From Cloacibacillus porcorum (GTDB lineage Bacteria; Synergistota; Synergistia; Synergistales; Synergistaceae): a stretch of DNA of 64,000 nucleotides. This document shows, one piece after another, positions 1 through 64,000 of the stretch (the stretch's first letter is position 1; the number at the start of each line of letters is the position of its first letter). The translations under genes and the position numbers were made by a program. The notes under the pieces are model-generated. The model searched no databases and was not told the DNA's origin. It worked only from the letters and a program-made list of their open reading frames with translations. The stretch is taken from positions 1,295,501 through 1,359,500 of the forward strand of contig NZ_CP016757.1 in NCBI RefSeq assembly GCF_001701045.1, given 5' to 3'.

Positions 1-323
1 TCGGAGGTATGATCCTTACGATAGGTATGGCGGTGGACGGCAATATTCTTATATACGAAAGAATGAAAGAGGAGTTCCGCTCCGGCAAGACGATGATGGC
101 GGCCCTTGACACCGGCTTCCGCAAGGCGCTCATCGTAATCCTGGACTCGAACATTACTACGCTCATCGCCGCGGCGATACTCTTCTACTTCGGAAGCGGC
201 CCGATACGCGGCTTCGCCGTCACGCTGAGCATAGGCGTCGTCGCCTCCGTCTTCTGCAATACGGTGGTCACGCGGACGCTGTTGGGAATAGTCCTCTCGG
301 CGCGTAAGACCCATACTCTATAA
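1..323 (+). CDS. secD: Protein translocase subunit SecD, C-terminal fragment
   Basis: Only the last ~107 codons are in the window; the frame is open from base 1. SecD is the inner-membrane partner of SecF and uses the proton-motive force to help pull proteins out through SecYEG. The visible part matches the last transmembrane bundle of the SecD/RND fold, with the family signature GMAVDGNILIYERMKEE followed by hydrophobic helices (TTLIAAAILFYFGSG and GFAVTLSIGVVASVFC). It ends 17 nt before secF, the usual secDF arrangement. The start lies outside the window. Confidence 0.96.
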   Translation, partial: GGMILTIGMAVDGNILIYERMKEEFRSGKTMMAALDTGFRKALIVILDSNITTLIAAAILFYFGSGPIRGFAVTLSIGVVASVFCNTVVTRTLLGIVLSARKTHTL

Positions 324-340
324 GAAGGAGGCAATAGGAA

Positions 341-1222
341 ATGGCTACATTTGACGCTTCAAAACTCAACTTTCCGTTTATGAAGTACCGGAAGATGCTG
401 ATAGGCATCAGCCTCGTATGTATCCTCGCATCGTTTGGCCTCCTGATGACAAAAGGGCTGAATCTCGGCGTTGACTTCACCGGAGGGCTCGTCCTTCAGG
501 TCAAATTTGAAAAGCCGGTCGACATTGCTGAGGTGCGCTCGGCGCTGAGCAAGATCGACCAGGGCAACGCGACGATACAGGCCTTTGACGCCACGGACGT
601 GCTCCTGCGCTTCCAGGCACAGGACGATCAGGTCCGTAAGGATGTGCTCGACGTGCTTAAGACCGATGTGGGAAACTATAAGGTCCTGCGTATAGATAAG
701 ATCGGCCCCGTAGTCGGCAGCGAGCTCCGCGCGCAGGCGACATACGCGCTGCTGCTTGCCCTTGCCGGCATTCTCATCTACATGGCCTTTCGCTTCCGCT
801 TCCGTTTCGGCGCCGCGGCCGTCATATCCCTAATGCACGACGTAATTCTGATGCTCGGCGTTTACAGCCTTACCGGCAAAGAGGTCTCTGTCACCTTTAT
901 CGCGGCGATCCTCACCGTTGCCGGATACTCGCTGAACGACTCGATAGTCGTGCTCGACCGTATCCGTGAGAACTGGGGACAAGTCCGCGGAAAGGGTATC
1001 GTCGAACTGGTAAACACCTCGATAAACCAGACCCTTTCGCGTACGATCAACACCTCGGTGACGACGCTGCTGCCGGTCATCTCCATGTATCTTTTTGGCG
1101 GAGAAGTTATTAGTAATTTCGCCTTCGCCTTCCTCATCGGTATCGGCGTCGGTACATACAGCTCGATCTATATCGCAAGCTCTATGCTGGTAGAGTGGTA
1201 CCTGCGCTCGCCGAAGTACTAA
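341..1222 (+). CDS. secF: Protein translocase subunit SecF
   Basis: A 293-residue protein of normal SecF length. The first membrane helix (about 17-37) is followed by the periplasmic signature GVDFTGG (43-49), a periplasmic domain to about 120, and five more helices from 133. The conserved segment GYSLNDSIVVLDRIRE (195-210) corresponds to the RND helix-4 motif. AAGGAGG lies 10 nt before the ATG. It follows secD directly and is closed by a strong intrinsic terminator, so secD and secF form the end of a transcription unit. Role: accessory proton-driven translocase subunit in the inner membrane. Confidence 0.97.
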   Translation: MATFDASKLNFPFMKYRKMLIGISLVCILASFGLLMTKGLNLGVDFTGGLVLQVKFEKPVDIAEVRSALSKIDQGNATIQAFDATDVLLRFQAQDDQVRKDVLDVLKTDVGNYKVLRIDKIGPVVGSELRAQATYALLLALAGILIYMAFRFRFRFGAAAVISLMHDVILMLGVYSLTGKEVSVTFIAAILTVAGYSLNDSIVVLDRIRENWGQVRGKGIVELVNTSINQTLSRTINTSVTTLLPVISMYLFGGEVISNFAFAFLIGIGVGTYSSIYIASSMLVEWYLRSPKY

Positions 1223-1245
1223 CGCGGGCAGTTACGTCAAATACT

Positions 1246-1284
1246 TAAAAAATCTCTCCCCTTGCGGGGGAGAGATTTTTTTTA
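1246..1284 (+). terminator. Intrinsic terminator of secDF
   Basis: A run of A, then TCTCTCCCC, a short loop (TTGC), GGGGAGAGA and eight T. The long perfect stem with a T-run is a textbook rho-independent terminator 24 nt after secF; the A-run means it could also act on the other strand. Confidence 0.93.
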
Positions 1285-1359
1285 TGTTATGTTGTATCAT
1301 ATAACCGTATATGAAGACAGGCAAAGGCCATTGCCCTTTGCCGACTGGAGGGATTTTGT

Positions 1360-1716
1360 TTGAAAAGCTATATACTCGCGATTGTACTGACCATGTTTCT
1401 CTCTGCGCTGTTTGCCTTTCAGAATATCGGCGACGTAACCATCCGCTTCCTTATCTTTGAATGGACGCTGCCGCAGGGAGTGTGGGAGGTAGTGCTCTTC
1501 TCTTCAGGGGCGGCCATTATGTGGTTCTTCTCCCTCTTCTCAGTCTTTGAGGTGCGCTCAAAGTATAAGAAAGAGCTGAAGCAGAAGGATGAAAAGATCG
1601 CCGCTTTAGAACAGGAAAAGAAGACGATCCTCGACTCCTTCGTTGCCAGGACCGAGGCAGCGCCGGAGAACCGCTCACAGGACAGCGGTGCCCCGGAGGC
1701 GGGAACGGCGGAATAA
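1360..1716 (+). CDS. lapA: LapA-domain (DUF1049) inner-membrane protein
   Basis: A 118-residue protein with two hydrophobic helices (about 4-22 and 41-62), a short basic stretch, then a coiled-coil-like tail (KKELKQKDEKIAALEQEKK) and a polar C-terminus. This is the layout of LapA-domain proteins; in E. coli LapA works with LapB in control of lipopolysaccharide synthesis. The start is TTG at 1360 with GGAGGG 7 nt upstream. It opens the long operon that continues through recJ (3-nt gap). A small hairpin (GGCAAAGG/CCTTTGCC-like, 1320-1342) lies just upstream. The role in this organism is inferred from the domain only. Confidence 0.8.
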   Translation: MKSYILAIVLTMFLSALFAFQNIGDVTIRFLIFEWTLPQGVWEVVLFSSGAAIMWFFSLFSVFEVRSKYKKELKQKDEKIAALEQEKKTILDSFVARTEAAPENRSQDSGAPEAGTAE

Positions 1717-1719
1717 CCT

Positions 1720-3384
1720 TTGGTCGTACGCTGTACCAAAGACTCACTGAACATCTTTACCCAGTCAGCGGTCTCAGCGGAAATAGCGGCGAAATTTAAT
1801 TGTTCACCTTTGCAGGCGTCATTGTTGGAGATGCGCGGGCTTACCGCGGATGTGATGCCGCGTGAGGTGGAAAATTGGCTTTCCCCACATTTACCGCGCC
1901 TGTTGGAGAAGCTTGATTTGGGGGCAGAAAATAATAGAGCGGCGGAGTTGGTGCGGGGTCTCACACCAACCTCAAATGTCGTTGTCTACGGCGATTACGA
2001 TGTGGACGGCATCTCCGCGACGGCGATCGCGATGGAGCTTGCGCTTGTACGCGGCGCTCATGTGCGCTATTTCATTCCGCACCGTTTCAACCAGGGATAC
2101 GGCCTTCACAAAGAGGTCGCGACGACGATCGCTAAGCGCGGCTGTGACCTGGTGATCGTCGTCGACTGCGGCTCGCAGGACGTCGAGGCGGTGGATACAC
2201 TAAAGAAAAGCGGCATTCCCGTCATCATCTTTGACCATCACCTTGTCGAGGGGACGCCGGCTTGTTGTGATACGATGATAAACCCGCAGATATCGGGGGA
2301 CGCCGCGGCAAAGAAACTATGCGCCACAGGCGTCATTTGGTGTTGGGCCTGGCAGAACGAACTGCTTACCGAACGTCAGCTGATGCGGATGCTTGACGTC
2401 GTGGCGCTGGCTACGATCGCCGACTGCGTTTCCTTGGCCTCTTCGCTTAACCGCGCGCTTGTGCGCGAGGGGCTGAAATCGATCCGCACGCATACGCGCC
2501 CCGGCCTCAATATCCTGATGGAACAGCTGGGCATCGCCCCATCGTCAATAGACACCGAAGACCTCGCGATGAAGATAATTCCCTGCCTCAACGCGGCGGG
2601 GCGGCTCTATCTCGCCGACCTTGCGGTGGATATACTCTTCCCGAGCAAGAATCTCGCGAGCAATGTCGGCAGGCTTATCGCGCTGAATCGCAAACGCCGC
2701 GAGCTCTCGTCGAAGATACTGGAGCAGGTCGACAGCGCCGAAAAGGGCGAATACAAATATGTGCTCACCAACAGCGACTGGTCGGTGGGGGTCCTGAGCA
2801 GCGTCGCGAGCCGCATCTGCAGTGAGCGTAATTCGCCGGTGGCCCTTGTGGCAGCGGTGGGTGACATTATGCGCGGTACGCTGCGCATGCCGGCGGGCGG
2901 TGATGCGGTCGGTGTGCTGAAAAAGCTGGCTCCGCTGCTCAACACCTGGGGCGGCCACCGGCTCGCGGCCGGTTTCAGCGTGAAGAGCGAGAACTGGGAC
3001 AAACTGCGCGGCATGATGGAGACGATGCTCTCCGAGGTCAAGGTCGTCGGCGAAAAGGAGGATCTCCTCTACTGGAACCCCCTTAATATGGATATGAACA
3101 CCTGGTCCGAGGCGGTAGCGCTCGGCCCCTTCGGCATGGAAAACCCCGCGCCGATGCTTTACGCCCCTTACGGGGGGCAGATGCGTGTGGTACCATTGGG
3201 CAAAACGGGAAAACATGTTAAGGTCGAGCTCGGTTCGGCCTCGCTTCTGGCCTTTGGCGCCGCCGATATGTTTGACAGCCGCGGGGACATCGACGGCTGG
3301 GTATATAAGCCCCGCCTCGATACGTGGCGGAACGTCACCTCTCTTCAGTTTATACTTGAAAAGATGGTAGTCCAGGAGCAATAA
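1720..3384 (+). CDS. recJ: Single-stranded-DNA-specific exonuclease RecJ
   Basis: 554 residues, typical for RecJ, a 5'-3' exonuclease on single-stranded DNA used in recombination and base-excision repair. DHH-superfamily metal motifs are visible: VVVYGDYDVDG (87-97), VIVVDCGS (145-152) and FDHHLVEG (171-178). The DHHA1 part appears as GGHRLAAGFS, and an OB-fold-like C-terminus follows. The start is TTG three nt after lapA, with only a weak upstream G-rich site, so a slightly later start is possible. A 409-residue ORF on the opposite strand is a codon-bias shadow. Confidence 0.96.
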   Translation: MVVRCTKDSLNIFTQSAVSAEIAAKFNCSPLQASLLEMRGLTADVMPREVENWLSPHLPRLLEKLDLGAENNRAAELVRGLTPTSNVVVYGDYDVDGISATAIAMELALVRGAHVRYFIPHRFNQGYGLHKEVATTIAKRGCDLVIVVDCGSQDVEAVDTLKKSGIPVIIFDHHLVEGTPACCDTMINPQISGDAAAKKLCATGVIWCWAWQNELLTERQLMRMLDVVALATIADCVSLASSLNRALVREGLKSIRTHTRPGLNILMEQLGIAPSSIDTEDLAMKIIPCLNAAGRLYLADLAVDILFPSKNLASNVGRLIALNRKRRELSSKILEQVDSAEKGEYKYVLTNSDWSVGVLSSVASRICSERNSPVALVAAVGDIMRGTLRMPAGGDAVGVLKKLAPLLNTWGGHRLAAGFSVKSENWDKLRGMMETMLSEVKVVGEKEDLLYWNPLNMDMNTWSEAVALGPFGMENPAPMLYAPYGGQMRVVPLGKTGKHVKVELGSASLLAFGAADMFDSRGDIDGWVYKPRLDTWRNVTSLQFILEKMVVQEQ

Positions 3385-3395
3385 TTCGTGCTGCG

Positions 3396-5762
3396 GTGGT
3401 GTGGTGTATGAACACGGAAAATAAGGGTACGGTTGCAAATGTAAGATCCGCCCATATGACGGAGATTGCCAACATGGGCGGTTTCTCCATTGGGGAGCGG
3501 GAGAGCCGGGCGTTGATGGAGAGCTATTGGGGACGTGTCTCCGAGGAGCAGCGCGTAGCGTCGCTGCGCCTTGCCTGGCAGGACCTCTGGGCGAAGGCCG
3601 CTCTTTACCTGCCCAAAGACGATATGAAGATAATAGGAGAAGCCTTCGTATTCTCCTCGGTGGCGCATGGGAAGCAGCGCCGCCATACCGGCGAGCCATA
3701 TATAATCCACACGGTGAGCGTCGCCGCGATACTTGCGAGTATGGAGATAGACCGGGAGACGATCGTCGCCGCACTGCTTCACGACGTGCTTGAGGACACC
3801 CCGGTAACGCCGCAGCAGCTTGCGGAAAAGTTTGGCGAGGGCGTCGTCACCCTGGTGGACGGTGTGACGAAGCTCGGAAAGCTGCAGTTTAAATCGGTCG
3901 AGGAATATCAGTCTGAAAATCTCAGAAAAATGTTCGTCGTCATGGCGAAGGACATCCGCGTGGTGCTCATAAAGCTTGCTGACCGCCTCCACAATATGCG
4001 CACGATATCCTCCCATAAAAGAGAGAAGCAGCTCTCGATAGCGCGCGAAACCCTTGAGATATACGCGCCGCTCGCCCATCGTCTCGGAATATACCAGGTA
4101 AAGCGCGAACTTGAGGACCTTTCCTTCCGTATCCTGGACCCAGAGATGTTTTATGACATCAAACGCCGGGTGCGGAAAAAACTCCCCGAGCGCGAGGCTA
4201 TAATCAAAGAGGCGATGGATATCCTTGAACAGCGTCTCAAAGAGGATAAGATAGAGGCCTCCATCAAAGGCAGGCCGAAGCACTTTTACAGCATCTACGA
4301 AAAAATGCGCCGCAAGAACCTCTCTCTTGAACAGCTCTACGACCTGCTCGCGCTTCGCGTCGTCGTGAAGACGATCGGCGAATGCTATCAGGTACTGGGG
4401 CTCGTTCATACGATCTGGAAACCCATCCCTGGGCTTTTTGACGACTATATCGCCAACCCGAAGAGCAACATGTATCAGTCGCTCCATACGACGGTGGTCG
4501 GCCCGGAGGGAGAGCCTCTTGAGGTGCAGATACGAACGAAGGAGATGCACCTGCTCGCCGAATACGGTATCGCGGCCCACTGGAATTATAAAGAGGGCGG
4601 CCATAAGGTAGACAATCTGGACAAGGGGCTCACATGGATACGCAAGGCGCTCGACGCGGCGCCAGAGCGCGGCGAGGGAGATTCCGGCGGCGCGGGAGAG
4701 GGAAACGCCGAGGGGACATCTGAGGGCACGCTCTTCCTGGACAACCTCAAGACCGACGTGCTCTCTAACGACGTGTTCGTATTTACCCCCAAGGGCAAGG
4801 TCGTGCGGGTGCCTAACGGCTCCACCTCGATAGACTTCGCCTACGCCGTGCACACGCAGGTCGGACATAAATGCGTCGGCACGATGATAAACGGGCGTAT
4901 CGCGCCAATGGACCAGGAGCTCCACAACGGAGACATCGTCCGTATCCTCACCTCGCCGCAGGGCAAACCCTCGCGCGACTGGCTGAAGATCGCGAAGTCA
5001 AACCGAACCCGCAGTAAAATAAAGTCCTGGTTCCGCCAGCAGGAGCGCCAGGAGCGTGAGGAGAAGTCCAAGCGCGGCCACGAACTGCTTGAAAAAGAGG
5101 CGGCCCGCCGCAGTCCGGGAGTAGAAAACCCGCTGGAGGCGATAAATTCTCAGCTTTCGCATATTGCGCGCGAGCTTGGATATTCCGGCCTGGAAGAGCT
5201 GATAATCGCCGTGGGCTCCGGCAGCCATTCCCCCGCGAGCGTCCTCGGCCGCATTACGCCGGACAGCGCCAAGCTGCAGCCCGAGGCTATTCCCGATACC
5301 CCCGCGCCGCGGCAGCGGAAGGAGGCGGACTCCGAGATCGTGGTTGAGGGAGCCCAGGGAGTGCTCGTGACTCTTGCTCAGTGCTGCCGTCCGATACCGG
5401 GCGACCCGATAGTCGGCGTCGTCACGCAGAGCCGCGGCATCTCCGTACACCGTAAAGACTGCGTGAACATAGAAAAGTCGGATACGGCCAAGCAGGTGGC
5501 GGTGTCGTGGGGCAAGCCGAAGGACACGCGCTATACGGCGCGCATAAAGGTCGAAGGGGTGGAGAAACAGTCGCTTCTCGCAGAAATCGTCCAGGCGATC
5601 GCGCTGATGGACGGGCTGATAACCAACGTTAAGGCCAGCGTCGTCAACAACAGCCGCACGCGCGTGGTGGCGGATCTGCAGGTGAAGGATCTTGAGCACC
5701 TTTACCGTATCATCGCGAAGCTCAATAATATCTCGGGAATATTGGAAATAACCAGGGGGTAA
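3396..5762 (+). CDS. relA: Bifunctional (p)ppGpp synthetase/hydrolase Rel
   Basis: Long RelA/SpoT homolog (788 residues from the earliest GTG at 3396; ATG at 3408 is as likely, since neither has a clear ribosome-binding site). Domains in order: HD hydrolase with intact HD...ED (LLHDVLEDT, about 128-135); nucleotidyl-synthetase core (GRPKHFYSIYEKM and YQSLHTTVVGPEG); TGS (DVFVFTPKGKVVRVPNGS); zinc-finger/CC segment (TLAQCCRPIPGDP); C-terminal ACT. Intact hydrolase and synthetase motifs argue for a bifunctional ribosome-associated enzyme controlling the stringent response. The first ~40 residues have no obvious family counterpart. The recJ-rel-dtd order is common in many bacteria. Confidence 0.95.
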   Translation: MVWCMNTENKGTVANVRSAHMTEIANMGGFSIGERESRALMESYWGRVSEEQRVASLRLAWQDLWAKAALYLPKDDMKIIGEAFVFSSVAHGKQRRHTGEPYIIHTVSVAAILASMEIDRETIVAALLHDVLEDTPVTPQQLAEKFGEGVVTLVDGVTKLGKLQFKSVEEYQSENLRKMFVVMAKDIRVVLIKLADRLHNMRTISSHKREKQLSIARETLEIYAPLAHRLGIYQVKRELEDLSFRILDPEMFYDIKRRVRKKLPEREAIIKEAMDILEQRLKEDKIEASIKGRPKHFYSIYEKMRRKNLSLEQLYDLLALRVVVKTIGECYQVLGLVHTIWKPIPGLFDDYIANPKSNMYQSLHTTVVGPEGEPLEVQIRTKEMHLLAEYGIAAHWNYKEGGHKVDNLDKGLTWIRKALDAAPERGEGDSGGAGEGNAEGTSEGTLFLDNLKTDVLSNDVFVFTPKGKVVRVPNGSTSIDFAYAVHTQVGHKCVGTMINGRIAPMDQELHNGDIVRILTSPQGKPSRDWLKIAKSNRTRSKIKSWFRQQERQEREEKSKRGHELLEKEAARRSPGVENPLEAINSQLSHIARELGYSGLEELIIAVGSGSHSPASVLGRITPDSAKLQPEAIPDTPAPRQRKEADSEIVVEGAQGVLVTLAQCCRPIPGDPIVGVVTQSRGISVHRKDCVNIEKSDTAKQVAVSWGKPKDTRYTARIKVEGVEKQSLLAEIVQAIALMDGLITNVKASVVNNSRTRVVADLQVKDLEHLYRIIAKLNNISGILEITRG

Positions 5763-5770
5763 AGAAATAC

Positions 5771-6214
5771 ATGAAGGCGCTTTTACAGAGAGTCTCTTCC
5801 TCTAAAGTATCAGTGAACGGCGTCACCGTCGGCGAGATCGGCCGCGGCATTACGGTGCTGCTGGGCGTGATCCCGGAAGATACGCAGAGGGACATAGACT
5901 GGCTGGCTGAAAAAATTGTAAATCTTCGCATCTTTGACGATGAAGATGGTAAAATGAATCTTTCAGTCTCCGATGTGCGGGGGGAGATATTAGTAATTTC
6001 CCAATTTACCCTCTGCGGAGAGTGTAAAAAGGGCCGCCGCCCCTCGTGGGCGAAGGCTGCGGCGCCTGAGTTTGCCAACGAGATGTATCTGAAATTTATC
6101 GACGCGGTTAAAAAAGAGGGTATCCCTGTCGCCCACGGCCAGTTTCAGGCACACATGGCGGTGGATATACAGAACGACGGGCCTGTTACCCTGATGATAG
6201 ATACCAAGGAGTGA
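5771..6214 (+). CDS. dtd: D-aminoacyl-tRNA deacylase
   Basis: 147 residues, standard Dtd length. The two cross-subunit active-site motifs are present: SQFTL (in VISQFTLCGECKKGRRPSW) and GPVTLMIDTKE at the C-terminus (family NGPVT; here DGPVT). The dimeric cytosolic enzyme removes D-amino acids (and glycine) mischarged onto tRNA. It begins 8 nt after rel, a very common rel-dtd pairing. Confidence 0.96.
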   Translation: MKALLQRVSSSKVSVNGVTVGEIGRGITVLLGVIPEDTQRDIDWLAEKIVNLRIFDDEDGKMNLSVSDVRGEILVISQFTLCGECKKGRRPSWAKAAAPEFANEMYLKFIDAVKKEGIPVAHGQFQAHMAVDIQNDGPVTLMIDTKE

Positions 6215-6219
6215 GATGA

Positions 6220-6849
6220 ATGAATATTAAAAGGTTTCCGCTGGGGACACTATGGACGAACTGCTATCTGATCTGGGATGATTCCGGCGACGGCTTCGTC
6301 ATTGATCCGGGCGGTCCCGCCAAGGAGGTGGAGGACTTTATCCGCAGCCAGGACATACGGGTGCACTGGATAATCCTCACTCACGGCCACAGCGACCACA
6401 TCGGCGGCATCGCCGATCTGCGCAACCTCTCGGAGAACGGCGTCGCCATCCAAAGCGAGGATGCCGAGTGTCTGACGAGCGCGAGCAAAAACCTCTCGAC
6501 CTACATGGGCGACGCGCTGGAGCTTCCATCCGCGGAGAAGCTGCTTAACGACGGCGACCGGCTGAAGGTCGGCAAGATGACGCTCGACGTCATCCATACC
6601 CCCGGCCACACGCCCGGCGGAATCTGTATCGTGGTAACGGACGGCGAAGAGCAGATACTGATCTCCGGCGACACCCTCTTTGCCCGTTCAATCGGCAGGA
6701 GCGACCTCCCCGGCGGCAACGAGGACGTCCTTATCGAATCGCTGAAAAAGCTGGACGGACTGCCCGATAAGCTGAGAGTATTTCCGGGACACGGTCCCGA
6801 AACGACGATCGGGGCGGAAAAACAGTATAATCCCTACTGGCCCAGATAG
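6220..6849 (+). CDS. MBL-fold hydrolase (glyoxalase II-like)
   Basis: 209 residues of metallo-beta-lactamase fold. Metal motifs are THGHSDHIGG (HxHxDH at 55-60), TPGHTPGG (about 130-137) and FPGHGPET near the end. The short length and the lack of the helical C-terminal domain of true glyoxalase II place it in the YcbL/type-II-like hydroxyacyl-thioester hydrolase group; the substrate cannot be read from sequence. It follows dtd by 5 nt with AAGGA upstream, so it is co-transcribed. The rel-dtd-MBL order recurs in Gram-positive genomes. Confidence 0.88.
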   Translation: MNIKRFPLGTLWTNCYLIWDDSGDGFVIDPGGPAKEVEDFIRSQDIRVHWIILTHGHSDHIGGIADLRNLSENGVAIQSEDAECLTSASKNLSTYMGDALELPSAEKLLNDGDRLKVGKMTLDVIHTPGHTPGGICIVVTDGEEQILISGDTLFARSIGRSDLPGGNEDVLIESLKKLDGLPDKLRVFPGHGPETTIGAEKQYNPYWPR

Positions 6850-6857
6850 GTCCCGGA

Positions 6858-7556
6858 ATGGATTTCTCGCAGCTTCCGCACTGCGAACGGCCACGGGAAA
6901 AACTTATTAAATACGGCCCGGAGTCGCTCTCCCTCGCCGAGCTCCTTGCGATTCTCCTGAGGACCGGACGGAAGGGCGAGGATGTGGCGGCCCTCTCGCA
7001 GAGCCTGCTGAAGCGGATGGGCGGCTTGGAGGGGCTGGCGCGGGCCTCCACGGCGGAGCTGATGCAGGAAAAGGGGCTCAAAGAGGCTAAGGTCGCCTCT
7101 CTCGCCGCGGCGATCGAGCTGGGCAAGCGCATGGTACTCATGAAAAGCGCCGAAAGCGCGAGCTGGCGGCGCGTGCTGCTCTCGAAGGCGTTGGAGACAA
7201 AATATATGGAGAGAGAGTGCATCTTCGCCTTTTTTCTCAACGCGAAGGATCGTGTGCTGGGGGAATCCGTGCTCTCCTATGGCGGCATCTCCGGCGCCTA
7301 CCTGGATCTGCCGGTCTTCTTCCGGCAGGCGGTGAGGGTCACGGCGGCGAAGGTCATTGTACTGCACAACCACCCCGACGGCTGCCAGAGGCCGAGCCGC
7401 GAAGATATCGCGCTCACCGAACATATAGAACAGGGGCTGCGCTTTCTGGGAATGCAGCTCAAGGGGCACTATATCGCCGCCGCCGGCGGCCTCTTTCCCG
7501 TCAAGGGAGAGCCATTGCCGGTGAACGGCCTGGAGGCCGCGGCGGATAAAATTTGA
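6858..7556 (+). CDS. radC: RadC-family JAB/MPN+ domain protein
   Basis: 232 residues: a helix-hairpin-helix-like N-terminus (AELLAILLRTG, then GLARASTAELM) followed by the metalloprotease-like JAB domain. Zinc ligands are complete: H170-x-H172-P ... S180-x-x-D183 in VLHNHPDGCQRPSREDI. The family was once linked to DNA repair, but its biochemical role is unsettled. It is 8 nt after the hydrolase and 40 nt before mreB; a radC-mreB junction is widely conserved, which supports the identification. Confidence 0.94.
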   Translation: MDFSQLPHCERPREKLIKYGPESLSLAELLAILLRTGRKGEDVAALSQSLLKRMGGLEGLARASTAELMQEKGLKEAKVASLAAAIELGKRMVLMKSAESASWRRVLLSKALETKYMERECIFAFFLNAKDRVLGESVLSYGGISGAYLDLPVFFRQAVRVTAAKVIVLHNHPDGCQRPSREDIALTEHIEQGLRFLGMQLKGHYIAAAGGLFPVKGEPLPVNGLEAAADKI

Positions 7557-7596
7557 GGACTAAATCAGAAAAGTCAATCGAAAGCGGGGGCTCGTT

Positions 7597-8652
7597 TTGT
7601 TCAGTTTCAGACCCAACCTCTTCAACCACGAGATAGGTATAGATATTGGGACGGTAAATACGGTCATATATGTCAAATCAAAGGGGGTCGTCATCAACGA
7701 ACCCTCAGTTATCGCGGTGCGCAACCTTGGCCGCAAGGGACAGAAAGAGATAATCGCCTTCGGCGCCGCTGCGAAAAAGATGGTGGGGCGCACGCCGCAG
7801 GGGATCACGACTGTCCGCCCCCTCTCGCACGGCGTCATCGCCGACTTTGAGATGACGCAGCATATGATACGCCACTACATGTCACAGGCGACGGCCTCAA
7901 GCGGCCTCTTCTCACATCCGCGCGTCGCCGTCTGTGTGCCGGCGAGCGTCACCGAGGTGGAAAAGCGCGCCGTCGTTGAAGTTACGCTCGCGGCGGGGGC
8001 CAAGGAGGCCTTTGTCGTGGAGGAGCCGCTCGCCGCGGCGGTGGGCATTGGCCTGCCGATCGACGAGGCGCAGGGCAACATGGTAGTCAATATGGGCGGC
8101 GGGACCTGCGAGGTGGCGGTGCTGTCTTTGGGCGGTATCGTCATCAACCAGTCGGTCAGAGTGGCGGGGGACGCCCTTGACGAGGCGATCATCTCGATGC
8201 TGCGGCAGAACTACACCTTGGCGATCGGCGAGAGTACGGCGGAGGAGATAAAGATCGCGATCGGCTCCGTCATTCCGCTGGAGCAGGAGCTCAAGATGGA
8301 TGTCAAGGGACGCGACCTTGTTGACGGACTGCCGAAGGTGGTAAGCATCTGCTCCGAGGAGGTCCGCGAGGCGATCGAACCAATCGTAACGCAGATCGAG
8401 GAGACGATACGCTCGACCATCGAGCGCACGCCGCCAGAGCTCGTCCGCGACATCGTAGATCAGGGCATCGTCCTCTCCGGCGGCACGGCCAACCTTCGCG
8501 GCCTCAACATCCGCTTCGCCGACGCGCTGAACGTGCCGATACATATCGCGGAGCAGCCCGTCTACTCCGTGGCCCTCGGCCTCGGGAAGATACTCGAGAT
8601 GCCGCAGGATAAAAACAGGCTCTCGATCACGGTCGAGAAACAGGGCGTTTAA
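7597..8652 (+). CDS. mreB: Rod-shape-determining actin homolog MreB
   Basis: 351 residues. Actin-fold phosphate loops are clear: IGIDIGTVNTVIYVK (N-terminal phosphate 1), VVNMGGGTCEVAVLS (phosphate 2) and VLSGGTANLRGL (adenosine loop). The N-terminal amphipathic stretch (MFSFRPNLF) would bind the membrane. MreB filaments position the elongasome that builds lateral cell wall. The start is TTG at 7597, 6 nt after a G-run. It is followed by mreC, mreD and mrdA, so the whole rod complex is one operon. Confidence 0.97.
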   Translation: MFSFRPNLFNHEIGIDIGTVNTVIYVKSKGVVINEPSVIAVRNLGRKGQKEIIAFGAAAKKMVGRTPQGITTVRPLSHGVIADFEMTQHMIRHYMSQATASSGLFSHPRVAVCVPASVTEVEKRAVVEVTLAAGAKEAFVVEEPLAAAVGIGLPIDEAQGNMVVNMGGGTCEVAVLSLGGIVINQSVRVAGDALDEAIISMLRQNYTLAIGESTAEEIKIAIGSVIPLEQELKMDVKGRDLVDGLPKVVSICSEEVREAIEPIVTQIEETIRSTIERTPPELVRDIVDQGIVLSGGTANLRGLNIRFADALNVPIHIAEQPVYSVALGLGKILEMPQDKNRLSITVEKQGV

Positions 8653-8668
8653 GGGGCGGAATCAATAG

Positions 8669-9454
8669 ATGCAGCTGCTTGGCAGAGAAAGCCGTCCCTG
8701 GCTCAGCGGATTGATCTCCGTACTTGCCGGGGTGGCGGTCCTGCTTTTAATGACCGCGGTGCCAGCCGCGAAATACAGCGCCGTCGAGTGGGTGAACGCG
8801 GCGCTCACATATCCGGAGAAACCGGTGCTCTATGTGCGCAACCTTGTGCAGCTCAGCGGTAACTGGGTGCTTGAGCGCGCGAGCCTCAATGAACGCGTGG
8901 AACGGCTGGAACTTAAGAATCAGGCCCTCACGGAGGCTCTCCAGCGGGCGGCGATAAAGGTGCCTGCGCCGAAAGAGTCCTATGTCCGCGCTCTCGTCAC
9001 GCTGCGCTATCCGCAGGATTGGTGGCAGGAGTTCCGCATTGACAAGGGCTCACGCGACGGCGTCGTCGAAAAGGCGGCCGTCACCTCGGAGGGATATCTT
9101 GTCGGCCGTGTCACGAGGGTTGGCAGTGACTATGCCTGGGTCGAGCTTATCACCTCCTCGTCGTTCCTGCTTGCGGCGGCTGTGGACCAGACGCGCGACC
9201 TCGGAGTGGTCAACGGAGACGACTTCGGACATCTCAAGCTGCTCTATATACCTGAGGAGCGCAAACTCAAACAGGGCATGACCATATCTACCTCGCTGAT
9301 GAGCGACCTCATACCGCCGGGGCTGCCGATCGGGACGATAATCGACATAGACGAAAACAGGGAAGGCTATACGGAGATGAGCCTCAGCGCCGGTGCGCAT
9401 CTGACACAGCTCTATAATGTGGAGGTCTTTACCGGCAGGGGGGCGCAGAAATGA
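8669..9454 (+). CDS. mreC: Rod-shape-determining protein MreC
   Basis: 261 residues: one N-terminal membrane helix (about 12-32), a coiled-coil segment (NERVERLELKNQALTEALQ) and the MreC beta-barrel domain (FRIDKGSRDGV, VTSEGYLVGRV, LPIGTI). MreC is the periplasmic scaffold linking MreB to PBP2 and RodA. The gene overlaps mreD by the ATGA junction, indicating translational coupling. Confidence 0.95.
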   Translation: MQLLGRESRPWLSGLISVLAGVAVLLLMTAVPAAKYSAVEWVNAALTYPEKPVLYVRNLVQLSGNWVLERASLNERVERLELKNQALTEALQRAAIKVPAPKESYVRALVTLRYPQDWWQEFRIDKGSRDGVVEKAAVTSEGYLVGRVTRVGSDYAWVELITSSSFLLAAAVDQTRDLGVVNGDDFGHLKLLYIPEERKLKQGMTISTSLMSDLIPPGLPIGTIIDIDENREGYTEMSLSAGAHLTQLYNVEVFTGRGAQK

Positions 9455-9918
9455 CGCTGCTCCTGGTCATCTGGCTTTTGCAGGACTTCGTGCAGCTGCT
9501 GCTGATGGGCATCTGCATGGTGCCTGACGTTTTCCTGCTGACGGCGCTCTTTATGGCGCTGCTGCCGGATACCACAAAAGAGCGGCAGACGAAACTCGTA
9601 TGGGCCGCCTTTATCGGCGGTTTGATCTGGGATCTGCGCTGGACCAATCTTCCGGGGCTCACGGCGGCGATCGGCGGCGGCGTCATCGGCCTCGCCTGTT
9701 TCCTCTGGCAGAAGACGCCGGTACAGGGGCGCACGCTGGGCACATTTACGATAATGTCAATAGGCTGTGAGCTGCTGTATGCGGGGATACACTTTTTCTT
9801 CTGGACCATACCCAGCCAGACGATGATGCGGCAGTTCATAGTCCAGCAGCTGATGGCGGTACCGGCGATCGTTTTCTTCTCGTGGCTCTTCTGGAAGGTA
9901 TCGGGACGGAATGGTTAG
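9451..9918 (+). CDS. mreD: Rod-shape-determining membrane protein MreD
   Basis: 155 residues with about five hydrophobic helices and almost no soluble part, the pattern of MreD. Sequence conservation in this family is low, so the call rests on hydropathy, length and position between mreC (4-nt overlap) and mrdA (8-nt overlap). It is the integral membrane member of the MreBCD complex. Confidence 0.9.
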   Translation: MTLLLVIWLLQDFVQLLLMGICMVPDVFLLTALFMALLPDTTKERQTKLVWAAFIGGLIWDLRWTNLPGLTAAIGGGVIGLACFLWQKTPVQGRTLGTFTIMSIGCELLYAGIHFFFWTIPSQTMMRQFIVQQLMAVPAIVFFSWLFWKVSGRNG

Positions 9919-11707
9919 TACTCAGTATTCAAAGTTTGATATCATGCGCCGCATGCGCTTCCTGCAGGCGGCGGTATTCGTCTCTTTCATGCTGCTCGTT
10001 ACGGGGCTCTTTTTCTTTCAGGTCGTGCAGGGCGACACCTATGTCAAACTTGCCTCGCAGAACCGGCTGCGCATTCTGCGCATCCTCCCGCCGCGCGGCA
10101 GCATCATTGACATAAACGGCGCGCCGCTCGCGGTCAACGTCCGCACCTTTAACATCAACGGCTATCCCATCGACCTACAGCGGGAGGAAAATGTAAAGTC
10201 CGTAACGGCCCTTCTGGTTCGCAGCGGTATTCCAATGACGGAGGATAAGTTCAAAGAGCTTGTTGCAAAGCAATACTCCGCTCCATACCGCGCGATAACC
10301 GTCGCGACGAACCTCACCTTTGCGCAGGTCGCGGAGATGATAATGGACAAAGACTTTAAAAAGGTCCTCTTTCCGACCCCAGTATGGCGGCGCACCTATC
10401 CCGCGGCGCAGTATGCCGCGCACGTCATCGGCTATGTGGCGGAGATCACGAAGGAGGAGCTTGAGACGAAGGACGCCGATGTCTATCGCGGCGGCGATAT
10501 GATCGGCAAAAACGGTATTGAGGGCGAGTACGAGGATACCTTGCGCGGAGCCGCCGGCGAAGAGGTGATCGAGGTCGATTCGCGCGGCCGGAAGCTGCGC
10601 AACATCAGTTACGTGAAATCGGCGAAGGGCGGCGATATGACGCTGACGATCGACCTTGCCGCCCAACGGTACGCGTCGGAGCTGATCGGCAAATTTCGCG
10701 GCACGATAATCGCGATGGATATCAACGACGGCGGCATACGCTGCCTCTATTCCTCTCCCTCCTATGATCCCAATCCGCTTACCTGGGGCATTACGAACAG
10801 CGAGTGGGCCGCGCTCACGGACCATAACGAGAGACCGATGATGAACCGCGCGATCTCCGGCGCCTACCCGCCGGCCTCGACCTTTAAGATAGTCACCGGC
10901 TCGGCAATACTCGAGAGCAGGGTGGCGAATAAAAACACGACGGTTAACTGCCCCGGCTATTTTGAGCTGGGCAACCGGCGCTTTCGCTGCTGGAAGCACA
11001 GCGGCCACGGGCGTGAAAATATCATAAACGCCCTCCGCGATTCCTGCGACGTCTATTTTTACCAGCTTTCGAACCAGATGGGGATCGACCGGCTGATAAA
11101 GACGGCCGCGAAGTTCGGCGTTGGTCAGAAGACGGGGATCGATCTCACGGGAGAGGTCTCTGGGACGCTCGCGGGGCCGGAGTGGAAGAAGAAGCGTATC
11201 AAGGAAAACTGGTACGGCGGCGATACCGTAAACTATTCGATCGGGCAGGGATATGTGCTGATGACGCCGCTCCAGGTATTAAGGGCCTACGCGGCGCTGG
11301 CAAATGGTGGTAAACTTTTAAAGCCCAGGCTCAACACCGCGTCAGCGGTTGAGAGCGTTCCCCTGGATATTTCACCCGAAGTGTTAAAATTGATACAGTC
11401 GGGTGTACAGGAGGTCACAAGGAGCGGTACGGGAAGGCGGGCCAGCTCCTTCGGGGTCAAGGTCGCGGGAAAGACCGGCACGGCGCAGAATTCGCACGGC
11501 GACGACCACGCCTGGTTTGTCGGATACGCTCCCGCGGATAATCCTAAATACGCGGTCGTCGCGATCGCGGAGGCCGGCAAGGGCGGCGCTGCGGTCACCG
11601 GCCCGATCGTAGGGAAGATGCTCAATTTTCTCATAAACGGCAAAAAATATACCGAACCCAAACCGGCGGAAGAGGCAAAGACTCCTGCTGCGCAGACGGG
11701 AACATAA
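9911..11707 (+). CDS. mrdA: Penicillin-binding protein 2 (peptidoglycan D,D-transpeptidase MrdA)
   Basis: 598 residues of class B PBP. A single membrane anchor (about 18-39) is followed by the pedestal domain and the transpeptidase with all three catalytic boxes: S323-T-F-K, S378-C-D, and K521-T-G-T. The SCD form of motif 2 fits the elongation PBP2. It cross-links lateral-wall peptidoglycan together with RodA. Its start codon lies inside the 3' end of mreD, so it is translationally coupled. The C-terminal ~25 residues are Pro/Ala/Glu-rich. Confidence 0.96.
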   Translation: MVSTQYSKFDIMRRMRFLQAAVFVSFMLLVTGLFFFQVVQGDTYVKLASQNRLRILRILPPRGSIIDINGAPLAVNVRTFNINGYPIDLQREENVKSVTALLVRSGIPMTEDKFKELVAKQYSAPYRAITVATNLTFAQVAEMIMDKDFKKVLFPTPVWRRTYPAAQYAAHVIGYVAEITKEELETKDADVYRGGDMIGKNGIEGEYEDTLRGAAGEEVIEVDSRGRKLRNISYVKSAKGGDMTLTIDLAAQRYASELIGKFRGTIIAMDINDGGIRCLYSSPSYDPNPLTWGITNSEWAALTDHNERPMMNRAISGAYPPASTFKIVTGSAILESRVANKNTTVNCPGYFELGNRRFRCWKHSGHGRENIINALRDSCDVYFYQLSNQMGIDRLIKTAAKFGVGQKTGIDLTGEVSGTLAGPEWKKKRIKENWYGGDTVNYSIGQGYVLMTPLQVLRAYAALANGGKLLKPRLNTASAVESVPLDISPEVLKLIQSGVQEVTRSGTGRRASSFGVKVAGKTGTAQNSHGDDHAWFVGYAPADNPKYAVVAIAEAGKGGAAVTGPIVGKMLNFLINGKKYTEPKPAEEAKTPAAQTGT

Positions 11708-11770
11708 GGGAGATATGGGATTGATGATTTTCTTTATCGAACTTAGTTTGTTTATTAGGGGTGCTGGAAG

Positions 11771-12457
11771 ATGATTCAGTTAAAGGGCAGACAGGCGGGG
11801 TCTCTAAAATGCGTCGTTCCCGCCGATATGAGCGAGCGTCAGATGTTCGAGGGTTTTAGTTCGCTGCTTTCCACGGGGAGCCATCTGCTTGCCGGCAGCG
11901 AAATAGAGATAGACCTTCAGACGCGCCGTTTCTCGCCGGCGCTGCTGCTGAAGATTTGGAAAACTTTTATCGAGCCGAGCGGCTGCGCCGTCACTCTCTG
12001 GTCGGTCTCCGACCCGCAGTCCAGGGAATACCTTGAAAGGATGGGGTTCCGGACTTCGGCGGGCGAATACACGGCAGAGCGGCCGGAGAAAAAAGAGGCG
12101 CGGCGGGAGGAGGCCGGCGACGGCATCTATCCTGGCTTCGTCTATTTCGGCACGCTTCGCGGCGGCCAGAACATCGGCCACGCCGGAGACGTGGTGATAA
12201 TCGGCAACGTAAACCAGGGGGCTGAGGTCACAGCGAAGGGCAACGTCACGGTGATCGGACGTCTCAACGGTCTTGTGCACGCGGGATGCGGCGGCAGCGA
12301 CGAGATGACGGTGGTCACCCGCTCGCTGGAGGCCGGGCAGGTGCGCATCGGTACAAAGGTAGGTATCATCGACAGGGATTCCCTCTTCTGGGGTAAACCG
12401 GTCACGATCAGGATATTGGAAAACGAGGTACTGGTGGCTCCATGGCCGGTACTATAA
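11771..12457 (+). CDS. minC: Septum-site inhibitor MinC
   Basis: 228 residues. The N-terminal domain (1-~100) is the weakly conserved FtsZ-interacting part; the C-terminal beta-helix domain carries the hallmark repeats (GQNIGHAGDVVIIGNVN, GAEVTAKGNVTVIGRL, GLVHAG). MinC blocks FtsZ assembly at cell poles when recruited by MinD. The 63-nt gap after mrdA is one of the larger ones in this operon, but I see no clear promoter in it. minD follows 14 nt later. Confidence 0.95.
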   Translation: MIQLKGRQAGSLKCVVPADMSERQMFEGFSSLLSTGSHLLAGSEIEIDLQTRRFSPALLLKIWKTFIEPSGCAVTLWSVSDPQSREYLERMGFRTSAGEYTAERPEKKEARREEAGDGIYPGFVYFGTLRGGQNIGHAGDVVIIGNVNQGAEVTAKGNVTVIGRLNGLVHAGCGGSDEMTVVTRSLEAGQVRIGTKVGIIDRDSLFWGKPVTIRILENEVLVAPWPVL

Positions 12458-12471
12458 AGGAGGATGCAGTT

Positions 12472-13272
12472 TTGGGGTGCAGAATAATCGTAATTACTTC
12501 AGGTAAGGGCGGCGTCGGAAAGACGACGACCACGGCAAATTTAGCGGCGGCTCTCGCTTCCGAGGGGTATAGGGTTGTGGCCATCGACGGAGATGTCGGA
12601 TTGAGAAATCTCGACGTTATCATGGGCCTTGAAAACCGCATCGTCTATACGCTTATAGACGTCATCGAGGGCAACTGCCGGCTCAACCAGGCGCTTATAC
12701 GCGACAAACGGCTGGAAAACCTTTACATGATACCGACCGCGCAGTCCAAGACGAAGGACGCCGTCTCGGCGGAGCAGATGGAAAAACTTTGCGGCGACCT
12801 GAGCCCGGATTTCGACTTTATACTCATCGACAGCCCCGCCGGCATTGAGTCGGGGTTCCGCAACGCGGCGGCCGGGGCCACCGAGGCGCTCGTCGTCACG
12901 ACGCCGGAGGTTTCTGCGGTGCGTGACGCGGACCGCATCATCGGCCTGCTCGAGTCGATGGACAAGGCTCCCATCCAGCTGATCGTAAACCGTATCCGCC
13001 CCGATATGGTCAAACGCGGCGAGATGCTGAGCGTTCAGGATGTGCTTGACATCCTCGCAGTGGATCTTGTCGGCATGATCCCCGACGACGAATCGATCGT
13101 CATTTCGGCCAACCGCGGCGAGCCGCTCATCTTCTCCGGCGGTACAAAGGCGGGCGAAGCCTACAAAAATATCTCTAAGCGGCTATGCGGCGAAGAGGTC
13201 CCCTTTATGGACCTTTCGAAGGAAGAGGGCGGAATATTCGCCTCGCTGCGCAGACTGTTTTCCAAGGGTTAG
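12472..13272 (+). CDS. minD: Septum-site ATPase MinD
   Basis: 266 residues from TTG at 12472. The frame is open back to an ATG at 12442 inside minC, but AAGGAGG (12457-12463) sits 8 nt before the TTG and the product then begins MGCRIIVITSGKGGVGKT, exactly as MinD proteins do. The deviant Walker A is K12-GGVGK17-T; the Walker B region is DFILIDSPAG. The last residues (FASLRRLFSKG) form the amphipathic membrane-targeting helix. MinD is the membrane-cycling ATPase that recruits MinC and responds to MinE. Confidence 0.96.
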   Translation: MGCRIIVITSGKGGVGKTTTTANLAAALASEGYRVVAIDGDVGLRNLDVIMGLENRIVYTLIDVIEGNCRLNQALIRDKRLENLYMIPTAQSKTKDAVSAEQMEKLCGDLSPDFDFILIDSPAGIESGFRNAAAGATEALVVTTPEVSAVRDADRIIGLLESMDKAPIQLIVNRIRPDMVKRGEMLSVQDVLDILAVDLVGMIPDDESIVISANRGEPLIFSGGTKAGEAYKNISKRLCGEEVPFMDLSKEEGGIFASLRRLFSKG

Positions 13273-13281
13273 GTGATCCGT

Positions 13282-13572
13282 ATGAGAATATTTGATTGTA
13301 TCAGCAGCCTTTTCGGCTCTCAGAAGAGCAGCTCAGTGGCGAAGGAGCGGCTGCAGCTGGTGCTTATCCATGACAGGAACGATATCTCGCCGGAGATACT
13401 CACGGCGCTGCGTGCCGATCTTATAAATACGATCAAGAAGTATCTCGATATCGACGAGAAGGGAATCGAGCTCGACCTTAACAGGGAAGACCGCTCGGTG
13501 GCGCTGCTGGCGAGCATACCGCTGAAAAACATGCAGCGGCCCGTCAGGGGCAGAAAGAAGACGGAGGAGTAA
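13282..13572 (+). CDS. minE: Cell-division topological specificity factor MinE
   Basis: 96 residues from ATG 13282, which has AGGTGA 5 nt upstream; a GTG 9 nt earlier touches the minD stop and is less likely. The N-terminus (MRIFDCISSLFG) is the amphipathic membrane-binding helix, followed by the anti-MinCD region (AKERLQLVLIHDRNDISPE) and the topological domain. MinE stimulates MinD ATPase and drives Min oscillation. Having MinE, not a DivIVA-only system, fits a diderm rod. Confidence 0.96.
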   Translation: MRIFDCISSLFGSQKSSSVAKERLQLVLIHDRNDISPEILTALRADLINTIKKYLDIDEKGIELDLNREDRSVALLASIPLKNMQRPVRGRKKTEE

Positions 13573-13606
13573 TGGCCTTCGCCGTCAAGCTTGGCGCATA
13601 TTAACG

Positions 13607-14728
13607 ATGGCTGAAAAATTTTCCACAAGCTGGAGCGACATCCGCTCCTACACGGACTGGGTAATGATCATCGTCACTCTTGTCCTCTTCTGCTTCGGCC
13701 TTGCCGCGATCTACAGCGCAAGCGCCTCGTTCGCGAAGGGCGACGCCTCCGTTTCGGGCTTCGTAATAAGACAGCTGGTCTGGGGCGCGATGAGCGCTGT
13801 CGTCTATCTGGCGGTACTCAAAGCGGATTACAGGAATTTTCTTAAATACGCCGGCCCTCTCTTCGTCTGCATCGTGATAATCTTTGTGGCGCTGCTTGTC
13901 GTGGGTCATACCGCGAAGGGGTCGCAGCGGTGGTTCAACTTCGGATTCTTCCGTTTTCAGCCCTCGGAGCTAGGCAAGGTAATTTTCGCGCTCGTGCTTG
14001 CGAGGATATGTTCGGCGCTGCCTCCCAACAACAGTCGCGGGATCGGCGCCGCCGTGCTTGTCGCGGGGGCCGCCATTGTGCCGATAATGCTGCAGCCGGA
14101 TCTGGGCAGCTCCCTGGTTTATGCCGTGATGCTGATAGCCGTATTCATCGCGGCGGGTACGCCCGTGAAGATCCTTACTTCGATGGCGGGGGTAGGTGTG
14201 GCGATGCTGCCGCTGGGGTGGATGATTTTGAAGCCTTATCAGAGAATGCGTCTGTTGGTTTTCCTCGATCCGACGATCGATCCGCAGGGTTCGGGGTATA
14301 ATGTTATACAATCGCGCATCGCGGTCGGTTCGGGGGGCCTTTACGGCAAGGGCTTCATGCACGGCACGCAGGGTAAGCTTCACTTCCTGCCGGAGCCGCA
14401 CACCGACTTTATCTTCAGTGTCTTCTCGGAGGAGTTTGGCTTTATCGGATGCGCCGTCGTGCTGCTGTTCTTCGCGGTTCTGCTGTGGCGCATTCTGAAT
14501 GTTTCGCAGTACACGAAGGATTTGCAGGCGAAGCTGATGTGCGCCGCGATTGCGGCGTGGCTGTGGTTTCAGATCATGGAGAGCGTGGCGATGAGCATGG
14601 GGCTTGCGCCGGTGACGGGGCTGCCGCTGCCGCTCTTCAGTTACGGAGGCAGCTCTCTGCTTGTGATATCGCTGGGGCTCGCTCTGGTCCAGAGCGCGAA
14701 CATCGTCGCGCGCAAAGATAGATTTTAA
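13607..14728 (+). CDS. rodA: Rod-shape-determining glycosyltransferase RodA
   Basis: 373 residues, SEDS family, about ten membrane helices. Signature segments are KGSQRWFNFGFFRFQPSELGK, QPDLGSS, EPHTDFIFSVFSEEFGF and LPLPLFSYGGSSLL. SEDS proteins polymerise lipid II; RodA works with the PBP2 encoded 1.9 kb upstream. Position after minCDE in a rod-shape operon favours RodA over FtsW. The ATG at 13607 has no strong ribosome-binding site. Confidence 0.94.
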   Translation: MAEKFSTSWSDIRSYTDWVMIIVTLVLFCFGLAAIYSASASFAKGDASVSGFVIRQLVWGAMSAVVYLAVLKADYRNFLKYAGPLFVCIVIIFVALLVVGHTAKGSQRWFNFGFFRFQPSELGKVIFALVLARICSALPPNNSRGIGAAVLVAGAAIVPIMLQPDLGSSLVYAVMLIAVFIAAGTPVKILTSMAGVGVAMLPLGWMILKPYQRMRLLVFLDPTIDPQGSGYNVIQSRIAVGSGGLYGKGFMHGTQGKLHFLPEPHTDFIFSVFSEEFGFIGCAVVLLFFAVLLWRILNVSQYTKDLQAKLMCAAIAAWLWFQIMESVAMSMGLAPVTGLPLPLFSYGGSSLLVISLGLALVQSANIVARKDRF

Positions 14729-14740
14729 CCTGGGTATGCT

Positions 14741-14785
14741 CCGCCGGACCGTACGCGGCCTATTGGCGTACGGGCGGGCGGATTT
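14741..14785 (+). terminator. GC-rich hairpin between rodA and the radical SAM gene
   Basis: CCGTACGC (14749-14756) pairs perfectly with GCGTACGG (14766-14773), with a further outer CCGCC/GGCGG arm, followed by ATTTC. The short T-run makes it a weak terminator or an attenuator dividing the long operon at this point. Confidence 0.55.
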
Positions 14786-14813
14786 CGTATAAAAGATTTT
14801 AGGAGGAAATTAT

Positions 14814-16601
14814 ATGCAAGGAGCTATTGAAGAGGGGCGGCTTCGCCGGCTGCTCTCCTCTGTTAAGCGCCCGTCCCGTTATATCGGCGGCGAATGGGGA
14901 AGCGGCCCTGTCAAAGAGGGAGAGGACCTTGTGCGTATCTGTTACGCCTTTCCCGACCTCTATGAGGTGGGAATGAGCTATCTCGGCTTTCAGATACTCT
15001 ACCCGCTGACGAAATCGCTGCCCTATGCCGACGCGGAGCGCGTCTACACGCCATGGCCGGATATGGAGGCGGCGATGCGGGATTCCGGCACGCCGATTTG
15101 GGCGCTTGAGAGCAAACGTCCTCTCACCGATTTTGACGCTGTAGGCTTCACGCTGCAGTACGAGCTTTCATACACGAATATCTTGACGATCCTCGATCTC
15201 GCGGGAATACCGTTCCGCTCCTCGGAGCGCGGGGAAGAGCATCCGCTCATCCTCGCCGGCGGTATCGGCGCGCTTGCGCCGGAGCCGGTCGCCCCCTTTA
15301 TCGACGCCTTTATGGTGGGGGACGGCGAGGTGCTCATCCCGGAGGTGCTGAAATGTCTCCACGGGCTCAAGGGCGCCAAACGGGCTGAGAAGCTCGCGGC
15401 GCTGGCCGCCATCGAGGGCGTCTATGTGCCGGCGCTGTACGACGGAAGCAAAAAGATTCGCCGGCGGATCGCCGAAGACCTTGACGGCGCCTTTTACCAC
15501 ACCTCGATGATCGTGCCGAATACCGGTATTGTCCACGATCGGGTCGCCGTACAGGTATTTAAGGGCTGCACGCGCGGCTGCCGCTTCTGCCAGGCGGGGA
15601 TCATCGACCGCCCGCTGCGGGAGCGCAGCGCCGAATCCGTCTGCGAACAGGTCAAGGGGCTGCTTGCCTCGACGGGGTGGGAGGAGGTCGGGCTTTTGTC
15701 CCTTGCCACCTGCGACTGGAACGGACTGCCGGAGGCGATGGAAAAATTCGCCCCGATGCTTGCGGACAACCAGATAAAGCTCTCCCTGCCCAGCCTGCGT
15801 GTCGACGCCTTCTCCGTGAACCTCGCGGCGGGGCTGGAGTCGATGAGGAAGGGCGGCCTCACCTTCGCCCCCGAGGCGGGAACGCAGCGTCTCCGCGATG
15901 TCATCAACAAAGGCGTCACGGACGAAGCGATCGAGGCGGCGTTGGACGAGACATTCTCCCACGGCTGGGACAGGGTCAAGCTATACTTTATGATGGGGCT
16001 GCCGACCGAAACGGCGGAAGACCTTGCGGGCATTCTGGATATCTGTAACCGCGCGGTCTCGATCGCTAAACGCCACAAGCGGCGCGGCGACGTCAACGCC
16101 TCTGTCGCGGGATTCGTGCCGAAGGCGCACACGCCGTTCCAGTGGGAGGCGCAGGCCTCCATCGCCGAGCTGCGCGAGCGCGGCCGCGGACTCAAGAGTT
16201 CTCTGAAAAACAGAAAGGTCTCCCTTTCCTACCATGAGCCGGAACAGACCTTTCTTGAGGGCGTCTTCGCGCGCGGCGACTCCCGCCTCGCGGCGGCGGT
16301 CGAGGAGGCCTGGCGGCGCGGAGCGCGCTTTGACGGCTGGACGGAATACTTCAACTTCGACCTCTGGACGGCGGTCTTTGCCGACCTGGGGATAGACGCG
16401 GCCGGTTACACGGCCGCGCGCGGAGTGGATGATAAACTGCCGTGGGATCACATTGACTGCGGCGTGACGAAAGATTTTCTGCTGCGCGAACGCGAAAAGG
16501 CGCTCGCTGCGGTGACTACCGGCGACTGCCGCGGCGGCTGTAACGGCTGCGGCTGGCAGGGCCGCACGAAGGCGAAGGGGTGTCCCCATGTCGAGAATTA
16601 G
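14814..16601 (+). CDS. TIGR03960-family radical SAM protein
   Basis: 595 residues. An N-terminal B12-binding-like region (CYAFPDLYEVGMSYLGFQILY) precedes the radical SAM domain with the cluster motif CTRGCRFCQAG (Cx3Cx2C). A Cys-rich tail (CRGGCNGCGWQGRTKAKGC) could bind a second cluster. The family is paired almost everywhere with the DUF2344 protein that follows, here with a 14-nt overlap, and often with rng, as here. A role in tRNA or ribosome modification has been suggested, but the reaction is not established. AGGAGG precedes the ATG. Confidence 0.9.
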   Translation: MQGAIEEGRLRRLLSSVKRPSRYIGGEWGSGPVKEGEDLVRICYAFPDLYEVGMSYLGFQILYPLTKSLPYADAERVYTPWPDMEAAMRDSGTPIWALESKRPLTDFDAVGFTLQYELSYTNILTILDLAGIPFRSSERGEEHPLILAGGIGALAPEPVAPFIDAFMVGDGEVLIPEVLKCLHGLKGAKRAEKLAALAAIEGVYVPALYDGSKKIRRRIAEDLDGAFYHTSMIVPNTGIVHDRVAVQVFKGCTRGCRFCQAGIIDRPLRERSAESVCEQVKGLLASTGWEEVGLLSLATCDWNGLPEAMEKFAPMLADNQIKLSLPSLRVDAFSVNLAAGLESMRKGGLTFAPEAGTQRLRDVINKGVTDEAIEAALDETFSHGWDRVKLYFMMGLPTETAEDLAGILDICNRAVSIAKRHKRRGDVNASVAGFVPKAHTPFQWEAQASIAELRERGRGLKSSLKNRKVSLSYHEPEQTFLEGVFARGDSRLAAAVEEAWRRGARFDGWTEYFNFDLWTAVFADLGIDAAGYTAARGVDDKLPWDHIDCGVTKDFLLREREKALAAVTTGDCRGGCNGCGWQGRTKAKGCPHVEN

Positions 16602-17193
16602 GATTATCTTTGAAAAGCGGGGACTCTTCACCTTTGTTAACCACATGGACCTGCCTGTGGTCTTTTCCCGCGCGGCGCGCCGCGCCGGGCTGACGCAGGA
16701 GTTCACCCAAGGTTTTTCGCCGCACCCGCGGATAAGCCTCGCCTCGCCGCTCGCTATCGGAGTGGAGGGGCTGGCGGAGCCGGCGGACTTCTGGTTTGAA
16801 AAATGGGACGAGGAATCTTTCCTCCGGTGGAGTGCGATGCTCCCCGAGGGGTTAAAAATATTGAAATATGCGGAAGTTGAGGATGGGTTAAACCTGGCAA
16901 AGCTGATCGACGCGGCGGTCTACCGGATATCCGGCGAAGGCGCGCCCCTTGACGGGCGGGCGGCGCAGGTACTGTCCGACGAGGCCGCGCGGCTGAACGC
17001 GCTCTTTGCCTGTTCCTTCGCGGAGGGCACGGTGACGCTGACGGTTGGCGACCTCGAACACTGCGGCGCCGGTCTGCTCGTCAAAGCGCTTGCCGCGGCG
17101 GGGGTTGTCTCCGGCTGGCAGGATCTGCGCATGGAACGCCTCACCGTCGGCAAATGGAACGCCGAAGCCGGCGCTGTTCTTCCGCTTATTTAA
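16588..17193 (+). CDS. TIGR03936/DUF2344 family protein
   Basis: 201 residues beginning MSRIRIIFEKRGLFTFVNHMDL. The segments RAGLTQEFTQGFSPHPRISLASPL are typical of DUF2344, found either fused to or adjacent to the TIGR03960 radical SAM enzyme. Its start lies inside the upstream gene, so the two are translationally coupled and likely act together. No catalytic motif can be assigned. Confidence 0.88.
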   Translation: MSRIRIIFEKRGLFTFVNHMDLPVVFSRAARRAGLTQEFTQGFSPHPRISLASPLAIGVEGLAEPADFWFEKWDEESFLRWSAMLPEGLKILKYAEVEDGLNLAKLIDAAVYRISGEGAPLDGRAAQVLSDEAARLNALFACSFAEGTVTLTVGDLEHCGAGLLVKALAAAGVVSGWQDLRMERLTVGKWNAEAGAVLPLI

Positions 17194-17208
17194 TTGGAGG
17201 TTTGAGAT

Positions 17209-18711
17209 ATGTCAGGCTGGTCAAAAAAGATAATAGCCAATCTTGTTGACCCCGAAGAGATCAGGATCGCCATCATCGACGAAAAGGGGAAACTTTACGA
17301 ATTCTTTGTAGAGCGGATGCTTGAGCACCAGCGGACCGGCGAGATATACAAGGCGCGGGTCGACAGCGTGCTGCCTGGGATGAACTCCGCCTTCCTGAAT
17401 CTTGGCGACGGCAGGAACGGCTTCCTCTACCTTGACGACGTCAAGGGCATAGAGGTCAAGCCGGGTATGGAGATGCTTGTGCAGGTTGTCAAAAACGCGC
17501 GCAAGGGCAAAGGGGCGCGCGTCTCGCCGCGCGTTTCGCTCGCGGGGCGCTATATGGTGCTGATCCCCGGCGGCCACGAGACGGGAGTCTCAAAGCGTAT
17601 TGAGGACGACGATGAGCGCGCGCGCCTGCGCGCCATCGCGAAAGATATCCGCCCGCAAAACTTCGGGATCATCATCAGGACCGTCGCGGAGGGCTGCGAT
17701 GCCGAAGGGCTGCGCGAGGACGTCGAAGGGCTCCTCTCGCAGTGGGAGACGATCCAGCGCAACGCGAAACAGAACAGCGCCCCCTGCCTCATCCACCGGG
17801 ATATCGGCTCTCTCGAGCGCGTGCTGCGCGACGAGCTGACCGACGAGATAGACGAGATCGTCATCGACAGCGAAGAGGAAAAAGAGAGCGTCGAGGCAAT
17901 CGTCAAAAAATTCTTCCCCGACAAAGAGATTGACGTAAACCTCTTCAAGGGTAAAATGCCGCTTTTTGAAGTCTACGGGCTGGAAAACCAGATCGCCGAA
18001 CTGCAGGACCGCAAGGTCTGGCTCACTTCGGGGGCCTATCTCGTCATCGACCAGACCGAGGCGCTGACGGTGATCGACGTCAACACTGGCAAATTCGTTG
18101 GTTCAAAAAATCTCAACGACACGGTGCTCAAGACGAACCTTGAGGCCGCCGTCGAGATCGCCCGCCAGCTGCGGCTGCGCGCGCTCGGCGGCATCGTCGT
18201 CGTCGATTTTATCGACATGGAAAACGAAACGGACAACCAGGCCCTCGTGCACCAGCTGCAGGAGCTTTTCAAAAACGACCGCTGCAAGGCGCGCGTCTAC
18301 GGCGTCACCGGCCTCGGCCTTGTGGAAATCACGCGGAAACGCGCGCGCACCGACATCCGGGCGGCGCTTACGCGCGGCTGTCCCTTCTGCGGAGGCCTGG
18401 GAACGGTGACCAAAGAGGAGAGCGTGGCGGTGCAGATAAAACGCTTCATCAGGAAGATAACGCTCTCGTCGAAGTCGGAGGCTCTGCTGGTGGAGTGCTA
18501 CACGACCGTCGCCGAATACATAAGCGACACCTTCCTCTCCGCCTGGGAGGAAGAATTTGAGAGAAAAATATTCATCCGCGGCTGTCCTGACCTCTCCTGG
18601 GGCAAATACCGCCTCGAGTGTCAGGGTTCGCTTTCGCAGGTGGAACACCGCATAAACGTGCTTCAGAAACGGGAGGGCTGGGCCATTGTACATCGGTCGC
18701 CTTCAGCTTAA
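17209..18711 (+). CDS. rng: Ribonuclease G/E family endoribonuclease
   Basis: 500 residues, RNase G length, lacking the long C-terminal scaffold of RNase E. The N-terminal S1 domain (about 36-120) has RVDSVLPGMNSAFLNLGDGRNGFL; the catalytic DNase I-like region contains LTVIDVNTGKFVG with the metal-binding Asp, and ALGGIVVVDFIDM; the zinc-link is RGCPFCGGLG. It cleaves AU-rich single-stranded RNA in rRNA maturation and mRNA decay. GGAGG lies upstream of the ATG. smc starts inside its last 26 nt. Confidence 0.95.
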   Translation: MSGWSKKIIANLVDPEEIRIAIIDEKGKLYEFFVERMLEHQRTGEIYKARVDSVLPGMNSAFLNLGDGRNGFLYLDDVKGIEVKPGMEMLVQVVKNARKGKGARVSPRVSLAGRYMVLIPGGHETGVSKRIEDDDERARLRAIAKDIRPQNFGIIIRTVAEGCDAEGLREDVEGLLSQWETIQRNAKQNSAPCLIHRDIGSLERVLRDELTDEIDEIVIDSEEEKESVEAIVKKFFPDKEIDVNLFKGKMPLFEVYGLENQIAELQDRKVWLTSGAYLVIDQTEALTVIDVNTGKFVGSKNLNDTVLKTNLEAAVEIARQLRLRALGGIVVVDFIDMENETDNQALVHQLQELFKNDRCKARVYGVTGLGLVEITRKRARTDIRAALTRGCPFCGGLGTVTKEESVAVQIKRFIRKITLSSKSEALLVECYTTVAEYISDTFLSAWEEEFERKIFIRGCPDLSWGKYRLECQGSLSQVEHRINVLQKREGWAIVHRSPSA

Positions 18712-21700
18712 GGGCTTCAAGAGCTTCGGCGGCTCGCACGACCTCATCCTCTCGTCGGGCTTCACGGCGATCGTCGGGCCGAACGGCAGCGGCAAGAGCA
18801 ACCTGCTCGACGCGCTGCGCTGGTCTCTTGGCGACAGCAGCGCGAGCCGTCTGCGTATCAGCCGCCAGAGCGACCTGCTCTTCCAGGGCTCCGTCAGCAA
18901 AGAGACGGCGCGCGAGGCGGAGGTCACCCTTCACCTGCGCGAAGACGACCGCCTCTGCTCCGTCAAGCGCCGCGTCACGGCTCCTGACGGTACGACGAGC
19001 CTCTTTGTCGATAACGCACGAAAGACGCTTACCGAACTGGACGAGATAAAGAGAAGCTGGAAGCTCGAAGGCGCCCGCTTTGCCTTCATCGGCCAGGGAG
19101 AGGTGCAGGAGGTGCTCAAACAGAGCCCCTCCGAGCGCCGTATGCACCTTGAGGTGCTCTTCGGCATCGATATCTACAGAAAAAAACGTATGGAGGCGCA
19201 GGACCGCCTCACCACGGTTAAAGAAGAATATGACCAGCTGCGTCACCTGATGGGCGAACTCACGTCGCGCCGCGAAGAGATCGCGCCCGACGTGGCGCGC
19301 GCCGCGCAGATGCGCGCGATCCTTGACAGCATCGAGGGAGACCGCCGTCTGCTCTACTGGCTGCGCCGCGCCGAATGCGAAAGGACCATCGCGGCCATCG
19401 CCGCGGAGCTGGAGGCCGCCGCCTCGCTGCGTGAAGGGGCGATCTTCTGGTCGCGCTTCTGGAAGGGGGCGGGCGGGGCGCTGGAGCTCAAACTTACGCA
19501 CGCCGCGCAGGCCCACCGTCAGCAGAGCTGGGAGCTCGAACAATGCCGCAGCCGTTTCGACAGCCTGATAAAGTCCGGCTACGCCTCGGCGGCGAACCTG
19601 CGCGGCTCGAAGGCGCGGCTGCAGGAGGCCAAGGCCGAACAGGCGGAGGCGAAAGAGCGTTACGCCAAGCTGCTCGAAGAGCAAAAAAAATCCCTCGAAG
19701 AGAATAAAAATGCGCGCGAGGAGCTTCAAAAGGCCGAACTGGCCCAGAAGGCGATCGAGAAAAAATGGAACGAATACAACGAAAGGCTTGAAAAAACGCG
19801 CCTTGAGCGCGAGGCCTGGAACCAGGAAAAGGGACGCCTCGACGGCGAACTGCAGAAATGCCGCGCAAAACTTTCATATCTGGGCAAAGAGCTGCTCGAG
19901 CTGCGCAGCAAAAAGGCAAACGCCCCCGACGAACGCAAAGACCTTGATTTTCAGATAAAACATCTTGAGGAAGAGCGCACACGGCTCAACTCCGAGCAGG
20001 AGAAGCTCGTCAAGGAACACAGCGAGCTTTACGCCCTCTGTCAGAATCTTGCCGCCGAACTGCAGCGCGCCAAGCGCGAATCGGTGAACCTGCGCTCAAA
20101 GCTCAACGACGCGACCGAATCGCTGCAGGCCGGGCTCTATCCCGCGCCGGTGCGCCATCTGCTCTCCGCCTCCAAGCTGAAACGGCTTGACGCGGACCCG
20201 CACGCCGTCATCGACGTCCTCTCCGCCCCCGCCAACCTTGCGACGGCCCTCGAGGCCTACCTCGGAGGCCGCCAGTTTCAGCTGCTCGTCGAGGACATGG
20301 ACGAGGCGGGGCGCTGCATCAGCCAGCTGAAAAAAAACTCCGCCGGTACGGCCACCTTCCTGCCGCTTGAGAGGGCGCGCCCGCGCTATCCCAACAAAGC
20401 GGCGCGGCTGCCCTCGCGCGGCGTCGTCGGCTGGGCGATCGAGCTGATCCGCGTCGAAGATCACTGGCTGCCGGCCATTCAGCACATCTTAGGGGACCTG
20501 CTCATCGTAGACACCTATGATATCGGCAAAGAGCTGGTACGCTCCGGCTTCAAGGGGCCGATCGTGACGATGGAGGGCGACGTCTTTCAGCCCGGCGGCA
20601 CCGTGAGCGGCGGCCGCAGCCAAAAGAGCGGCCGCGTGCTTGAGATGAAGGCGCAGGTTGCCCGTCTCGAGGAAGAGGCGGAGAAGGCCCAGCGCGCCGC
20701 GGAGTCCCTATCGAAAAAATACAAGGAGGCCGAGGGCAAAGAGCTTGCCGCCTCCGAACAAAAAGAGGAATACACCCGCAAAATACGCGAGGTGAACGGC
20801 AAAATCGCCGTTATAGAGGACCAGAAAGAATCCATCGTCAAAGAGCAGCGCCGCGCCGCCGGAGAGCGCGGCCGTATACTCGACTCCATCAAGACGGAGG
20901 GGAAAAGCTGGTCCGCGCTGCTTGCCGCGATGGACGAACTGGAAGAAAAGCGCGACCGCGCCTCCGATGTGGAGGACGACCGCCACCTCATCGAGGAGCG
21001 CGAAAAATGCCGCGCCCGCGCCACCGTGGCGGCCTCCAACCTTTCGGCGGGCTTCGCCCTGATGAACCGCGTGAGCAACGACGTGCGCGCGCAGGAGAGC
21101 AAACTGCGCAAACTTGAGGAGGAGACGGTGGAGCTTGACCAGAGCTGCGTCCGCGAACGCTCCAACCTCGCCCGCGTCGGCGGCAGCTGCCTTGAGATAC
21201 ATCTGCGCCGCAAAGAACTTCTCGCGGAGATCGCGGAACACGGCGGCCTCTATACGAGGCTTGAAAAAATCAAAGAATACATCAAGAGCCGCCAGACGAA
21301 GGCAGAGGGCCGTATGCAGGGCGAAGCGGAAAAATTCACCCTCGCGCAGGCCCGCAAGGGCGAGACGGAGCACGATCTCGGCGAACTTGTCAGCACCTGG
21401 GAGGAGCAGTTCCCCTATCCCGGCCCGGAGGAGCTTCCCGGTGACGTCGGCGTCGACGAACTGCGCCGCAAAATACGCGACGGCGACCGGAAGATAAAGG
21501 CCTTCGGCGACGTCAACATGGGCGTACTTTCGGAGGATCAGAGCCTCAAAGACCGGCTAGCCTTCCTCGGCGAACAGCTTGACGACGTGCGCGCCAGCGC
21601 CGCCGAGATCGAACGGCTCATCTCCGACGCCGACCTGATGGCTCACCGCCAGTTCTCCGCCGCCCTTCTGAAGGTCGACGAACGCTTCTGCCACCTCTTC

Positions 21701-22105
21701 AAGACCCTCTTCGGCGGCGGCGAGGCCCACCTTGTAATGACCGAGGGCGAGACGATCTGGAACACCGGCGTCGAGATCGACGCGCGGCTGCCGGGAAAAC
21801 ACACTCAGGTGCTGAACCAGTACTCCGGCGGCGAACGCGCCCTCATCTCCATCTCGCTGCTCTTTGCGACCATGGAGGTCGCCGGATCGCCCATCGCGGT
21901 GCTTGACGAGGTGGACGCGGCGCTTGACGAGTCTAACCTCCGCCGCTTCAGTGAGCTGACGAAAGAATACGCCAAAAGCCGCCAGATCCTTGCGATGACG
22001 CACCGGCGGGCGACGATGGAGCGCGCCGACGTCCTCTACGGCGTAACGCTGCAGGAGCCGGGACTCTCGCAGGTCGTCGGCGTGCGGCTTGAGGACTGGA
22101 CATAA
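18686..22105 (+). CDS. smc: Chromosome segregation protein SMC
   Basis: 1139 residues. Walker A GPNGSGKSN (31-39), a coiled coil to about 480, hinge domain (about 485-640, with LGGRQFQLLVED and GDVFQPGGTVSGG), a second coiled coil, ABC signature YSGGERAL (about 1049) and Walker B IAVLDEVDAALDE (about 1071). It begins with TTG 18686, 8 nt after GGGAGGG, and overlaps rng by 26 nt. SMC dimers with ScpAB condense and segregate the chromosome. It is slightly short for SMC. Its place between rng and a tRNA methyltransferase, not next to rnc/ftsY, is unusual. Confidence 0.96.
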   Translation: MYIGRLQLKGFKSFGGSHDLILSSGFTAIVGPNGSGKSNLLDALRWSLGDSSASRLRISRQSDLLFQGSVSKETAREAEVTLHLREDDRLCSVKRRVTAPDGTTSLFVDNARKTLTELDEIKRSWKLEGARFAFIGQGEVQEVLKQSPSERRMHLEVLFGIDIYRKKRMEAQDRLTTVKEEYDQLRHLMGELTSRREEIAPDVARAAQMRAILDSIEGDRRLLYWLRRAECERTIAAIAAELEAAASLREGAIFWSRFWKGAGGALELKLTHAAQAHRQQSWELEQCRSRFDSLIKSGYASAANLRGSKARLQEAKAEQAEAKERYAKLLEEQKKSLEENKNAREELQKAELAQKAIEKKWNEYNERLEKTRLEREAWNQEKGRLDGELQKCRAKLSYLGKELLELRSKKANAPDERKDLDFQIKHLEEERTRLNSEQEKLVKEHSELYALCQNLAAELQRAKRESVNLRSKLNDATESLQAGLYPAPVRHLLSASKLKRLDADPHAVIDVLSAPANLATALEAYLGGRQFQLLVEDMDEAGRCISQLKKNSAGTATFLPLERARPRYPNKAARLPSRGVVGWAIELIRVEDHWLPAIQHILGDLLIVDTYDIGKELVRSGFKGPIVTMEGDVFQPGGTVSGGRSQKSGRVLEMKAQVARLEEEAEKAQRAAESLSKKYKEAEGKELAASEQKEEYTRKIREVNGKIAVIEDQKESIVKEQRRAAGERGRILDSIKTEGKSWSALLAAMDELEEKRDRASDVEDDRHLIEEREKCRARATVAASNLSAGFALMNRVSNDVRAQESKLRKLEEETVELDQSCVRERSNLARVGGSCLEIHLRRKELLAEIAEHGGLYTRLEKIKEYIKSRQTKAEGRMQGEAEKFTLAQARKGETEHDLGELVSTWEEQFPYPGPEELPGDVGVDELRRKIRDGDRKIKAFGDVNMGVLSEDQSLKDRLAFLGEQLDDVRASAAEIERLISDADLMAHRQFSAALLKVDERFCHLFKTLFGGGEAHLVMTEGETIWNTGVEIDARLPGKHTQVLNQYSGGERALISISLLFATMEVAGSPIAVLDEVDAALDESNLRRFSELTKEYAKSRQILAMTHRRATMERADVLYGVTLQEPGLSQVVGVRLEDWT

Positions 22106-22827
22106 TGGAAGACTGTCACAGCCTGCTCTGCGGAGCGCTGAAGATGATCCAGCCCGCGGCGGGCGAGGGGCTGCGCGTGAACGTCGACACCGTCCTGCTC
22201 GCGCACTTCTCGCGCCCGAAGCGCGGCGAAAAAATACTGGAAATCGGCTGCGCCCACGGAGCGGTATCCCTCATCCTCGCGAAGCGCGGCTTTCCCGTGA
22301 CGGGGATCGACATCCAGCCGCACCTCATAGCGCTCGCGAAAAAAAACGCCGCGCTGAACGGCCTGGAGGCGGAATTTATCTCCGCCGACATCCGCGAATA
22401 TAAAAAAATCGCCGCGGCCCAGAGCTTTGACCGTATCGTGGTGAACCCGCCCTACGACGAGGCGGAGCGCAGCAGGCCGAGCCCGAAAGAGCCGGTTTCC
22501 GCCGCGATGCACGGCGCCTGCTGCCGATTGGAAGATATCATCGCCGCCTCCCACTACCTTCTGAAAAACCGTGGGCGGCTTGACCTTGTGATGCGGGGCG
22601 ACCGCATCGGCGAACTCTTCGCGCTGCTGGACCGCTATAAGACGCCGCCGAAACTGATACGCTGCGTCCATCCGCGCCCCGGCGAACGCGCCTCCGTGGC
22701 GCTTGTCGAGGCGGTGCGTTCCGGCAGCCACGGCCTTATAATAGAGCCGCCATTATTCATAACGGACGCCTCCGGCGCGGAGACGCCGGAGCTCAAAGAG
22801 GCATATATTATCGAGGAGGGGCGCTGA
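22105..22827 (+). CDS. TrmN6/YfiC-type adenine-N6 tRNA methyltransferase
   Basis: 240 residues, class I SAM methyltransferase. Motif I is ILEIGCAHGAVSLILAKRG; the catalytic N-methyltransferase motif is N114-P-P-Y, followed by a basic/acidic loop. The N-terminal VDTVLLAHF matches the family that methylates A37 of tRNA-Val (YfiC, YabB). Its ATG shares one base with the smc stop, and rsmI begins at its last base. yabB-rsmI-metG is a standard Gram-positive cluster, supporting the call. Confidence 0.88.
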   Translation: MEDCHSLLCGALKMIQPAAGEGLRVNVDTVLLAHFSRPKRGEKILEIGCAHGAVSLILAKRGFPVTGIDIQPHLIALAKKNAALNGLEAEFISADIREYKKIAAAQSFDRIVVNPPYDEAERSRPSPKEPVSAAMHGACCRLEDIIAASHYLLKNRGRLDLVMRGDRIGELFALLDRYKTPPKLIRCVHPRPGERASVALVEAVRSGSHGLIIEPPLFITDASGAETPELKEAYIIEEGR

Positions 22828-23654
22828 TGCCGCTGATAATCATACCGACTCCCGTCGGAAACCTTGAGGACATGACGCTGCGCGGCCTGCGCGAACTGCG
22901 CGAAGCCGACGTCGTCGCCTGCGAGGACACGCGCCACACGCTGCAGCTACTCAACCATTTTGAAATAAAAAAGCCGCTCATCTCCTGCCATGAACATAAC
23001 GAGACGGAACGCGTCGAACCGCTGATGGCGCGCCTCGCGGCGGGGGAGCGTGTCGCCCTCGTCTCCGACGCCGGCACCCCGGGCCTCTCCGACCCGGGAG
23101 GGATAATGGCGCGGGCGGCGGCGGAGCGGGGCTATCCCGTCGACGTGCTGCCGGGGGCGAACGCGCTGCTTCCGGCGCTGCTGCTCTCGGGAGCCGAGAT
23201 GGACTCCTTCCTCTTCGTCGGCTTCCTCAAAGGCAAACGGGAGGAGAAGCGGCGGCGTCTCGAAGAGATAAAGACGCTGCGCGAGACCCTCGTCTTCTAC
23301 ATGTCGCCGCACCGGCTGCTGAAAGAGCTGGAGCTGATGGGCGGCGTCCTCGGCGACCGGCGCGCGGCGCTCGTGCGCGAAATAAGCAAGGTACATCAGG
23401 AGACTATCCGCGGCACGCTGCTGTCTTTTTGTGATACAATGCCCGAGGAAAAAATCCGCGGCGAATTTGTCTGCGTCGTCGACGGCGCGGCGGAGGCGGA
23501 GCGGGACGACACAGGCTGGCAGGAAGAGGCGCTTGCGCTGGCGCGCGCCGGAGAATCGACGAAAAATCTTGCCAACTCGCTCGCGATAAAGTATGGTATA
23601 CAGAAGAATGTCATTAAAAGATTCATTATAGAAAATTGCTCCAGGGAGGCATAA
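22827..23654 (+). CDS. rsmI: 16S rRNA (cytidine1402-2'-O)-methyltransferase RsmI
   Basis: 275 residues, tetrapyrrole-methylase fold. Signatures: IIPTPVGNLEDMT at the N-terminus, CEDTRHT, LVSDAGTPGLSDPG and FYMSPHRLLKEL. RsmI methylates the ribose of C1402 in the decoding centre. The start overlaps the preceding methyltransferase stop; metG follows 3 nt later. Confidence 0.96.
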   Translation: MPLIIIPTPVGNLEDMTLRGLRELREADVVACEDTRHTLQLLNHFEIKKPLISCHEHNETERVEPLMARLAAGERVALVSDAGTPGLSDPGGIMARAAAERGYPVDVLPGANALLPALLLSGAEMDSFLFVGFLKGKREEKRRRLEEIKTLRETLVFYMSPHRLLKELELMGGVLGDRRAALVREISKVHQETIRGTLLSFCDTMPEEKIRGEFVCVVDGAAEAERDDTGWQEEALALARAGESTKNLANSLAIKYGIQKNVIKRFIIENCSREA

Positions 23655-23657
23655 ATT

Positions 23658-25616
23658 ATGACAGAAAAGAACTTTTACATCACCACGCCGATCTACTATG
23701 TCAACGACGTGCCGCACATAGGCCACGCCTATACGACCATCGCCGCCGACGTTCTCAACCGCTGGCACAAGTCGGGCGGCGAGAACAGCTACTTCCTCAC
23801 CGGTACCGACGAACACGGGCAGAAGATCCAGACCGTCGCGGAAAAACGCGGCATGACGCCGCAGGCACTCTGCGACGAGGTCGTGCAGAACTTCCAGAGG
23901 CTGTGGACCGCGCTCAACATCAAAAACGACGACTTTATCAGAACTACGGAGCCGCGCCATGAAAAGGTCGTGCAGGAGGTATTCCGCCGCCTGATGGCCT
24001 CCGGCGACATCTACAAGGGAGAATACGAGGGCTGGTACTGCGTGCCCTGCGAGACATACGTCCCTGAGGCGCAGATGGGCGAGGGGCAGACCTGTCCCGA
24101 CTGCCACCGCCCGCTGACCAAGATGACGGAGGAGACATACTTCTTCCGCCTCTCAAAGTACGCCGAGCCGCTGCTCAAATTCTACGAAGAACACCCCGAC
24201 GCGATCATGCCGAAAAAGCGTTACAACGAGGTCGTCAGCTTCATCAAAAGCGGCCTCCGCGACCAGTCGATCTCGCGCACGACGCTCAAATGGGGCATCC
24301 CCCTGCCTGGCGACGAGGCGCACGTCATCTACGTCTGGTTCGACGCGCTCATCAACTACCTCTCGGCGCTCGACTTCCCCGAGAAGGGCGGAAAATGGGA
24401 GACCTACTGGCCCGTGGTGCGCCATCTTGTCGGCAAAGACATCATCCGCTTCCACTGCGTCATCTGGCCCGCGATGCTGATGGCGCTCGGAGTAAACCCC
24501 CCCGTCCGTGTTTTCGCGCATGGCTGGTGGACCGTCGAGGGCGAGAAAATGTCCAAGTCCCTCGGCAACGTCGTCGATCCATTCGAGATGGTCGATCTCT
24601 ACGGCATCGACGCCTTCCGCTACTTCCTGCTCCGCGAGGTGCCCTTCGGACACGACGGAGATTTCTCCGAACTCGCGATGGCGCAGCGCATCAACTCCGA
24701 CCTTGCCAACGACCTCGGCAACCTGCTCTCGCGCTCGCTGCAGATGATCGACAAATTCCGCGGCTGCGACCTGCCGGCCTCCTACACGCCGACGGAGCTC
24801 GACAAAGAGATCGAGGCGCTTGCGGAACATACCTTCAGTGAAATGAACGAGCTGATGGAGCGTTTCGCCTTTGACGACGCGCTTAAATGCCTCTGGGCCT
24901 TCATCAGCCGCGCCAACAAATACATTGATGAGACCGAACCCTGGAGGCTCGGACGCGAGGGCGAAGTCGAACGCCTTGACGCCGTGCTCCGCACTCTCTG
25001 GGAATCGCTGCGCCTCGCGGCGGTGCTCGTGGCCCCCTTCATGCCGGATACGGCGGCGAAAATCTGGTCGCAGCTCGGACTTGACGGCGATCCGCTCGAC
25101 AAAGGCCGCGCGGACTGGAAGTGGGGCGTCGTCGAGGGGCCGATTAAGGTCAGCCGCAGCGGCATCCTCTTCCCGCGTATCGATATAGAGAAGTGGAAGA
25201 AGGAAAAAGAGGCGCGCGACCTGGAAAAGCGCGCGAAACTCGACCCCACCGCCTTCTTTAAGTACCTTGAGCCGAAGCCTCAGATAGAGTACGACGATTT
25301 CGCGAAGCTCGACCTGCGCGTCGCGCTGGTGGAAAAGATCGAAGTCGTGCCGAAGGCGGACAAACTTTACATTCTGAACCTCGACCTCGGCTACGAGAAG
25401 CGCGTCATCGTCTCCAGCATCAGGGAATTCTACAAGCCGGAGGACCTCGAGGGCAAAAAGATCATCGTCCTCTGCAACCTCAAGCCCGCGAAGTTCCGCG
25501 GCGTGCAGAGCAACGGTATGCTGCTCGCGGCGGAAAGCCCCGAGACGCGGCAGGAGATACTGACGCTGCTGACCGTGATGGATGATTCTATTCCAGTAGG
25601 CAGCCGCATCAGCTAA
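23658..25616 (+). CDS. metG: Methionyl-tRNA synthetase
   Basis: 652 residues. Class I signatures HIGH (PHIGHAYTT near residue 18) and K297-MSKS. A zinc knuckle lies in the connective peptide (CVPCETYVP...CPDCHRP). The C-terminal ~110 residues are the dimerising OB-fold tRNA-binding domain (FAKLDLRVALVEKIEVVPKA). It charges initiator and elongator tRNA-Met. It is the last gene of the long operon; an inverted-repeat element begins at its stop codon. Confidence 0.97.
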   Translation: MTEKNFYITTPIYYVNDVPHIGHAYTTIAADVLNRWHKSGGENSYFLTGTDEHGQKIQTVAEKRGMTPQALCDEVVQNFQRLWTALNIKNDDFIRTTEPRHEKVVQEVFRRLMASGDIYKGEYEGWYCVPCETYVPEAQMGEGQTCPDCHRPLTKMTEETYFFRLSKYAEPLLKFYEEHPDAIMPKKRYNEVVSFIKSGLRDQSISRTTLKWGIPLPGDEAHVIYVWFDALINYLSALDFPEKGGKWETYWPVVRHLVGKDIIRFHCVIWPAMLMALGVNPPVRVFAHGWWTVEGEKMSKSLGNVVDPFEMVDLYGIDAFRYFLLREVPFGHDGDFSELAMAQRINSDLANDLGNLLSRSLQMIDKFRGCDLPASYTPTELDKEIEALAEHTFSEMNELMERFAFDDALKCLWAFISRANKYIDETEPWRLGREGEVERLDAVLRTLWESLRLAAVLVAPFMPDTAAKIWSQLGLDGDPLDKGRADWKWGVVEGPIKVSRSGILFPRIDIEKWKKEKEARDLEKRAKLDPTAFFKYLEPKPQIEYDDFAKLDLRVALVEKIEVVPKADKLYILNLDLGYEKRVIVSSIREFYKPEDLEGKKIIVLCNLKPAKFRGVQSNGMLLAAESPETRQEILTLLTVMDDSIPVGSRIS

Positions 25617-25741
25617 AATCGGCGTTTATACGCATGACTAACTTCATAACCGAGGGCTTGGCAATGCTCACCGCACATTAGTGCGCCTCCGCTTGCCAAG
25701 CCCTCGGTTATTTCGTTATTCGCACGTCTAAACGCCGATTT
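25616..25741. repeat. Nested perfect inverted repeat element (126 bp)
   Basis: Outer arms AAATCGGCGTTTA (25616-25628) and TAAACGCCGATTT (25729-25741) match over 13 bp. Inner arms ATAACCGAGGGCTTGGCAA (25646-25664) and its complement (25693-25711) match over 19 bp. The element begins at the metG stop codon. It would fold into a long cruciform or RNA hairpin and may end the long operon, though no T-run follows. Symmetric ends and size also fit a REP/MITE-like repeat; other genomic copies cannot be checked here. Confidence 0.8.
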
Positions 25742-26052
25742 CCTTTGGTAAGGAAAAGAGATAAATGGAGATTTGTTTTTGTTTGTCATGCCGGGCTTGA
25801 CCCGGCATCCAGCGTCGTGGGGGTTTGCTTTTGCGTATCGTGAAAATAGGGCGAAGCCGCCGTTTGCCCTTGTCTTGTCGCTCCGGCCTCCGAGCTGGAG
25901 CCTAGAAGTGTGGGGTTTTGTGTCTTTGCTATGGGACGCGAGAAACCAGGACAGTGCCTTTAAACTACGGCTCTGAGGCTGTTTTGTTGATTTGTAGATG
26001 CGTACCGTGCTACCGAACACCTTGATTCTGCCGTATTTCGGGGAGGGAATAA
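25742..26052. other. Gene-free intergenic stretch with a GC palindrome
   Basis: No plausible gene. It holds the palindrome ATGCCGGG-CTTGA-CCCGGCAT (25788-25808) inside a 27-base segment, then low-complexity sequence. A 135-codon minus-strand ORF crosses the whole region, but it translates both repeats, has no ribosome-binding site and is rejected. Confidence 0.6.
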
Positions 26053-26448
26053 TTAAGAGTCATATTTTTTTGATGGATAGAGGTCTTTTTCGTATTTGAA
26101 TCCCCAGTTCATCATGGCGTAGAACAGAGGATAAAGGTCTCGTCCCTTTTCTGTGAAGGAATATTCCACTCGCGGCGGAATTTCATTATATTGCTCCCTG
26201 TGGATAAGGCCATTATCTTCTAAATCCCGGAGCGTGGAGGTTAGCATCGTGTTAGTGATTCCGGGTAGGTCTTTCTTCAATTCACCAAATCTGACCGTAT
26301 TGTGGATGCATAATTCATACAGAACGATATTTTTCCACTTACCCTGCAGCATCTCCATCACCAACGTAACAGGGCAGTTCCCCGACGGAGTGACAATCCC
26401 ATCATGGACTCGGTCAAGGAATTCTTCGTAGCTCATAACTTCGTTCAT
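26053..26448 (-). CDS. HxlR-family winged-helix transcriptional regulator
   Basis: 131 residues from ATG 26448, which follows AGGGAG; an upstream in-frame extension of 25 codons has no such site. Family landmarks: Cys25 in GNCPVTLVMEMLQGKWK, then RFGELKKDLPGITNTMLTSTLRDLEDNGLI (recognition helix) and YSFTEKGRDL (wing). HxlR proteins are small dimers, some sensing thiol oxidants through the N-terminal Cys. It is divergent from the uvrA2-like gene, with four GTAC words between them, so it probably controls that promoter and itself. Confidence 0.92.
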   Translation of the reverse strand: MNEVMSYEEFLDRVHDGIVTPSGNCPVTLVMEMLQGKWKNIVLYELCIHNTVRFGELKKDLPGITNTMLTSTLRDLEDNGLIHREQYNEIPPRVEYSFTEKGRDLYPLFYAMMNWGFKYEKDLYPSKKYDS

Positions 26449-26498
26449 ATCTGCCTCTCCCTTTGCCGAACAGTTATAATTCCCGTCCGCTCCGTTAG

Positions 26499-26536
26499 GT
26501 ACGGGAAAACGTACCATGTACAAAATTTCTGCGTAC
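26499..26536. promoter_or_regulatory. Cluster of four GTAC words, possible HxlR operator
   Basis: GTAC occurs at 26499, 26511, 26518 and 26533 in the divergent region between the HxlR gene and the uvrA2-like gene, ending just upstream of the uvrA2 -35 box. HxlR-family operators are often short GTAC-containing dyads, so this is a good candidate binding region. It is not verified. Confidence 0.45.
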
Positions 26537-26564
26537 TTGATTGCTTTTACACACTTAATATAAT
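26537..26564 (+). promoter_or_regulatory. Predicted sigma-70-type promoter of the uvrA2-like gene
   Basis: TTGATT (26537-26542), a 16-nt spacer and a perfect TATAAT (26559-26564). Transcription would start near 26571, leaving a ~98-nt leader before the ATG at 26669. The leader has a RBS-like AGGTAAAGGG and a partial dyad (GTGAGC...GTTCAC). Confidence 0.6.
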
Positions 26565-26668
26565 TAATATATCACGTCAGCGATACGCTGGGAAGAGAAC
26601 TGTAACACATAGACAGTGAGCTGTACTGTGGTTCACGGAAGAGATAACAGGTAAAGAGGTAAAGGGAT

Positions 26669-29179
26669 ATGAAAAGAGAGCATACGGCTCCCACACATAT
26701 AGAGGTGCGCGGGGCGAGGGCAAACAATTTAAAGGATATTGACGTGGATATCCCGCTGAACCGCTTTGTAGCGGTCTGCGGCGTCTCCGGTTCGGGAAAG
26801 AGCACGCTCGCGACGGATGTTCTTTACGCGGAGGGGGCGCGGCGGTATTTACAGGCGCTGTCTACGTACACGCGCCGCCGTATCGGGCAGTCGGCGCGTC
26901 CCGACGTGGAGCGTATTCGTTATCTGCCGAGTGCCGTGGCGCTGCGTCAGCGTCCAGTAGTTCCCGGTATCAGGAGCACGCTGGGAACGATGAGCGAGCT
27001 TCTCAATATTCTGCGTCTTTCGTTTTCGCGGCTTGGTTCGCATCTTTGCCCTAACGGGCACAGGCTTCCCCCCTCTCTTGATACGGCGCGTCTGGGAAGG
27101 TGCGTATGTCCGGAGTGCGGCGTGGAGTTCGTCCCCTTTTCTGCCGAGGATTTTGCCTTCAATTCGCTGGGAGCCTGCCCCGAATGCCGCGGCACCGGCG
27201 TTGTGGAGGAGATTGACGAGAGCAGGCTTATCGCCGATCCCAATAAGAGTATCAACGAGGGGGCGGTCGCGGGCTGGCGGGTGCCCGGTTCGTTTTTTTA
27301 TGTTCCCACGGCGGAGGCGATTGGTATTCCCATTGATATCCCCTTCAAGGATTTGACGGAGGAGCAGAAAGGCTTTGTTCTTCATGGGAAGATGAGCGGT
27401 AAGACTCAGGTCTCCGTAATGACCGGAGCAGGCAAGGTATATGAGATGAAGGCGCAGTATCTGAACGCGGCGGACGCGGTGGCGCACGCCTACAACGGCA
27501 CCGAGAGCGAAAAAATCAGGACGAGGCTCGCGGAGCAGTTCTATCATATCGGGATCTGCCGGAGCTGCCACGGTGGCCGTTTCGCGCCGAAGCTTCTCAC
27601 GACGCTTCTCGCGGGGAAAAATATCGCCGAGGTCTCGGCTCTTTCTCTCGCCGCTTTGGAGGCTTACGCGGGTTCCGTGCCGGAGACGCTGCCAGAGGTG
27701 ATGCGCCCGATGGCGCGGAAGCTCATGGGGGAGCTGGCCGAGGGGATCGCGCCGCTGCTAGCCCTGGGGCTTTCTTATCTGTCGATCGACCGCGGAGGCG
27801 GCACTTTGTCAACGGGCGAGCTGCAGCGCGTGCAGCTCGCGCGGACGCTGCGCAGCGAAACGACGGGCGTGCTTTATGTGCTGGACGAACCCTCCATCGG
27901 CCTGCACCCCCAAAACGCGGAGGGGCTGACGGATGTATTCAGCAGGCTGCGGGAGCAGGGCAATTCTCTCGTCGTGGTCGATCATGACATAGATATCCTG
28001 CGCCAGGCCGATTGGCTGATCGAAATGGGCGTGGGGGCCGGAGAAAACGGAGGGAGGGTGATCGCCGAGGGGACGGTGGCGTCGGTCGAAGGAGATCCAC
28101 GTTCCGTTATCGGCGGGTATCTCTCGGGCGCGGAGAGGCTGCTGGTCCGCGAAGGCGGCGAAGCGGCAAAGGATAAGGGCGTGATATCCGTCGAGGTTGA
28201 TGAAATTTATACTTTGAAGGATGTAACGGTGCGGATTCCGTGCGGGAAGCTTACGGCGGTAACCGGCGTCTCAGGCTCCGGCAAGTCGACGCTGATTCTC
28301 GACTGCCTAGTCCCCGCGGTGCGGGCGGCGGTGAGGAGGCAGCCCCTGCCCTCTCACGTCGTGAGGGCGGAGACGGCAGGCATCCGCCGCGTCGTCATGG
28401 TCGACGCTGTCCCCGTGGGGCAGAATACGCGTTCGACGCTGGCGACCTATTCCGGCATCATGGACGGGGTGAGGGCCCTGTTCGCGGCGACTGATGAGGC
28501 TCAAAAAAGAGGCTGGGACGCGGGGCATTTTTCCTATAATCTGAAAAGCGGCGCCTGCGGGACCTGCGGCGGTACGGGGATCGTATCTCTCGATATCCAG
28601 TATCTGCCCGATATGGATCTGGTCTGTCCCGACTGCGGCGGCAGGAGGTATTCGCCGGAGACGCTTGAGGTCAGGTGGCAGGGGATGAGCGTCGCCGATG
28701 TGCTCGACCTCTCTGTGGACGAGGCCTGCGGGGTATTCAAAGATAACGGCCTCATCCGCGAAAAGCTGGAGTCGCTCGAGGGGCTTGGCCTCGGTTATCT
28801 GAAGCTGGGAGAGGCGACCTCCGCGCTCTCCGGCGGCGAGGCGCAGCGAATGAAGCTCGTATCGGAGCTGGGGCGTGACCAGCGGGGGACTCTTTTCGTC
28901 TTTGACGAGCCGACGACGGGGCTTCACCCGCAGGATATCCGCCGACTCCTGCAGATATTTGACCGGCTGATCGGGGCGGGGGGCACGGTCGTGGTCATTG
29001 AACATGACCTTGATATGATCGCCAACGCGGATTTTATCGTCGATATGGGCCCCGGCGGCGGGGAGGAGGGCGGTCGGATCGTCGCCTCTGGCGGCGCGAG
29101 GGATATATGTGGCAGTGAGGTGAGTTTAACGGGAAGGTATCTCAGAAGGTATGCGGAAAGTTATGGCGTCAGGTGGTGA
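26669..29179 (+). CDS. UvrA2-type excinuclease ATPase lacking the UvrB-binding domain
   Basis: 836 residues against ~940 for UvrA. Two ABC modules: Walker A GVSGSGKST at 38-46 and again near 533; signatures LSTGELQRVQLARTL and LSGGEAQRMKLVSEL; Walker B VLYVLDEPSIGLHP and FVFDEPTTGLHP. Zinc modules CPECRGTG and CGTCGGTG are kept. The region after the first Walker A, where UvrA carries the UvrB-binding insertion, is only about 50 residues (HLCPNGHRL...CVCPECG). Such short class II UvrAs are linked to resistance to DNA-intercalating drugs rather than standard repair. The divergent HxlR regulator supports an inducible stress or drug role. Confidence 0.88.
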   Translation: MKREHTAPTHIEVRGARANNLKDIDVDIPLNRFVAVCGVSGSGKSTLATDVLYAEGARRYLQALSTYTRRRIGQSARPDVERIRYLPSAVALRQRPVVPGIRSTLGTMSELLNILRLSFSRLGSHLCPNGHRLPPSLDTARLGRCVCPECGVEFVPFSAEDFAFNSLGACPECRGTGVVEEIDESRLIADPNKSINEGAVAGWRVPGSFFYVPTAEAIGIPIDIPFKDLTEEQKGFVLHGKMSGKTQVSVMTGAGKVYEMKAQYLNAADAVAHAYNGTESEKIRTRLAEQFYHIGICRSCHGGRFAPKLLTTLLAGKNIAEVSALSLAALEAYAGSVPETLPEVMRPMARKLMGELAEGIAPLLALGLSYLSIDRGGGTLSTGELQRVQLARTLRSETTGVLYVLDEPSIGLHPQNAEGLTDVFSRLREQGNSLVVVDHDIDILRQADWLIEMGVGAGENGGRVIAEGTVASVEGDPRSVIGGYLSGAERLLVREGGEAAKDKGVISVEVDEIYTLKDVTVRIPCGKLTAVTGVSGSGKSTLILDCLVPAVRAAVRRQPLPSHVVRAETAGIRRVVMVDAVPVGQNTRSTLATYSGIMDGVRALFAATDEAQKRGWDAGHFSYNLKSGACGTCGGTGIVSLDIQYLPDMDLVCPDCGGRRYSPETLEVRWQGMSVADVLDLSVDEACGVFKDNGLIREKLESLEGLGLGYLKLGEATSALSGGEAQRMKLVSELGRDQRGTLFVFDEPTTGLHPQDIRRLLQIFDRLIGAGGTVVVIEHDLDMIANADFIVDMGPGGGEEGGRIVASGGARDICGSEVSLTGRYLRRYAESYGVRW

Positions 29180-29212
29180 GGTTGCCCTGACGGAATCTCC
29201 GCCGCAGATAAA

Positions 29213-29243
29213 GCCGCCGTCGTGGAAACCGGCGGCGGGAGTT
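29213..29243 (+). terminator. Possible terminator after the uvrA2-like gene
   Basis: GCCGCCG (29213-29219) pairs with CGGCGGC (29230-29236), then GGGAGTTTTA. It lies between two convergent genes. The T-run is short and offset, so confidence is modest. Confidence 0.45.
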
Positions 29244-29295
29244 TTATGGCGGCGCTGTTTGTGGTTTGCCGCTCCTGTAAGGTTTTAATTCGTTT

Positions 29296-30090
29296 TTACA
29301 TGCGGGAGGCGGCGTCGAAGGCCAGCGGTGAGCGTTCGCATTCGTCGGGTTCCATCGACAGCTGAAAGCAGAGGGAGCTGCCCTTCATCTTTTCGCTGGC
29401 GTAGGAGAGGCCGTTTGTGCGTTCGTCGAGGAAGGGATGGTCTATCTGCTCCGGGTCGCCTACCATGACGATCTTCGTGCCTTTGCCGACGCGCGTGATG
29501 ATGCCCTTTGCCTGTTTGGGCGTGAGGTTCTGCGCCTCGTCGATTATCAGGTATGTTTTGGTGATGGTGCGTCCGCGCACGAAGTTGAGCGCCTCGGCGG
29601 CGATATAGTCGCGCGCGAAAAGTTCCTCTATTTTGCCCGCAAGCTCATATTCGTCTTTGTAACGCTCTTTCTCGTCGCGGTCGACGAGCACCTCGAGGTT
29701 GTCGATGACGGGGCGCAGGAAGGGGGCGATCTTCTCCTGCTCGCTGCCCGGCAGGAAGCCGATATCGGAATCGAACTGCACGTTGGGGCGCGTGACCAGT
29801 ATCCGGCGGTATTCCCTCTCCGGGCCATTCATAATTTTTTCCAGCCCCACCGCGAGAGAATAGAAGGTCTTTGCCGTCCCTGCGGGGCCCTTTATTATCA
29901 CGAGCGGCGCGGCATCGGCGCTTTGCATCAGCGCCTCCTGCATGAAGCGCTGGCCGACGTTCTTCGGCTTGATGCCGAAGGGCTCTTTTTTCAGGCTCTC
30001 CAGCGGCACGATGCACTTTCCGTTGAAGCGTCCGAGCAGGCTCTTTTTATCCGAGAGCTCGGAGCGTATGATCACAAATTGATTTACCAC
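29296..30090 (-). CDS. PhoH-like ATPase domain protein (3' half of a split PIN-PhoH gene)
   Basis: 264 residues from GTG 30090. PhoH ATPase: FGIKPKNVGQRFMQEALM, Walker A VIIKGPAGTAKTFYS, Walker B TYLIIDEAQNLTPKQ, and IVMVGDPEQIDHP. In PhoH2 proteins this domain is fused after a PIN RNase domain; here the PIN part lies just upstream in another frame. The PhoH frame continues upstream of the GTG as DEKTPFLPV without a stop, showing that the GTG is not a natural domain boundary. PhoH2 proteins couple ATPase/helicase activity to RNA cleavage. It may be made by reinitiation, by +1 frameshifting, or not at all. Confidence 0.85.
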   Translation of the reverse strand: MVNQFVIIRSELSDKKSLLGRFNGKCIVPLESLKKEPFGIKPKNVGQRFMQEALMQSADAAPLVIIKGPAGTAKTFYSLAVGLEKIMNGPEREYRRILVTRPNVQFDSDIGFLPGSEQEKIAPFLRPVIDNLEVLVDRDEKERYKDEYELAGKIEELFARDYIAAEALNFVRGRTITKTYLIIDEAQNLTPKQAKGIITRVGKGTKIVMVGDPEQIDHPFLDERTNGLSYASEKMKGSSLCFQLSMEPDECERSPLAFDAASRM

Positions 30091-30109
30091 CGGAAGAAAG
30101 GGCGTTTTC

Positions 30110-30664
30110 TCATCTCCCCTTATAAGGTAGACCGTCTTCGACGGGGAGCCCCTTTTTCTTGAAACCGCCCATGTTTTCGTCGGCGGTATAAACTACCGCG
30201 CGTCCCGTGTACTGTTCCGTAAGTCTGGGGGACTGCTCGGTGGTGAAGTCCTCCGCCGTGAGCCCCATCATCTGCGCTTTGAGCCGCACGAGGATATCTT
30301 TGCTGACGAGGATGATGCGCTCTCCGCCGTCCGCGAGCCCCTTGCATATTTTTAGGATGCGGTTGTCGTTTTTTACCTCGGGAAGTCCCTCGGGGAGCGT
30401 GACATTTACAAAATTGGCCTCCACCCTCAGAGTTCCGCCGTCAGGCAGCTTCACGCCCGCGAGCAGGTTACCCGCGAGCCGCAGCTTTTCGAGGATGCGG
30501 ATGGTCTCCCGCGCGTTGGCTCCGCGCTCTCCCTCGTCGCTTTTGAGCCTGTCGAGCTCCTCCAGACAGACGATCGGCAGCACCACGTCGTTCTCTTCAA
30601 ATGACAGGAGAGCCAGCGGCGACTGGATCATCACATTTGTGTCGAGCACATAGACCTTGTTCAT
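30110..30664 (-). CDS. PIN-domain protein (5' half of a split PIN-PhoH gene)
   Basis: 184 residues from ATG 30664 (GGGAGG 6 nt upstream; the GTG at 30670 is less likely). PIN RNase residues are visible: VLDTNVMI (first Asp), LEELDRLK, NDNRILKICKGL and VLVSKD-like ILVSKDILVRLKA. The protein ends YKGR followed by TGA. Dropping one base at GGG-AGA (30113-30118) would continue as KGDEKTPFLPVVNQFV into the PhoH domain, giving a ~456-residue protein of PhoH2 size. The gene pair is divergent from tatD. Confidence 0.82.
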   Translation of the reverse strand: MNKVYVLDTNVMIQSPLALLSFEENDVVLPIVCLEELDRLKSDEGERGANARETIRILEKLRLAGNLLAGVKLPDGGTLRVEANFVNVTLPEGLPEVKNDNRILKICKGLADGGERIILVSKDILVRLKAQMMGLTAEDFTTEQSPRLTEQYTGRAVVYTADENMGGFKKKGLPVEDGLPYKGR

Positions 30665-30910
30665 AGACACCCTCCCAAAAAGCTGATTTTACTGTTTGGA
30701 TTATATGAATAGAATGTAAAGCCCTCTGCCGCCGAATGGTAAAAGTTATGTAACGGGGCGGCCGCACAGCGCGGCCCATTGGCGGCGGCCGTATGCGGGA
30801 TACCGGCGCGGCGGTCTTGTATTGTTAAAATAGTGTAAAAACAGCGGCGAAGTTTTTTGTACCCGCGCCGCGATCTGACGAAGGCGCGGCGGCAGTTCAC
30901 TCTTTTATTG

Positions 30911-30916
30911 TATAAT
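30911..30916 (+). promoter_or_regulatory. -10 element upstream of tatD
   Basis: Perfect TATAAT 40 nt before the tatD ATG, in the divergent 30665-30955 region, but without a good -35 box at 16-18 nt. An ATTATA (30700-30705) could be the -10 of the minus-strand PIN gene. Confidence 0.4.
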
Positions 30917-30955
30917 AGTCGGGCTGTGGTCTATCTTTTGCTTTGAGAGGAATTT

Positions 30956-33922
<2,967 letters not shown>

Positions 33923-33979
33923 GTCACCAAAATATCAGGTCAATAAAATCGCCACGCGTCAGCGTTGTGTGTTTTGTAC

Positions 33980-34044
33980 GTCGCGAATTTAAGCTCGCGT
34001 GGATTGAAATCTATGTTTTTTATATGGAATATAGTGAGTTGGTA
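33980..34044 (+). ncRNA. Candidate CRISPR-repeat-derived regulatory RNA (orphan repeat plus 34-nt spacer-like guide)
   Basis: 33980-34010 reads as a canonical type I-C-like repeat: GTCGCGA, an 8-nt loop, TCGCG, then GTGGATTGAAAT. It differs from the array repeats in arm sequence. The next 34 nt (34011-34044), the size of array spacers, begin CTATGTTTTTTAT; GTCAC, the start of the T-variant array repeat, follows at 34045. The guide matches 34151-34163 at 12 of 13 positions, the only mismatch being position 6, just upstream of the cas5 promoter. This is the design of crRNA-like cas-regulating RNAs. No clear promoter is visible upstream, and expression is unproven. Confidence 0.5.
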
Positions 34045-34053
34045 TTGTCACAG

Positions 34054-34088
34054 GAATGGGTCTTGGAAGGGAAACCTTTCAAGGCCCA
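34054..34088 (+). other. 15-bp RNA hairpin with a GAAA tetraloop upstream of the cas promoter
   Basis: ATGGGTCTTGGAAGG (34054-34068) pairs with 34073-34088 through 15 base pairs (two G-U wobbles, one bulged A at 34081), closed by GAAA. It lies 10 nt after the spacer-like guide and may form the 3' end of that RNA. No T-run follows. Confidence 0.6.
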
Positions 34089-34110
34089 TAGCTTATGTAT
34101 AAAAGTGAGT

Positions 34111-34163
34111 TGTCCTATGCTTTATGTTTGGATATATTTATAGTATCGTCCTATGATTTTTAT
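34111..34163 (+). promoter_or_regulatory. Two predicted guide-matching sites upstream of the cas promoter
   Basis: Site 2 (34151-34163) matches guide positions 1-13 except 6. Site 1 (34114-34122) matches positions 1-9 except 6. Both have GTC directly 5' (34111-34113 and 34148-34150), one base from the TTC PAM usual for type I-C. A 34-nt protospacer at site 2 would end two bases before the -35 box at 34187. Confidence 0.5.
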
Positions 34164-34186
34164 TTGTAATGTATGAATTGTATCAA

Positions 34187-34215
34187 TTGACAATGTGTAT
34201 TGTGTATTATATACT
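34187..34215 (+). promoter_or_regulatory. Promoter of the cas operon
   Basis: Perfect -35 TTGACA (34187-34192), a 17-nt spacer and TATACT (34210-34215). The start site would fall near 34222, 91 nt before the cas5 ATG, at the edge of a 10-bp stem (CACAGAGGAA at 34223-34232 with TTCCTCTGTG at 34270-34279). Confidence 0.75.
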
Positions 34216-34312
34216 GAACTCACACAGAGGAAAGTCATTGTCTATATATCACTCCAGTTTTCCGCTTTCTTCCTCTGTGAATGATTCACTTAAAAGAAAG
34301 GAGGACTTCATC

Positions 34313-34987
34313 ATGTTAAAACAGTATATGGTTTCTTGTGAAATTGCCGGCCGCCATGCTCTTTTTTCCGATCCGTCTATGGGCGATAGTCCCGGGTCTT
34401 ATCCCGTACCTACGGCTTCTGCTGTATGCGGAATTTTTTCCGCGGTAAATTGGGGGCCTGCTGTGACGATTATACCGCAGAAAGTGGAAATATGTTCGCC
34501 AATCAGGTTTGAAAATTACATCACTAATTATGGCGGGCCGCTGCGGCATTCTGGCAGCATCAGCGGGGATAATAATTATCAGCTTCTGGCTTCCATACTG
34601 GTCGATGTATGTTATAAGCTTCACGCGTCAGTTCGGCCGCTCCGGCAGAACAGAGAGAAGATGACAGATGGTGCGCGGCGCTGGGACGCGAATACGACCT
34701 CTCCTGGACATGCTTATAAGGCGATTTTTGAGCGCCGCCTTAAGCGTGGCCAGTTTTTTCATACGCCATGTTTAGGATGGAAAGAATTCACACCTACATA
34801 TTTTGGCCCATTACGCGAGACGACCTCTCCATGCAAAGAAATCAACTTAGTGATCCCCAGCCTGTTAATGAGCGTTTTTCCGGACGGCTATGACTCAAAA
34901 CCGCGCTTTGCCTTTGCACAAAATGTAGAGGTACGCGAAGGCGTAATGTTCTATCCCCAAGAGGAGGCATCCTGCAATGCTGAATGA
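34313..34987 (+). CDS. cas5c: CRISPR-associated protein Cas5 (type I-C, crRNA-processing Cas5d)
   Basis: 224 residues from ATG 34313, preceded by AAGGAGG; an upstream in-frame extension to 34169 is rejected because it has no ribosome-binding site and would cross the -10 region. Cas5d landmarks: YPVPTASAVCGIFSAVNWGP, PIRFENYI, and the C-terminal RGQFFHTPCLGWKEF. In type I-C systems Cas5d cuts the repeat hairpin to make crRNA, replacing Cas6; no cas6 is present here, which agrees. cas8 begins 11 nt before its end. Confidence 0.9.
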   Translation: MLKQYMVSCEIAGRHALFSDPSMGDSPGSYPVPTASAVCGIFSAVNWGPAVTIIPQKVEICSPIRFENYITNYGGPLRHSGSISGDNNYQLLASILVDVCYKLHASVRPLRQNREKMTDGARRWDANTTSPGHAYKAIFERRLKRGQFFHTPCLGWKEFTPTYFGPLRETTSPCKEINLVIPSLLMSVFPDGYDSKPRFAFAQNVEVREGVMFYPQEEASCNAE

Positions 34988-37181
34988 AGTTATACCGGCG
35001 GCAAATGCCTCCTCTTTGAAAAGAATATTCGCCCAGGAGTGGGATAAGAATCTGAAACCTCTCCCTAAGGGAGATGTCTTTAAAGTGTGTGTTTCGGCTG
35101 TCGAGCCCTTTGTCGACGGTGTCAGCCTGATACCGCCGGAGCATGCGGCTGTATTGCGCAAGTACGAAGAATCAAACGGTTTTTCATTCCCTGGCTTTAA
35201 CTTTCCACCGTACCTGCATATGTCAAAAGTAGATTTTGAACAAGGTTACCTGGCGATTTATGACCGATCGGCTGCCGAAGCGGCGGGCGGGCTTGATGAC
35301 AAGAAACGAGCCCGGTTCATCAGTAATTCCTTGAAGAAGAGCTTTGACCGGGGAAATTTTGCGGATTACTTGCTGCGCGCAGCTCAAGAGGACGCCCCGG
35401 ATGCCGCCGTCAATCGCGCGAAGGCTCTTAATAAAATCGAGAGGTGTATCAAGAATATGGCCTCCAATTTAGGAGAGAAGATAAAAGCGGCCGCGCTTGG
35501 TAATGACAACCCAAATTACCGAACTCTCTGCGAACGGCTGGAGAAAATATCACCGGAACAATTTTTTGACGGCTGTTTTGAATATTTTTCTTCGCTCATC
35601 GATTCATATGAGTCTTGGGAGCGGTATTGCCGCTTCTTTGTGCAGTCGGGTGCCGGTGTTACGGTATTTCTTGATATCAAAGATTATGACGACAATTATA
35701 AATCTGTGGCGCATGGTGATACTGTAAAATGGATCAACAGTGCACTGCTCAGAGCTAACGAAACGCGAGGCGGCGGCGATGAGACTGACGGTGAGGATGC
35801 CTACGGCAACCCGCTCAGCGGCTGCGACGCGAAGATGCCAAGTGTTCGCGTCGGCCCCCTCGGCGACGTGATTCTCCGTTCGATGGTTAAGGAGGCGCCC
35901 TGCCAGTTTCGTTACGGTGTCGCTGATTATGAATCCTTCCCCGTAGGCGACGTAAGCCGCAGAAGTGCCAAGCTGGCGCTTGAGACGCTTGCGCAGGAGC
36001 AGTTCAGAGGTAAAACGTGGAAACTAATGGGAGAAAAGGAATTACTCTTCGCATACCCGGTAATGCTGACAGGTGATATCGAAAGTGGCTGCAGTGATGA
36101 TATGGAAGATATCTTTAACCTTGGAGATATTCCCATGGCCGGACTTCTTACAAATGGCGCAGAGGCGGAAGACAAAGCCGACTTTACAGCCCTTGCAGGT
36201 CAGGTTATCGCGGCGCTTTCCGGAATATCGAGGCGGCTTTCAACAATCGAAATAAAGATTTTCGCATTGAAAAAGATGGATAAAGCACGCACAAAGGTAT
36301 CGTATTATACGAATTTTACAGTGGATTATCTCTATCAATGCGCCCATGAATGGAGCGAAGGCTGCCGCAACCTGCCAGATAATCTTAGGCGGATCAAACG
36401 CTGGGGAGCTGCGAAGGGCGAGATCATGGAAACGGAAAGGCGCAGTATTTTTCCTAGAGAGCTCTATACTTTCGCGAATAAAGTCTGGCGGATGGATGGT
36501 AGTGGAAATAGTCTCTCAAAAAAGATAAAATCCATGGATGGTCTTGAACTGCTGTTGAAAGAAGATCGTGCTTTCGCTATGAATCTTCTCACGATCTTTA
36601 TTTCCAATTCCGCACCTCTGCTTGCCCTCTGCGGAGAGTGCAGCCGCAGAGGGAAGCAGGTCATAGGTGATAAAGAGGAAGATAAAATTGTAAATCCAGC
36701 CATCCTTGCCCTGCTTTTGTACAAGCTTGGCTGTAAAAAGGAGGATTATATGAATAGTCCAGTTTTCAAACTCGGAACGCTTCTTGCGCTTGCGGACAGC
36801 CTGCAGTATCACTACTGCAAGTATGTACGGACTTCGGAAGAGGACAGAAAAAAGAACATTGTCAACGCGCCGGTCCAGCTTGTGGGAAATTCGATGCTCT
36901 CTGCCGCCGAAACCAGAACACGGCAGACGATTGGGATCCTTGGGGCTAGAATTAGGCCCTACCTCACATGGGCTAGGACGGATATGGGAGAAGACATGGG
37001 ACTCAGCAGGTGGATGCTGAAGCAGTTCTCAGTTATTTCGTTCGCGCTGGCAGAATCGTCTCTGCCGGAATCTCTGGGGCCGATAGAAAAATCTGAACTT
37101 TATCTGGGATACATGGCTGGAGTTTCCGGCAAAACCACAGGAGAAAATGAAAATGACGAGGGAGGAAAGCAAAATGGCTAA
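34977..37181 (+). CDS. Cas8-type large subunit of the CRISPR effector (divergent, I-C-like)
   Basis: 734 residues, longer than usual Cas8c/Csd1 and without the expected CLVTGE-type motif. It is called from its place between cas5 and cas7 and segments such as DAYGNPLSG, KMPSVRVGPLGDVILRSM, PCQFRYG and ELLFAYP. GAGGAGG lies 9 nt before the ATG, within the cas5 3' end. Cas8 would read the PAM and hold the R-loop. The C-terminal ~143 residues begin at an internal ATG with its own strong ribosome-binding site (36750) and probably also form a separate Cas11. Base composition is less GC-rich than flanking housekeeping genes. Confidence 0.78.
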   Translation: MLNEVIPAANASSLKRIFAQEWDKNLKPLPKGDVFKVCVSAVEPFVDGVSLIPPEHAAVLRKYEESNGFSFPGFNFPPYLHMSKVDFEQGYLAIYDRSAAEAAGGLDDKKRARFISNSLKKSFDRGNFADYLLRAAQEDAPDAAVNRAKALNKIERCIKNMASNLGEKIKAAALGNDNPNYRTLCERLEKISPEQFFDGCFEYFSSLIDSYESWERYCRFFVQSGAGVTVFLDIKDYDDNYKSVAHGDTVKWINSALLRANETRGGGDETDGEDAYGNPLSGCDAKMPSVRVGPLGDVILRSMVKEAPCQFRYGVADYESFPVGDVSRRSAKLALETLAQEQFRGKTWKLMGEKELLFAYPVMLTGDIESGCSDDMEDIFNLGDIPMAGLLTNGAEAEDKADFTALAGQVIAALSGISRRLSTIEIKIFALKKMDKARTKVSYYTNFTVDYLYQCAHEWSEGCRNLPDNLRRIKRWGAAKGEIMETERRSIFPRELYTFANKVWRMDGSGNSLSKKIKSMDGLELLLKEDRAFAMNLLTIFISNSAPLLALCGECSRRGKQVIGDKEEDKIVNPAILALLLYKLGCKKEDYMNSPVFKLGTLLALADSLQYHYCKYVRTSEEDRKKNIVNAPVQLVGNSMLSAAETRTRQTIGILGARIRPYLTWARTDMGEDMGLSRWMLKQFSVISFALAESSLPESLGPIEKSELYLGYMAGVSGKTTGENENDEGGKQNG
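36750..37181 (+). CDS. Predicted internal start producing a Cas11-like small subunit from cas8
   Basis: AAAAAGGAGG ends 5 nt before an ATG at 36750 that is in frame with cas8 (codon 592). The 143-residue product starts MNSPVFKLGTLLALADSLQ and is largely helical in appearance. In type I-C systems a separate Cas11 small subunit is translated from inside the 3' part of cas8c, so position, frame and size all agree. The site is the strongest Shine-Dalgarno match I noticed inside the long cas8 frame. Confidence 0.7.
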   Translation: MNSPVFKLGTLLALADSLQYHYCKYVRTSEEDRKKNIVNAPVQLVGNSMLSAAETRTRQTIGILGARIRPYLTWARTDMGEDMGLSRWMLKQFSVISFALAESSLPESLGPIEKSELYLGYMAGVSGKTTGENENDEGGKQNG

Positions 37182-38022
37182 TGAATTTCTTAATAGAGGT
37201 ACCGGGCTGCTTGTTCTTGAAGTGATCAATTCGAATCCTAACGGAGACCCTGATTCGGACGGGGCTCCGCGTGTCAGATATGATGGCCGCGGAGAGATTT
37301 CGCCTGTATCTTTTAAGAGGAAACTGCGCGACCTCGTGGAAGACAAGGATGGTCCTGTTTGGCAGCATATCAGCGAAAATATGCATCTTAACAGTGAAAA
37401 CTTTATGATACTTGAATCACGCGGACGCGACCGTAAGCTGATAACCAAAGAGATAAAAGAGGGTACGTTCGTCGGGCGATACTGGGACGGGAGAATATTT
37501 GGCAATACATTCCTTGAAGACGCGATGGATAAAGCCAGCATAAAGACGGGAGTCGTCCAGTTCGGGATGGGAGTATCAATTTCTCCCGTATCCACCGAAG
37601 CCCAGACGAACACGAACAAAGCCGGGGTACAAGAAGGGAAAAATCAGGGAATGGCGCCGATGGCCTACAAGATAGTTACTCATGGTCTTTATGTGATGCC
37701 ATTTTTTATCAACCCGAATTATGCGCATAAGTCAGGCTGCACTAAGATGGATATCGAACTGATGAAGGCTCTTATCCCCTACGCATATACGCATAACCGT
37801 TCGGCGATCCGTCCGTTTGTCGAGATACGTCAGGCGTGGTTCTGTGAACATAGGAATCCGCTTGGCTCCTGCTCGGACTTTGATCTGATCGACGCTCTGA
37901 TGCCCAAGCGTCTGGGGGATATAGACAAGCCGTCAGACAGCCTGAAGGACTATGAACTTGTCACGTCATTGCCCGACGAACTTAAGGATAGGGTCTCATG
38001 TGTGGACCTGATGGCCCTGTAG
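37174..38022 (+). CDS. cas7c: CRISPR-associated protein Cas7 (Csd2/Csh2 family)
   Basis: 282 residues from ATG 37174, which follows AGGGAGG by 8 nt and overlaps the cas8 stop; the earlier in-frame ATG (37147) lacks such a site. N-terminal signature LLVLEVINSNPNGDPDSDG is the Cas7 RAMP start; TNTNKAGVQEGKNQG and AIRPFVEIRQAWFCEHRNP are further family features. Cas7 polymerises along the crRNA to form the Cascade backbone. cas3 starts 25 nt before its end. Confidence 0.92.
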   Translation: MANEFLNRGTGLLVLEVINSNPNGDPDSDGAPRVRYDGRGEISPVSFKRKLRDLVEDKDGPVWQHISENMHLNSENFMILESRGRDRKLITKEIKEGTFVGRYWDGRIFGNTFLEDAMDKASIKTGVVQFGMGVSISPVSTEAQTNTNKAGVQEGKNQGMAPMAYKIVTHGLYVMPFFINPNYAHKSGCTKMDIELMKALIPYAYTHNRSAIRPFVEIRQAWFCEHRNPLGSCSDFDLIDALMPKRLGDIDKPSDSLKDYELVTSLPDELKDRVSCVDLMAL

Positions 38023-40298
38023 AAAAATATCTCGCACACAGTGCGCGCCCTGAGCTTGGTATTCCCGCTCAGGGCTATTTTAGACATGCCGGCAATGTTG
38101 TGCGCTTCTGTGATTCGGAGCTGTCATCAATAACGGTAGATAAAAGAATCCAACCTTTATATGATTTCCTTAAACGCTGCCTTCTTATCGCCGCTTCGTT
38201 TCATGACCTTGGCAAGCTGGGCGACGAAAATCAGAGTGTGCTGCGCGGAGATAAAAAAGCTAGAAACCTGCCGATAAACCACTGCGACGCAGGTGTCGCC
38301 TATATGATGCGCAATAGGGCACTTTTGAGTGCTTTGCTGATTTATTCCCACCATATTGGACTACCAAATATTGCTGATGAAAAGATGAGAATAAATTCAC
38401 CCTGCGGCGATCTGCGTTTCCGCGACAATGATGAGACTGTTCAACGGGACAGCTCTCAGAATTTGGAGACTTATCTTGCCAGGCACTGTGAATCTTTTGG
38501 ATCGAAGCTGGCCGCGATAGAGAAAATAAGCTCCGGTGGGCAGCTTAAATATCCCGTAGGAGCAAGGGTATTGCTCTCGTGCCTTGCCGACGCGGATCAT
38601 ACGGATACTGCCATCCACTACCGCAATTTTCATGAAGAAGAGATGCCGCTCCTGCAAGCCGAAAAAAGGCTTGCCGCGCTTGACAACTATGTCGCTGGAC
38701 TTGCCAGCAGCGATAACTCTGTGAAAATGTCAAAACGCAACATCGCCAGGAGCGAAATGTATGAAAAATGCCGCTGCGGTTCCACAAAGAATTGGTTATA
38801 TTATTGCGACAGTCCTGTAGGAACAGGTAAAACAACAGCCATAATGGCGGCGCTGCTGAACGCGGCGCATGCCAAGAACCTGCGCCGGATATTCATTGTC
38901 CTTCCTTTCACTAACATCCTCAAACAATCTGTTGATGTTTACAGAAAGGCCCTGCGGCTTCCGGACGAAAGTGACAGCGATATGGAGCGCGTCGTTGCAG
39001 CGATTCATCATAAAGCTGAATACGAAGACGAAAACAGCAGGCAGCTTTCCGCACTTTGGCGTTCCCCGATAATCGTTACCACGGCGGTCCAATTTTTTGA
39101 GACAATGGCTGCGGCATCCCCTTCGGGGCTACGTAAACTTCATGCGCTGCCCAACAGCGCCGTTTTTATTGACGAGGCACACACCGCGCTTCCAACAAGC
39201 CTATGGCCGCTTGCTTGGCGGTGGATCAATGATTATGCTGAGATGTGGCGCTGCCATTTTATACTTGCGTCTGGCTCTCTGAAAAAATTCTGGGAACTAG
39301 AAGAATTTAAAATAAGGAACAAAGATGATAATAGTATCCCTTCTTTGCTGCCAAGAGAATTCAGCGATGCCCTCAATAAGATGGAGACGCAACGTGTACC
39401 TATAAAGCGTAAGCCGGAAAAAATGGACGAGACGAAGCTATGCGAGTGGCTGCTTACACTGAAGGGGCCACGCCTTGTAGTCCTGAATACCGTTCAGTCC
39501 GCCGCGGTTATTGCCAATACTTTGGCTGATATATGCGGAAGAGAGCATGTTGAACACATCTCGACAGCCATTGCCCCTAAAGACAGGGAATTGATAGTAG
39601 AAAATATAAAAAGACGTCTGAGTGATAAAAAAGATGAGGACTGGACTCTCGTTGCCACATCCTGTGTGGAGGCTGGTGTGGATTTCTCATTTCGGAACGG
39701 TGTGCGGGAGGCAGCAGGACTTGTGAATCTGCTCCAACTTGCAGGTAGAATTAGACGCAACGAAGAGGATTGCTATAACGACTCTGTTGTTTGGAGTATA
39801 GAGCTTGATTTTAGCGGGATGCTTAAAAGACACCCGTCGTTTGAGATATCCTCAAAGGTTTTGCTTGATCTATTTGCAGAAAATCCTGCTTTGATCAATG
39901 ATGGAACAGACATCTCCGACCTCTGTACGAGAGCGCTCAGGCGTGAACTCAACGAATGCGGAATGACGGAAGGTTCTAGTATCATGGAAGATGAAATGGC
40001 TTGCTCATATGCGTCAGTGGAAAAAAAATTCAAGGTGATCGATTCCCAAACTGTTACTGTTATTATAGATACGTGCATAAAAGAACGCTTAGAGTCTTAT
40101 GAAACGATATCATGGCGCGAGCTTCAGGATCACAGCGTACAAATATATGTCCACACTGCACGAAACTTAAAGGTAGAACCAGTTCGCGGCCATCCTGATA
40201 TATATTTCTGGCCCTATAGCTATAATAAGTTTATTGGGTATATGGCCGGAGTATTGGAGAACTATGAGTTAAACAGCCGTGGCTTGGGCTTCCTATAG
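37998..40298 (+). CDS. cas3: CRISPR-associated nuclease/helicase Cas3
   Basis: 766 residues. N-terminal HD nuclease: YFRHAGNVVRF, SFHDLGKLGD (H69-D70), LIYSHHIGLP. Then a superfamily 2 helicase: Walker A SPVGTGKTTAIM (about 270-280), VFIDEAHTALP (DEAH, about 390), SGSL, SCVEAGVDFSF, and motif VI LLQLAGRIRRNEED. Cas3 is recruited to the R-loop and degrades target DNA. Type I-C operons usually start with cas3; here it sits after cas7, as in I-B, so its order is unusual. Confidence 0.94.
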   Translation: MCGPDGPVEKYLAHSARPELGIPAQGYFRHAGNVVRFCDSELSSITVDKRIQPLYDFLKRCLLIAASFHDLGKLGDENQSVLRGDKKARNLPINHCDAGVAYMMRNRALLSALLIYSHHIGLPNIADEKMRINSPCGDLRFRDNDETVQRDSSQNLETYLARHCESFGSKLAAIEKISSGGQLKYPVGARVLLSCLADADHTDTAIHYRNFHEEEMPLLQAEKRLAALDNYVAGLASSDNSVKMSKRNIARSEMYEKCRCGSTKNWLYYCDSPVGTGKTTAIMAALLNAAHAKNLRRIFIVLPFTNILKQSVDVYRKALRLPDESDSDMERVVAAIHHKAEYEDENSRQLSALWRSPIIVTTAVQFFETMAAASPSGLRKLHALPNSAVFIDEAHTALPTSLWPLAWRWINDYAEMWRCHFILASGSLKKFWELEEFKIRNKDDNSIPSLLPREFSDALNKMETQRVPIKRKPEKMDETKLCEWLLTLKGPRLVVLNTVQSAAVIANTLADICGREHVEHISTAIAPKDRELIVENIKRRLSDKKDEDWTLVATSCVEAGVDFSFRNGVREAAGLVNLLQLAGRIRRNEEDCYNDSVVWSIELDFSGMLKRHPSFEISSKVLLDLFAENPALINDGTDISDLCTRALRRELNECGMTEGSSIMEDEMACSYASVEKKFKVIDSQTVTVIIDTCIKERLESYETISWRELQDHSVQIYVHTARNLKVEPVRGHPDIYFWPYSYNKFIGYMAGVLENYELNSRGLGFL

Positions 40299-40314
40299 GA
40301 AGGGATGATTACCG

Positions 40315-40989
40315 TTGTTCTCAGAAGATGAACTGCTCCCCATATCGCTGCTTCAGCATTATGTCTTTTGCCCGCGCCGGGCGGCGCTTATCGGTATAGA
40401 ACAGTATTGGAACGAAAACACTGCCACGATGGATGGGAAAATAATGCACGAGAGGGCCCATGATGATATCTTCGAAAGCAGGGGCGATATTAGGATGAGA
40501 AACGCTTTACATATACATTCGTTTGAATTGGGACTCACCGGGGTGGCAGATGTGCTCGAGTTTCATAGAACAGGAGGGACTGGCATATCTATTCCAGGGG
40601 CGGAAGGAAACTGGACTCCATTTCCAGTTGAATATAAACGCGGAACGACGCATGAGGCGCTGCCATATCATATACAGCTGTGTGCCCAGGCATTATGTAT
40701 AGAGGAGATGCTGCACACTACGATTGAACGCGGCGCTATTTTCTGGGGAGAGAGCCGCAGACGTCAGGATGTGGAATTTGATTTTGACCTCAGGGCCAAG
40801 ACGGTAGAAACAATCTCGATAGTCAGAAAATTTATTGAAGCCGGGAAGACGCCGGCGCCTAAGTATGAAAAAAAATGCAAAGGCTGCTCTTTATTTGATT
40901 TGTGTATGCCGAAAGAGATGGAAAAAAGGAGTGTCAAAAGATATCTTGCAAGTTTTTTTAGCGATACTGAAAGCGAGGAACTGCTATGA
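40315..40989 (+). CDS. cas4: CRISPR-associated exonuclease Cas4
   Basis: 224 residues from TTG 40315 with AGGAAGGG about 9 nt upstream. RecB-like nuclease with the N-terminal Cys (LLQHYVFCPRRAALI), GVADVLEF, the catalytic FPVEYKRG, and C-terminal Cys cluster KCKGCSLFDLCMP, giving the four ligands of a 4Fe-4S cluster. Cas4 trims prespacers and selects PAM-bearing ends with Cas1-Cas2. It overlaps cas1 by ATGA. Confidence 0.95.
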   Translation: MFSEDELLPISLLQHYVFCPRRAALIGIEQYWNENTATMDGKIMHERAHDDIFESRGDIRMRNALHIHSFELGLTGVADVLEFHRTGGTGISIPGAEGNWTPFPVEYKRGTTHEALPYHIQLCAQALCIEEMLHTTIERGAIFWGESRRRQDVEFDFDLRAKTVETISIVRKFIEAGKTPAPKYEKKCKGCSLFDLCMPKEMEKRSVKRYLASFFSDTESEELL

Positions 40990-42017
40990 AAAAACTGCAA
41001 AATAGCCTGTATATCCTGACTCAGGGGGCGTATCTTGCTAAAGAGGGGGAAACAATCGCCGTCTACGTGGACAGGGAACTGAAACAGCGTTTCCCTCTCC
41101 ATAATCAGTCCAATATTTTATGCTTTGGCAATGTTTTGTGCACGCCGGCTTTAATGGGCATGTGCGGTGAAAATGGAGTAGGAATGTCGTTTTTTACCGA
41201 AAACGGCAGGTTTCTTGCGCGTGTAAATGGGCCTGTATCCGGCAATGTTTTACTACGCCGCAAACAATATAGGGCGGCGGATGATGTAAATATACGTGCG
41301 GAGTTGGCTCGGTGGATGGTAGTTGCAAAGATTGCAAATAGTAGAAAGAATTTATTAAGAGCAGTTCGCGAATACCCCGGAAAGGACGGCGCAGCCCGGC
41401 TCAAAGATGCTTCAGATTATCTTGCTGCTACGCTGAAAAGCTTGGAGTTGTTCAAACCACTGGAGGTTGTCCGTGGCATCGAGGGGGATGCCGCTAGAGT
41501 TTATTTTTCTGTGTTTGACGAATTGATCGTTGCGCAAAAGGATAAATTTTTCTTTCACGGCAGAAATCGGCGGCCGCCTATGGATAACGTAAATGCAATG
41601 CTCTCCTTTGTCTATACTCTTATTGCGCATGACGTTTCTTCTGCGCTTGAAGGTGTCGGGCTCGATCCCGCCGTTGGCTTTTTACATGCTGACAGACCGG
41701 GGCGTCCCAGTCTGGCCCTTGATTTGATGGAGGAATTTCGTTCTATGGTTGGAGATCGATTAGTGCTCACTCTGATAAATAGGAAACAGGTACGAAATGA
41801 CGGGTTCCAAAAAACAGAAACAGGTGGCGTCATAATGAATGATAAAACCAGAAAGGAGATTATAAAAAATTACCAGGAGAGAAAGAGAGACGAAATAATG
41901 CATCCATTCATCAATGAAAAAATCTCGCTGGGGCTGCTCCCGCATGTTCAGGCTATGCTCCTGTCCAGTTGTCTTCGTGGGGATATCGATGGTTATACCC
42001 CATTTTATTGGAAATGA
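40986..42017 (+). CDS. cas1: CRISPR-associated integrase Cas1
   Basis: 343 residues, subtype I-C size. Characteristic segments: NILCFGNVLCTPALMGMCGENGVGMSFFTENGRFLARV in the N-terminal domain, NVNAMLSFVYTLI, and LDPAVGFLHADRPGRPSLALDLMEEFR holding the catalytic His/Asp of the metal site. It integrates prespacers at the leader-proximal repeat. Stop-start overlap with cas4 and 18-nt spacing to cas2 indicate one operon. Confidence 0.97.
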   Translation: MKKLQNSLYILTQGAYLAKEGETIAVYVDRELKQRFPLHNQSNILCFGNVLCTPALMGMCGENGVGMSFFTENGRFLARVNGPVSGNVLLRRKQYRAADDVNIRAELARWMVVAKIANSRKNLLRAVREYPGKDGAARLKDASDYLAATLKSLELFKPLEVVRGIEGDAARVYFSVFDELIVAQKDKFFFHGRNRRPPMDNVNAMLSFVYTLIAHDVSSALEGVGLDPAVGFLHADRPGRPSLALDLMEEFRSMVGDRLVLTLINRKQVRNDGFQKTETGGVIMNDKTRKEIIKNYQERKRDEIMHPFINEKISLGLLPHVQAMLLSSCLRGDIDGYTPFYWK

Positions 42018-42035
42018 CAGGAACGAGGTATTGCC

Positions 42036-42326
42036 ATGCTTCTTCTAATAACTTATGATGTAAATACTAGTACGCCTGAAGGCAGGAGACGCTTGCGTAG
42101 GGTTGCAAGAATCTGCGAAAACTATGGGCAAAGGGTACAAAATTCTGTTTTTGAGTGTTTAGTTGATCAGGCTCAGAGGTTGGAGTTATGCCATGAACTG
42201 GAAAAAGTAATAGATATAAAAAAAGACAGCCTGCGGTACTATCAACTTGGAAATCATTGGAAAAACAGAGTTGAACATGTTGGCACAAAGGATACCTTTG
42301 ATCCGGAAGGCGTCCTCATTTTATAG
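42036..42326 (+). CDS. cas2: CRISPR-associated protein Cas2
   Basis: 96 residues, ferredoxin-like fold: MLLLITYDVNTSTPEGRRRLRRVARICENYG and VQNSVFECLVDQAQ are the family signature. It bridges the two Cas1 dimers in the adaptation complex. It is the last cas gene; the leader and CRISPR array follow directly on the same strand. Confidence 0.97.
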   Translation: MLLLITYDVNTSTPEGRRRLRRVARICENYGQRVQNSVFECLVDQAQRLELCHELEKVIDIKKDSLRYYQLGNHWKNRVEHVGTKDTFDPEGVLIL

Positions 42327-42492
42327 CGCGAACCTCAAGTGGACATGAATTTACCGGGAGGTTCGCGTTGTTGATTTTACAACGGAATAGCTAGTTTTTT
42401 AGATAAAATCCATTAGCTTTTAGTAGAATTTCGCCAAGTCCGCGTTTAGCATCGAGTAAAGTATTGATATAAGTATATAGATTCTATATACA
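42327..42492 (+). promoter_or_regulatory. CRISPR leader
   Basis: AT-rich stretch between cas2 and the first repeat. It starts with a perfect 9-bp stem CGCGAACCT (42327-42335)/AGGTTCGCG (42359-42367) separated by 23 nt, an element placed just after cas2, and ends in a palindrome GTATATAG-ATT-CTATATAC (42473-42491) abutting repeat 1. Repeats decay at the far end of the array, confirming this side as leader. Confidence 0.85.
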
Positions 42493-44139
42493 CCACGAGC
42501 TTCGCGCTTCGTGTGGATTAAAATGTCGAGGACGGCATCCAGCGGCAGCTCGACAAGGCCACGAGCTTCGCGCTTCGTGTGGATTAAAATGTGCCGTTAC
42601 CGCCGTACTTGGTGCCTATTACTGCGCCACGAGCTTCGCGCTTCGTGTGGATTAAAATGCTTACATAAAGAGCGTAGCCAACATCGACGTCTCCGCCACG
42701 AGCTTCGCGCTTCGTGTGGATTAAAATTTTATACTTTGGCCACCGTTCGGACTCGCGTAGGCCACGAGCTTCGCGCTTCGTGTGGATTAAAATGCTTACA
42801 TAAAGAGCGTAGCCAACATCGACGTCTCCGCCACGAGCTTCGCGCTTCGTGTGGATTAAAATAATGATGATGTAATTGTAATGCCCTGTTTGTTCCGCCA
42901 CGAGCTTCGCGCTTCGTGTGGATTAAAATGATCTTGACCCGCAGGGCAACCTCACGGCGGCAACGCCACGAGCTTCGCGCTTCGTGTGGATTAAAATTTT
43001 ATACTTTGGCCACCGTTCGGACTCGCGTAGGCCACGAGCTTCGCGCTTCGTGTGGATTAAAATAGCTTTATACGTGGATGAACTTAATCGCTGCTCGAAG
43101 CCACGAGCTTCGCGCTACGTGTGGATTAAAATGACGATGATGTTATCTTTGTCGTAGGTGACGACTCGCCACGAGCTTCGCGCTTCGTGTGGATTAAAAT
43201 TTGGCTAAAACAGGCGGGCACTGTGCGTATTGCGCCACGAGCTTCGCGCTTCGTGTGGATTAAAATGCCTCGTCCCATTCGCTTTGCATGTCGGTCGGCG
43301 TCACGAGCTTCGCGCTTCGTGTGGATTAAAATCTGTAATGGGCAAGCAAGGCGCGGAATGGAAGCTGGTCACGAGCTTCGCGCTTCGTGTGGATTAAAAT
43401 TCACGTGCCAGGTGGCCCGCCTCACGTGCCTCGTGTCACGAGCTTCGCGCTTCGTGTGGATTAAAATCGCATTGCGGAAGCCACGACGCGCTTGCCGAGT
43501 ACGTCACGAGCTTCGCGCTTCGTGTGGATTAAAATCCCTGCACATCGAATGCGGTACCAGGTGCGATAAACGTCACGAGCTTCGCGCTTCGTGTGGATTA
43601 AAATTCTTTGCCGAAGTCTCCTTTGTGTTCGCGCAGAGTCACGAGCTTCGCGCTTCGTGTGGATTAAAATACATATCCCTATGGCGACGTGATCCATCTG
43701 CGGCGGCCACGAGCTTCGCGCTTCGTGTGGATTAAAATATAGCCGCCGCCTTTTACTGCCGCCGCGCCAAACGCCACGAGCTTCGCGCTTCGTGTGGATT
43801 AAAATGAAAGATGACCCTGCATCTTTAAACGGCAGCGCCCGCCACGAGCTTCGCGCTTCGTGTGGATTAAAATTTGATACGCTGCGGCTCGGATTATATC
43901 CCTTCGGTCACGAGCTTCGCGCTTCGTGTGGATTAAAATGTTTATGGACGGATTTGCGGAAGATGGCGTGACGGTCACGAGCTTCACGCTTCGTGTGGAT
44001 TAAAATCGCAATGCCTTATCAAGCCCCTGAACCTGCGCATGTCACGAGCTTCACGCTTCGTGTGGATTAAAATTCGACGATAACGCCCTTGTTGTTTACG
44101 CGGCAGGCCACGAGCTTCGCGCTTTGTGTGGATTAAAAT
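42493..44139 (+). CRISPR. CRISPR array: 25 repeats, 24 spacers
   Basis: The repeat has a 32-nt core CACGAGC...GCTTCGTG stem followed by GTGGATTAAAAT, preceded by G (33-nt unit) at all but the first copy. The second base is C in repeats 1-12, 19-21 and 25 and T in 13-18 and 22-24. Repeat 10 has one change, 23 and 24 share a G-to-A change and 25 has a C-to-T change. Spacers are 33-36 nt. Spacer 3 (42659-42694) equals spacer 5 (42794-42829), and spacer 4 (42728-42760) equals spacer 8 (42998-43030). The repeat end resembles type I-C (GTGGATTGAAAY) with one substitution. Confidence 0.98.
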
Positions 44140-44152
44140 AGTTTCTGTCTTA

Positions 44153-44202
44153 GCGCTTCGTGTGGATTTAAAAATGTAGGAGTATTCTGTAATGTATCCT
44201 AC
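44153..44202 (+). repeat. Degenerate terminal CRISPR repeat and trailing dyad
   Basis: 44153-44175 keeps the 3' part of a repeat (GCGCTTCGTGTGGATT plus inserted T and A) after only 13 nt of spacer, so the array end is truncated. A small stem GTAGGA (44176-44181)/TCCTAC (44197-44202) follows and may end the pre-crRNA. Confidence 0.8.
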
Positions 44203-44277
44203 GAAGCTCTAAATAATAGCAATCATCGCGTTTTAGTGACTTAAAATTATAGGATGTGGAGTTATTTTTCATAATTG

Positions 44278-45198
44278 TTACGCTATTAGGCGTCCCATCT
44301 TTGTCCTGTCGGGCAGAGGGGCGTCCTTTATTGTGTGTGCGGCTTCAATAAAGGCCGTCATCGACTCCGTCATATATTTATTTTTGTGGTGGACGAGAGA
44401 AAAGGTCCGGTCCCATTCGCCGTCGGCGCAGCAAATCGCGCGGATATTTCCGGCGTCGAGGTGGGGGATCAGCAGGCGGACGGAGGCGACGCCGATGCAG
44501 CCCTCTTCCCGCACGGCCCGCAGCGTCGAGTCAAAGCAGGCCACCTCCCATTTTATCCTGAGCTTTCTCTTCTGTTCGGTGATGAAATTCTCGAATATCT
44601 CACGCGTTCCGCTGCCATGTTCGCGCATTACGAAGCTTTCACGGCAGAGTTCGTCAAGGCTGATATATTTTTTTACGGCGAGGCGGTGCTCCGTGGCGCA
44701 GAAGAGGGTCACATAATCGTCCATTAGGTGAGAGCAGACGATGTCAGGGTTCCGTATTTTACCCTCGACCACCGCGACATCCAGCTCGGAGCGCAGCAGC
44801 ATCTCCTCTATCGTCTGCGTATTGTTGACATAACTGTAGATATCGGTGTCTGGCCGCGCAGCGGAAAAATTTCTGACGAGGCCGGGCATAACGCACATTC
44901 CCACGGTGACGGAGGAGCCGATGCGGAGCGTGTCGCGGCGCACGGCGGGGGACATGTTGTATTCGAGGTTTTCGTAGGCGTTTACCACCTCTTTCGCGTA
45001 TCCCAGGAGCCGCTTACCCTCCTCTGTAATATGGAGTTTTTTTGAGAGCCGTTCAAAGAGCTTGACTGAATAGTATTCTTCCAGCTCCCTGATGATCTGG
45101 CTCACGGTCGGCTGCGATAGATGATGAGCGTGCGCGGCGGCACTCATCTTGCCGCTCTCCGCTACGGAGATGAATATTCTCAGATGGTGCAGTGTCAT
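44278..45198 (-). CDS. LysR-family transcriptional regulator
   Basis: 306 residues. N-terminal winged helix-turn-helix MTLHHLRIFISVAESGKMSAAA...SQPTVSQIIRELEEYYSVKLFER, then a periplasmic-binding-like effector domain. It is divergent from the sulfur flavoprotein/siroheme reductase operon, and a dyad ATAGGT-TTT-ACCTAT (45215-45229) with LysR spacing lies between. By position it should regulate that operon and itself; the effector (perhaps a sulfur compound) is inference. Confidence 0.93.
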   Translation of the reverse strand: MTLHHLRIFISVAESGKMSAAAHAHHLSQPTVSQIIRELEEYYSVKLFERLSKKLHITEEGKRLLGYAKEVVNAYENLEYNMSPAVRRDTLRIGSSVTVGMCVMPGLVRNFSAARPDTDIYSYVNNTQTIEEMLLRSELDVAVVEGKIRNPDIVCSHLMDDYVTLFCATEHRLAVKKYISLDELCRESFVMREHGSGTREIFENFITEQKRKLRIKWEVACFDSTLRAVREEGCIGVASVRLLIPHLDAGNIRAICCADGEWDRTFSLVHHKNKYMTESMTAFIEAAHTIKDAPLPDRTKMGRLIA

Positions 45199-45214
45199 GG
45201 CGACCCCTCCGAAT

Positions 45215-45229
45215 ATAGGTTTTACCTAT
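45215..45229. promoter_or_regulatory. Candidate LysR operator
   Basis: Perfect 6-bp inverted repeat ATAGGT-N3-ACCTAT, 17 bp from the LysR start codon, compatible with the T-N11-A LysR box. A TATAAT (45275-45280), 40 nt before the flavoprotein GTG, is the likely -10 of the right-hand promoter; no strong -35 is visible. Confidence 0.5.
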
Positions 45230-45319
45230 GAGTTAGATTATATTTTATTATTATTAATAATCGAAAGATAGTCCTATAATAAGCGGCAGCAAATAAATAA
45301 TTCCAAAGGGCGTGAAATT

Positions 45320-46951
45320 GTGAAAATTCTTGTGATCGGCGGCGTAGCGGCGGGCACAAAGGTAGCGGCGAAACTCAAAAGAGAGAACCGCGGCGCTGAG
45401 GTGCGGATACTGGCTAAGGATAAAGATATCTCTTACGCGGGCTGCGGCCTGCCTTATTATGTCGGCGGCGTCATTGCCGACAAAGGGGCACTTATCGTCA
45501 ATACCCCGAAAAAGTTCTCCGCGCTTACAGGAGCCGACGTTCTCACCGGCAAAGAAGCCGTTTCGCTTGACAGGACGGCTAAGACGGTGACTGTCGTCGA
45601 TACCGAGACGAAAGAGCGCGAGATGTATTCCTATGATAAACTGGTCATCGCGACCGGCGCGAGCGCGGTGGCGCCACGTCTGCCCGGAATCGAGCTTAAA
45701 AACGTCTTTTTTATGAGAAAACCTGAGGACGCCGTCGCTCTGCGCGCGGCGATCGAGTCGGGCGAGGTCAAGCGCGTTGTTGTAGCTGGCGGCGGCTTCA
45801 TCGGCCTTGAGGTCGCGGAGAACCTCTCCGCGACGGATGTCAAGGTCTCGGTCATTGATATGGCCAGCCAGATACTCCCGGGTTTTGACCCTGAGGTTGC
45901 CGCCTATGTTGAGAGACACCTTGCCGACCGCGGCATCGTCTGCTTCACGGGGACCAAGCTTGAGGGAATCCTCGGCGATGAAAGAGTGGAGAAGATCAAG
46001 ACCGACAGGCGCGCGATCAAAGCGGACGCGGTTGTGCTCTCGCTTGGGATTCGGCCTAACACCGCATTTCTCGCCGGCAGTGGTATAGAACTTACCTCCG
46101 GCGGGACGATTAAGGTCGACGGGCAGATGCGGACCAACGATCCCGACGTCTACGCCGTCGGCGACTGCGTTACGGTGACGAACCGTATAACCGGCGCGCC
46201 CGCCTGGTCGCCAATGGGTTCTTCGGCCAATATCGAGGGCCGTCTCGCCGCGAGGGTGCTCGCGGGTGAACAGCCTACCTATCCCGGCGTTCTCGGCACC
46301 GGCGTCTGCATGCTGCCTGAGCTCAACGTTGGGCGGACCGGACTCACCGAGGCGGCGGCTCGGGATGCCGGCTATGACGTCGCGGCGGTGACGGCGGTCG
46401 TTGACGACAAGGCTCACTACTATCCCGGCGCCTCCAACTTCATCGTTAAAATGATCGCGGATAGGAAGAGCGGTAAATTTCTCGGCTTGCAGGTGCTTGG
46501 CAAGGGCGCGGTGGACAAGATGGTCGACATCGCCGTAGTCGCGCTGACAATGGGGGCAACGCTGCACGATCTTGAGAACATGGACCTCGCCTATGCGCCG
46601 CCATTCTCAACGGCGATACATCCCTTCGCGCATACTCTCAATGTCCTTCTCAACAAGATCAGCGGCGAGATGGATTCCATTACCCCGACGGAGTATATGG
46701 AGGGGAAAGCGGCGGAATATAAAATAATCGATGTTTCGATAAATCCAACGCTGGAGGGTGTGCCCTATATCGACATCACTAAGATAAACGGAACGCTGCC
46801 GGAATACGGAACGGACGAAAAGCTGCTTCTTGTCTGCGCGAAGGGCAAACGGGCCTACATGACGCAAAACAGAATGAAATTTTATGGCTATAATAACACT
46901 AAGGTGCTCGAGGCTGGGCACACGTTCAATGAGATAGAGACGGAAGAGTAA
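45320..46951 (+). CDS. CoA-disulfide reductase/persulfide reductase-like flavoprotein with C-terminal rhodanese domain
   Basis: 543 residues from GTG 45320. FAD dinucleotide fold ILVIGGVAAGTKVAAKLKR, the single redox Cys in ISYAGCGLPYYVGG (as in CoA-disulfide reductases), NAD fold VVVAGGGFIGLEVAEN, and FAD end motif VYAVGDCV. The last ~90 residues are rhodanese-like with a possible active loop CAKGKRAY. This architecture is that of NADH-dependent persulfide/polysulfide reductases (CoADR-Rhd), which release H2S from persulfides. The siroheme reductase gene downstream supports a sulfur role. Confidence 0.88.
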   Translation: MKILVIGGVAAGTKVAAKLKRENRGAEVRILAKDKDISYAGCGLPYYVGGVIADKGALIVNTPKKFSALTGADVLTGKEAVSLDRTAKTVTVVDTETKEREMYSYDKLVIATGASAVAPRLPGIELKNVFFMRKPEDAVALRAAIESGEVKRVVVAGGGFIGLEVAENLSATDVKVSVIDMASQILPGFDPEVAAYVERHLADRGIVCFTGTKLEGILGDERVEKIKTDRRAIKADAVVLSLGIRPNTAFLAGSGIELTSGGTIKVDGQMRTNDPDVYAVGDCVTVTNRITGAPAWSPMGSSANIEGRLAARVLAGEQPTYPGVLGTGVCMLPELNVGRTGLTEAAARDAGYDVAAVTAVVDDKAHYYPGASNFIVKMIADRKSGKFLGLQVLGKGAVDKMVDIAVVALTMGATLHDLENMDLAYAPPFSTAIHPFAHTLNVLLNKISGEMDSITPTEYMEGKAAEYKIIDVSINPTLEGVPYIDITKINGTLPEYGTDEKLLLVCAKGKRAYMTQNRMKFYGYNNTKVLEAGHTFNEIETEE

Positions 46952-46984
46952 TAAATTAAGAGTTTTAAGGGAGAGAAATCAGTT

Positions 46985-47938
46985 ATGGTAAACGGTTCTG
47001 TTACGCCGGAGGAAGAAAAATCGGTAAAGGCGCTTGGCTTTCTGAGAAACAAGGGGACGAACAACTTCTCGGGGCGGATTATCACGGTGAACGGCAAGAT
47101 AAGCGCCGACCAGATGATCTGCCTGTCGGAGGCGGCTAAGCTCCACGGAAACGGCGTTGTTATGATGACGACGCGCCTCACTATCGAATGTCAGGGTATA
47201 CCATTCGATAAGATAGAGGACTTCCGCGCTTACATCGCTAAGGCGGGGCTCACGACGGGAGGCACCGGCTCCAAGGTACGCCCTGTCGTCTCCTGCAAGG
47301 GGACGACATGCCAGTATGGCCTTATCGATACCTTTGAACTCTCGGAGGAGATCCACGAGCGCTTCTACAACGGCTACAGGTCGGTAAAACTGCCGCATAA
47401 GTTCAAGATCGCCGTCGGAGGCTGTCCGAATAACTGCGTCAAGCCGGACCTTAACGACGTCGGTATCATTGGTCAGCTGATCCCTAACTTCGACGAGGAC
47501 AGCTGCAGCGGCTGTAAAAAGTGCGCCGTCGAAAAATTCTGTCCGGTAGGCGCGGCTAAGATGAAAGACGACCTGCTGGAGATAGATGAAGAAAAATGCA
47601 ACAACTGCGGGCGCTGCATCGGCGTGTGCAACTTTGACGCCATCGCAGATGGGACGCTGGGCTACAAGATATATATTGGCGGCAGATGGGGAAAGTCCAC
47701 CGCCGTCGGCAGGCCCCTTAGTAAAATCTTCACCGATAAGGAAGAGGCTCTCGCGGCGATCGAACGGGCAATCCTTTTATTCCGCGAACAGGGAAAGACG
47801 GGAGAGCGCTTTGCCTCCACCATTTCACGCCTCGGTTTTGAGTACGTCGAAAAAGAGCTGCTAGATGGTGACATCCTCGAGAGAAAAAATGATATCCTCG
47901 AAGCCAATCTCCATACGGTAGGCGGAGCCACCTGCTAG
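46985..47938 (+). CDS. Siroheme/4Fe-4S sulfite reductase-like protein with ferredoxin domain
   Basis: 317 residues. An N-terminal nitrite/sulfite reductase half-domain is followed by the siroheme/4Fe-4S ligand pattern CKGTTC (Cx4C) ... GGCPNNCVKPD (Cx3C), then two ferredoxin clusters (CSGCKKCAVEKFCPVGA and CNNCGRCIGVC). The layout matches AsrC/DsrAB-like small reductases of anaerobes. Co-transcribed with the flavoprotein (33-nt gap) and ended by a strong terminator. Electron acceptor could be sulfite or another oxidised sulfur species; assimilatory versus respiratory use cannot be told. Confidence 0.88.
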   Translation: MVNGSVTPEEEKSVKALGFLRNKGTNNFSGRIITVNGKISADQMICLSEAAKLHGNGVVMMTTRLTIECQGIPFDKIEDFRAYIAKAGLTTGGTGSKVRPVVSCKGTTCQYGLIDTFELSEEIHERFYNGYRSVKLPHKFKIAVGGCPNNCVKPDLNDVGIIGQLIPNFDEDSCSGCKKCAVEKFCPVGAAKMKDDLLEIDEEKCNNCGRCIGVCNFDAIADGTLGYKIYIGGRWGKSTAVGRPLSKIFTDKEEALAAIERAILLFREQGKTGERFASTISRLGFEYVEKELLDGDILERKNDILEANLHTVGGATC

Positions 47939-47966
47939 AAGATATTTTCCCGATATTAACATAACG

Positions 47967-48003
47967 AACGCGGCTGACATCGAACTTGTCAGCCGCGTTT
48001 TGT
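47967..48003 (+). terminator. Terminator of the sulfur operon
   Basis: Perfect 13-bp stem AACGCGGCTGACA (47967-47979)/TGTCAGCCGCGTT (47987-47999) with a 7-nt loop followed by a T-rich tail. Confidence 0.93.
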
Positions 48004-48049
48004 CTTTGAGACATGCTTATCGCTAGGCGGGGCCGCCCTATCAGCAAGG

Positions 48050-48089
48050 GAAAAAATAAACCCGGCTCCAATCAGAAGTCGGGGTTTTT
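48050..48089 (-). terminator. Terminator downstream of the tRNA gene
   Basis: On the minus strand, five nt after the tRNA CCA end, an imperfect AAACCCC-GACT/AGCCGGGTTT stem is followed by ATTTTTT. It ends the minus-strand transcript just before the convergent sulfur-operon terminator. Confidence 0.7.
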
Positions 48090-48094
48090 GTCGG

Positions 48095-48171
48095 TGGTGG
48101 GCCCATCAGGAATCGAACCTGAAACCATCCGGTTATGAGCCGGGAGCTCTAACCAATTGAGCTATGGGCCC
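48095..48171 (-). tRNA. tRNA with CAT anticodon (Met or lysidine-type Ile2)
   Basis: 77-nt cloverleaf on the minus strand: acceptor GGGCCCA/TGGGCCC with encoded ACCA, D-arm TAGCTCAATTGGTTAGAGC, anticodon loop CTCATAA (CAT), and TTCGATT T-loop. CAT is used by initiator Met, elongator Met and, after TilS modification, Ile2. The lack of a C1-A72 mismatch rules out an initiator; elongator Met and Ile2 cannot be separated safely by eye. Confidence 0.95.
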
Positions 48172-48190
48172 CAATGTAATGGTACAGCAA

Positions 48191-48370
48191 CTAATCTATC
48201 GTTATCGCCGATACCGGGCAACTGTCAGCTGCCTCTTTTGCCAGAGAACTGACCTCCTGGTCGATGACCATGCACTTGCCCTCGTCTTCGTCCAGTTTGA
48301 AATTCTGTGGACAGAGCTCAGAGCACACGCCACAGCCGATGCAATCATCAAGGTTCACTTTAATACCCAT
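48191..48370 (-). CDS. Small 4Fe-4S ferredoxin (59 aa)
   Basis: 59 codons from ATG 48370, preceded by a near-perfect GGGAGGTGA. The sequence MGIKVNLDDCIGCGVCSEL continues to the fourth ligand in LCPQNF (Cx2Cx2Cx3C), and a distal Cys lies in DSCPVSAI. This is the single-cluster ferredoxin pattern of anaerobes (Thermotoga-like, ~60 aa). It lies between purR and the tRNA on the same strand. The acidic composition fits a soluble electron carrier; its partner is unknown. Confidence 0.93.
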   Translation of the reverse strand: MGIKVNLDDCIGCGVCSELCPQNFKLDEDEGKCMVIDQEVSSLAKEAADSCPVSAITID

Positions 48371-48459
48371 GGCGGGTCACCTCCCTTCCACGAGGTAAGA
48401 TTCTACGACATTTTTGGTGATACGTCAAACACTTTTTTATAAACGGCTCCGCGCCGCTC

Positions 48460-49266
48460 CTATTCTTTGCCGGGGGTGACTACGAGACGGTTCTGTCCCT
48501 CCGCGTTGTGTTTTAGTGTCAGCAGCGAGTGGTAGTTGGGCACGGATTTTTCTTTTGGTTCGTCGTAGGCGATGAAGACGCCGATGCCAGCAACCTCTGC
48601 ATCGAACTGCTTGGCCATGAGGAGCATGCCGGAGGCGGTGCTGCCGCCGCGCATGAAGTCGTCGACGATGAGGACGCGGCAGCCGCGCCGCATCTGGCGC
48701 GTGCCGATGTACATGGTCTTTACATCTCCGCTCGCGGTGGGGTAGTGTACGCCGACGGCGGCGCCGTCGCTGGGACGGTTGCGGAAGCGGCAGACGGCGA
48801 GAGGCACGCCAAGAGCATAGGCGGCGAACATCGCGATGGGGATGCCCTTGACCTCTGAGGTCATGACAACGTCGGGCTCGGCGTCGGTGAAGAGCGAGGC
48901 CATGCAGTAGCCGAGAGATAGCGCCGTCTCCGGATTAAATATCAGATCGCTGTAGTAAATCAGCCCTCCTGGGAGGTTTCTCTCCGGATCGGTCAGCTTT
49001 TCCGCGATTTCGGAGAGCAGCGTCTGACGGTATTCCGGGGTGCATATGGGCACGAAGCGCGCGCCGCCGCTGCGTCCGCGGTCGACCTGCATCTGCCCAA
49101 AGCCCTCCGCTCCCATCGCCGAGTTGATTACCTCCACATCGTCGCTGATTACGGTCTTTGAGACGTTAAATTTGCTTGCAAGATCTGTCAGGGAGATGAG
49201 CTTTGACGGACAGAGCATGAATTTCGCCGCTAACCTGACCAGCCTTTCTGTTCTTTGACCCCTCAT
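48460..49266 (-). CDS. purR: Purine operon repressor PurR (Gram-positive type)
   Basis: 268 residues from ATG 49266 (GGAG 8 nt upstream; the ORF starts three codons earlier at GTG). An N-terminal winged helix (LISLTDLASKFNVSKTVISDDVEVIN) is fused to a phosphoribosyltransferase-like domain with the PRPP motif VLIVDDFMRGGSTASG. In Bacillus this protein represses purine genes and is released by PRPP. It is encoded directly after ispE, as in Firmicutes (ispE-purR). Confidence 0.94.
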   Translation of the reverse strand: MRGQRTERLVRLAAKFMLCPSKLISLTDLASKFNVSKTVISDDVEVINSAMGAEGFGQMQVDRGRSGGARFVPICTPEYRQTLLSEIAEKLTDPERNLPGGLIYYSDLIFNPETALSLGYCMASLFTDAEPDVVMTSEVKGIPIAMFAAYALGVPLAVCRFRNRPSDGAAVGVHYPTASGDVKTMYIGTRQMRRGCRVLIVDDFMRGGSTASGMLLMAKQFDAEVAGIGVFIAYDEPKEKSVPNYHSLLTLKHNAEGQNRLVVTPGKE

Positions 49267-49271
49267 GATAA

Positions 49272-50138
49272 TCACTCCAAATAAAATGTTTTTAAAATCC
49301 AGTTTTCGTTGCCGTATATTTTTTCAGCGTTGCGTGCTGCTTCATGGCTGTCATAGAGGCCGAAGAAGGCGCTGCCGCTGCCGCATAGGCCCCAGCCGCA
49401 GGCTCCCGTCGCCGAGGCGATCTCCTCCGCGATGCCGTACTCACGGTGTTCCGCCGCAAGAACGGGAAAGAAGTCGTTGGGCAGTCTGCCGACGCGGAGC
49501 CTGTTGTTCAGTTTTTCCAGGTACTCGGCGGCCTCTTTCGCGATCTCTTCGTCTGTCGGCGCATGATAGCAGCCGGAGTCATCGCGCATAGCGTCAAGCT
49601 TCGCGTAGGCCTCTTTGGTGTTCGACGCCCATTTGGGAAAGGCCAGTATCCAGCCGAGCTTTGGCGCCTCTCCCGCCGGAGTCAGCCGCTCTCCTACGCC
49701 GCGCGCCTCGGCGATCTCACTGTCTGACGCGAGGAAGGCAACATCCGCGCCGAGCTTTCCAATCTGTTCCGCCGTTATTTTCAAGGCAAAATTTTCCTTA
49801 AGCCACTTCAGCAGGGCGGCGGCGTTACCGCTTCCCGCCCCGATTCCGCTGCCGGCAGGGAAAAATTTCTCAAGTCTTATTTTTAGGGGAGGGATACCCG
49901 CCATATATTTTCTTGCCGACAGTAGAGCCTTAGTTACAAGATTTTCTCCCATTATCGGCATGCCCTCTACTTTCAGAGAATCTCCCATAATTTCATCGCA
50001 ATTTGCCTGAATTGTCAACCTCTCTATCGCCTTTTTTTGCCAAAATAGGGAGTATATTTCATGATATCCGTCACTGCGTCGGGATAGTATTCGTAATATG
50101 AGGTTTATTTTGATGGGGGAGTCTATTATGCTTCGCAC
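49272..50138 (-). CDS. ispE: 4-diphosphocytidyl-2-C-methyl-D-erythritol kinase
   Basis: 288 residues from GTG 50138 with AGGAGG upstream. GHMP kinase motifs: PIKINLILRIL with RRSDGYHEI at the N-terminus, PAGSGIGAGSGNAAALL (ATP loop; the family GLGGGS becomes GIGAGS) and GWGLCGSGSAFFGLY near the end. It phosphorylates CDP-ME in the non-mevalonate isoprenoid route. The veg-ispE-purR order mirrors Bacillus. Confidence 0.93.
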   Translation of the reverse strand: MRSIIDSPIKINLILRILSRRSDGYHEIYSLFWQKKAIERLTIQANCDEIMGDSLKVEGMPIMGENLVTKALLSARKYMAGIPPLKIRLEKFFPAGSGIGAGSGNAAALLKWLKENFALKITAEQIGKLGADVAFLASDSEIAEARGVGERLTPAGEAPKLGWILAFPKWASNTKEAYAKLDAMRDDSGCYHAPTDEEIAKEAAEYLEKLNNRLRVGRLPNDFFPVLAAEHREYGIAEEIASATGACGWGLCGSGSAFFGLYDSHEAARNAEKIYGNENWILKTFYLE

Positions 50139-50160
50139 TTTTATCCTCCTGCTTGTATAC

Positions 50161-50190
50161 TAAAACGCCCCGGCTCATCTGCCGGGGCGT
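50161..50190 (-). terminator. Terminator of veg
   Basis: Perfect 10-bp stem ACGCCCCGGC/GCCGGGGCGT with a 6-nt loop; on the minus strand it is followed by TTTTA, 17 nt after the veg stop and just before ispE. Confidence 0.88.
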
Positions 50191-50207
50191 AGTCAGTCAA
50201 AGAACTT

Positions 50208-50453
50208 CTAAAAGAGATTTTCTCCACTGGGTTCCAGCTGCAATTCAACTTCTCTTGTAAGGAGATCTGTGTAGCTGAATGAGATCGTGCTCTGCTGAGA
50301 TTCTATGAACACCGTAAAAAGACTCGGATATGTCTCTTTTATTATCCCTGTGCGCTCCTCAATTTTGCGCCTGCCGTTGGCCGCGCGGTATGAGATTTTG
50401 GACCCTTTGTGGAGAGACACTATCTCACGAATTGATTCTAAAGTATACGCCAT
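50208..50453 (-). CDS. veg: Veg family protein
   Basis: 81 residues from ATG 50453, preceded by GGAGGTG; the longer ORF is rejected because its start lies inside the promoter. MAYTLESIREIVSLHKGSK and the basic RAANGRRKIEERTGII are the Veg (DUF1021) signature, an SH3-like small barrel. Veg is linked to biofilm and sporulation control in Bacillus; here the function is unknown. Its strong promoter and own terminator suggest high expression. Confidence 0.93.
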   Translation of the reverse strand: MAYTLESIREIVSLHKGSKISYRAANGRRKIEERTGIIKETYPSLFTVFIESQQSTISFSYTDLLTREVELQLEPSGENLF

Positions 50454-50482
50454 TACACAACACCTCCACAAGTCGTCAGATG

Positions 50483-50511
50483 ATTGTACATCAAAATTGA
50501 CGAGTTTGCAA
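50483..50511 (-). promoter_or_regulatory. Promoter of veg
   Basis: On the minus strand TTGCAA (50511-50506), a 17-nt spacer and TACAAT (50488-50483), placing the start about 24 nt before the ATG. Confidence 0.7.
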
Positions 50512-50558
50512 TACAATCTATGCAATAGGGGTGCAATTACCGTATTTTATGCAAACAT

Positions 50559-52469
50559 TTATTTCTTTATTAAAATGCGCTTGTCTCCGACCCTTCTGGT
50601 GACGCCCTTGCTGTCAAAGTATTCAAGCAGCGGCAGCGCGTATTTTCTGCTGCTGCCGGTGGCGTCCCGCACGGCTGCGAGCGTAATGTCGCCGGAAATA
50701 TTTGTTAACTTTTCTTTAAAATCAGCTTCAATTTCAGGGAAGAGGAGGAAGGCGCCCGTTATCAGCGCCAGCTCTTTTTTCTCTTTGAGGTAGGCGATGA
50801 TGCGTTTCATTTCTTCCGCGGTGAGGCTCAAAGCGGCCTGCGCCTCCTCAATGCTCGGCATGGAGTAGCCAAGTTGGAGGGTGTATTTTTTGAGGGCCGC
50901 GACGTTGGCGGAGAAGAGTTCTTCGTCAAATGGTTCAAAGTCGGCGAGCCGCGCCCGGTCGTCGGCAAATTTTACTATTCCCTGTTTTTCAAATAGGGAG
51001 AGCAGTTCCCTGGTAAATTTAGTATCCTGCAAGTCGAGAACCTTGGCGCACTCTTCCGCCGGCATTCCCTTTCTCTCAGGGTGTTCTCCGTGGAATAGGG
51101 CGAGGGCTTTCGTTAGCGTTTCTCCAAGTTCCTTTATCTTTCTTTTTGAGAGCAGGACGGCCTCGCCGCCGCGGATCACGCCGACCTCGGCCCGCGCCTC
51201 AAAGGGCGAGACGGCGCGCATGAGCTCGACGAGGCTGACCTCGTTCATCCTTGCGGCGTCCGCGGCGGTTATGATCCCCCTGTAGTTTATCAGCGCGAGC
51301 AGACGCTCTTTAAGCGGCGGCTCTTCGGAGAGTTTATCGAGGTATTCCAGCAGGGCGGCCTTCATCTGTCTGTTTTTTGGGCGTTCTCCCGCCGGCATCA
51401 GTATCCTTCCGCCGGCCACCGTCACCAGCGGGCTGTAGGTCCTCAGGATGAAGCAGCTGTCCACCGAGGCGACCACGTGGTCTTCCGTTATCAGCTGCGC
51501 CGCGGAGCTCTCTCCCGGCAGCACCTGTTCTCGGTCGAGAAGCGAGACGCGGGCCACGGTATCGGTGGTCCCCACGTGCAGCCGAAGACGCTGCCAGTGT
51601 TTGAGCGGCTCCGCACCCGGCAGGAGCCTGACGCTGACGTCGAGGCATTTAGAGGCGGTGAAGCAGTCTTTAGCGGTTACGACGTCCCCGCGTTTTACGT
51701 CGTCCAGCGATATGCCAGCGAGGTTGGCCGCGACGCGCTGGCCTGCCGTAGCGGTGGAGACCGACGCTCCGTGCACCTGTATGGAGCGAACCTTCGAGAG
51801 GATGCCGCGCGGCATGACCTCGACCTCGTCGCCCTCATGTATCTCGCCGTTGATCGCCGTGCCGGTGACGACGGTGCCAAAGCCGGAGATGTGAAAGGCC
51901 CTGTCCACCGGCAGGAAGAAGGCTCCCTTACGGCTCTTGGCGCCGGCCTTTTCCGTCATCTGCTGCAGAGCTCTTTTGAGTTCCTCAATACCCTTACCAG
52001 TGAAGGCCGAGACGGGGATGACGGGTTTGTCCGAGAGGAAGGTGCCTGCTAACAGCGACTTCGCGTCGTCGACCGCCATTTCTAGCATCTCTTCGTCGAC
52101 AAGGTCTATCTTGTTTATCACCGTCAGGCCGTTTTTGATGCCGAGCAGCGAAAGGATGGCAAGATGTTCGCGCGTCTGCGGCATTACGCCGTCGTCCGCG
52201 GCGATGACGAGCATCACCGCGTCGACGCCCGCCGCGCCGGCGACCATTTGGCGGATGAATTTTTCGTGTCCCGGCACGTCGACGATGCTTATCGTCTGCC
52301 CCGAGGGCAGGGTAAAGGGGGCGAATCCGAGCTCGATCGTCATGCCGCGTTTCTTTTCCTCGACGAGACGGTCGCAGTCGATGTCAGTCAGGCGCTTGAC
52401 GAGCGTCGTCTTTCCATGGTCTATATGTCCGGCGGTGCCGATTACAAAGGGATATTCGTTGTTTGCCAT
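50559..52469 (-). CDS. selB: Selenocysteine-specific translation elongation factor SelB
   Basis: 636 residues. The GTPase domain at the N-terminus has P-loop GHIDHGKT (14-21), [12 protein letters not shown] and NKID; then EF-Tu-like domains 2-3 ([25 protein letters not shown]) and C-terminal winged helices (last ~250 residues) that bind the SECIS hairpin. SelB brings Sec-tRNA to in-frame UGA. It follows selA by one base, so the two are one operon. No selC-like tRNA was seen in the window. Confidence 0.97.
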
Positions 52470-52470
52470 T

Positions 52471-53904
52471 TTAGTATGTACGCTCCGCCGGCATGCGCAG
52501 TATTTCGTCGAGTGCGCCGATTATGCGCCTGTCGTCGCCCTCGCGCATGGTACGCAGATGGAAGAGGACTTTGTCCTCCGCGGCGCCGGTGATCACGGGG
52601 AAACTTCCGCGCCGCAGCTTTTCCGCGAGTTTGCCCGCGCTTCCCATCTCGGGCAGGCGCAGCGCTACGGCGTATCCCGCGAGCACCGATTGGGGGAAGG
52701 TGCCGCCGCCTACGGTATCGTTCACGGGTACTACCTCAATCGTCAGCCGCTGTATCCTCGTGCCTTTGAAGTATGTTTTGAGTCTGCGGCTGAATCTCTT
52801 TGCCTCTTCGAGCAGCTCCTCTTTTGTCTTGAATATCATGTCGATCGTCGGTATGGCGCGGACGTCGCCGCACAGATAGAGGCGCAGCGTCGCCTCGCAG
52901 GCGGCGAGCGTCATCTTGTCGACGCGCAGCGCACGCAGCAGCTGATGAGATTTGAGCTTTTCTATCAGCTCTTTCTTGCCGACGATCGCCCCTATCTGCG
53001 GCCCGCCGAGCAGTTTATCGCCCGAGAAGGTGACGATGTCGCAGCCAGCGCGGAGTGAATCCGCAACGGTGGGGTCGTTTTCGCTTGAGAGCCCGGCGGC
53101 GGAGGTGTCGATCAGCATGCCGCTGCCGAGGTCCTCCATGAATATGAGCCCGCGGGAGTGGGCTAGCGCCGCGAGTTCTTCACGCGGCACCGCGTAATGG
53201 AATCCCGTGATGCGGTAGTTTGAGGGGTGTATCTTGAGGAGCATCGCGCACTCTCCGGTGACCGCCTCCTCATAGTCTTTAAGGTGTGTACGGTTCGTCG
53301 TGCCGACCTCGACCATTTTTGTGCCGGAGAGGGCCATGATGTCAGGAATACGGAATGAGCCGCCGATCTCTACTAGCTCGCCGCGCGAGACGATGGATTC
53401 TTTGTCCTTTGCGAGCGCCGAGAGGGCGAGGATCACCGCCGCCGCGTTATTGTTGACGACTAGCGCCGCCTCGGCGCCGGTTAGGCGGCAGAGCAGCCAT
53501 TCGACATGGTTGTTGCGGTGGCCGCGCGCGCCCTCTTCCAGGGAATATTCAAGAGTATTATATGAACCGGCGATGTCGAGGACCTCGCTCACCGCCTCTT
53601 TGGCGAGCAGCGAGCGGCCGAGGTTCGTGTGGATGACGACGCCGGTAGCGTTGACGACGCGGCGCAGGCTGGGGGTCGATTTTTTTGCCAGCAGCCGACG
53701 GGCGTCGCTTTCTATGGATTCAAAGTCAAAGGCCGTGTCCGGGTCTTTCAATATTTTTGCGCGCTGCGAGGCTAGCAGCCCCGTCAGCAGCAGCTTTACC
53801 GTCTCGCGGCCGAGCTTTTCCTCATAGGCCGCTACCCATGGCAGAGCCAGCAGCTTATCCATGGAGGGGATGTTTCTCATTATCTTCTGAATGTTTGCGT
53901 CCAA
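52471..53904 (-). CDS. selA: L-seryl-tRNA(Sec) selenium transferase SelA
   Basis: 477 residues from TTG 53904 (GGGAGG 9 nt upstream). PLP fold-type I enzyme: [50 protein letters not shown] and the PLP lysine K297 in [14 protein letters not shown]. It converts Ser-tRNA(Sec) to Sec-tRNA(Sec) with selenophosphate. Its presence implies selenoproteins elsewhere in the genome. Confidence 0.97.
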
Positions 53905-53978
53905 GGGAAGTCCTCCCTGTTATTTTATTATTTATATTGGCACCGACTCTATAATTGTATATGAAAATCCGGGAAAAG

Positions 53979-55088
53979 TTATACCAATTCCGCCCAAATT
54001 AGGTTTGCAACTCTCATGCCCTTTTTCGTTAACCTGATTCCCCGCTCGTCGTCTTCGTAGAGATCTCTTGGAAATTTTTGCAGCGACGCGCTCAGGGAGT
54101 CAAGCGCCTGCCGCCCGTACCGTTCGGCGAACTCCCTCCTGTCAAGGCCACTGGTCATTCTCAGCGCAAGCACCGCCGCTTCGCGGGCGCTGCGCTCAAA
54201 GGGCAGTTGTTCGCTCTCCGCGACCGGCAGCTCACCATCTGCCAGTGCCGCCGCCCAGCGCCGCAGGCTGCCGAAGTTCTTGTAGCGCAGCCCTGCCAGG
54301 TAACCGGCGGCTCCCGGCCCCGCGCCGAGGTATTCGCCCTCGCGCCAGTAATTGATATTATGGCGGCTCTCGCGTCCCTGCCTCGCGAAGTTGGCGACCT
54401 CATACTGGCGGTAGCCTTTGCGCGGCAGATACCACTGCGCCCAGCGGTAGGCGGCGTAGCCGTCTCCGAGGGTGTCCTTATCGAGCGAGGCCCACGGCGT
54501 GCCCTCTTCCAGCGACAGTTGGTAGAGCGAAATATGGCTGAGGCCGCAGCGCACCGCCTCCCGCAGTGTGCGTCCCCAGTTGGCGAAGCTCTGGTGCGGC
54601 AGCCCGAAGATGAAGTCCGCGCTCACAGAGAATCCCGCGGCGAGAGCCGCCGAGACCGCGCCGTACGCCTGGCGTGCGCTGTGGAGCCTTCCCATCTGCG
54701 AGAGCTCAACGTCGTCAAAGCTCTGTACGCCGATGCTGACGCGCGTCACACGCCAGTCACGCCAGGTGAGCAGGTGTTCCGCCGCGAGAGAATTGGGATT
54801 CGCCTCCACGGTGACCTCCGCCTCCGGCATGAAGTCAAAGTATCTCTCGACGAGCTTTGTGAGCGAAAGCCACTGCGGTCCGCTGAGCACCGTCGGGGTG
54901 CCGCCGCCGAAGTAGCAGGTCGCAAGCCGCGGTCGTCCCGCCGCCGCGAGACGGAGCGCGAATTCGCGTTCCAGCATCTCCAGCCAGAGATCTGCATCAC
55001 CCTCGCGCGGCACGGCGCTCTCAAAGGCGCAGTAGTTGCACTTGCGCTCGCAGAAGGGTACGTGTATATAAAGAGAGGAGAACGGCAT
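53979..55088 (-). CDS. hemW: Radical SAM heme chaperone HemW
   Basis: 369 residues from ATG 55088; the ORF extends 59 codons into lepA, but that part is low-complexity and lacks a start signal. Radical SAM motif HVPFCERKCNYCAF (Cx3Cx2C), then YFGGGTPTVLS, VEANPNS, SIGVQSFDD, DFIFGLPHQ, and NINYWREGEYLGAGPGAAGY near the end. HemW-type proteins (once called HemN-like) insert heme into target proteins. lepA-hemW is a common Gram-positive pair. A 394-codon ORF on the other strand is a shadow. Confidence 0.92.
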   Translation of the reverse strand: MPFSSLYIHVPFCERKCNYCAFESAVPREGDADLWLEMLEREFALRLAAAGRPRLATCYFGGGTPTVLSGPQWLSLTKLVERYFDFMPEAEVTVEANPNSLAAEHLLTWRDWRVTRVSIGVQSFDDVELSQMGRLHSARQAYGAVSAALAAGFSVSADFIFGLPHQSFANWGRTLREAVRCGLSHISLYQLSLEEGTPWASLDKDTLGDGYAAYRWAQWYLPRKGYRQYEVANFARQGRESRHNINYWREGEYLGAGPGAAGYLAGLRYKNFGSLRRWAAALADGELPVAESEQLPFERSAREAAVLALRMTSGLDRREFAERYGRQALDSLSASLQKFPRDLYEDDERGIRLTKKGMRVANLIWAELV

Positions 55089-55117
55089 CTTTCGCTGAAA
55101 ATAGGCGCGGAGCCGCC

Positions 55118-56929
55118 CTATTTGTCCTCCGCCTTGGTGACGTCCATGAAGGCGAGGAAGGCCTCCTGCGGTATTGAGACGCGTCCCACCTGTTTCATGC
55201 GCTTCTTTCCCTCTTTTTGTTTTTCTAGCAGTTTGCGTTTGCGGGTGATGTCGCCGCCGTAGCATTTCGCGAGGACGTCCTTGCGCACAGCTTTGATATT
55301 CATGCGGACGATGACCTTTTTACCGACCGCCGCCTGTACCGGCACCTCGAACAGCTGACGCGGGATCAGCTCTTTTAGCTTGCCCACCACGGCGTGTCCG
55401 CGGTGATAGGCCTGATCGGCGTGGCAGATGAAGGAGAATGCATCTACCGGCTCCTCCTGAAGCAGCACGTCAACCTTGACGAGATTCGCTGCGCGGAAGC
55501 CGGTATGGTCATAGTCCAGCGAGGCATAACCGCGTGTGCAGGACTTGAGGCGGTCGTGGAAGTCGAGGATGAATTCCGCGAGCGGCATGTCGTAGGTGAG
55601 GCGCACACGCTCCGGCGTGATGTAATCCATCGCCACATAGGTGCCGCGCTTGTCCTGGCAGAGCTGCATCGCCGCGCCGACGAACTGTTCCGGCATGAAG
55701 ATCGAAAGTTTTATATAGGGCTCGCGTATCTCCTCGATGCGGACGGGGTCCGGAAAATCGGAGGGGCGGTGCGCCTCGATGATCGAGCCGTCCGTCTGTA
55801 CGATCTGGTAGACGACGTTCGGCGCGGTCGCCACGAGGTCGACGCCGAACTCGCGGTTCAGCCGTTCTTTAGCGATCTCCATGTGCAGCAGCCCGAGGAA
55901 GCCGCAGCGGAAGCCGAAGCCGAGGGCTGCGGAGTTTTCCGGCTCGAAGCTGATCGCCGAATCGTTTATCTGTAATTTTTCCAGCGCCTCGCGGAGTTGG
56001 TTGATGTCCTCGCGCTCCACGGGGTAGAAGCCGCAGAATACGACGGGCTTGACCTTTTTGTATCCCGCGAGCGGCGCGGCGGCGGGCTTCGCGCTGTCGG
56101 TTATAGTGTCGCCCACGTGCGCCTCGTCGATGGTTTTGATGCTTGCGCAGATGAAGCCGACCTCTCCCGGGCCGAGCCGTTCTACCTTCACCATGTCTGG
56201 CTTGAATACGCCGACCTCGTCGATCTGGTAATCGCGCCCTGTCGCCATGAAGCGGACGTTTTTCCCCGCCTCCAGCGTGCCGTTCATCACGCGCACATAG
56301 CAGATGACGCCCTTATAGTTGTCGTAGACGGAGTCGAAGATCAGCGCCTGCAGCGGAGCGCCGGCCTCGCCGGAGGGCGGCGGCACGTCGCGCACGATCC
56401 GTTCCAGCAGCTCGGGGATACCCTCGCCGGTCTTGGCGGAGACTGGAATCGCGTCGTCGGCGTTGATTCCGATGATCTCTTCCAGCTCGCGCTTCACCTG
56501 TTCGGGGTGGGCCGAAGGCAGGTCTATCTTGTTTAGTATCGGTACCAGCTCAAGGTCAAGGTCCGTGGCAAGGTAGCTGTTGGCCACCGTCTGGGCCTCC
56601 ACGCCCTGCGCCGCGTCGACCACCAGTATCGCCCCCTCGCAGGCCGCGAGAGAGCGTGATACCTCGTAGGAGAAGTCGACGTGTCCCGGCGTATCGATAA
56701 GATTCATAATATATTCGCCGCCGTCCTGCGCCCTGTATTTCATTCGCACGGGAACGGACTTTATCGTAATGCCGCGTTCGCGTTCGATGTCGAGCCTGTC
56801 AAGCAGCTGCGCCTTCATGTTGCGTTTTTCTATCGTGCCCGTCGCCTCGAGCAGCCGGTCCGAAAGCGTGGACTTCCCGTGGTCGACGTGGGCGATGATG
56901 CTGAAGTTCCTGATATTTTCCAATTTCAT
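55118..56929 (-). CDS. lepA: Elongation factor 4 (LepA)
   Basis: 603 residues, normal LepA length. GTPase motifs: [32 protein letters not shown]; then EF-G-like domains and the LepA-only C-terminal domain ([25 protein letters not shown]-like basic region near the end). It is a ribosome-bound GTPase that aids elongation/back-translocation and ribosome assembly. It starts with ATG 56929, 12 nt after GGGAG. Confidence 0.97.
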
Positions 56930-57234
56930 TCGCGTAAATTCACTCCCTCAAATTCACACTGTATTTTATCCGATAATGGCGGTGCAGGGCAATGTATAAT
57001 TTTCTCAACATAGATGTTAAAATACAAAGGCGGCCTCAGGGAGCCGCCGATTAAGCGTGCCGCCGAGAGTCGAGCCGTGTTCTGCCGCGAAGATAAGGGA
57101 TTTTTTCTCTTCTTTGCCGCCTCTCGGGCGTTTTTAATTGGCGAAAGAGACGTTCCCGCTTTGCGGAACATCTGTAATTTTATCGGAGTTACCACCCTGT
57201 ACCGCGAAATTTTCTACGAAAGTATGGACTGCGA
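56930..57234. promoter_or_regulatory. Divergent intergenic region lepA/rsmA with a candidate lepA promoter
   Basis: No gene. On the minus strand TTGCCC (56992-56987), 18 nt, and TAAAAT (56968-56963) could be the lepA promoter, starting ~40 nt before its ATG. A hairpin GGCGGC (57029-57034)/GCCGCC (57043-57048) lies further out. I see no clear rsmA promoter on the plus strand. Confidence 0.4.
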
Positions 57235-58083
57235 ATGGCGGATAATAAACGGCACTTTATACATAACACCGATATTGGACAGAATTTTTTGATCGACAGA
57301 GGCGTGGTCGAATTTATATTGAAGCGGTCGGCGCCGACGGCGGAGGATGTGGTGCTGGAGATCGGACCCGGCGACGGCGTCCTCACGCGCGGCCTGCTTT
57401 CGACACCGCTTAAGGCGCTCTATTCCGTCGAGGTGGACGAACGGTTACGCGAGGGGCTCGATAAGATCGCCGCGCGCGACGGGCGCTGCACCTGTTTTTG
57501 GGGCGACGCGGTGCAGTTCGACTACGTGCGCGCGCTGCCGGAGCCGCCGACCAAGATCATCGCAAACCTGCCCTACCATATAACGACGCCGCTGATGTGG
57601 GCCTTCCTCGAACAGCTGGTCCCCGCGAAGACGGATTACATGCTGCTGATGGTGCAGCTTGAATCGGCGGAGCGCATCGCATCGCCCGCCGGACACCGCG
57701 AATGTTCGCCGCTGGGGATCACCGTCGAGGCGATGGGCAGCGCCGAGATCGTGAGAAAGATCCCCCCTACGGCCTTCAACCCGCAGCCGCGTGTGAACTC
57801 CGCGCTCATCGAAATAAAGATAGAGAAAAATAGGGTGCTGGCGAACGACAGGACCTGGCGTGGGCTGCTCGCGCGCTCATTCACTCAGCGCCGCAAGACC
57901 CTCGCGAACAACTGGGCGGTCGGTTACAGCGGAAGCGGCGTGACGCGCGAAAGAGCCTTCGAGATACTGGCGGCGCACGGTTTGAAACCGACGGCGCGCG
58001 CGGAGGAACTTACGCTCGATAAATGGTTTGCGCTTGCGGAGGTCCCGGATTTTCGCCTGAAAAACAAAAACAGCGGAGAATAG
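57235..58083 (+). CDS. rsmA: 16S rRNA (A1518/A1519-N6)-dimethyltransferase RsmA (KsgA)
   Basis: 282 residues. N-terminal GQNFLIDRGVVEFIL, SAM motif I VVLEIGPGDGVLTRGLL, catalytic NLPYHITTPLMW (motif IV), and RSFTQRRKTLANNW in the C-terminal helical domain. It dimethylates two adenines in helix 45 of 16S rRNA late in 30S assembly. The ATG has only a weak upstream site. trmB follows 10 nt later. Confidence 0.96.
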   Translation: MADNKRHFIHNTDIGQNFLIDRGVVEFILKRSAPTAEDVVLEIGPGDGVLTRGLLSTPLKALYSVEVDERLREGLDKIAARDGRCTCFWGDAVQFDYVRALPEPPTKIIANLPYHITTPLMWAFLEQLVPAKTDYMLLMVQLESAERIASPAGHRECSPLGITVEAMGSAEIVRKIPPTAFNPQPRVNSALIEIKIEKNRVLANDRTWRGLLARSFTQRRKTLANNWAVGYSGSGVTRERAFEILAAHGLKPTARAEELTLDKWFALAEVPDFRLKNKNSGE

Positions 58084-58093
58084 GTGGATAAAT

Positions 58094-59032
58094 ATGTCAT
58101 GGAATCTTAACAAAGTCATCGTCAGCCAAAACGACGGACTGCCCGTCGACTGGCGCGAAATGTCGCCCTCCGGGCGTATATTTGTCGAGATCGGCTTCGG
58201 CAACGGGGAGTTCCTCGAGTATCTTGCCCGCAGCAACCCCGAGGTGCTCATCGTTGGCATCGAGGTCTCGCAGTGGTGCGCCGCGAAGGGTGCGCGCCGG
58301 ATACTCGCTGCCGGATATGAAAACGCGCGTGTGATGCACGGGGATGCCCGCTTCCTGCTGAGGCACTGTTTTGCGCCGGAGAGCGTGGAGCGCGTCTACA
58401 TGAATTTCCCCTGCCCCTGGCCGAAGACGAGGCACGCCTCGCGCCGCGTCACGGTGCCATCATTCTCCGACCTGATGAACTATCTTATCAGCCCTGGCGG
58501 GAGCTTTGAGCTTGCCACCGACGTTGACTGGTACGCGCAGGAGACGGCGGAGGTGTTCTCCGTCAATCCAGCCTTCCGCGCCGACCCGGTGGAGATAAAT
58601 CCAATCCGCCCCTATGTGACCAAGTACGAGCGGAAGTGGAAGGCGATGGGAAAGGATACGTGGCATCTGACGATACACAAGGATACGGAACTTACGGAAA
58701 AGCCCGAGGGAGAGGATGACTGGCCGATGGAATGTGAAGCGTCGACAAAGAAAAGCGTGAAGGAAGTTATAGATTCGCTGAAAGACTGTGAGGGCGAGGG
58801 GGTCGGCGGCAGGGGCCACTGGGTCTTCCGCGACGCCTTTCTCTCAGACGGCGGCGTCGGCCTGCTGCTGGTGATCACGGCTGACGAGGGATTTGAACAG
58901 CACTTCTACCTCAAGGTGATCCCAAACCCGCGCGGCGTTACGATAAAGGTCGACTCGGTGGGGCATCCATACCGGACGCCCGCGATGAGGGCGGCGCTGC
59001 TTAAGGCGTTAGCCGCCGCGGAGCAGCAGTAA
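58094..59032 (+). CDS. trmB: tRNA (guanine-N7)-methyltransferase TrmB with C-terminal extension
   Basis: 312 residues, ~100 longer than usual. The SAM motif FVEIGFGNGEFLEYLA and catalytic region FPCPWPKTRHASRR are clear, but the family FPDPWPK has Cys in place of Asp. The core ends near residue 205 (TWHLTIHKD); a second domain follows (about 235-312: GHWVFRDAFLSDGGVGLLLV...). Extended TrmBs are known from Aquificae/Thermotogae. It makes m7G46 in tRNA. Closed by a terminator shared with the convergent MFS gene. Confidence 0.92.
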   Translation: MSWNLNKVIVSQNDGLPVDWREMSPSGRIFVEIGFGNGEFLEYLARSNPEVLIVGIEVSQWCAAKGARRILAAGYENARVMHGDARFLLRHCFAPESVERVYMNFPCPWPKTRHASRRVTVPSFSDLMNYLISPGGSFELATDVDWYAQETAEVFSVNPAFRADPVEINPIRPYVTKYERKWKAMGKDTWHLTIHKDTELTEKPEGEDDWPMECEASTKKSVKEVIDSLKDCEGEGVGGRGHWVFRDAFLSDGGVGLLLVITADEGFEQHFYLKVIPNPRGVTIKVDSVGHPYRTPAMRAALLKALAAAEQQ

Positions 59033-59063
59033 CCCTTCCTTAAAACTTATTGATATACAAATT

Positions 59064-59107
59064 AAAGAGAGGGCGCGTCACCGAGGCTGTGCCCTCTCTT
59101 TTTCTTT
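59064..59107 (+). terminator. Terminator after trmB
   Basis: Perfect 11-bp stem AAAGAGAGGGC (59064-59074)/GCCCTCTCTTT (59091-59101) followed by a T-rich run; it lies between convergent genes and may serve both. Confidence 0.9.
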
Positions 59108-59123
59108 ATTCTTATCATTCTAT

Positions 59124-60314
59124 CTATTTTTTGAGCAGCCGCCTGCCTGTGTACAGGATGGTGACGATCCACGGCAGAAAGGCGACGACGTTCAGCGTAG
59201 CCTGCAGCCCGACGATATCGGCGATAACGCCTACGGGAGTGACGAAGAGATTTGCGATCCCCCATGAGACTCCGTTGGAGAGCGAACTTACCATACTGCG
59301 GGAATCTGGGCAGCGCCTCTGGGCCATCGCGGTCGTGACCGGCGTGCTGGCCTGCAAAAAGGCGAACCCCACCATCAACGAAATCAGACAGAGGAGGCTT
59401 GAATCATGAAGGCCGACGATGAGAAAGACGGGAGAGATTGCGAGCGCCCCAAAAAGCACCCTTTCGTCGCCGATCACATCGGCGAGCTTTCCTCCCGCCA
59501 CGCCCGCTAGCGTAGCCGAGAGCGTGGCGGCGAAAAGCGTCATGCCGCCCATCGCGATGCTGCTGCCGCGCGTGATGAGAAGCGTCGGCAGGAATATTTT
59601 GATCGACTGGAAAACGGCGTCGCGCACACTTGTTATTGAGACGATCCATCCGACCTTGGAGATCAGATAGCGCAGATTTTCAAAGAAATGCTGACGGGGT
59701 CTGGCGCTCATCTCCAGTAACTCATCCTCCGTGCGCGCCTCCATGTGCCGCCAGAGATAGAGGCAGATAAGCGCTACTGCGGGAATGACGGCGATGGGAA
59801 AAAGGGGTTTGCCCAGCATCGAAATCATGAAGACGACATATATCGGCCCGACGGCGCTGCCGAAGCTGCCGCTGGCCTGAAAGAGCGAAAGATAAAAGGC
59901 GAGGGCGTTTCCGCCGGCCGCCGCGCCGCACCTGCCGGTACCCTGCGGATGAAAGAGCGACGTTCCCACGCTCATCATGCCGACAAAGATAAAGGAGGTA
60001 CCGTAACTCGGAGCCAGAGGCAGTAAAGAGGCTCCTATTACCGACAGCAGCGGCCCCCATACCGCGAACCAGGGACGCCGCAGCTTATCCGCGATAAAGC
60101 CGAACATCGGCTGCCCGAATATATTCGTGAGGCCGAAGAGGGCGTTGAGAAAACCTGCCTGACTCATCGTCAGAGAGATAGACTTTGCGAGCATCGGGAT
60201 CACCGTGGGCAGGGCCGTAGAATGCATATCGTTCAGACCGTGCAGGAAAATCACGCCGAAAAGGGTTTTTTTATCTTGTGCCGAAATGGGAGAGTTCGTA
60301 CGCTTGGTGCTCAT
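59124..60314 (-). CDS. MFS transporter, fosmidomycin-resistance (FSR)-like
   Basis: 396 residues, about 12 membrane helices. LHGLNDMHSTALPTVIPML at helix 1, FIADKLRRPW between helices 2 and 3 (MFS loop) and SVGTSLFHPQGTGRCG at helix 4 resemble the FSR subgroup of drug exporters. The substrate cannot be told. GGAGG precedes the ATG. A perfect 16-bp palindrome between this gene and rsmD (60347-60362) suggests repressor control. Confidence 0.85.
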   Translation of the reverse strand: MSTKRTNSPISAQDKKTLFGVIFLHGLNDMHSTALPTVIPMLAKSISLTMSQAGFLNALFGLTNIFGQPMFGFIADKLRRPWFAVWGPLLSVIGASLLPLAPSYGTSFIFVGMMSVGTSLFHPQGTGRCGAAAGGNALAFYLSLFQASGSFGSAVGPIYVVFMISMLGKPLFPIAVIPAVALICLYLWRHMEARTEDELLEMSARPRQHFFENLRYLISKVGWIVSITSVRDAVFQSIKIFLPTLLITRGSSIAMGGMTLFAATLSATLAGVAGGKLADVIGDERVLFGALAISPVFLIVGLHDSSLLCLISLMVGFAFLQASTPVTTAMAQRRCPDSRSMVSSLSNGVSWGIANLFVTPVGVIADIVGLQATLNVVAFLPWIVTILYTGRRLLKK

Positions 60315-60346
60315 AATGTAAAAATTCCTCCAATATCTCTATGTAC

Positions 60347-60362
60347 AGTGAACATGTTCACT
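60347..60362. promoter_or_regulatory. Perfect 16-bp palindromic operator
   Basis: AGTGAACATGTTCACT is fully self-complementary. It lies 33 bp from the MFS start codon and directly before a TATACT (60365-60370) that would be the -10 of rsmD. Size and symmetry suit a TetR- or GntR-like dimer. No candidate regulator is encoded next to it. Confidence 0.7.
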
Positions 60363-60394
60363 ATTATACTCTTTGCATGAGCCGTTGTGGGGGG

Positions 60395-60898
60395 ATGACC
60401 GTGAAAGAAATGAGACCGACGACCGGCAAGGTGATGCTGGCGCTCTTCAATATACTGGGAAACATCCACGGCAGGAGCTTCCTCGACCTCTTCTCCGGCA
60501 GCGGCCAGATGGCGCTGGCGGCGGCGAAAAAGGGTGCGGAGCCGGTGGTCTCCGTCGAATCCGAGCGGAAGCGCCACGCGGAGATCGTGAAAAAGGCGCC
60601 GCCCTCCGTGAAATGTCTCTGCTTTGACGTGCGGCGCGCCGTTGCGCGCTTTGCGAAAAACGGTGAAGAATTCGATATAATATTTGCCGACCCGCCCTAC
60701 AGTTTGGGCTGGGGAGAGGAATTTCCCAAGCTGATGGCGGCGAACGAGAGGATCTTAGCGCCAGGCGGCGTTATAATCTTTGAACATTCCGAAGAGGAAG
60801 AGCCCGCCGCGATGGACGAAACGAAGTGGGAGCGCGAGGACAGAAGATACGGAGGCACAGTGCTCAGCTTCTACAGCAGGAGGAATAATGATGATTAG
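60395..60898 (+). CDS. rsmD: RsmD-family RNA methyltransferase (16S G966-N2 type)
   Basis: 167 residues from ATG 60395 after a G-run. MRPTTGKVMLALFNIL, SAM motif FLDLFSGSGQMALAAA and catalytic FADPPYSLGW fit RsmD, but the N-terminal MRVIxG-GRRL stretch of the family is missing, so the protein is ~15-20 residues short at that end. RsmD methylates G966 of 16S rRNA. It overlaps coaD, the usual rsmD-coaD pair. Confidence 0.9.
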   Translation: MTVKEMRPTTGKVMLALFNILGNIHGRSFLDLFSGSGQMALAAAKKGAEPVVSVESERKRHAEIVKKAPPSVKCLCFDVRRAVARFAKNGEEFDIIFADPPYSLGWGEEFPKLMAANERILAPGGVIIFEHSEEEEPAAMDETKWEREDRRYGGTVLSFYSRRNNDD

Positions 60899-61379
60899 GG
60901 CTGTATATCCCGGGTCTTTCGACCCGATAACCAACGGACACATATACATCTCCGAACGGGCCGCGGCGCTCTTTGACGAGCTTATCGTCGCCGTGCTCGT
61001 AAACCCGGAGAAACGCTCCACCTTCAGCGAGGAGGAGCGGCAGATCATGGCGCGCGAGGCGCTTGTGCATCTGCCGAACGTCAAGGTCAAATACTTCAAC
61101 GGCCTGCTGGTCGACTTTATGCGCCAGCAGCAGAGCCGCATCATCATCCGCGGCCTGCGCGCCCTCTCCGACTTTGAGTATGAATTTCAGCTCGCGCAGA
61201 TGAACCGGCAGCTCGCTCCCGAGATAGAGACATTTTTCATCGTAACCGACGCGAAATACTCCTACCTCTCCAGCCGCGCGATAAAAGACGCCTTCCAGTT
61301 CGGCGGCGCGGTGCGCGACATGGTTCCCCCCGGGGTCTACCGCCGGCTGCGCGAGAGGATACCGCCGCGGAATTTGTAA
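60891..61379 (+). CDS. coaD: Phosphopantetheine adenylyltransferase
   Basis: 162 residues from ATG 60891 (AGGAGG 7 nt upstream; ATG 60888 is adjacent and the longer ORF is inside rsmD). Nucleotidyltransferase motif AVYPGSFDPITNGHI, then RGLRALSDFEYEFQLAQMN and the YSYLSSRAIKDA (ISSS-like) loop. It makes dephospho-CoA from phosphopantetheine. Followed by a terminator. Confidence 0.97.
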   Translation: MIRAVYPGSFDPITNGHIYISERAAALFDELIVAVLVNPEKRSTFSEEERQIMAREALVHLPNVKVKYFNGLLVDFMRQQQSRIIIRGLRALSDFEYEFQLAQMNRQLAPEIETFFIVTDAKYSYLSSRAIKDAFQFGGAVRDMVPPGVYRRLRERIPPRNL

Positions 61380-61403
61380 TGAACATTTAAAAATAAAAAA
61401 ACT

Positions 61404-61448
61404 ACAGACGAGGCTCGCACTGTGCGCGAATCTCGTCTGTCTGTTTTT
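61404..61448 (+). terminator. Terminator after coaD
   Basis: ACAGACGAG (61404-61412) pairs with CTCGTCTGT (61432-61440), with a further GCGC element in the loop, then CTGTTTTT. Confidence 0.88.
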
Positions 61449-61553
61449 GACGTATCGATTCCTGATTTAGTCTGCATACCGTAGATGATATGTTGCCAGG
61501 CAGCTCAGCGTACATATATTACTGCCATGTTTTACTCTCATTATTACGGTTGT

Positions 61554-62765
61554 TTATACCATTATTATCTGTCTTTTATGTTCCTCTCCAAAACGTCCGT
61601 TAGGTATCAGCTCTTCCCATAATTCGCAGGCCAGCGATTCATAGCGCGCGGTCTCCGCGGCGTACCGCGAAAGCCGCGCCGCCTTGCCGTATGTCGTCAC
61701 GACAGGCAGCGCCGCGCCCTCCCGCATCTTGTGGAGCAGCCGCCGCCCCGTTTCGTTCATCCCAAGAACGCGGATATACGGTGGTCCGAGGCGCTGGGCG
61801 GCGCGGTTCGTCCAGTGGCCGAGTCCTAATAGCGTGTGTATCGCAGAGCGCCTGATGCGTCCCGCTGGGTAACGTTTGGAGGTGCAGGCCCCGCACCATT
61901 CGGCGAAGCTATTTGCCTCTCTTGCCGCCTCGCGCATTCTGTATTCGAGTCCCTCGCTGATCTCCGCGTATTTTGCCAGCTCTTCAGGGCCCGTCCGCAG
62001 CAGCAGGGCGCGCAGCAGCCTCCAGAATGTGTTATGGCCGACGCAGGCGCGGCCATCTTTCAGCGCGTCTGCGAGAATATCCTTCGCCGGCGGCGGTATG
62101 TGTGAAAGCGCCGCCTCTTGTTCACCGGCTCTCAGCGCCGCGCGTATTGCCGTGGCGCTGGCAAACTCTTCGAGCTCCGTGCTGTTGTAGGCCGCGCCAA
62201 GGCGTTTGAGCGGCACGGCGCGCATGCCGTAGCTTTTTTCCTTTATCCTCTTTATATATGAAAGCGCCAGCGTGTTGTTGCTGCCAGCCAGCAGCGCGGC
62301 GCTTCCGGGCAGCATCTCTTCCGTCGCGCGCGCGCGCGCCTCAACATAGGAGAGGCCGCACGCCAGATGTTTTTTTAGTAATGGCTTGAAAGGTTCGGGT
62401 TCTTTTAGTAGAATATCAACAATACTGTCCACAAGGCAGTCTGGATTCTCCGCGCCGAACGAAAGGTGCGTCACTACGCCGGTTGCGGCGAGTATGTCCA
62501 CGGCGGCGTTTGCGAAGACGCCAGCGTTATGCGAGGAGAATATCACGGGCAGCTCGATAACGAGATCGACGCCGCAGCGGAGGGCGGCCTCCGCTCTTGT
62601 CCATTTATCCAGCAGGGCCGGTTCGCCGCGCTGGACGAAATCGGAGGAGAGAACGATGGCCACGGCCTCGGCGGAGCAGAGCTCGCGGGCCTTTTTTATG
62701 TGATAGAGGTGCCCCTTGTGGAGCGGGTTATATTCGGCAACAATCCCGGCGACGGGGTAGAGCAT
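61554..62765 (-). CDS. tmcAL: tRNA(Met) cytidine acetate ligase TmcAL
   Basis: 403 residues. N-terminal HIGH-like nucleotidyltransferase VAGIVAEYNPLHKGHLYHI, SSDFVQRGEPALLDKW, GVDLVIELP and SFGAENPD are the YlbM/TmcAL family signature. The enzyme activates acetate with ATP and acetylates C34 of elongator tRNA-Met. It is divergent from ackA, whose product also uses acetate. The 174-nt gap to coaD holds coaD's terminator and nothing else I can name. Confidence 0.93.
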   Translation of the reverse strand: MLYPVAGIVAEYNPLHKGHLYHIKKARELCSAEAVAIVLSSDFVQRGEPALLDKWTRAEAALRCGVDLVIELPVIFSSHNAGVFANAAVDILAATGVVTHLSFGAENPDCLVDSIVDILLKEPEPFKPLLKKHLACGLSYVEARARATEEMLPGSAALLAGSNNTLALSYIKRIKEKSYGMRAVPLKRLGAAYNSTELEEFASATAIRAALRAGEQEAALSHIPPPAKDILADALKDGRACVGHNTFWRLLRALLLRTGPEELAKYAEISEGLEYRMREAAREANSFAEWCGACTSKRYPAGRIRRSAIHTLLGLGHWTNRAAQRLGPPYIRVLGMNETGRRLLHKMREGAALPVVTTYGKAARLSRYAAETARYESLACELWEELIPNGRFGEEHKRQIIMV

Positions 62766-62846
62766 AGAGATTCACCGTCCTTTACTGTGCATTAGGATAC
62801 CATAAAGGGGCGGTACAATCAGATTAAGGGAGGCAATTCGGTTCTA

Positions 62847-64000
62847 ATGAAAATTCTTGTTCTCAATTGCGGCAGCTCGTCTTTGAAGTATCAGCTCATC
62901 GAAATGGACGGCGAAAAGGTCCTTGCGAAGGGGCTCGTCGAGCGTATCGGTATCGAAGGCTCGCGCATCAAGCACACCAAGACCGGTATGGACGCGGTAA
63001 CGCGCGAAGTTCCGTTCCCCAACCATTCGGCGGCCATCAAATACGTTCTCGACATCCTCGTCGATCCTGAGCTCGGCGTGCTCAAGAACCTCGACGAGCT
63101 TTACGCGACGGGCCACCGTATAGTCCACGGCGGCGAAAAATTCACCAAGTCGGTGCTCGTCACGCCGGAAGTCGTCAAGGGCATCGAAGAGGTCATTCCC
63201 CTCGCGCCGCTTCACAATCCTGCCAACCTTCAGGGACTCAAGGCCGTCATGGACGTCCTTCCCGGAAAGCCGAACGTCGTCGTCTTCGACACCGCCTTCC
63301 ATCAGACGATGCCGCCGAAGGCCTTCATCTACGGTACTCCCTATGACTGCTATGAGAAAGACCGCGTCCGCCGCTACGGTTTCCATGGCACCAGCCACGG
63401 TTATGTGGCGCACCGCGCCGCGGAGATCCTCGGCAAGGACATCAAAGACCTTAAGATAATCACCTGCCATCTCGGCAATGGCAGCTCGATCACCGCGGTA
63501 GACGGCGGCAAATCGGTCGACACATCGATGGGCTACGGTACGGCGGAGGGCGTCCTGATGGGCACCAGAAGCGGCAATATCGACCCCTCGGTCATGATAT
63601 ACCTCATGGAGCGTTACGGCGACGCGCAGAAGGTCAGCGACATCGTCCACAAGCAGGCGGGGCTCCTCGGCGTCTCCGGCATCTCCAGCGACCTGCGCGA
63701 CGTTGAAGAGGCGGCGGCCAACGGCAACGAGCGTGCGAAGATCGCGCAGGATATCCTCATCACCGGCGTGAAAAAGTATATCGGTTCCTTCGCGGCCGAG
63801 ATGGGCGGCGTGGATGTAGTTGTCTTCACCGCCGGCATCGGCGAGAACGGCATCGGTTTCCGTAAAGAGGTCTGCGAGCAGATGGAATTCATGGGCATCA
63901 AGATTGATCCTGAGAAGAACAACTGCCGCGGCAAAGAGGTAATCTTCAGCACGCCAGATTCGAAGGTTACTGTGATGGTCGTCCCGACGGACGAGGAGAT
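62847..64000 (+). CDS. ackA: Acetate kinase (3' end beyond window)
   Basis: 384 codons are visible and the frame is still open at 64000, so only ~10-15 residues are missing. Signatures: ILVLNCGSSSLKYQLIE at the N-terminus, GHRIVHGGEKF, VFDTAFHQTMP, RRYGFHGTSHGYVA, CHLGNGSSI and GTRSGNIDPS. It interconverts acetyl-phosphate and acetate with ATP yield, central in amino-acid-fermenting anaerobes. ATG 62847 is 13 nt after AAGGGAGG, a slightly long spacing. Confidence 0.97.
   Translation, partial: MKILVLNCGSSSLKYQLIEMDGEKVLAKGLVERIGIEGSRIKHTKTGMDAVTREVPFPNHSAAIKYVLDILVDPELGVLKNLDELYATGHRIVHGGEKFTKSVLVTPEVVKGIEEVIPLAPLHNPANLQGLKAVMDVLPGKPNVVVFDTAFHQTMPPKAFIYGTPYDCYEKDRVRRYGFHGTSHGYVAHRAAEILGKDIKDLKIITCHLGNGSSITAVDGGKSVDTSMGYGTAEGVLMGTRSGNIDPSVMIYLMERYGDAQKVSDIVHKQAGLLGVSGISSDLRDVEEAAANGNERAKIAQDILITGVKKYIGSFAAEMGGVDVVVFTAGIGENGIGFRKEVCEQMEFMGIKIDPEKNNCRGKEVIFSTPDSKVTVMVVPTDEE

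Follow-up and report, generated by a model that had tools for sequence, protein, structure and literature searches.

PhoH2 is described as an RNase domain joined to an RNA-helicase domain in one protein of ~50 kDa (PMC4826407). Genes in which the reading frame changes are numerous, and a survey that counted 206,991 genes with frame transitions across 1106 genomes found apparent use of recoding in only 146 of 19,430 clusters, versus 4010 pseudogene clusters (PMC3711429). The +1 frameshift of prfB has been reported from 100% of 13 Synergistota, with a Shine-Dalgarno (SD)-like element that precedes the slippery sequence by three bases (PMC12421855). No paper on a split PhoH2 was found in the literature searched on related topics, and among the solved structures searched only a distant PhoH chain was found.

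In the window analyzed here, a stretch of 64,000 nucleotides of Cloacibacillus porcorum, two overlapping frames span positions 30670-29296 on the minus strand. The first (30110..30670, 186 aa, starting at GTG 30670 or ATG 30664) encodes the PIN domain of PhoH2 and ends, read on the minus strand, with CTA CCT TAT AAG GGG AGA TGA, the frame being closed by the TGA stop at 30110..30112. The second, which encodes the PhoH ATPase/helicase (29296..30090 on the minus strand, 264 aa from GTG 30090), lies in the +1 frame relative to the PIN frame, stays open from 30192 onward and contains GDEKTPFLPVVNQFV. The PIN_4 domain is complete in the first open reading frame (Pfam, E 6e-29, profile positions 1-131 of 132), and the second carries the PhoH domain (E 2.3e-47, positions 2-197 of 205). 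When compared with the fused relative L032, the PIN frame is 79.5% identical over residues 3-178 and the PhoH half is 85% identical. The frames, codons, TGA stop and downstream PhoH reading given in the preliminary description of this locus are thus all correct.

To place the two frames among their relatives, genomes were scanned for loci related to the PhoH half, and 53 were fetched. Both PIN and PhoH matches were present in 51 of these, and in all 51 the two lay in the same frame. The two loci lacking a PIN match are L076, which is ended by a contig edge, and L078, in which the PIN part is missing; L055, one of the 51 two-domain loci, lacks the 5' part of PIN. L055 (Sellimonas caecigallum), without a PIN start, and L078 (a Clostridium MAG), without any PIN match, are both Clostridia-type PhoH2 loci whose PhoH half is intact and whose PIN deficits are located upstream of position 2501. 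The records of the nearest relatives include Synergistaceae and Candidatus Caccocola MAGs. A search with a fused relative as the query found a PIN-PhoH gene in 4 of 185 Synergistota genomes, three of them fused (G028, 467 aa; G015, 514 aa; G165, 429 aa and open to the contig edge) and one, the present genome (G000), split. The two samples are not independent, as the L032 and G028 genes are identical and L037 and G165 apparently represent one gene. The split arrangement was found in none of the 51 two-domain loci and in none of the three other Synergistota genomes with the gene. Because PIN and PhoH share one frame in 51/51 relatives with both domains, the two frames are halves of one PhoH2-type gene. 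This bears out the proposal in the preliminary description that one PhoH2-size protein is interrupted by a one-base frame change; relatives with clearly separate genes, which would have spoken against it, were not found among the 51, all of which are fused.

The position of the frame change was determined by alignment. The nucleotide alignment with L032 shows 78% identity over 1381 bases, and its only gap is a single base at 30132-30133, where the GG on the minus strand (30132..30133) holds one base more than in the closest fused relatives and changes the frame. Homology therefore places the frame change at GAC|GG|TC (30133-30132), ~15 bases before the GGG codon. Likewise, when the proteins of 19 chosen relatives are aligned, the PIN frame agrees with them as far as GFKKKGLPVED, and past the gap it is the PhoH frame, reading VYLIRGDEKTP, that continues the alignment, where the relatives mostly show [VLIC][YF] (VYVAS, LYEVA, VYLLS, VFSAP). 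By the same homology, the last seven residues of the 186-aa PIN frame (GLPYKGR) are out of the ancestral frame, and the seven codons between the frame change and the TGA do not belong to the ancestral PIN protein. The earlier observation of a frameshift within 30085-30130 is confirmed, while its position was slightly off, the change lying two bases outside that interval by homology.

The age of the break was assessed from substitutions in the two halves. The dN/dS values relative to L032 were 0.096 for PIN and 0.070 for PhoH, both rough figures since synonymous sites are near saturation. With L033 as the outgroup, unique amino-acid changes numbered 11 (PIN) and 9 (PhoH) in the window and 12 and 15 in L032. 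With L034, the respective counts for the window and L032 were 6 and 9 in PIN and 11 and 10 in PhoH; with L035, they were 4 and 10 in PIN and 12 and 13 in PhoH. No sign of relaxed selection after the break was seen in either half, given dN/dS below 0.1 and no excess of changes, and for these two reasons the break is either very recent or artefactual. Judged by these substitutions, the PhoH2 gene is one that was under constraint until very recently. The lack of decay fits a recent mutation, an error and a cost-free frame change alike and does not separate them.

Programmed or tolerated +1 slippage, for instance from GGG to GGA before AGA, would join the halves and yield a PIN-only protein together with full-length PhoH2. 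Re-pairing in the +1 direction is possible for GGG_A, a slip at GGG would leave the protein length unchanged and change only about six amino acids of a variable linker, the dN/dS of both halves suggests selection, and the present genome's own prfB uses a +1 site. As a positive control, this prfB carries CTT TGA C; the reading is MVVLPISTVMTDLRSSFDELRESL up to the change and DLPSIEAKL beyond it. The bases preceding CTTTGAC in this gene (L149, G000:C1:1840215-1841255), GAGCTGCGTGAAAGT, contain no clear AGGGGG element. At the PhoH2 locus, however, the ancestral frame change maps upstream of GGG, where GAC-GGT is not slippery, and the conserved VY pattern persists in the +1 frame, in codons that would go unread after a slip at GGG. 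Since nothing would keep this pattern in an unread frame, long-standing slippage at GGG is unlikely. The SD-like AAGGGGAG (30114-30121, minus strand) overlaps the proposed slip codon itself, whereas in prfB the element stands three bases upstream of the site (PMC12421855), and the codon after GGG is AGA rather than a stop.

The sequence context offers little else in favor of slippage. AGA is only moderately rare, five nearby genes using it at 5.9 per 1000 codons, and homotriplet codons are to be expected by chance, being present in 2216 of 2428 28-codon stretches of the same number of nearby genes (91%). Folding revealed no notable downstream RNA structure (z -1.28 and 0.26). The AAG GGG AGA motif (30113..30121, minus strand) and the SD-like motif are both absent from L032 and L033, and we judge the two to be coincidental. 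No slippery codon at the frame change, no spaced SD-like or structural stimulator and no conserved split arrangement were found. Slips at AAA_A (30157), GGG_C (30151) and CCC_G (30145) were also considered and are unsupported, as they would replace PIN-frame residues that align with the relatives. Slippage at GGG-AGA, one of the options raised earlier, was rejected as the likely reading on account of the position of the break, the non-conservation, the misplaced SD-like run and the homotriplet background. Programmed frameshifting at this locus therefore appears unlikely from the comparisons made, and we consider programmed or tolerated slippage very improbable. The more specific idea of a lineage-specific, recent low-efficiency +1 frameshift that would tune the ratio of PIN-only nuclease to a little full-length PIN-helicase likewise seems very improbable to us.

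It is in our view improbable that the locus yields two working products, with the PhoH helicase initiated independently of the PIN nuclease. Both domains are complete, and near its head the PhoH frame has a single start codon, GTG 30090, which lies ~20 bases after the TGA and opens at VVNQFV, where the conserved part of the PhoH half begins, so that initiation there, perhaps as re-initiation after the TGA, could be envisaged. However, no properly spaced ribosome-binding site precedes GTG 30090, the nearest SD-like run ending, by eye, ~23 bases upstream, and separate PIN and PhoH genes occur in none of the 51 two-domain relatives. An ancestral state with separate genes was rejected for the same reason, being shown by no relative.

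PhoH2 is patchily kept. A segment (25742..30902) that carries PhoH2 together with a UvrA-like ATPase and a regulator of the HxlR type is missing at the corresponding place of the sister species G001, in which the flanks of window positions 25742-30902 are only 65 bases apart, 5.16 kb being absent; no other PIN-PhoH gene was found in G001. The absence from G001 first suggested a recent insertion of PhoH2. This was rejected, since L032 has the same TatD/Tgt arrangement as the window, with ~176 bases between PhoH2 and the TatD match. Because L032 keeps PhoH2 beside TatD-Tgt, G001 most likely lost the gene, and its absence there would suit a dispensable gene. G014, which has the same genus placement as G028, gave no PhoH2-type match. 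In the relatives tested, the UvrA-like gene was not found near PhoH2, and no PhoAT-like partner of PhoH2 was apparent in L032. The viral_contigs collection holds no second copy of the exact site, and plasmids hold only distant PhoH pieces.

Two of the possibilities put forward in the preliminary description, an inactivating mutation and a sequence error, are thus the ones left to be weighed. Our preferred reading, to which we assign a probability of roughly 0.6, is that a very recent natural loss-of-function mutation, one extra base, broke an ordinary fused PhoH2 that this lineage can spare. The extra base would then be carried by the organism itself rather than being confined to the assembly. 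We rate mutation above error, by about 2 to 1 in our judgement, because a gene discarded by relatives is a likely place for natural inactivation. A sequencing or assembly artefact, behind which the gene would be whole, is the less likely but still plausible reading. Single indels beside a repeated base are a common type of error, and apart from the extra base PhoH2 shows no decay. On the other hand, the assembly consists of one contig of 3,585,187 bases and is 99.98% complete, the site is GG only and not a long homopolymer, and PhoH2 is in any case patchy and lost in this lineage.

Nor are errors rampant according to a frame survey against syntenic stretches of G001, which flagged 7 rows among 276 genes (about 300 kb), 4 of them without a covering open reading frame. 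Five of the 7 flagged rows were judged by their pattern and two were aligned; the aligned rows proved to be small indels between the genomes, with lengths of 4 bases and 1 base, and most of the 7 are in our judgement over-called starts or antisense open reading frames. Frame breaks are thus rare in this genome, at a rate that could be compatible with natural indels or with a few residual errors. In the comparison of G001 against G000, 10 of 279 were flagged without a covering open reading frame, versus the 4 of 276 in the reverse direction, and many of these may be antisense open reading frames; G001:C1:2149506-2151233 is one example of the G001 genes with apparent internal stops against G000. 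In the stretches fetched from G000:C1 1026001-1626000, 5000 bases are N.

If a recent mutation is indeed responsible, the gene would have started as an ordinary fused PhoH2, with an N-terminal PIN nuclease and a C-terminal PhoH RNA-helicase ATPase, and would have received the extra base in the variable linker between them, which would shift the PhoH half to the +1 frame. Ribosomes starting at the PIN start would finish at the TGA (30110-30112) and release a complete PIN domain without the helicase. The PhoH half would probably not be made, or only in traces via accidental slippage or re-initiation, and we infer that it is not translated. An untethered nuclease domain would remain, with little or no helicase half, and the PIN half could be active alone, since its domain is complete. 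The locus would illustrate, on a small scale, the loss of an RNA-processing enzyme that is kept only patchily, held by 4 of 185 genomes in the phylum, gone in the sister species and interrupted here.

With respect to the known systems, the domains and their order are those of PhoH2 (PIN-PhoH fusion, NCBIfam NF053827) as seen in the fused relatives. Three fused relatives match this family at about positions 2-417 of 427 with 209-232 bits, and the split halves score 116.7 and 97.3 bits, below the 680-bit cut-off. Because the present clade, its fused relatives included, falls far below this cut-off, it is a distant branch. In contrast to PhoH2 proper, in which both domains share one frame, the two frames here differ by one base, and we therefore claim a broken PhoH2 gene and not a working member. 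With the prfB-type +1 frameshift the locus shares the need for a +1 change near a TGA; unlike in prfB, no slippery codon immediately precedes the stop, the SD-like run is misplaced and conservation is lacking. The locus should not be listed among recoding candidates, and its annotation should read frameshifted PhoH2. It resembles frameshifted pseudogenes and annotation errors, which likewise show an isolated one-base break where relatives have the gene whole, and no difference from these is apparent except the recency of the break. Taken together, the split PhoH2 is most likely an ordinary frameshifted allele rather than a novel mode of gene reading.

Follow-up and report, generated by a model that had tools for sequence, protein, structure and literature searches.

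The window, a stretch of 64,000 nucleotides on the 3.59 Mb chromosome of Cloacibacillus porcorum (genome G000), carries a CRISPR-Cas locus whose genes are ordered cas5-cas8c-cas7-cas3-cas4-cas1-cas2 (34313-42326) and are followed by an array of 25 repeats (Table 1). The components that define type I-C, i.e., Cas8c, Cas5c, Cas7 and a Cas1 of the I-C type, were all present, and none of the operon's large ORFs encodes Cas6. The Cas8c protein is divergent, as Pfam and NCBIfam searches with it returned zero matches. Since Cas8 was assigned by the PADLOC Cas8c model alone and Cas1 exceeded the I-C cut-off, we regard the system as I-C but divergent, its cas3 lying within the operon, between cas7 and cas4, and not as the first gene. 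A second CRISPR array, of another type, was seen in the same genome (L056 13842-15980; G000:C1:about 465.8-468.0 kb); its repeat contains GTCACGCCCTCACGGGCGTGCTAGTTGAA and a weak second Cas5 match lies near it.

The operon is preceded by a housekeeping-type gene, a Sua5/YrdC-like ORF (32888-33922; named by eye), and the chromosomal interval between both contains, in the direction of cas5, an orphan repeat, a guide, a 15-bp hairpin, two target sites and a near-perfect promoter. The initial annotation had recognised the repeat as type I-C-like and had let the guide begin directly after it, at 34011, and the sequence bears out both statements. The repeat is single in the window (search at up to 3 mismatches) and, for the pattern searched, has no further copy in the whole genome apart from those of the array. 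The element occupies the same place in G001, a genome of the same genus, where the stem of the 15-bp hairpin is kept through compensating changes (judged by eye); this hairpin is the probable 3' end of the predicted RNA, without a U-tract. A terminator-like hairpin of the upstream gene stands just before the orphan repeat, and a comparable one is kept in position in G001. No good promoter was visible 5' of the orphan repeat in the window or elsewhere in its genus, so that, with the terminator-like hairpin only 8 nt upstream, the RNA may depend on read-through. An Rfam search gave no gathering-level match, and a weak rliA hit (E 0.59) was dismissed as chance.

Table 1 Features of the cas locus and of the element preceding it (positions in the window)
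Feature	Position	Strand	Basis or remarks
Terminator-like hairpin of upstream gene	33953..33971	+	8 nt 5' of orphan repeat
Orphan degenerate I-C-like repeat GTCGCGAATTTAAGCTCGCGTGGATTGAAAT	33980..34010	+	Stem CGCGA/TCGCG, 3' tag GTGGATTGAAAT
Guide of predicted CreR-like RNA	34011..34044	+	Functional seed about 34011-34026; identity with G001, site matches
15-bp RNA hairpin 3' of guide	34056..34089	+	Fold prediction
Target site 1	34112..34148	+	PAM GTC 34112-34114, protospacer 34115-34148; also in G001
Target site 2	34148..34184	+	PAM GTC 34148-34150, protospacer 34151-34184
cas operon promoter TTGACA-17-TATACT	34187..34215	+	
cas5c, first gene of operon	34313..34987	+	Profile search, PADLOC
cas8c variant	34977..37181	+	PADLOC Cas8c, E=1.1e-173
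cas7	37147..38022	+	Profile searches, PADLOC
cas3 (HD and helicase)	37998..40298	+	Profile searches, PADLOC
cas4	40315..40989	+	Profile search
cas1 (I-C type)	40986..42017	+	TIGR03640, 495.6 bits, exceeds cut-off
cas2	42036..42326	+	Profile search
CRISPR array	42492..44139	+	25 repeats GTCACGAGCTTCGCGCTTCGTGTGGATTAAAAT; spacers 33-36 nt

The guide agrees with site 2 at 19 of its first 23 positions, the mismatches being at 6, 14, 17 and 21; the match claimed earlier, 34151-34163 with a mismatch at position 6, was correct but understated. Site 1 agrees at 13 of the first 18 positions, and here the earlier match was real but placed one base off, its protospacer running from 34115 and not from 34114. 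The GTC flank 5' of both sites, the end of the site 2 protospacer (34184) two bases before the -35, and the perfect -35 TTGACA at 34187 were found as described, the latter with a 17-nt spacer and TATACT. When the 268-nt downstream region was shuffled 2,000 times by dinucleotides, the best guide site had a P of about 0.0005, and a second score matching that of site 1 never appeared. A genome-wide search for GTCCTATGNTTTTTNT, one mismatch at most being allowed, recovered both sites and one other with a seed mismatch, no more. The two sites are spaced about 36-37 bp, roughly the length of PAM plus protospacer. The cas5 leader contains an inverted repeat (34223-34234 and 34265-34279) that folds no better than shuffles, and the leaders of G001 and of G021, a genome of another genus, present comparable inverted repeats of different sequence (by eye).

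Alignment of related genomes had been suggested as a check for covariation of guide and target, with relatives that keep the repeat and lose the seed match as the refuting case; the opposite was observed in both genomes compared. In G001 the repeat, the guide and the target were all kept: guide positions 1-27 were identical (27/27), as were the PAM and positions 1-16 of site 2 (19/19), and the repeat was identical at 27 of 31 positions, with the changes in the loop and the stem kept or extended. Between G000 and G001, conservation was highest in guide and target, while the neighbouring blocks reached 60-82% identity (upstream stretch, gap, distal site and leader 60-70%; promoter and hairpin about 82%). 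G021, whose Cas5 is 70% identical, presented a new pair: a repeat of the same type is followed there by a wholly different guide, ATATAATGTTGAAG, whose first 14 bases match 14/14 at a different site preceded by GTC, and the 34-nt span of this site overlaps the TTGACG -35 of the cas promoter. A further candidate target in G021, lying on the other strand, was unconvincing (P 0.01-0.06).

The protospacers of the arrays of G000, G001 and G021 provided a view of the PAM. For spacers of the G001 array, matches lie in a prophage-like stretch of G000 and of G001; one spacer of G000 has a match in a G021 contig, and one of G021 has a match in another G021 contig; no protospacers of these three arrays were found in phage records. 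GTC stood directly 5' of 8 of the 11 protospacer matches of at least 31/34. The initial annotation had been right about the GTC flanks and had called them near the I-C PAM TTC, which needs correction: judging from the array protospacers in the relatives, GTC is itself the PAM of the lineage, and both target sites thus bear the lineage's own PAM. The stretch G000:C1:2320888-2334409, outside the window, is matched by at least six G001 spacers, several of them with GTC, and is probably a prophage common to the genus. Three G001 spacers target their own genome, 16 (34/34, GTC), 24 (33/34, GTC) and 18 (34/34, flank CTT), all within the prophage-like stretch of G001 (L153, L155 and L158; G001:C1:2280400-2282866), and spacer 31 of G021 has a match with GTC in the G021 genome itself (L169, G021:C54:5557). 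Such self-targeting points to an anti-CRISPR in those elements or to a silenced system.

More distant relatives were collected by scanning GTDB genomes with an alignment of Cas5, used because the Cas8 alignment was too divergent, and this yielded 80 loci from many phyla. An orphan repeat was accepted when TGGATTGAAAY occurred near cas5, on either strand, with at most two mismatches in 12. Most of the 80 Cas5 relatives had no recognisable orphan repeat; it was found at L058, L060, L072, L078, L079, L085, L086, L087, L091, L092, L093, L105, L106, L121, L129 and L130. At all of these except L060 the guide matched the upstream region of its own locus far better than shuffles, random starts and swapped guides did, and guides swapped between loci never equalled the own score, again except for L060. 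L060 and L103 have an orphan repeat for which a convincing guide match was not found. The guides are unrelated between loci, each matching its own cas promoter region, and the finding of different guides in unrelated bacteria, each fitted to its own promoter, looks like a real self-regulating switch. By the same test, none of 164 array spacers reached a score of 10 against the promoter.

The element of a typical relative consists of a promoter, a single degenerate repeat, a guide and a strong hairpin that begins about 15-48 nt into the guide. A promoter matching at 10-11 of 12 positions precedes the repeat at L078, L079, L086, L093, L106 and L121, and terminator-like hairpins stronger than that of the window stand after the guide in relatives. 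Among relatives whose promoter was recognised, most have a protospacer that overlaps with this promoter or lies next to it. The triplet 5' of the site was TTC in 8, GTC in 5, TTT in 4 and GTT in 2 of 19 cases; an alternative register at L087 gives TTC. In L121 and L129, of Thiobacillus type, the predicted target lies about 350-390 nt from cas5 and close to the promoter of the element itself, which means that this RNA may also control itself. No Cas5 relatives were found in viral contigs or plasmids, L152, with Cas5 in a phage-labelled contig, showed no orphan repeat match, and a larger sample of a clostridial class gave no clearly new locus.

For 15 independent pairs, among which L078, L092, L121 and L129 were included by score, the mismatches at guide positions 1 to 18 numbered 0, 0, 0, 0, 0, 11, 0, 0, 3, 0, 0, 12, 0, 4, 4, 5, 9 and 9. 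Pairing ends near position 16, and beyond position 18 matching is random. Within positions 1-13, 23 of the 26 mismatches fall at positions 6 and 12 (Fisher P about 1e-20 against the other positions up to 13). All positions were scored alike; the positions with zero mismatches are partly selected, because the sites were chosen for matching, but the contrast of 6 and 12 is not, because the same sites win without exempting any position. Three loci of other I-C systems fetched afterwards (L141, L147 and L151) all mismatch at 6 and 12. The initial idea that every sixth base need not pair is reflected in the natural pairs; flipping out of every sixth position is established for I-E Cascade (PMC5904413).

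We conclude that the element very probably encodes a CreR-type RNA that directs the I-C Cascade to repress its own cas operon, with the RNA, the binding and the repression inferred. Self-repression of the CreR/CreA kind had been proposed from the window alone, and the covariation in relatives and the mismatches at 6 and 12 now support it, still without direct evidence of RNA or repression. It is improbable that the guide is instead a CreTA-type antitoxin repressing a small toxin gene beside the cas operon, with cas5 a mere neighbour: the anatomy, an ectopic repeat with a partial promoter match, is as in CreA (PMC9458426) and a 91-nt leader separates promoter and cas5, but the promoter that is targeted runs directly into cas5, inspection by eye revealed no additional small gene in between that has a start and a terminator of its own, and the targets of relatives also abut or overlap the promoter before cas5. 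We give still less credit to the idea that the repeat is a remnant, left over from the decay of an old array or leader end, and that the guide match is coincidence or local duplication. Degenerate repeats are common near arrays, the guide and both of its sites look alike, and the region is rich in AT; against this, guide and target are the blocks best conserved within the genus, mismatches gather at 6 and 12, nearly every site is anchored by a PAM-like triplet, array spacers lack such a promoter match, and the match persists across genera despite differing guides, a covariation that largely refutes the remnant. That a protein regulator uses the three CTATG elements as operators, with the repeat merely incidental, is hardly credible. 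Two similar tandem sites 36-37 bp apart upstream of a promoter may appear operator-like, but the elements are wholly different from lineage to lineage and still always begin right behind a CRISPR repeat at one end and right behind a PAM-like triplet at the other, and the unpaired positions are six bases apart.

In the CreR-type reading, the orphan repeat, guide and hairpin would encode a crRNA-like regulatory RNA, whose transcription and processing are inferred. Cas5c would cleave this RNA within the repeat, Cas7 and Cas8c would assemble on it, and the complex would recognise GTC together with a seed match of 13-16 nt, at one or two sites immediately 5' of the cas5 promoter; tandem sites could seat two complexes side by side, which is likewise an inference. 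As pairing ends around position 16-23, binding should not provoke cleavage by Cas3, and once bound the complex should impede RNA polymerase at the adjacent promoter. Against this, the target in the window ends upstream of the -35 without overlap. In E. coli I-E, PAM-distal mismatches are reported to weaken promoter occlusion strongly (PMC5904413), and for the I-B CreA of H. hispanica an 11-bp seed suffices (PMC10989794). The outcome would be a negative feedback in which free effector represses, and repression is lifted when ordinary crRNAs are plentiful or the effector is inhibited; effector binding, repression and this physiological trigger are all inferred.

The primary report on CreR is that of Liu et al. 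2023 in Cell Host Microbe, cited in PMC12948488 and PMC13131331. It lay outside the coverage of the literature searched, in which no publication on an I-C CreR was found, and our claim to novelty is limited to that extent. CreR, the cas-regulating RNA, has been reported for types I-B, I-E and V-A (PMC13131331, PMC12948488, PMC12737573). The present case resembles it in the ectopic repeat near the cas operon, the limited guide match to the cognate cas promoter and the predicted self-repression by the effector, and differs in belonging to type I-C and not to I-B, I-E or V-A (PMC13131331), and in having one repeat plus a hairpin where CreR has a mini-CRISPR with a second repeat. The two tandem target sites in the genus of the window are another difference, and RNA and repression are here inferred. 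Those features of a CreR that can be read from sequence, i.e., a degenerate cognate repeat by the cas operon, a PAM-proximal promoter match, a functional PAM and a kept coupling of guide and target, are fulfilled. CreA of CreTA (Li et al. 2021; PMC9458426) is similar in its one or two degenerate, system-specific repeats and its seed-limited promoter match (11 bp in H. hispanica; PMC10989794), but the window guide targets the cas promoter and no toxin gene was found by eye. RNA anti-CRISPRs (Racrs; PMC10651486) share the solitary CRISPR-like repeat outside an array, but are virus-encoded, whereas the window repeat is chromosomal, at the host's cas operon, and its guide matches that operon.

We think it likely that I-C systems of many phyla (Synergistota, Bacillota, Spirochaetota, Chloroflexota, Desulfobacterota, SAR324 and Pseudomonadota) share an undescribed family of one-repeat autorepressor cassettes, consisting in most relatives of a promoter, a single degenerate repeat, a 16-nt guide and a hairpin, in which positions 6 and 12 are unconstrained in vivo and the others up to 13 almost invariant. 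If this is true, type I-C and many phyla join the known range of RNA-guided autorepression of CRISPR-Cas, in a simpler form with one repeat, one guide and one hairpin. The natural guide-target pairs would then amount to an evolutionary experiment on which positions of the R-loop matter, one in which 6 and 12 give a clear read-out, and it would become possible to test directly whether the expression of I-C cas genes senses the supply of crRNA and the presence of anti-CRISPRs.
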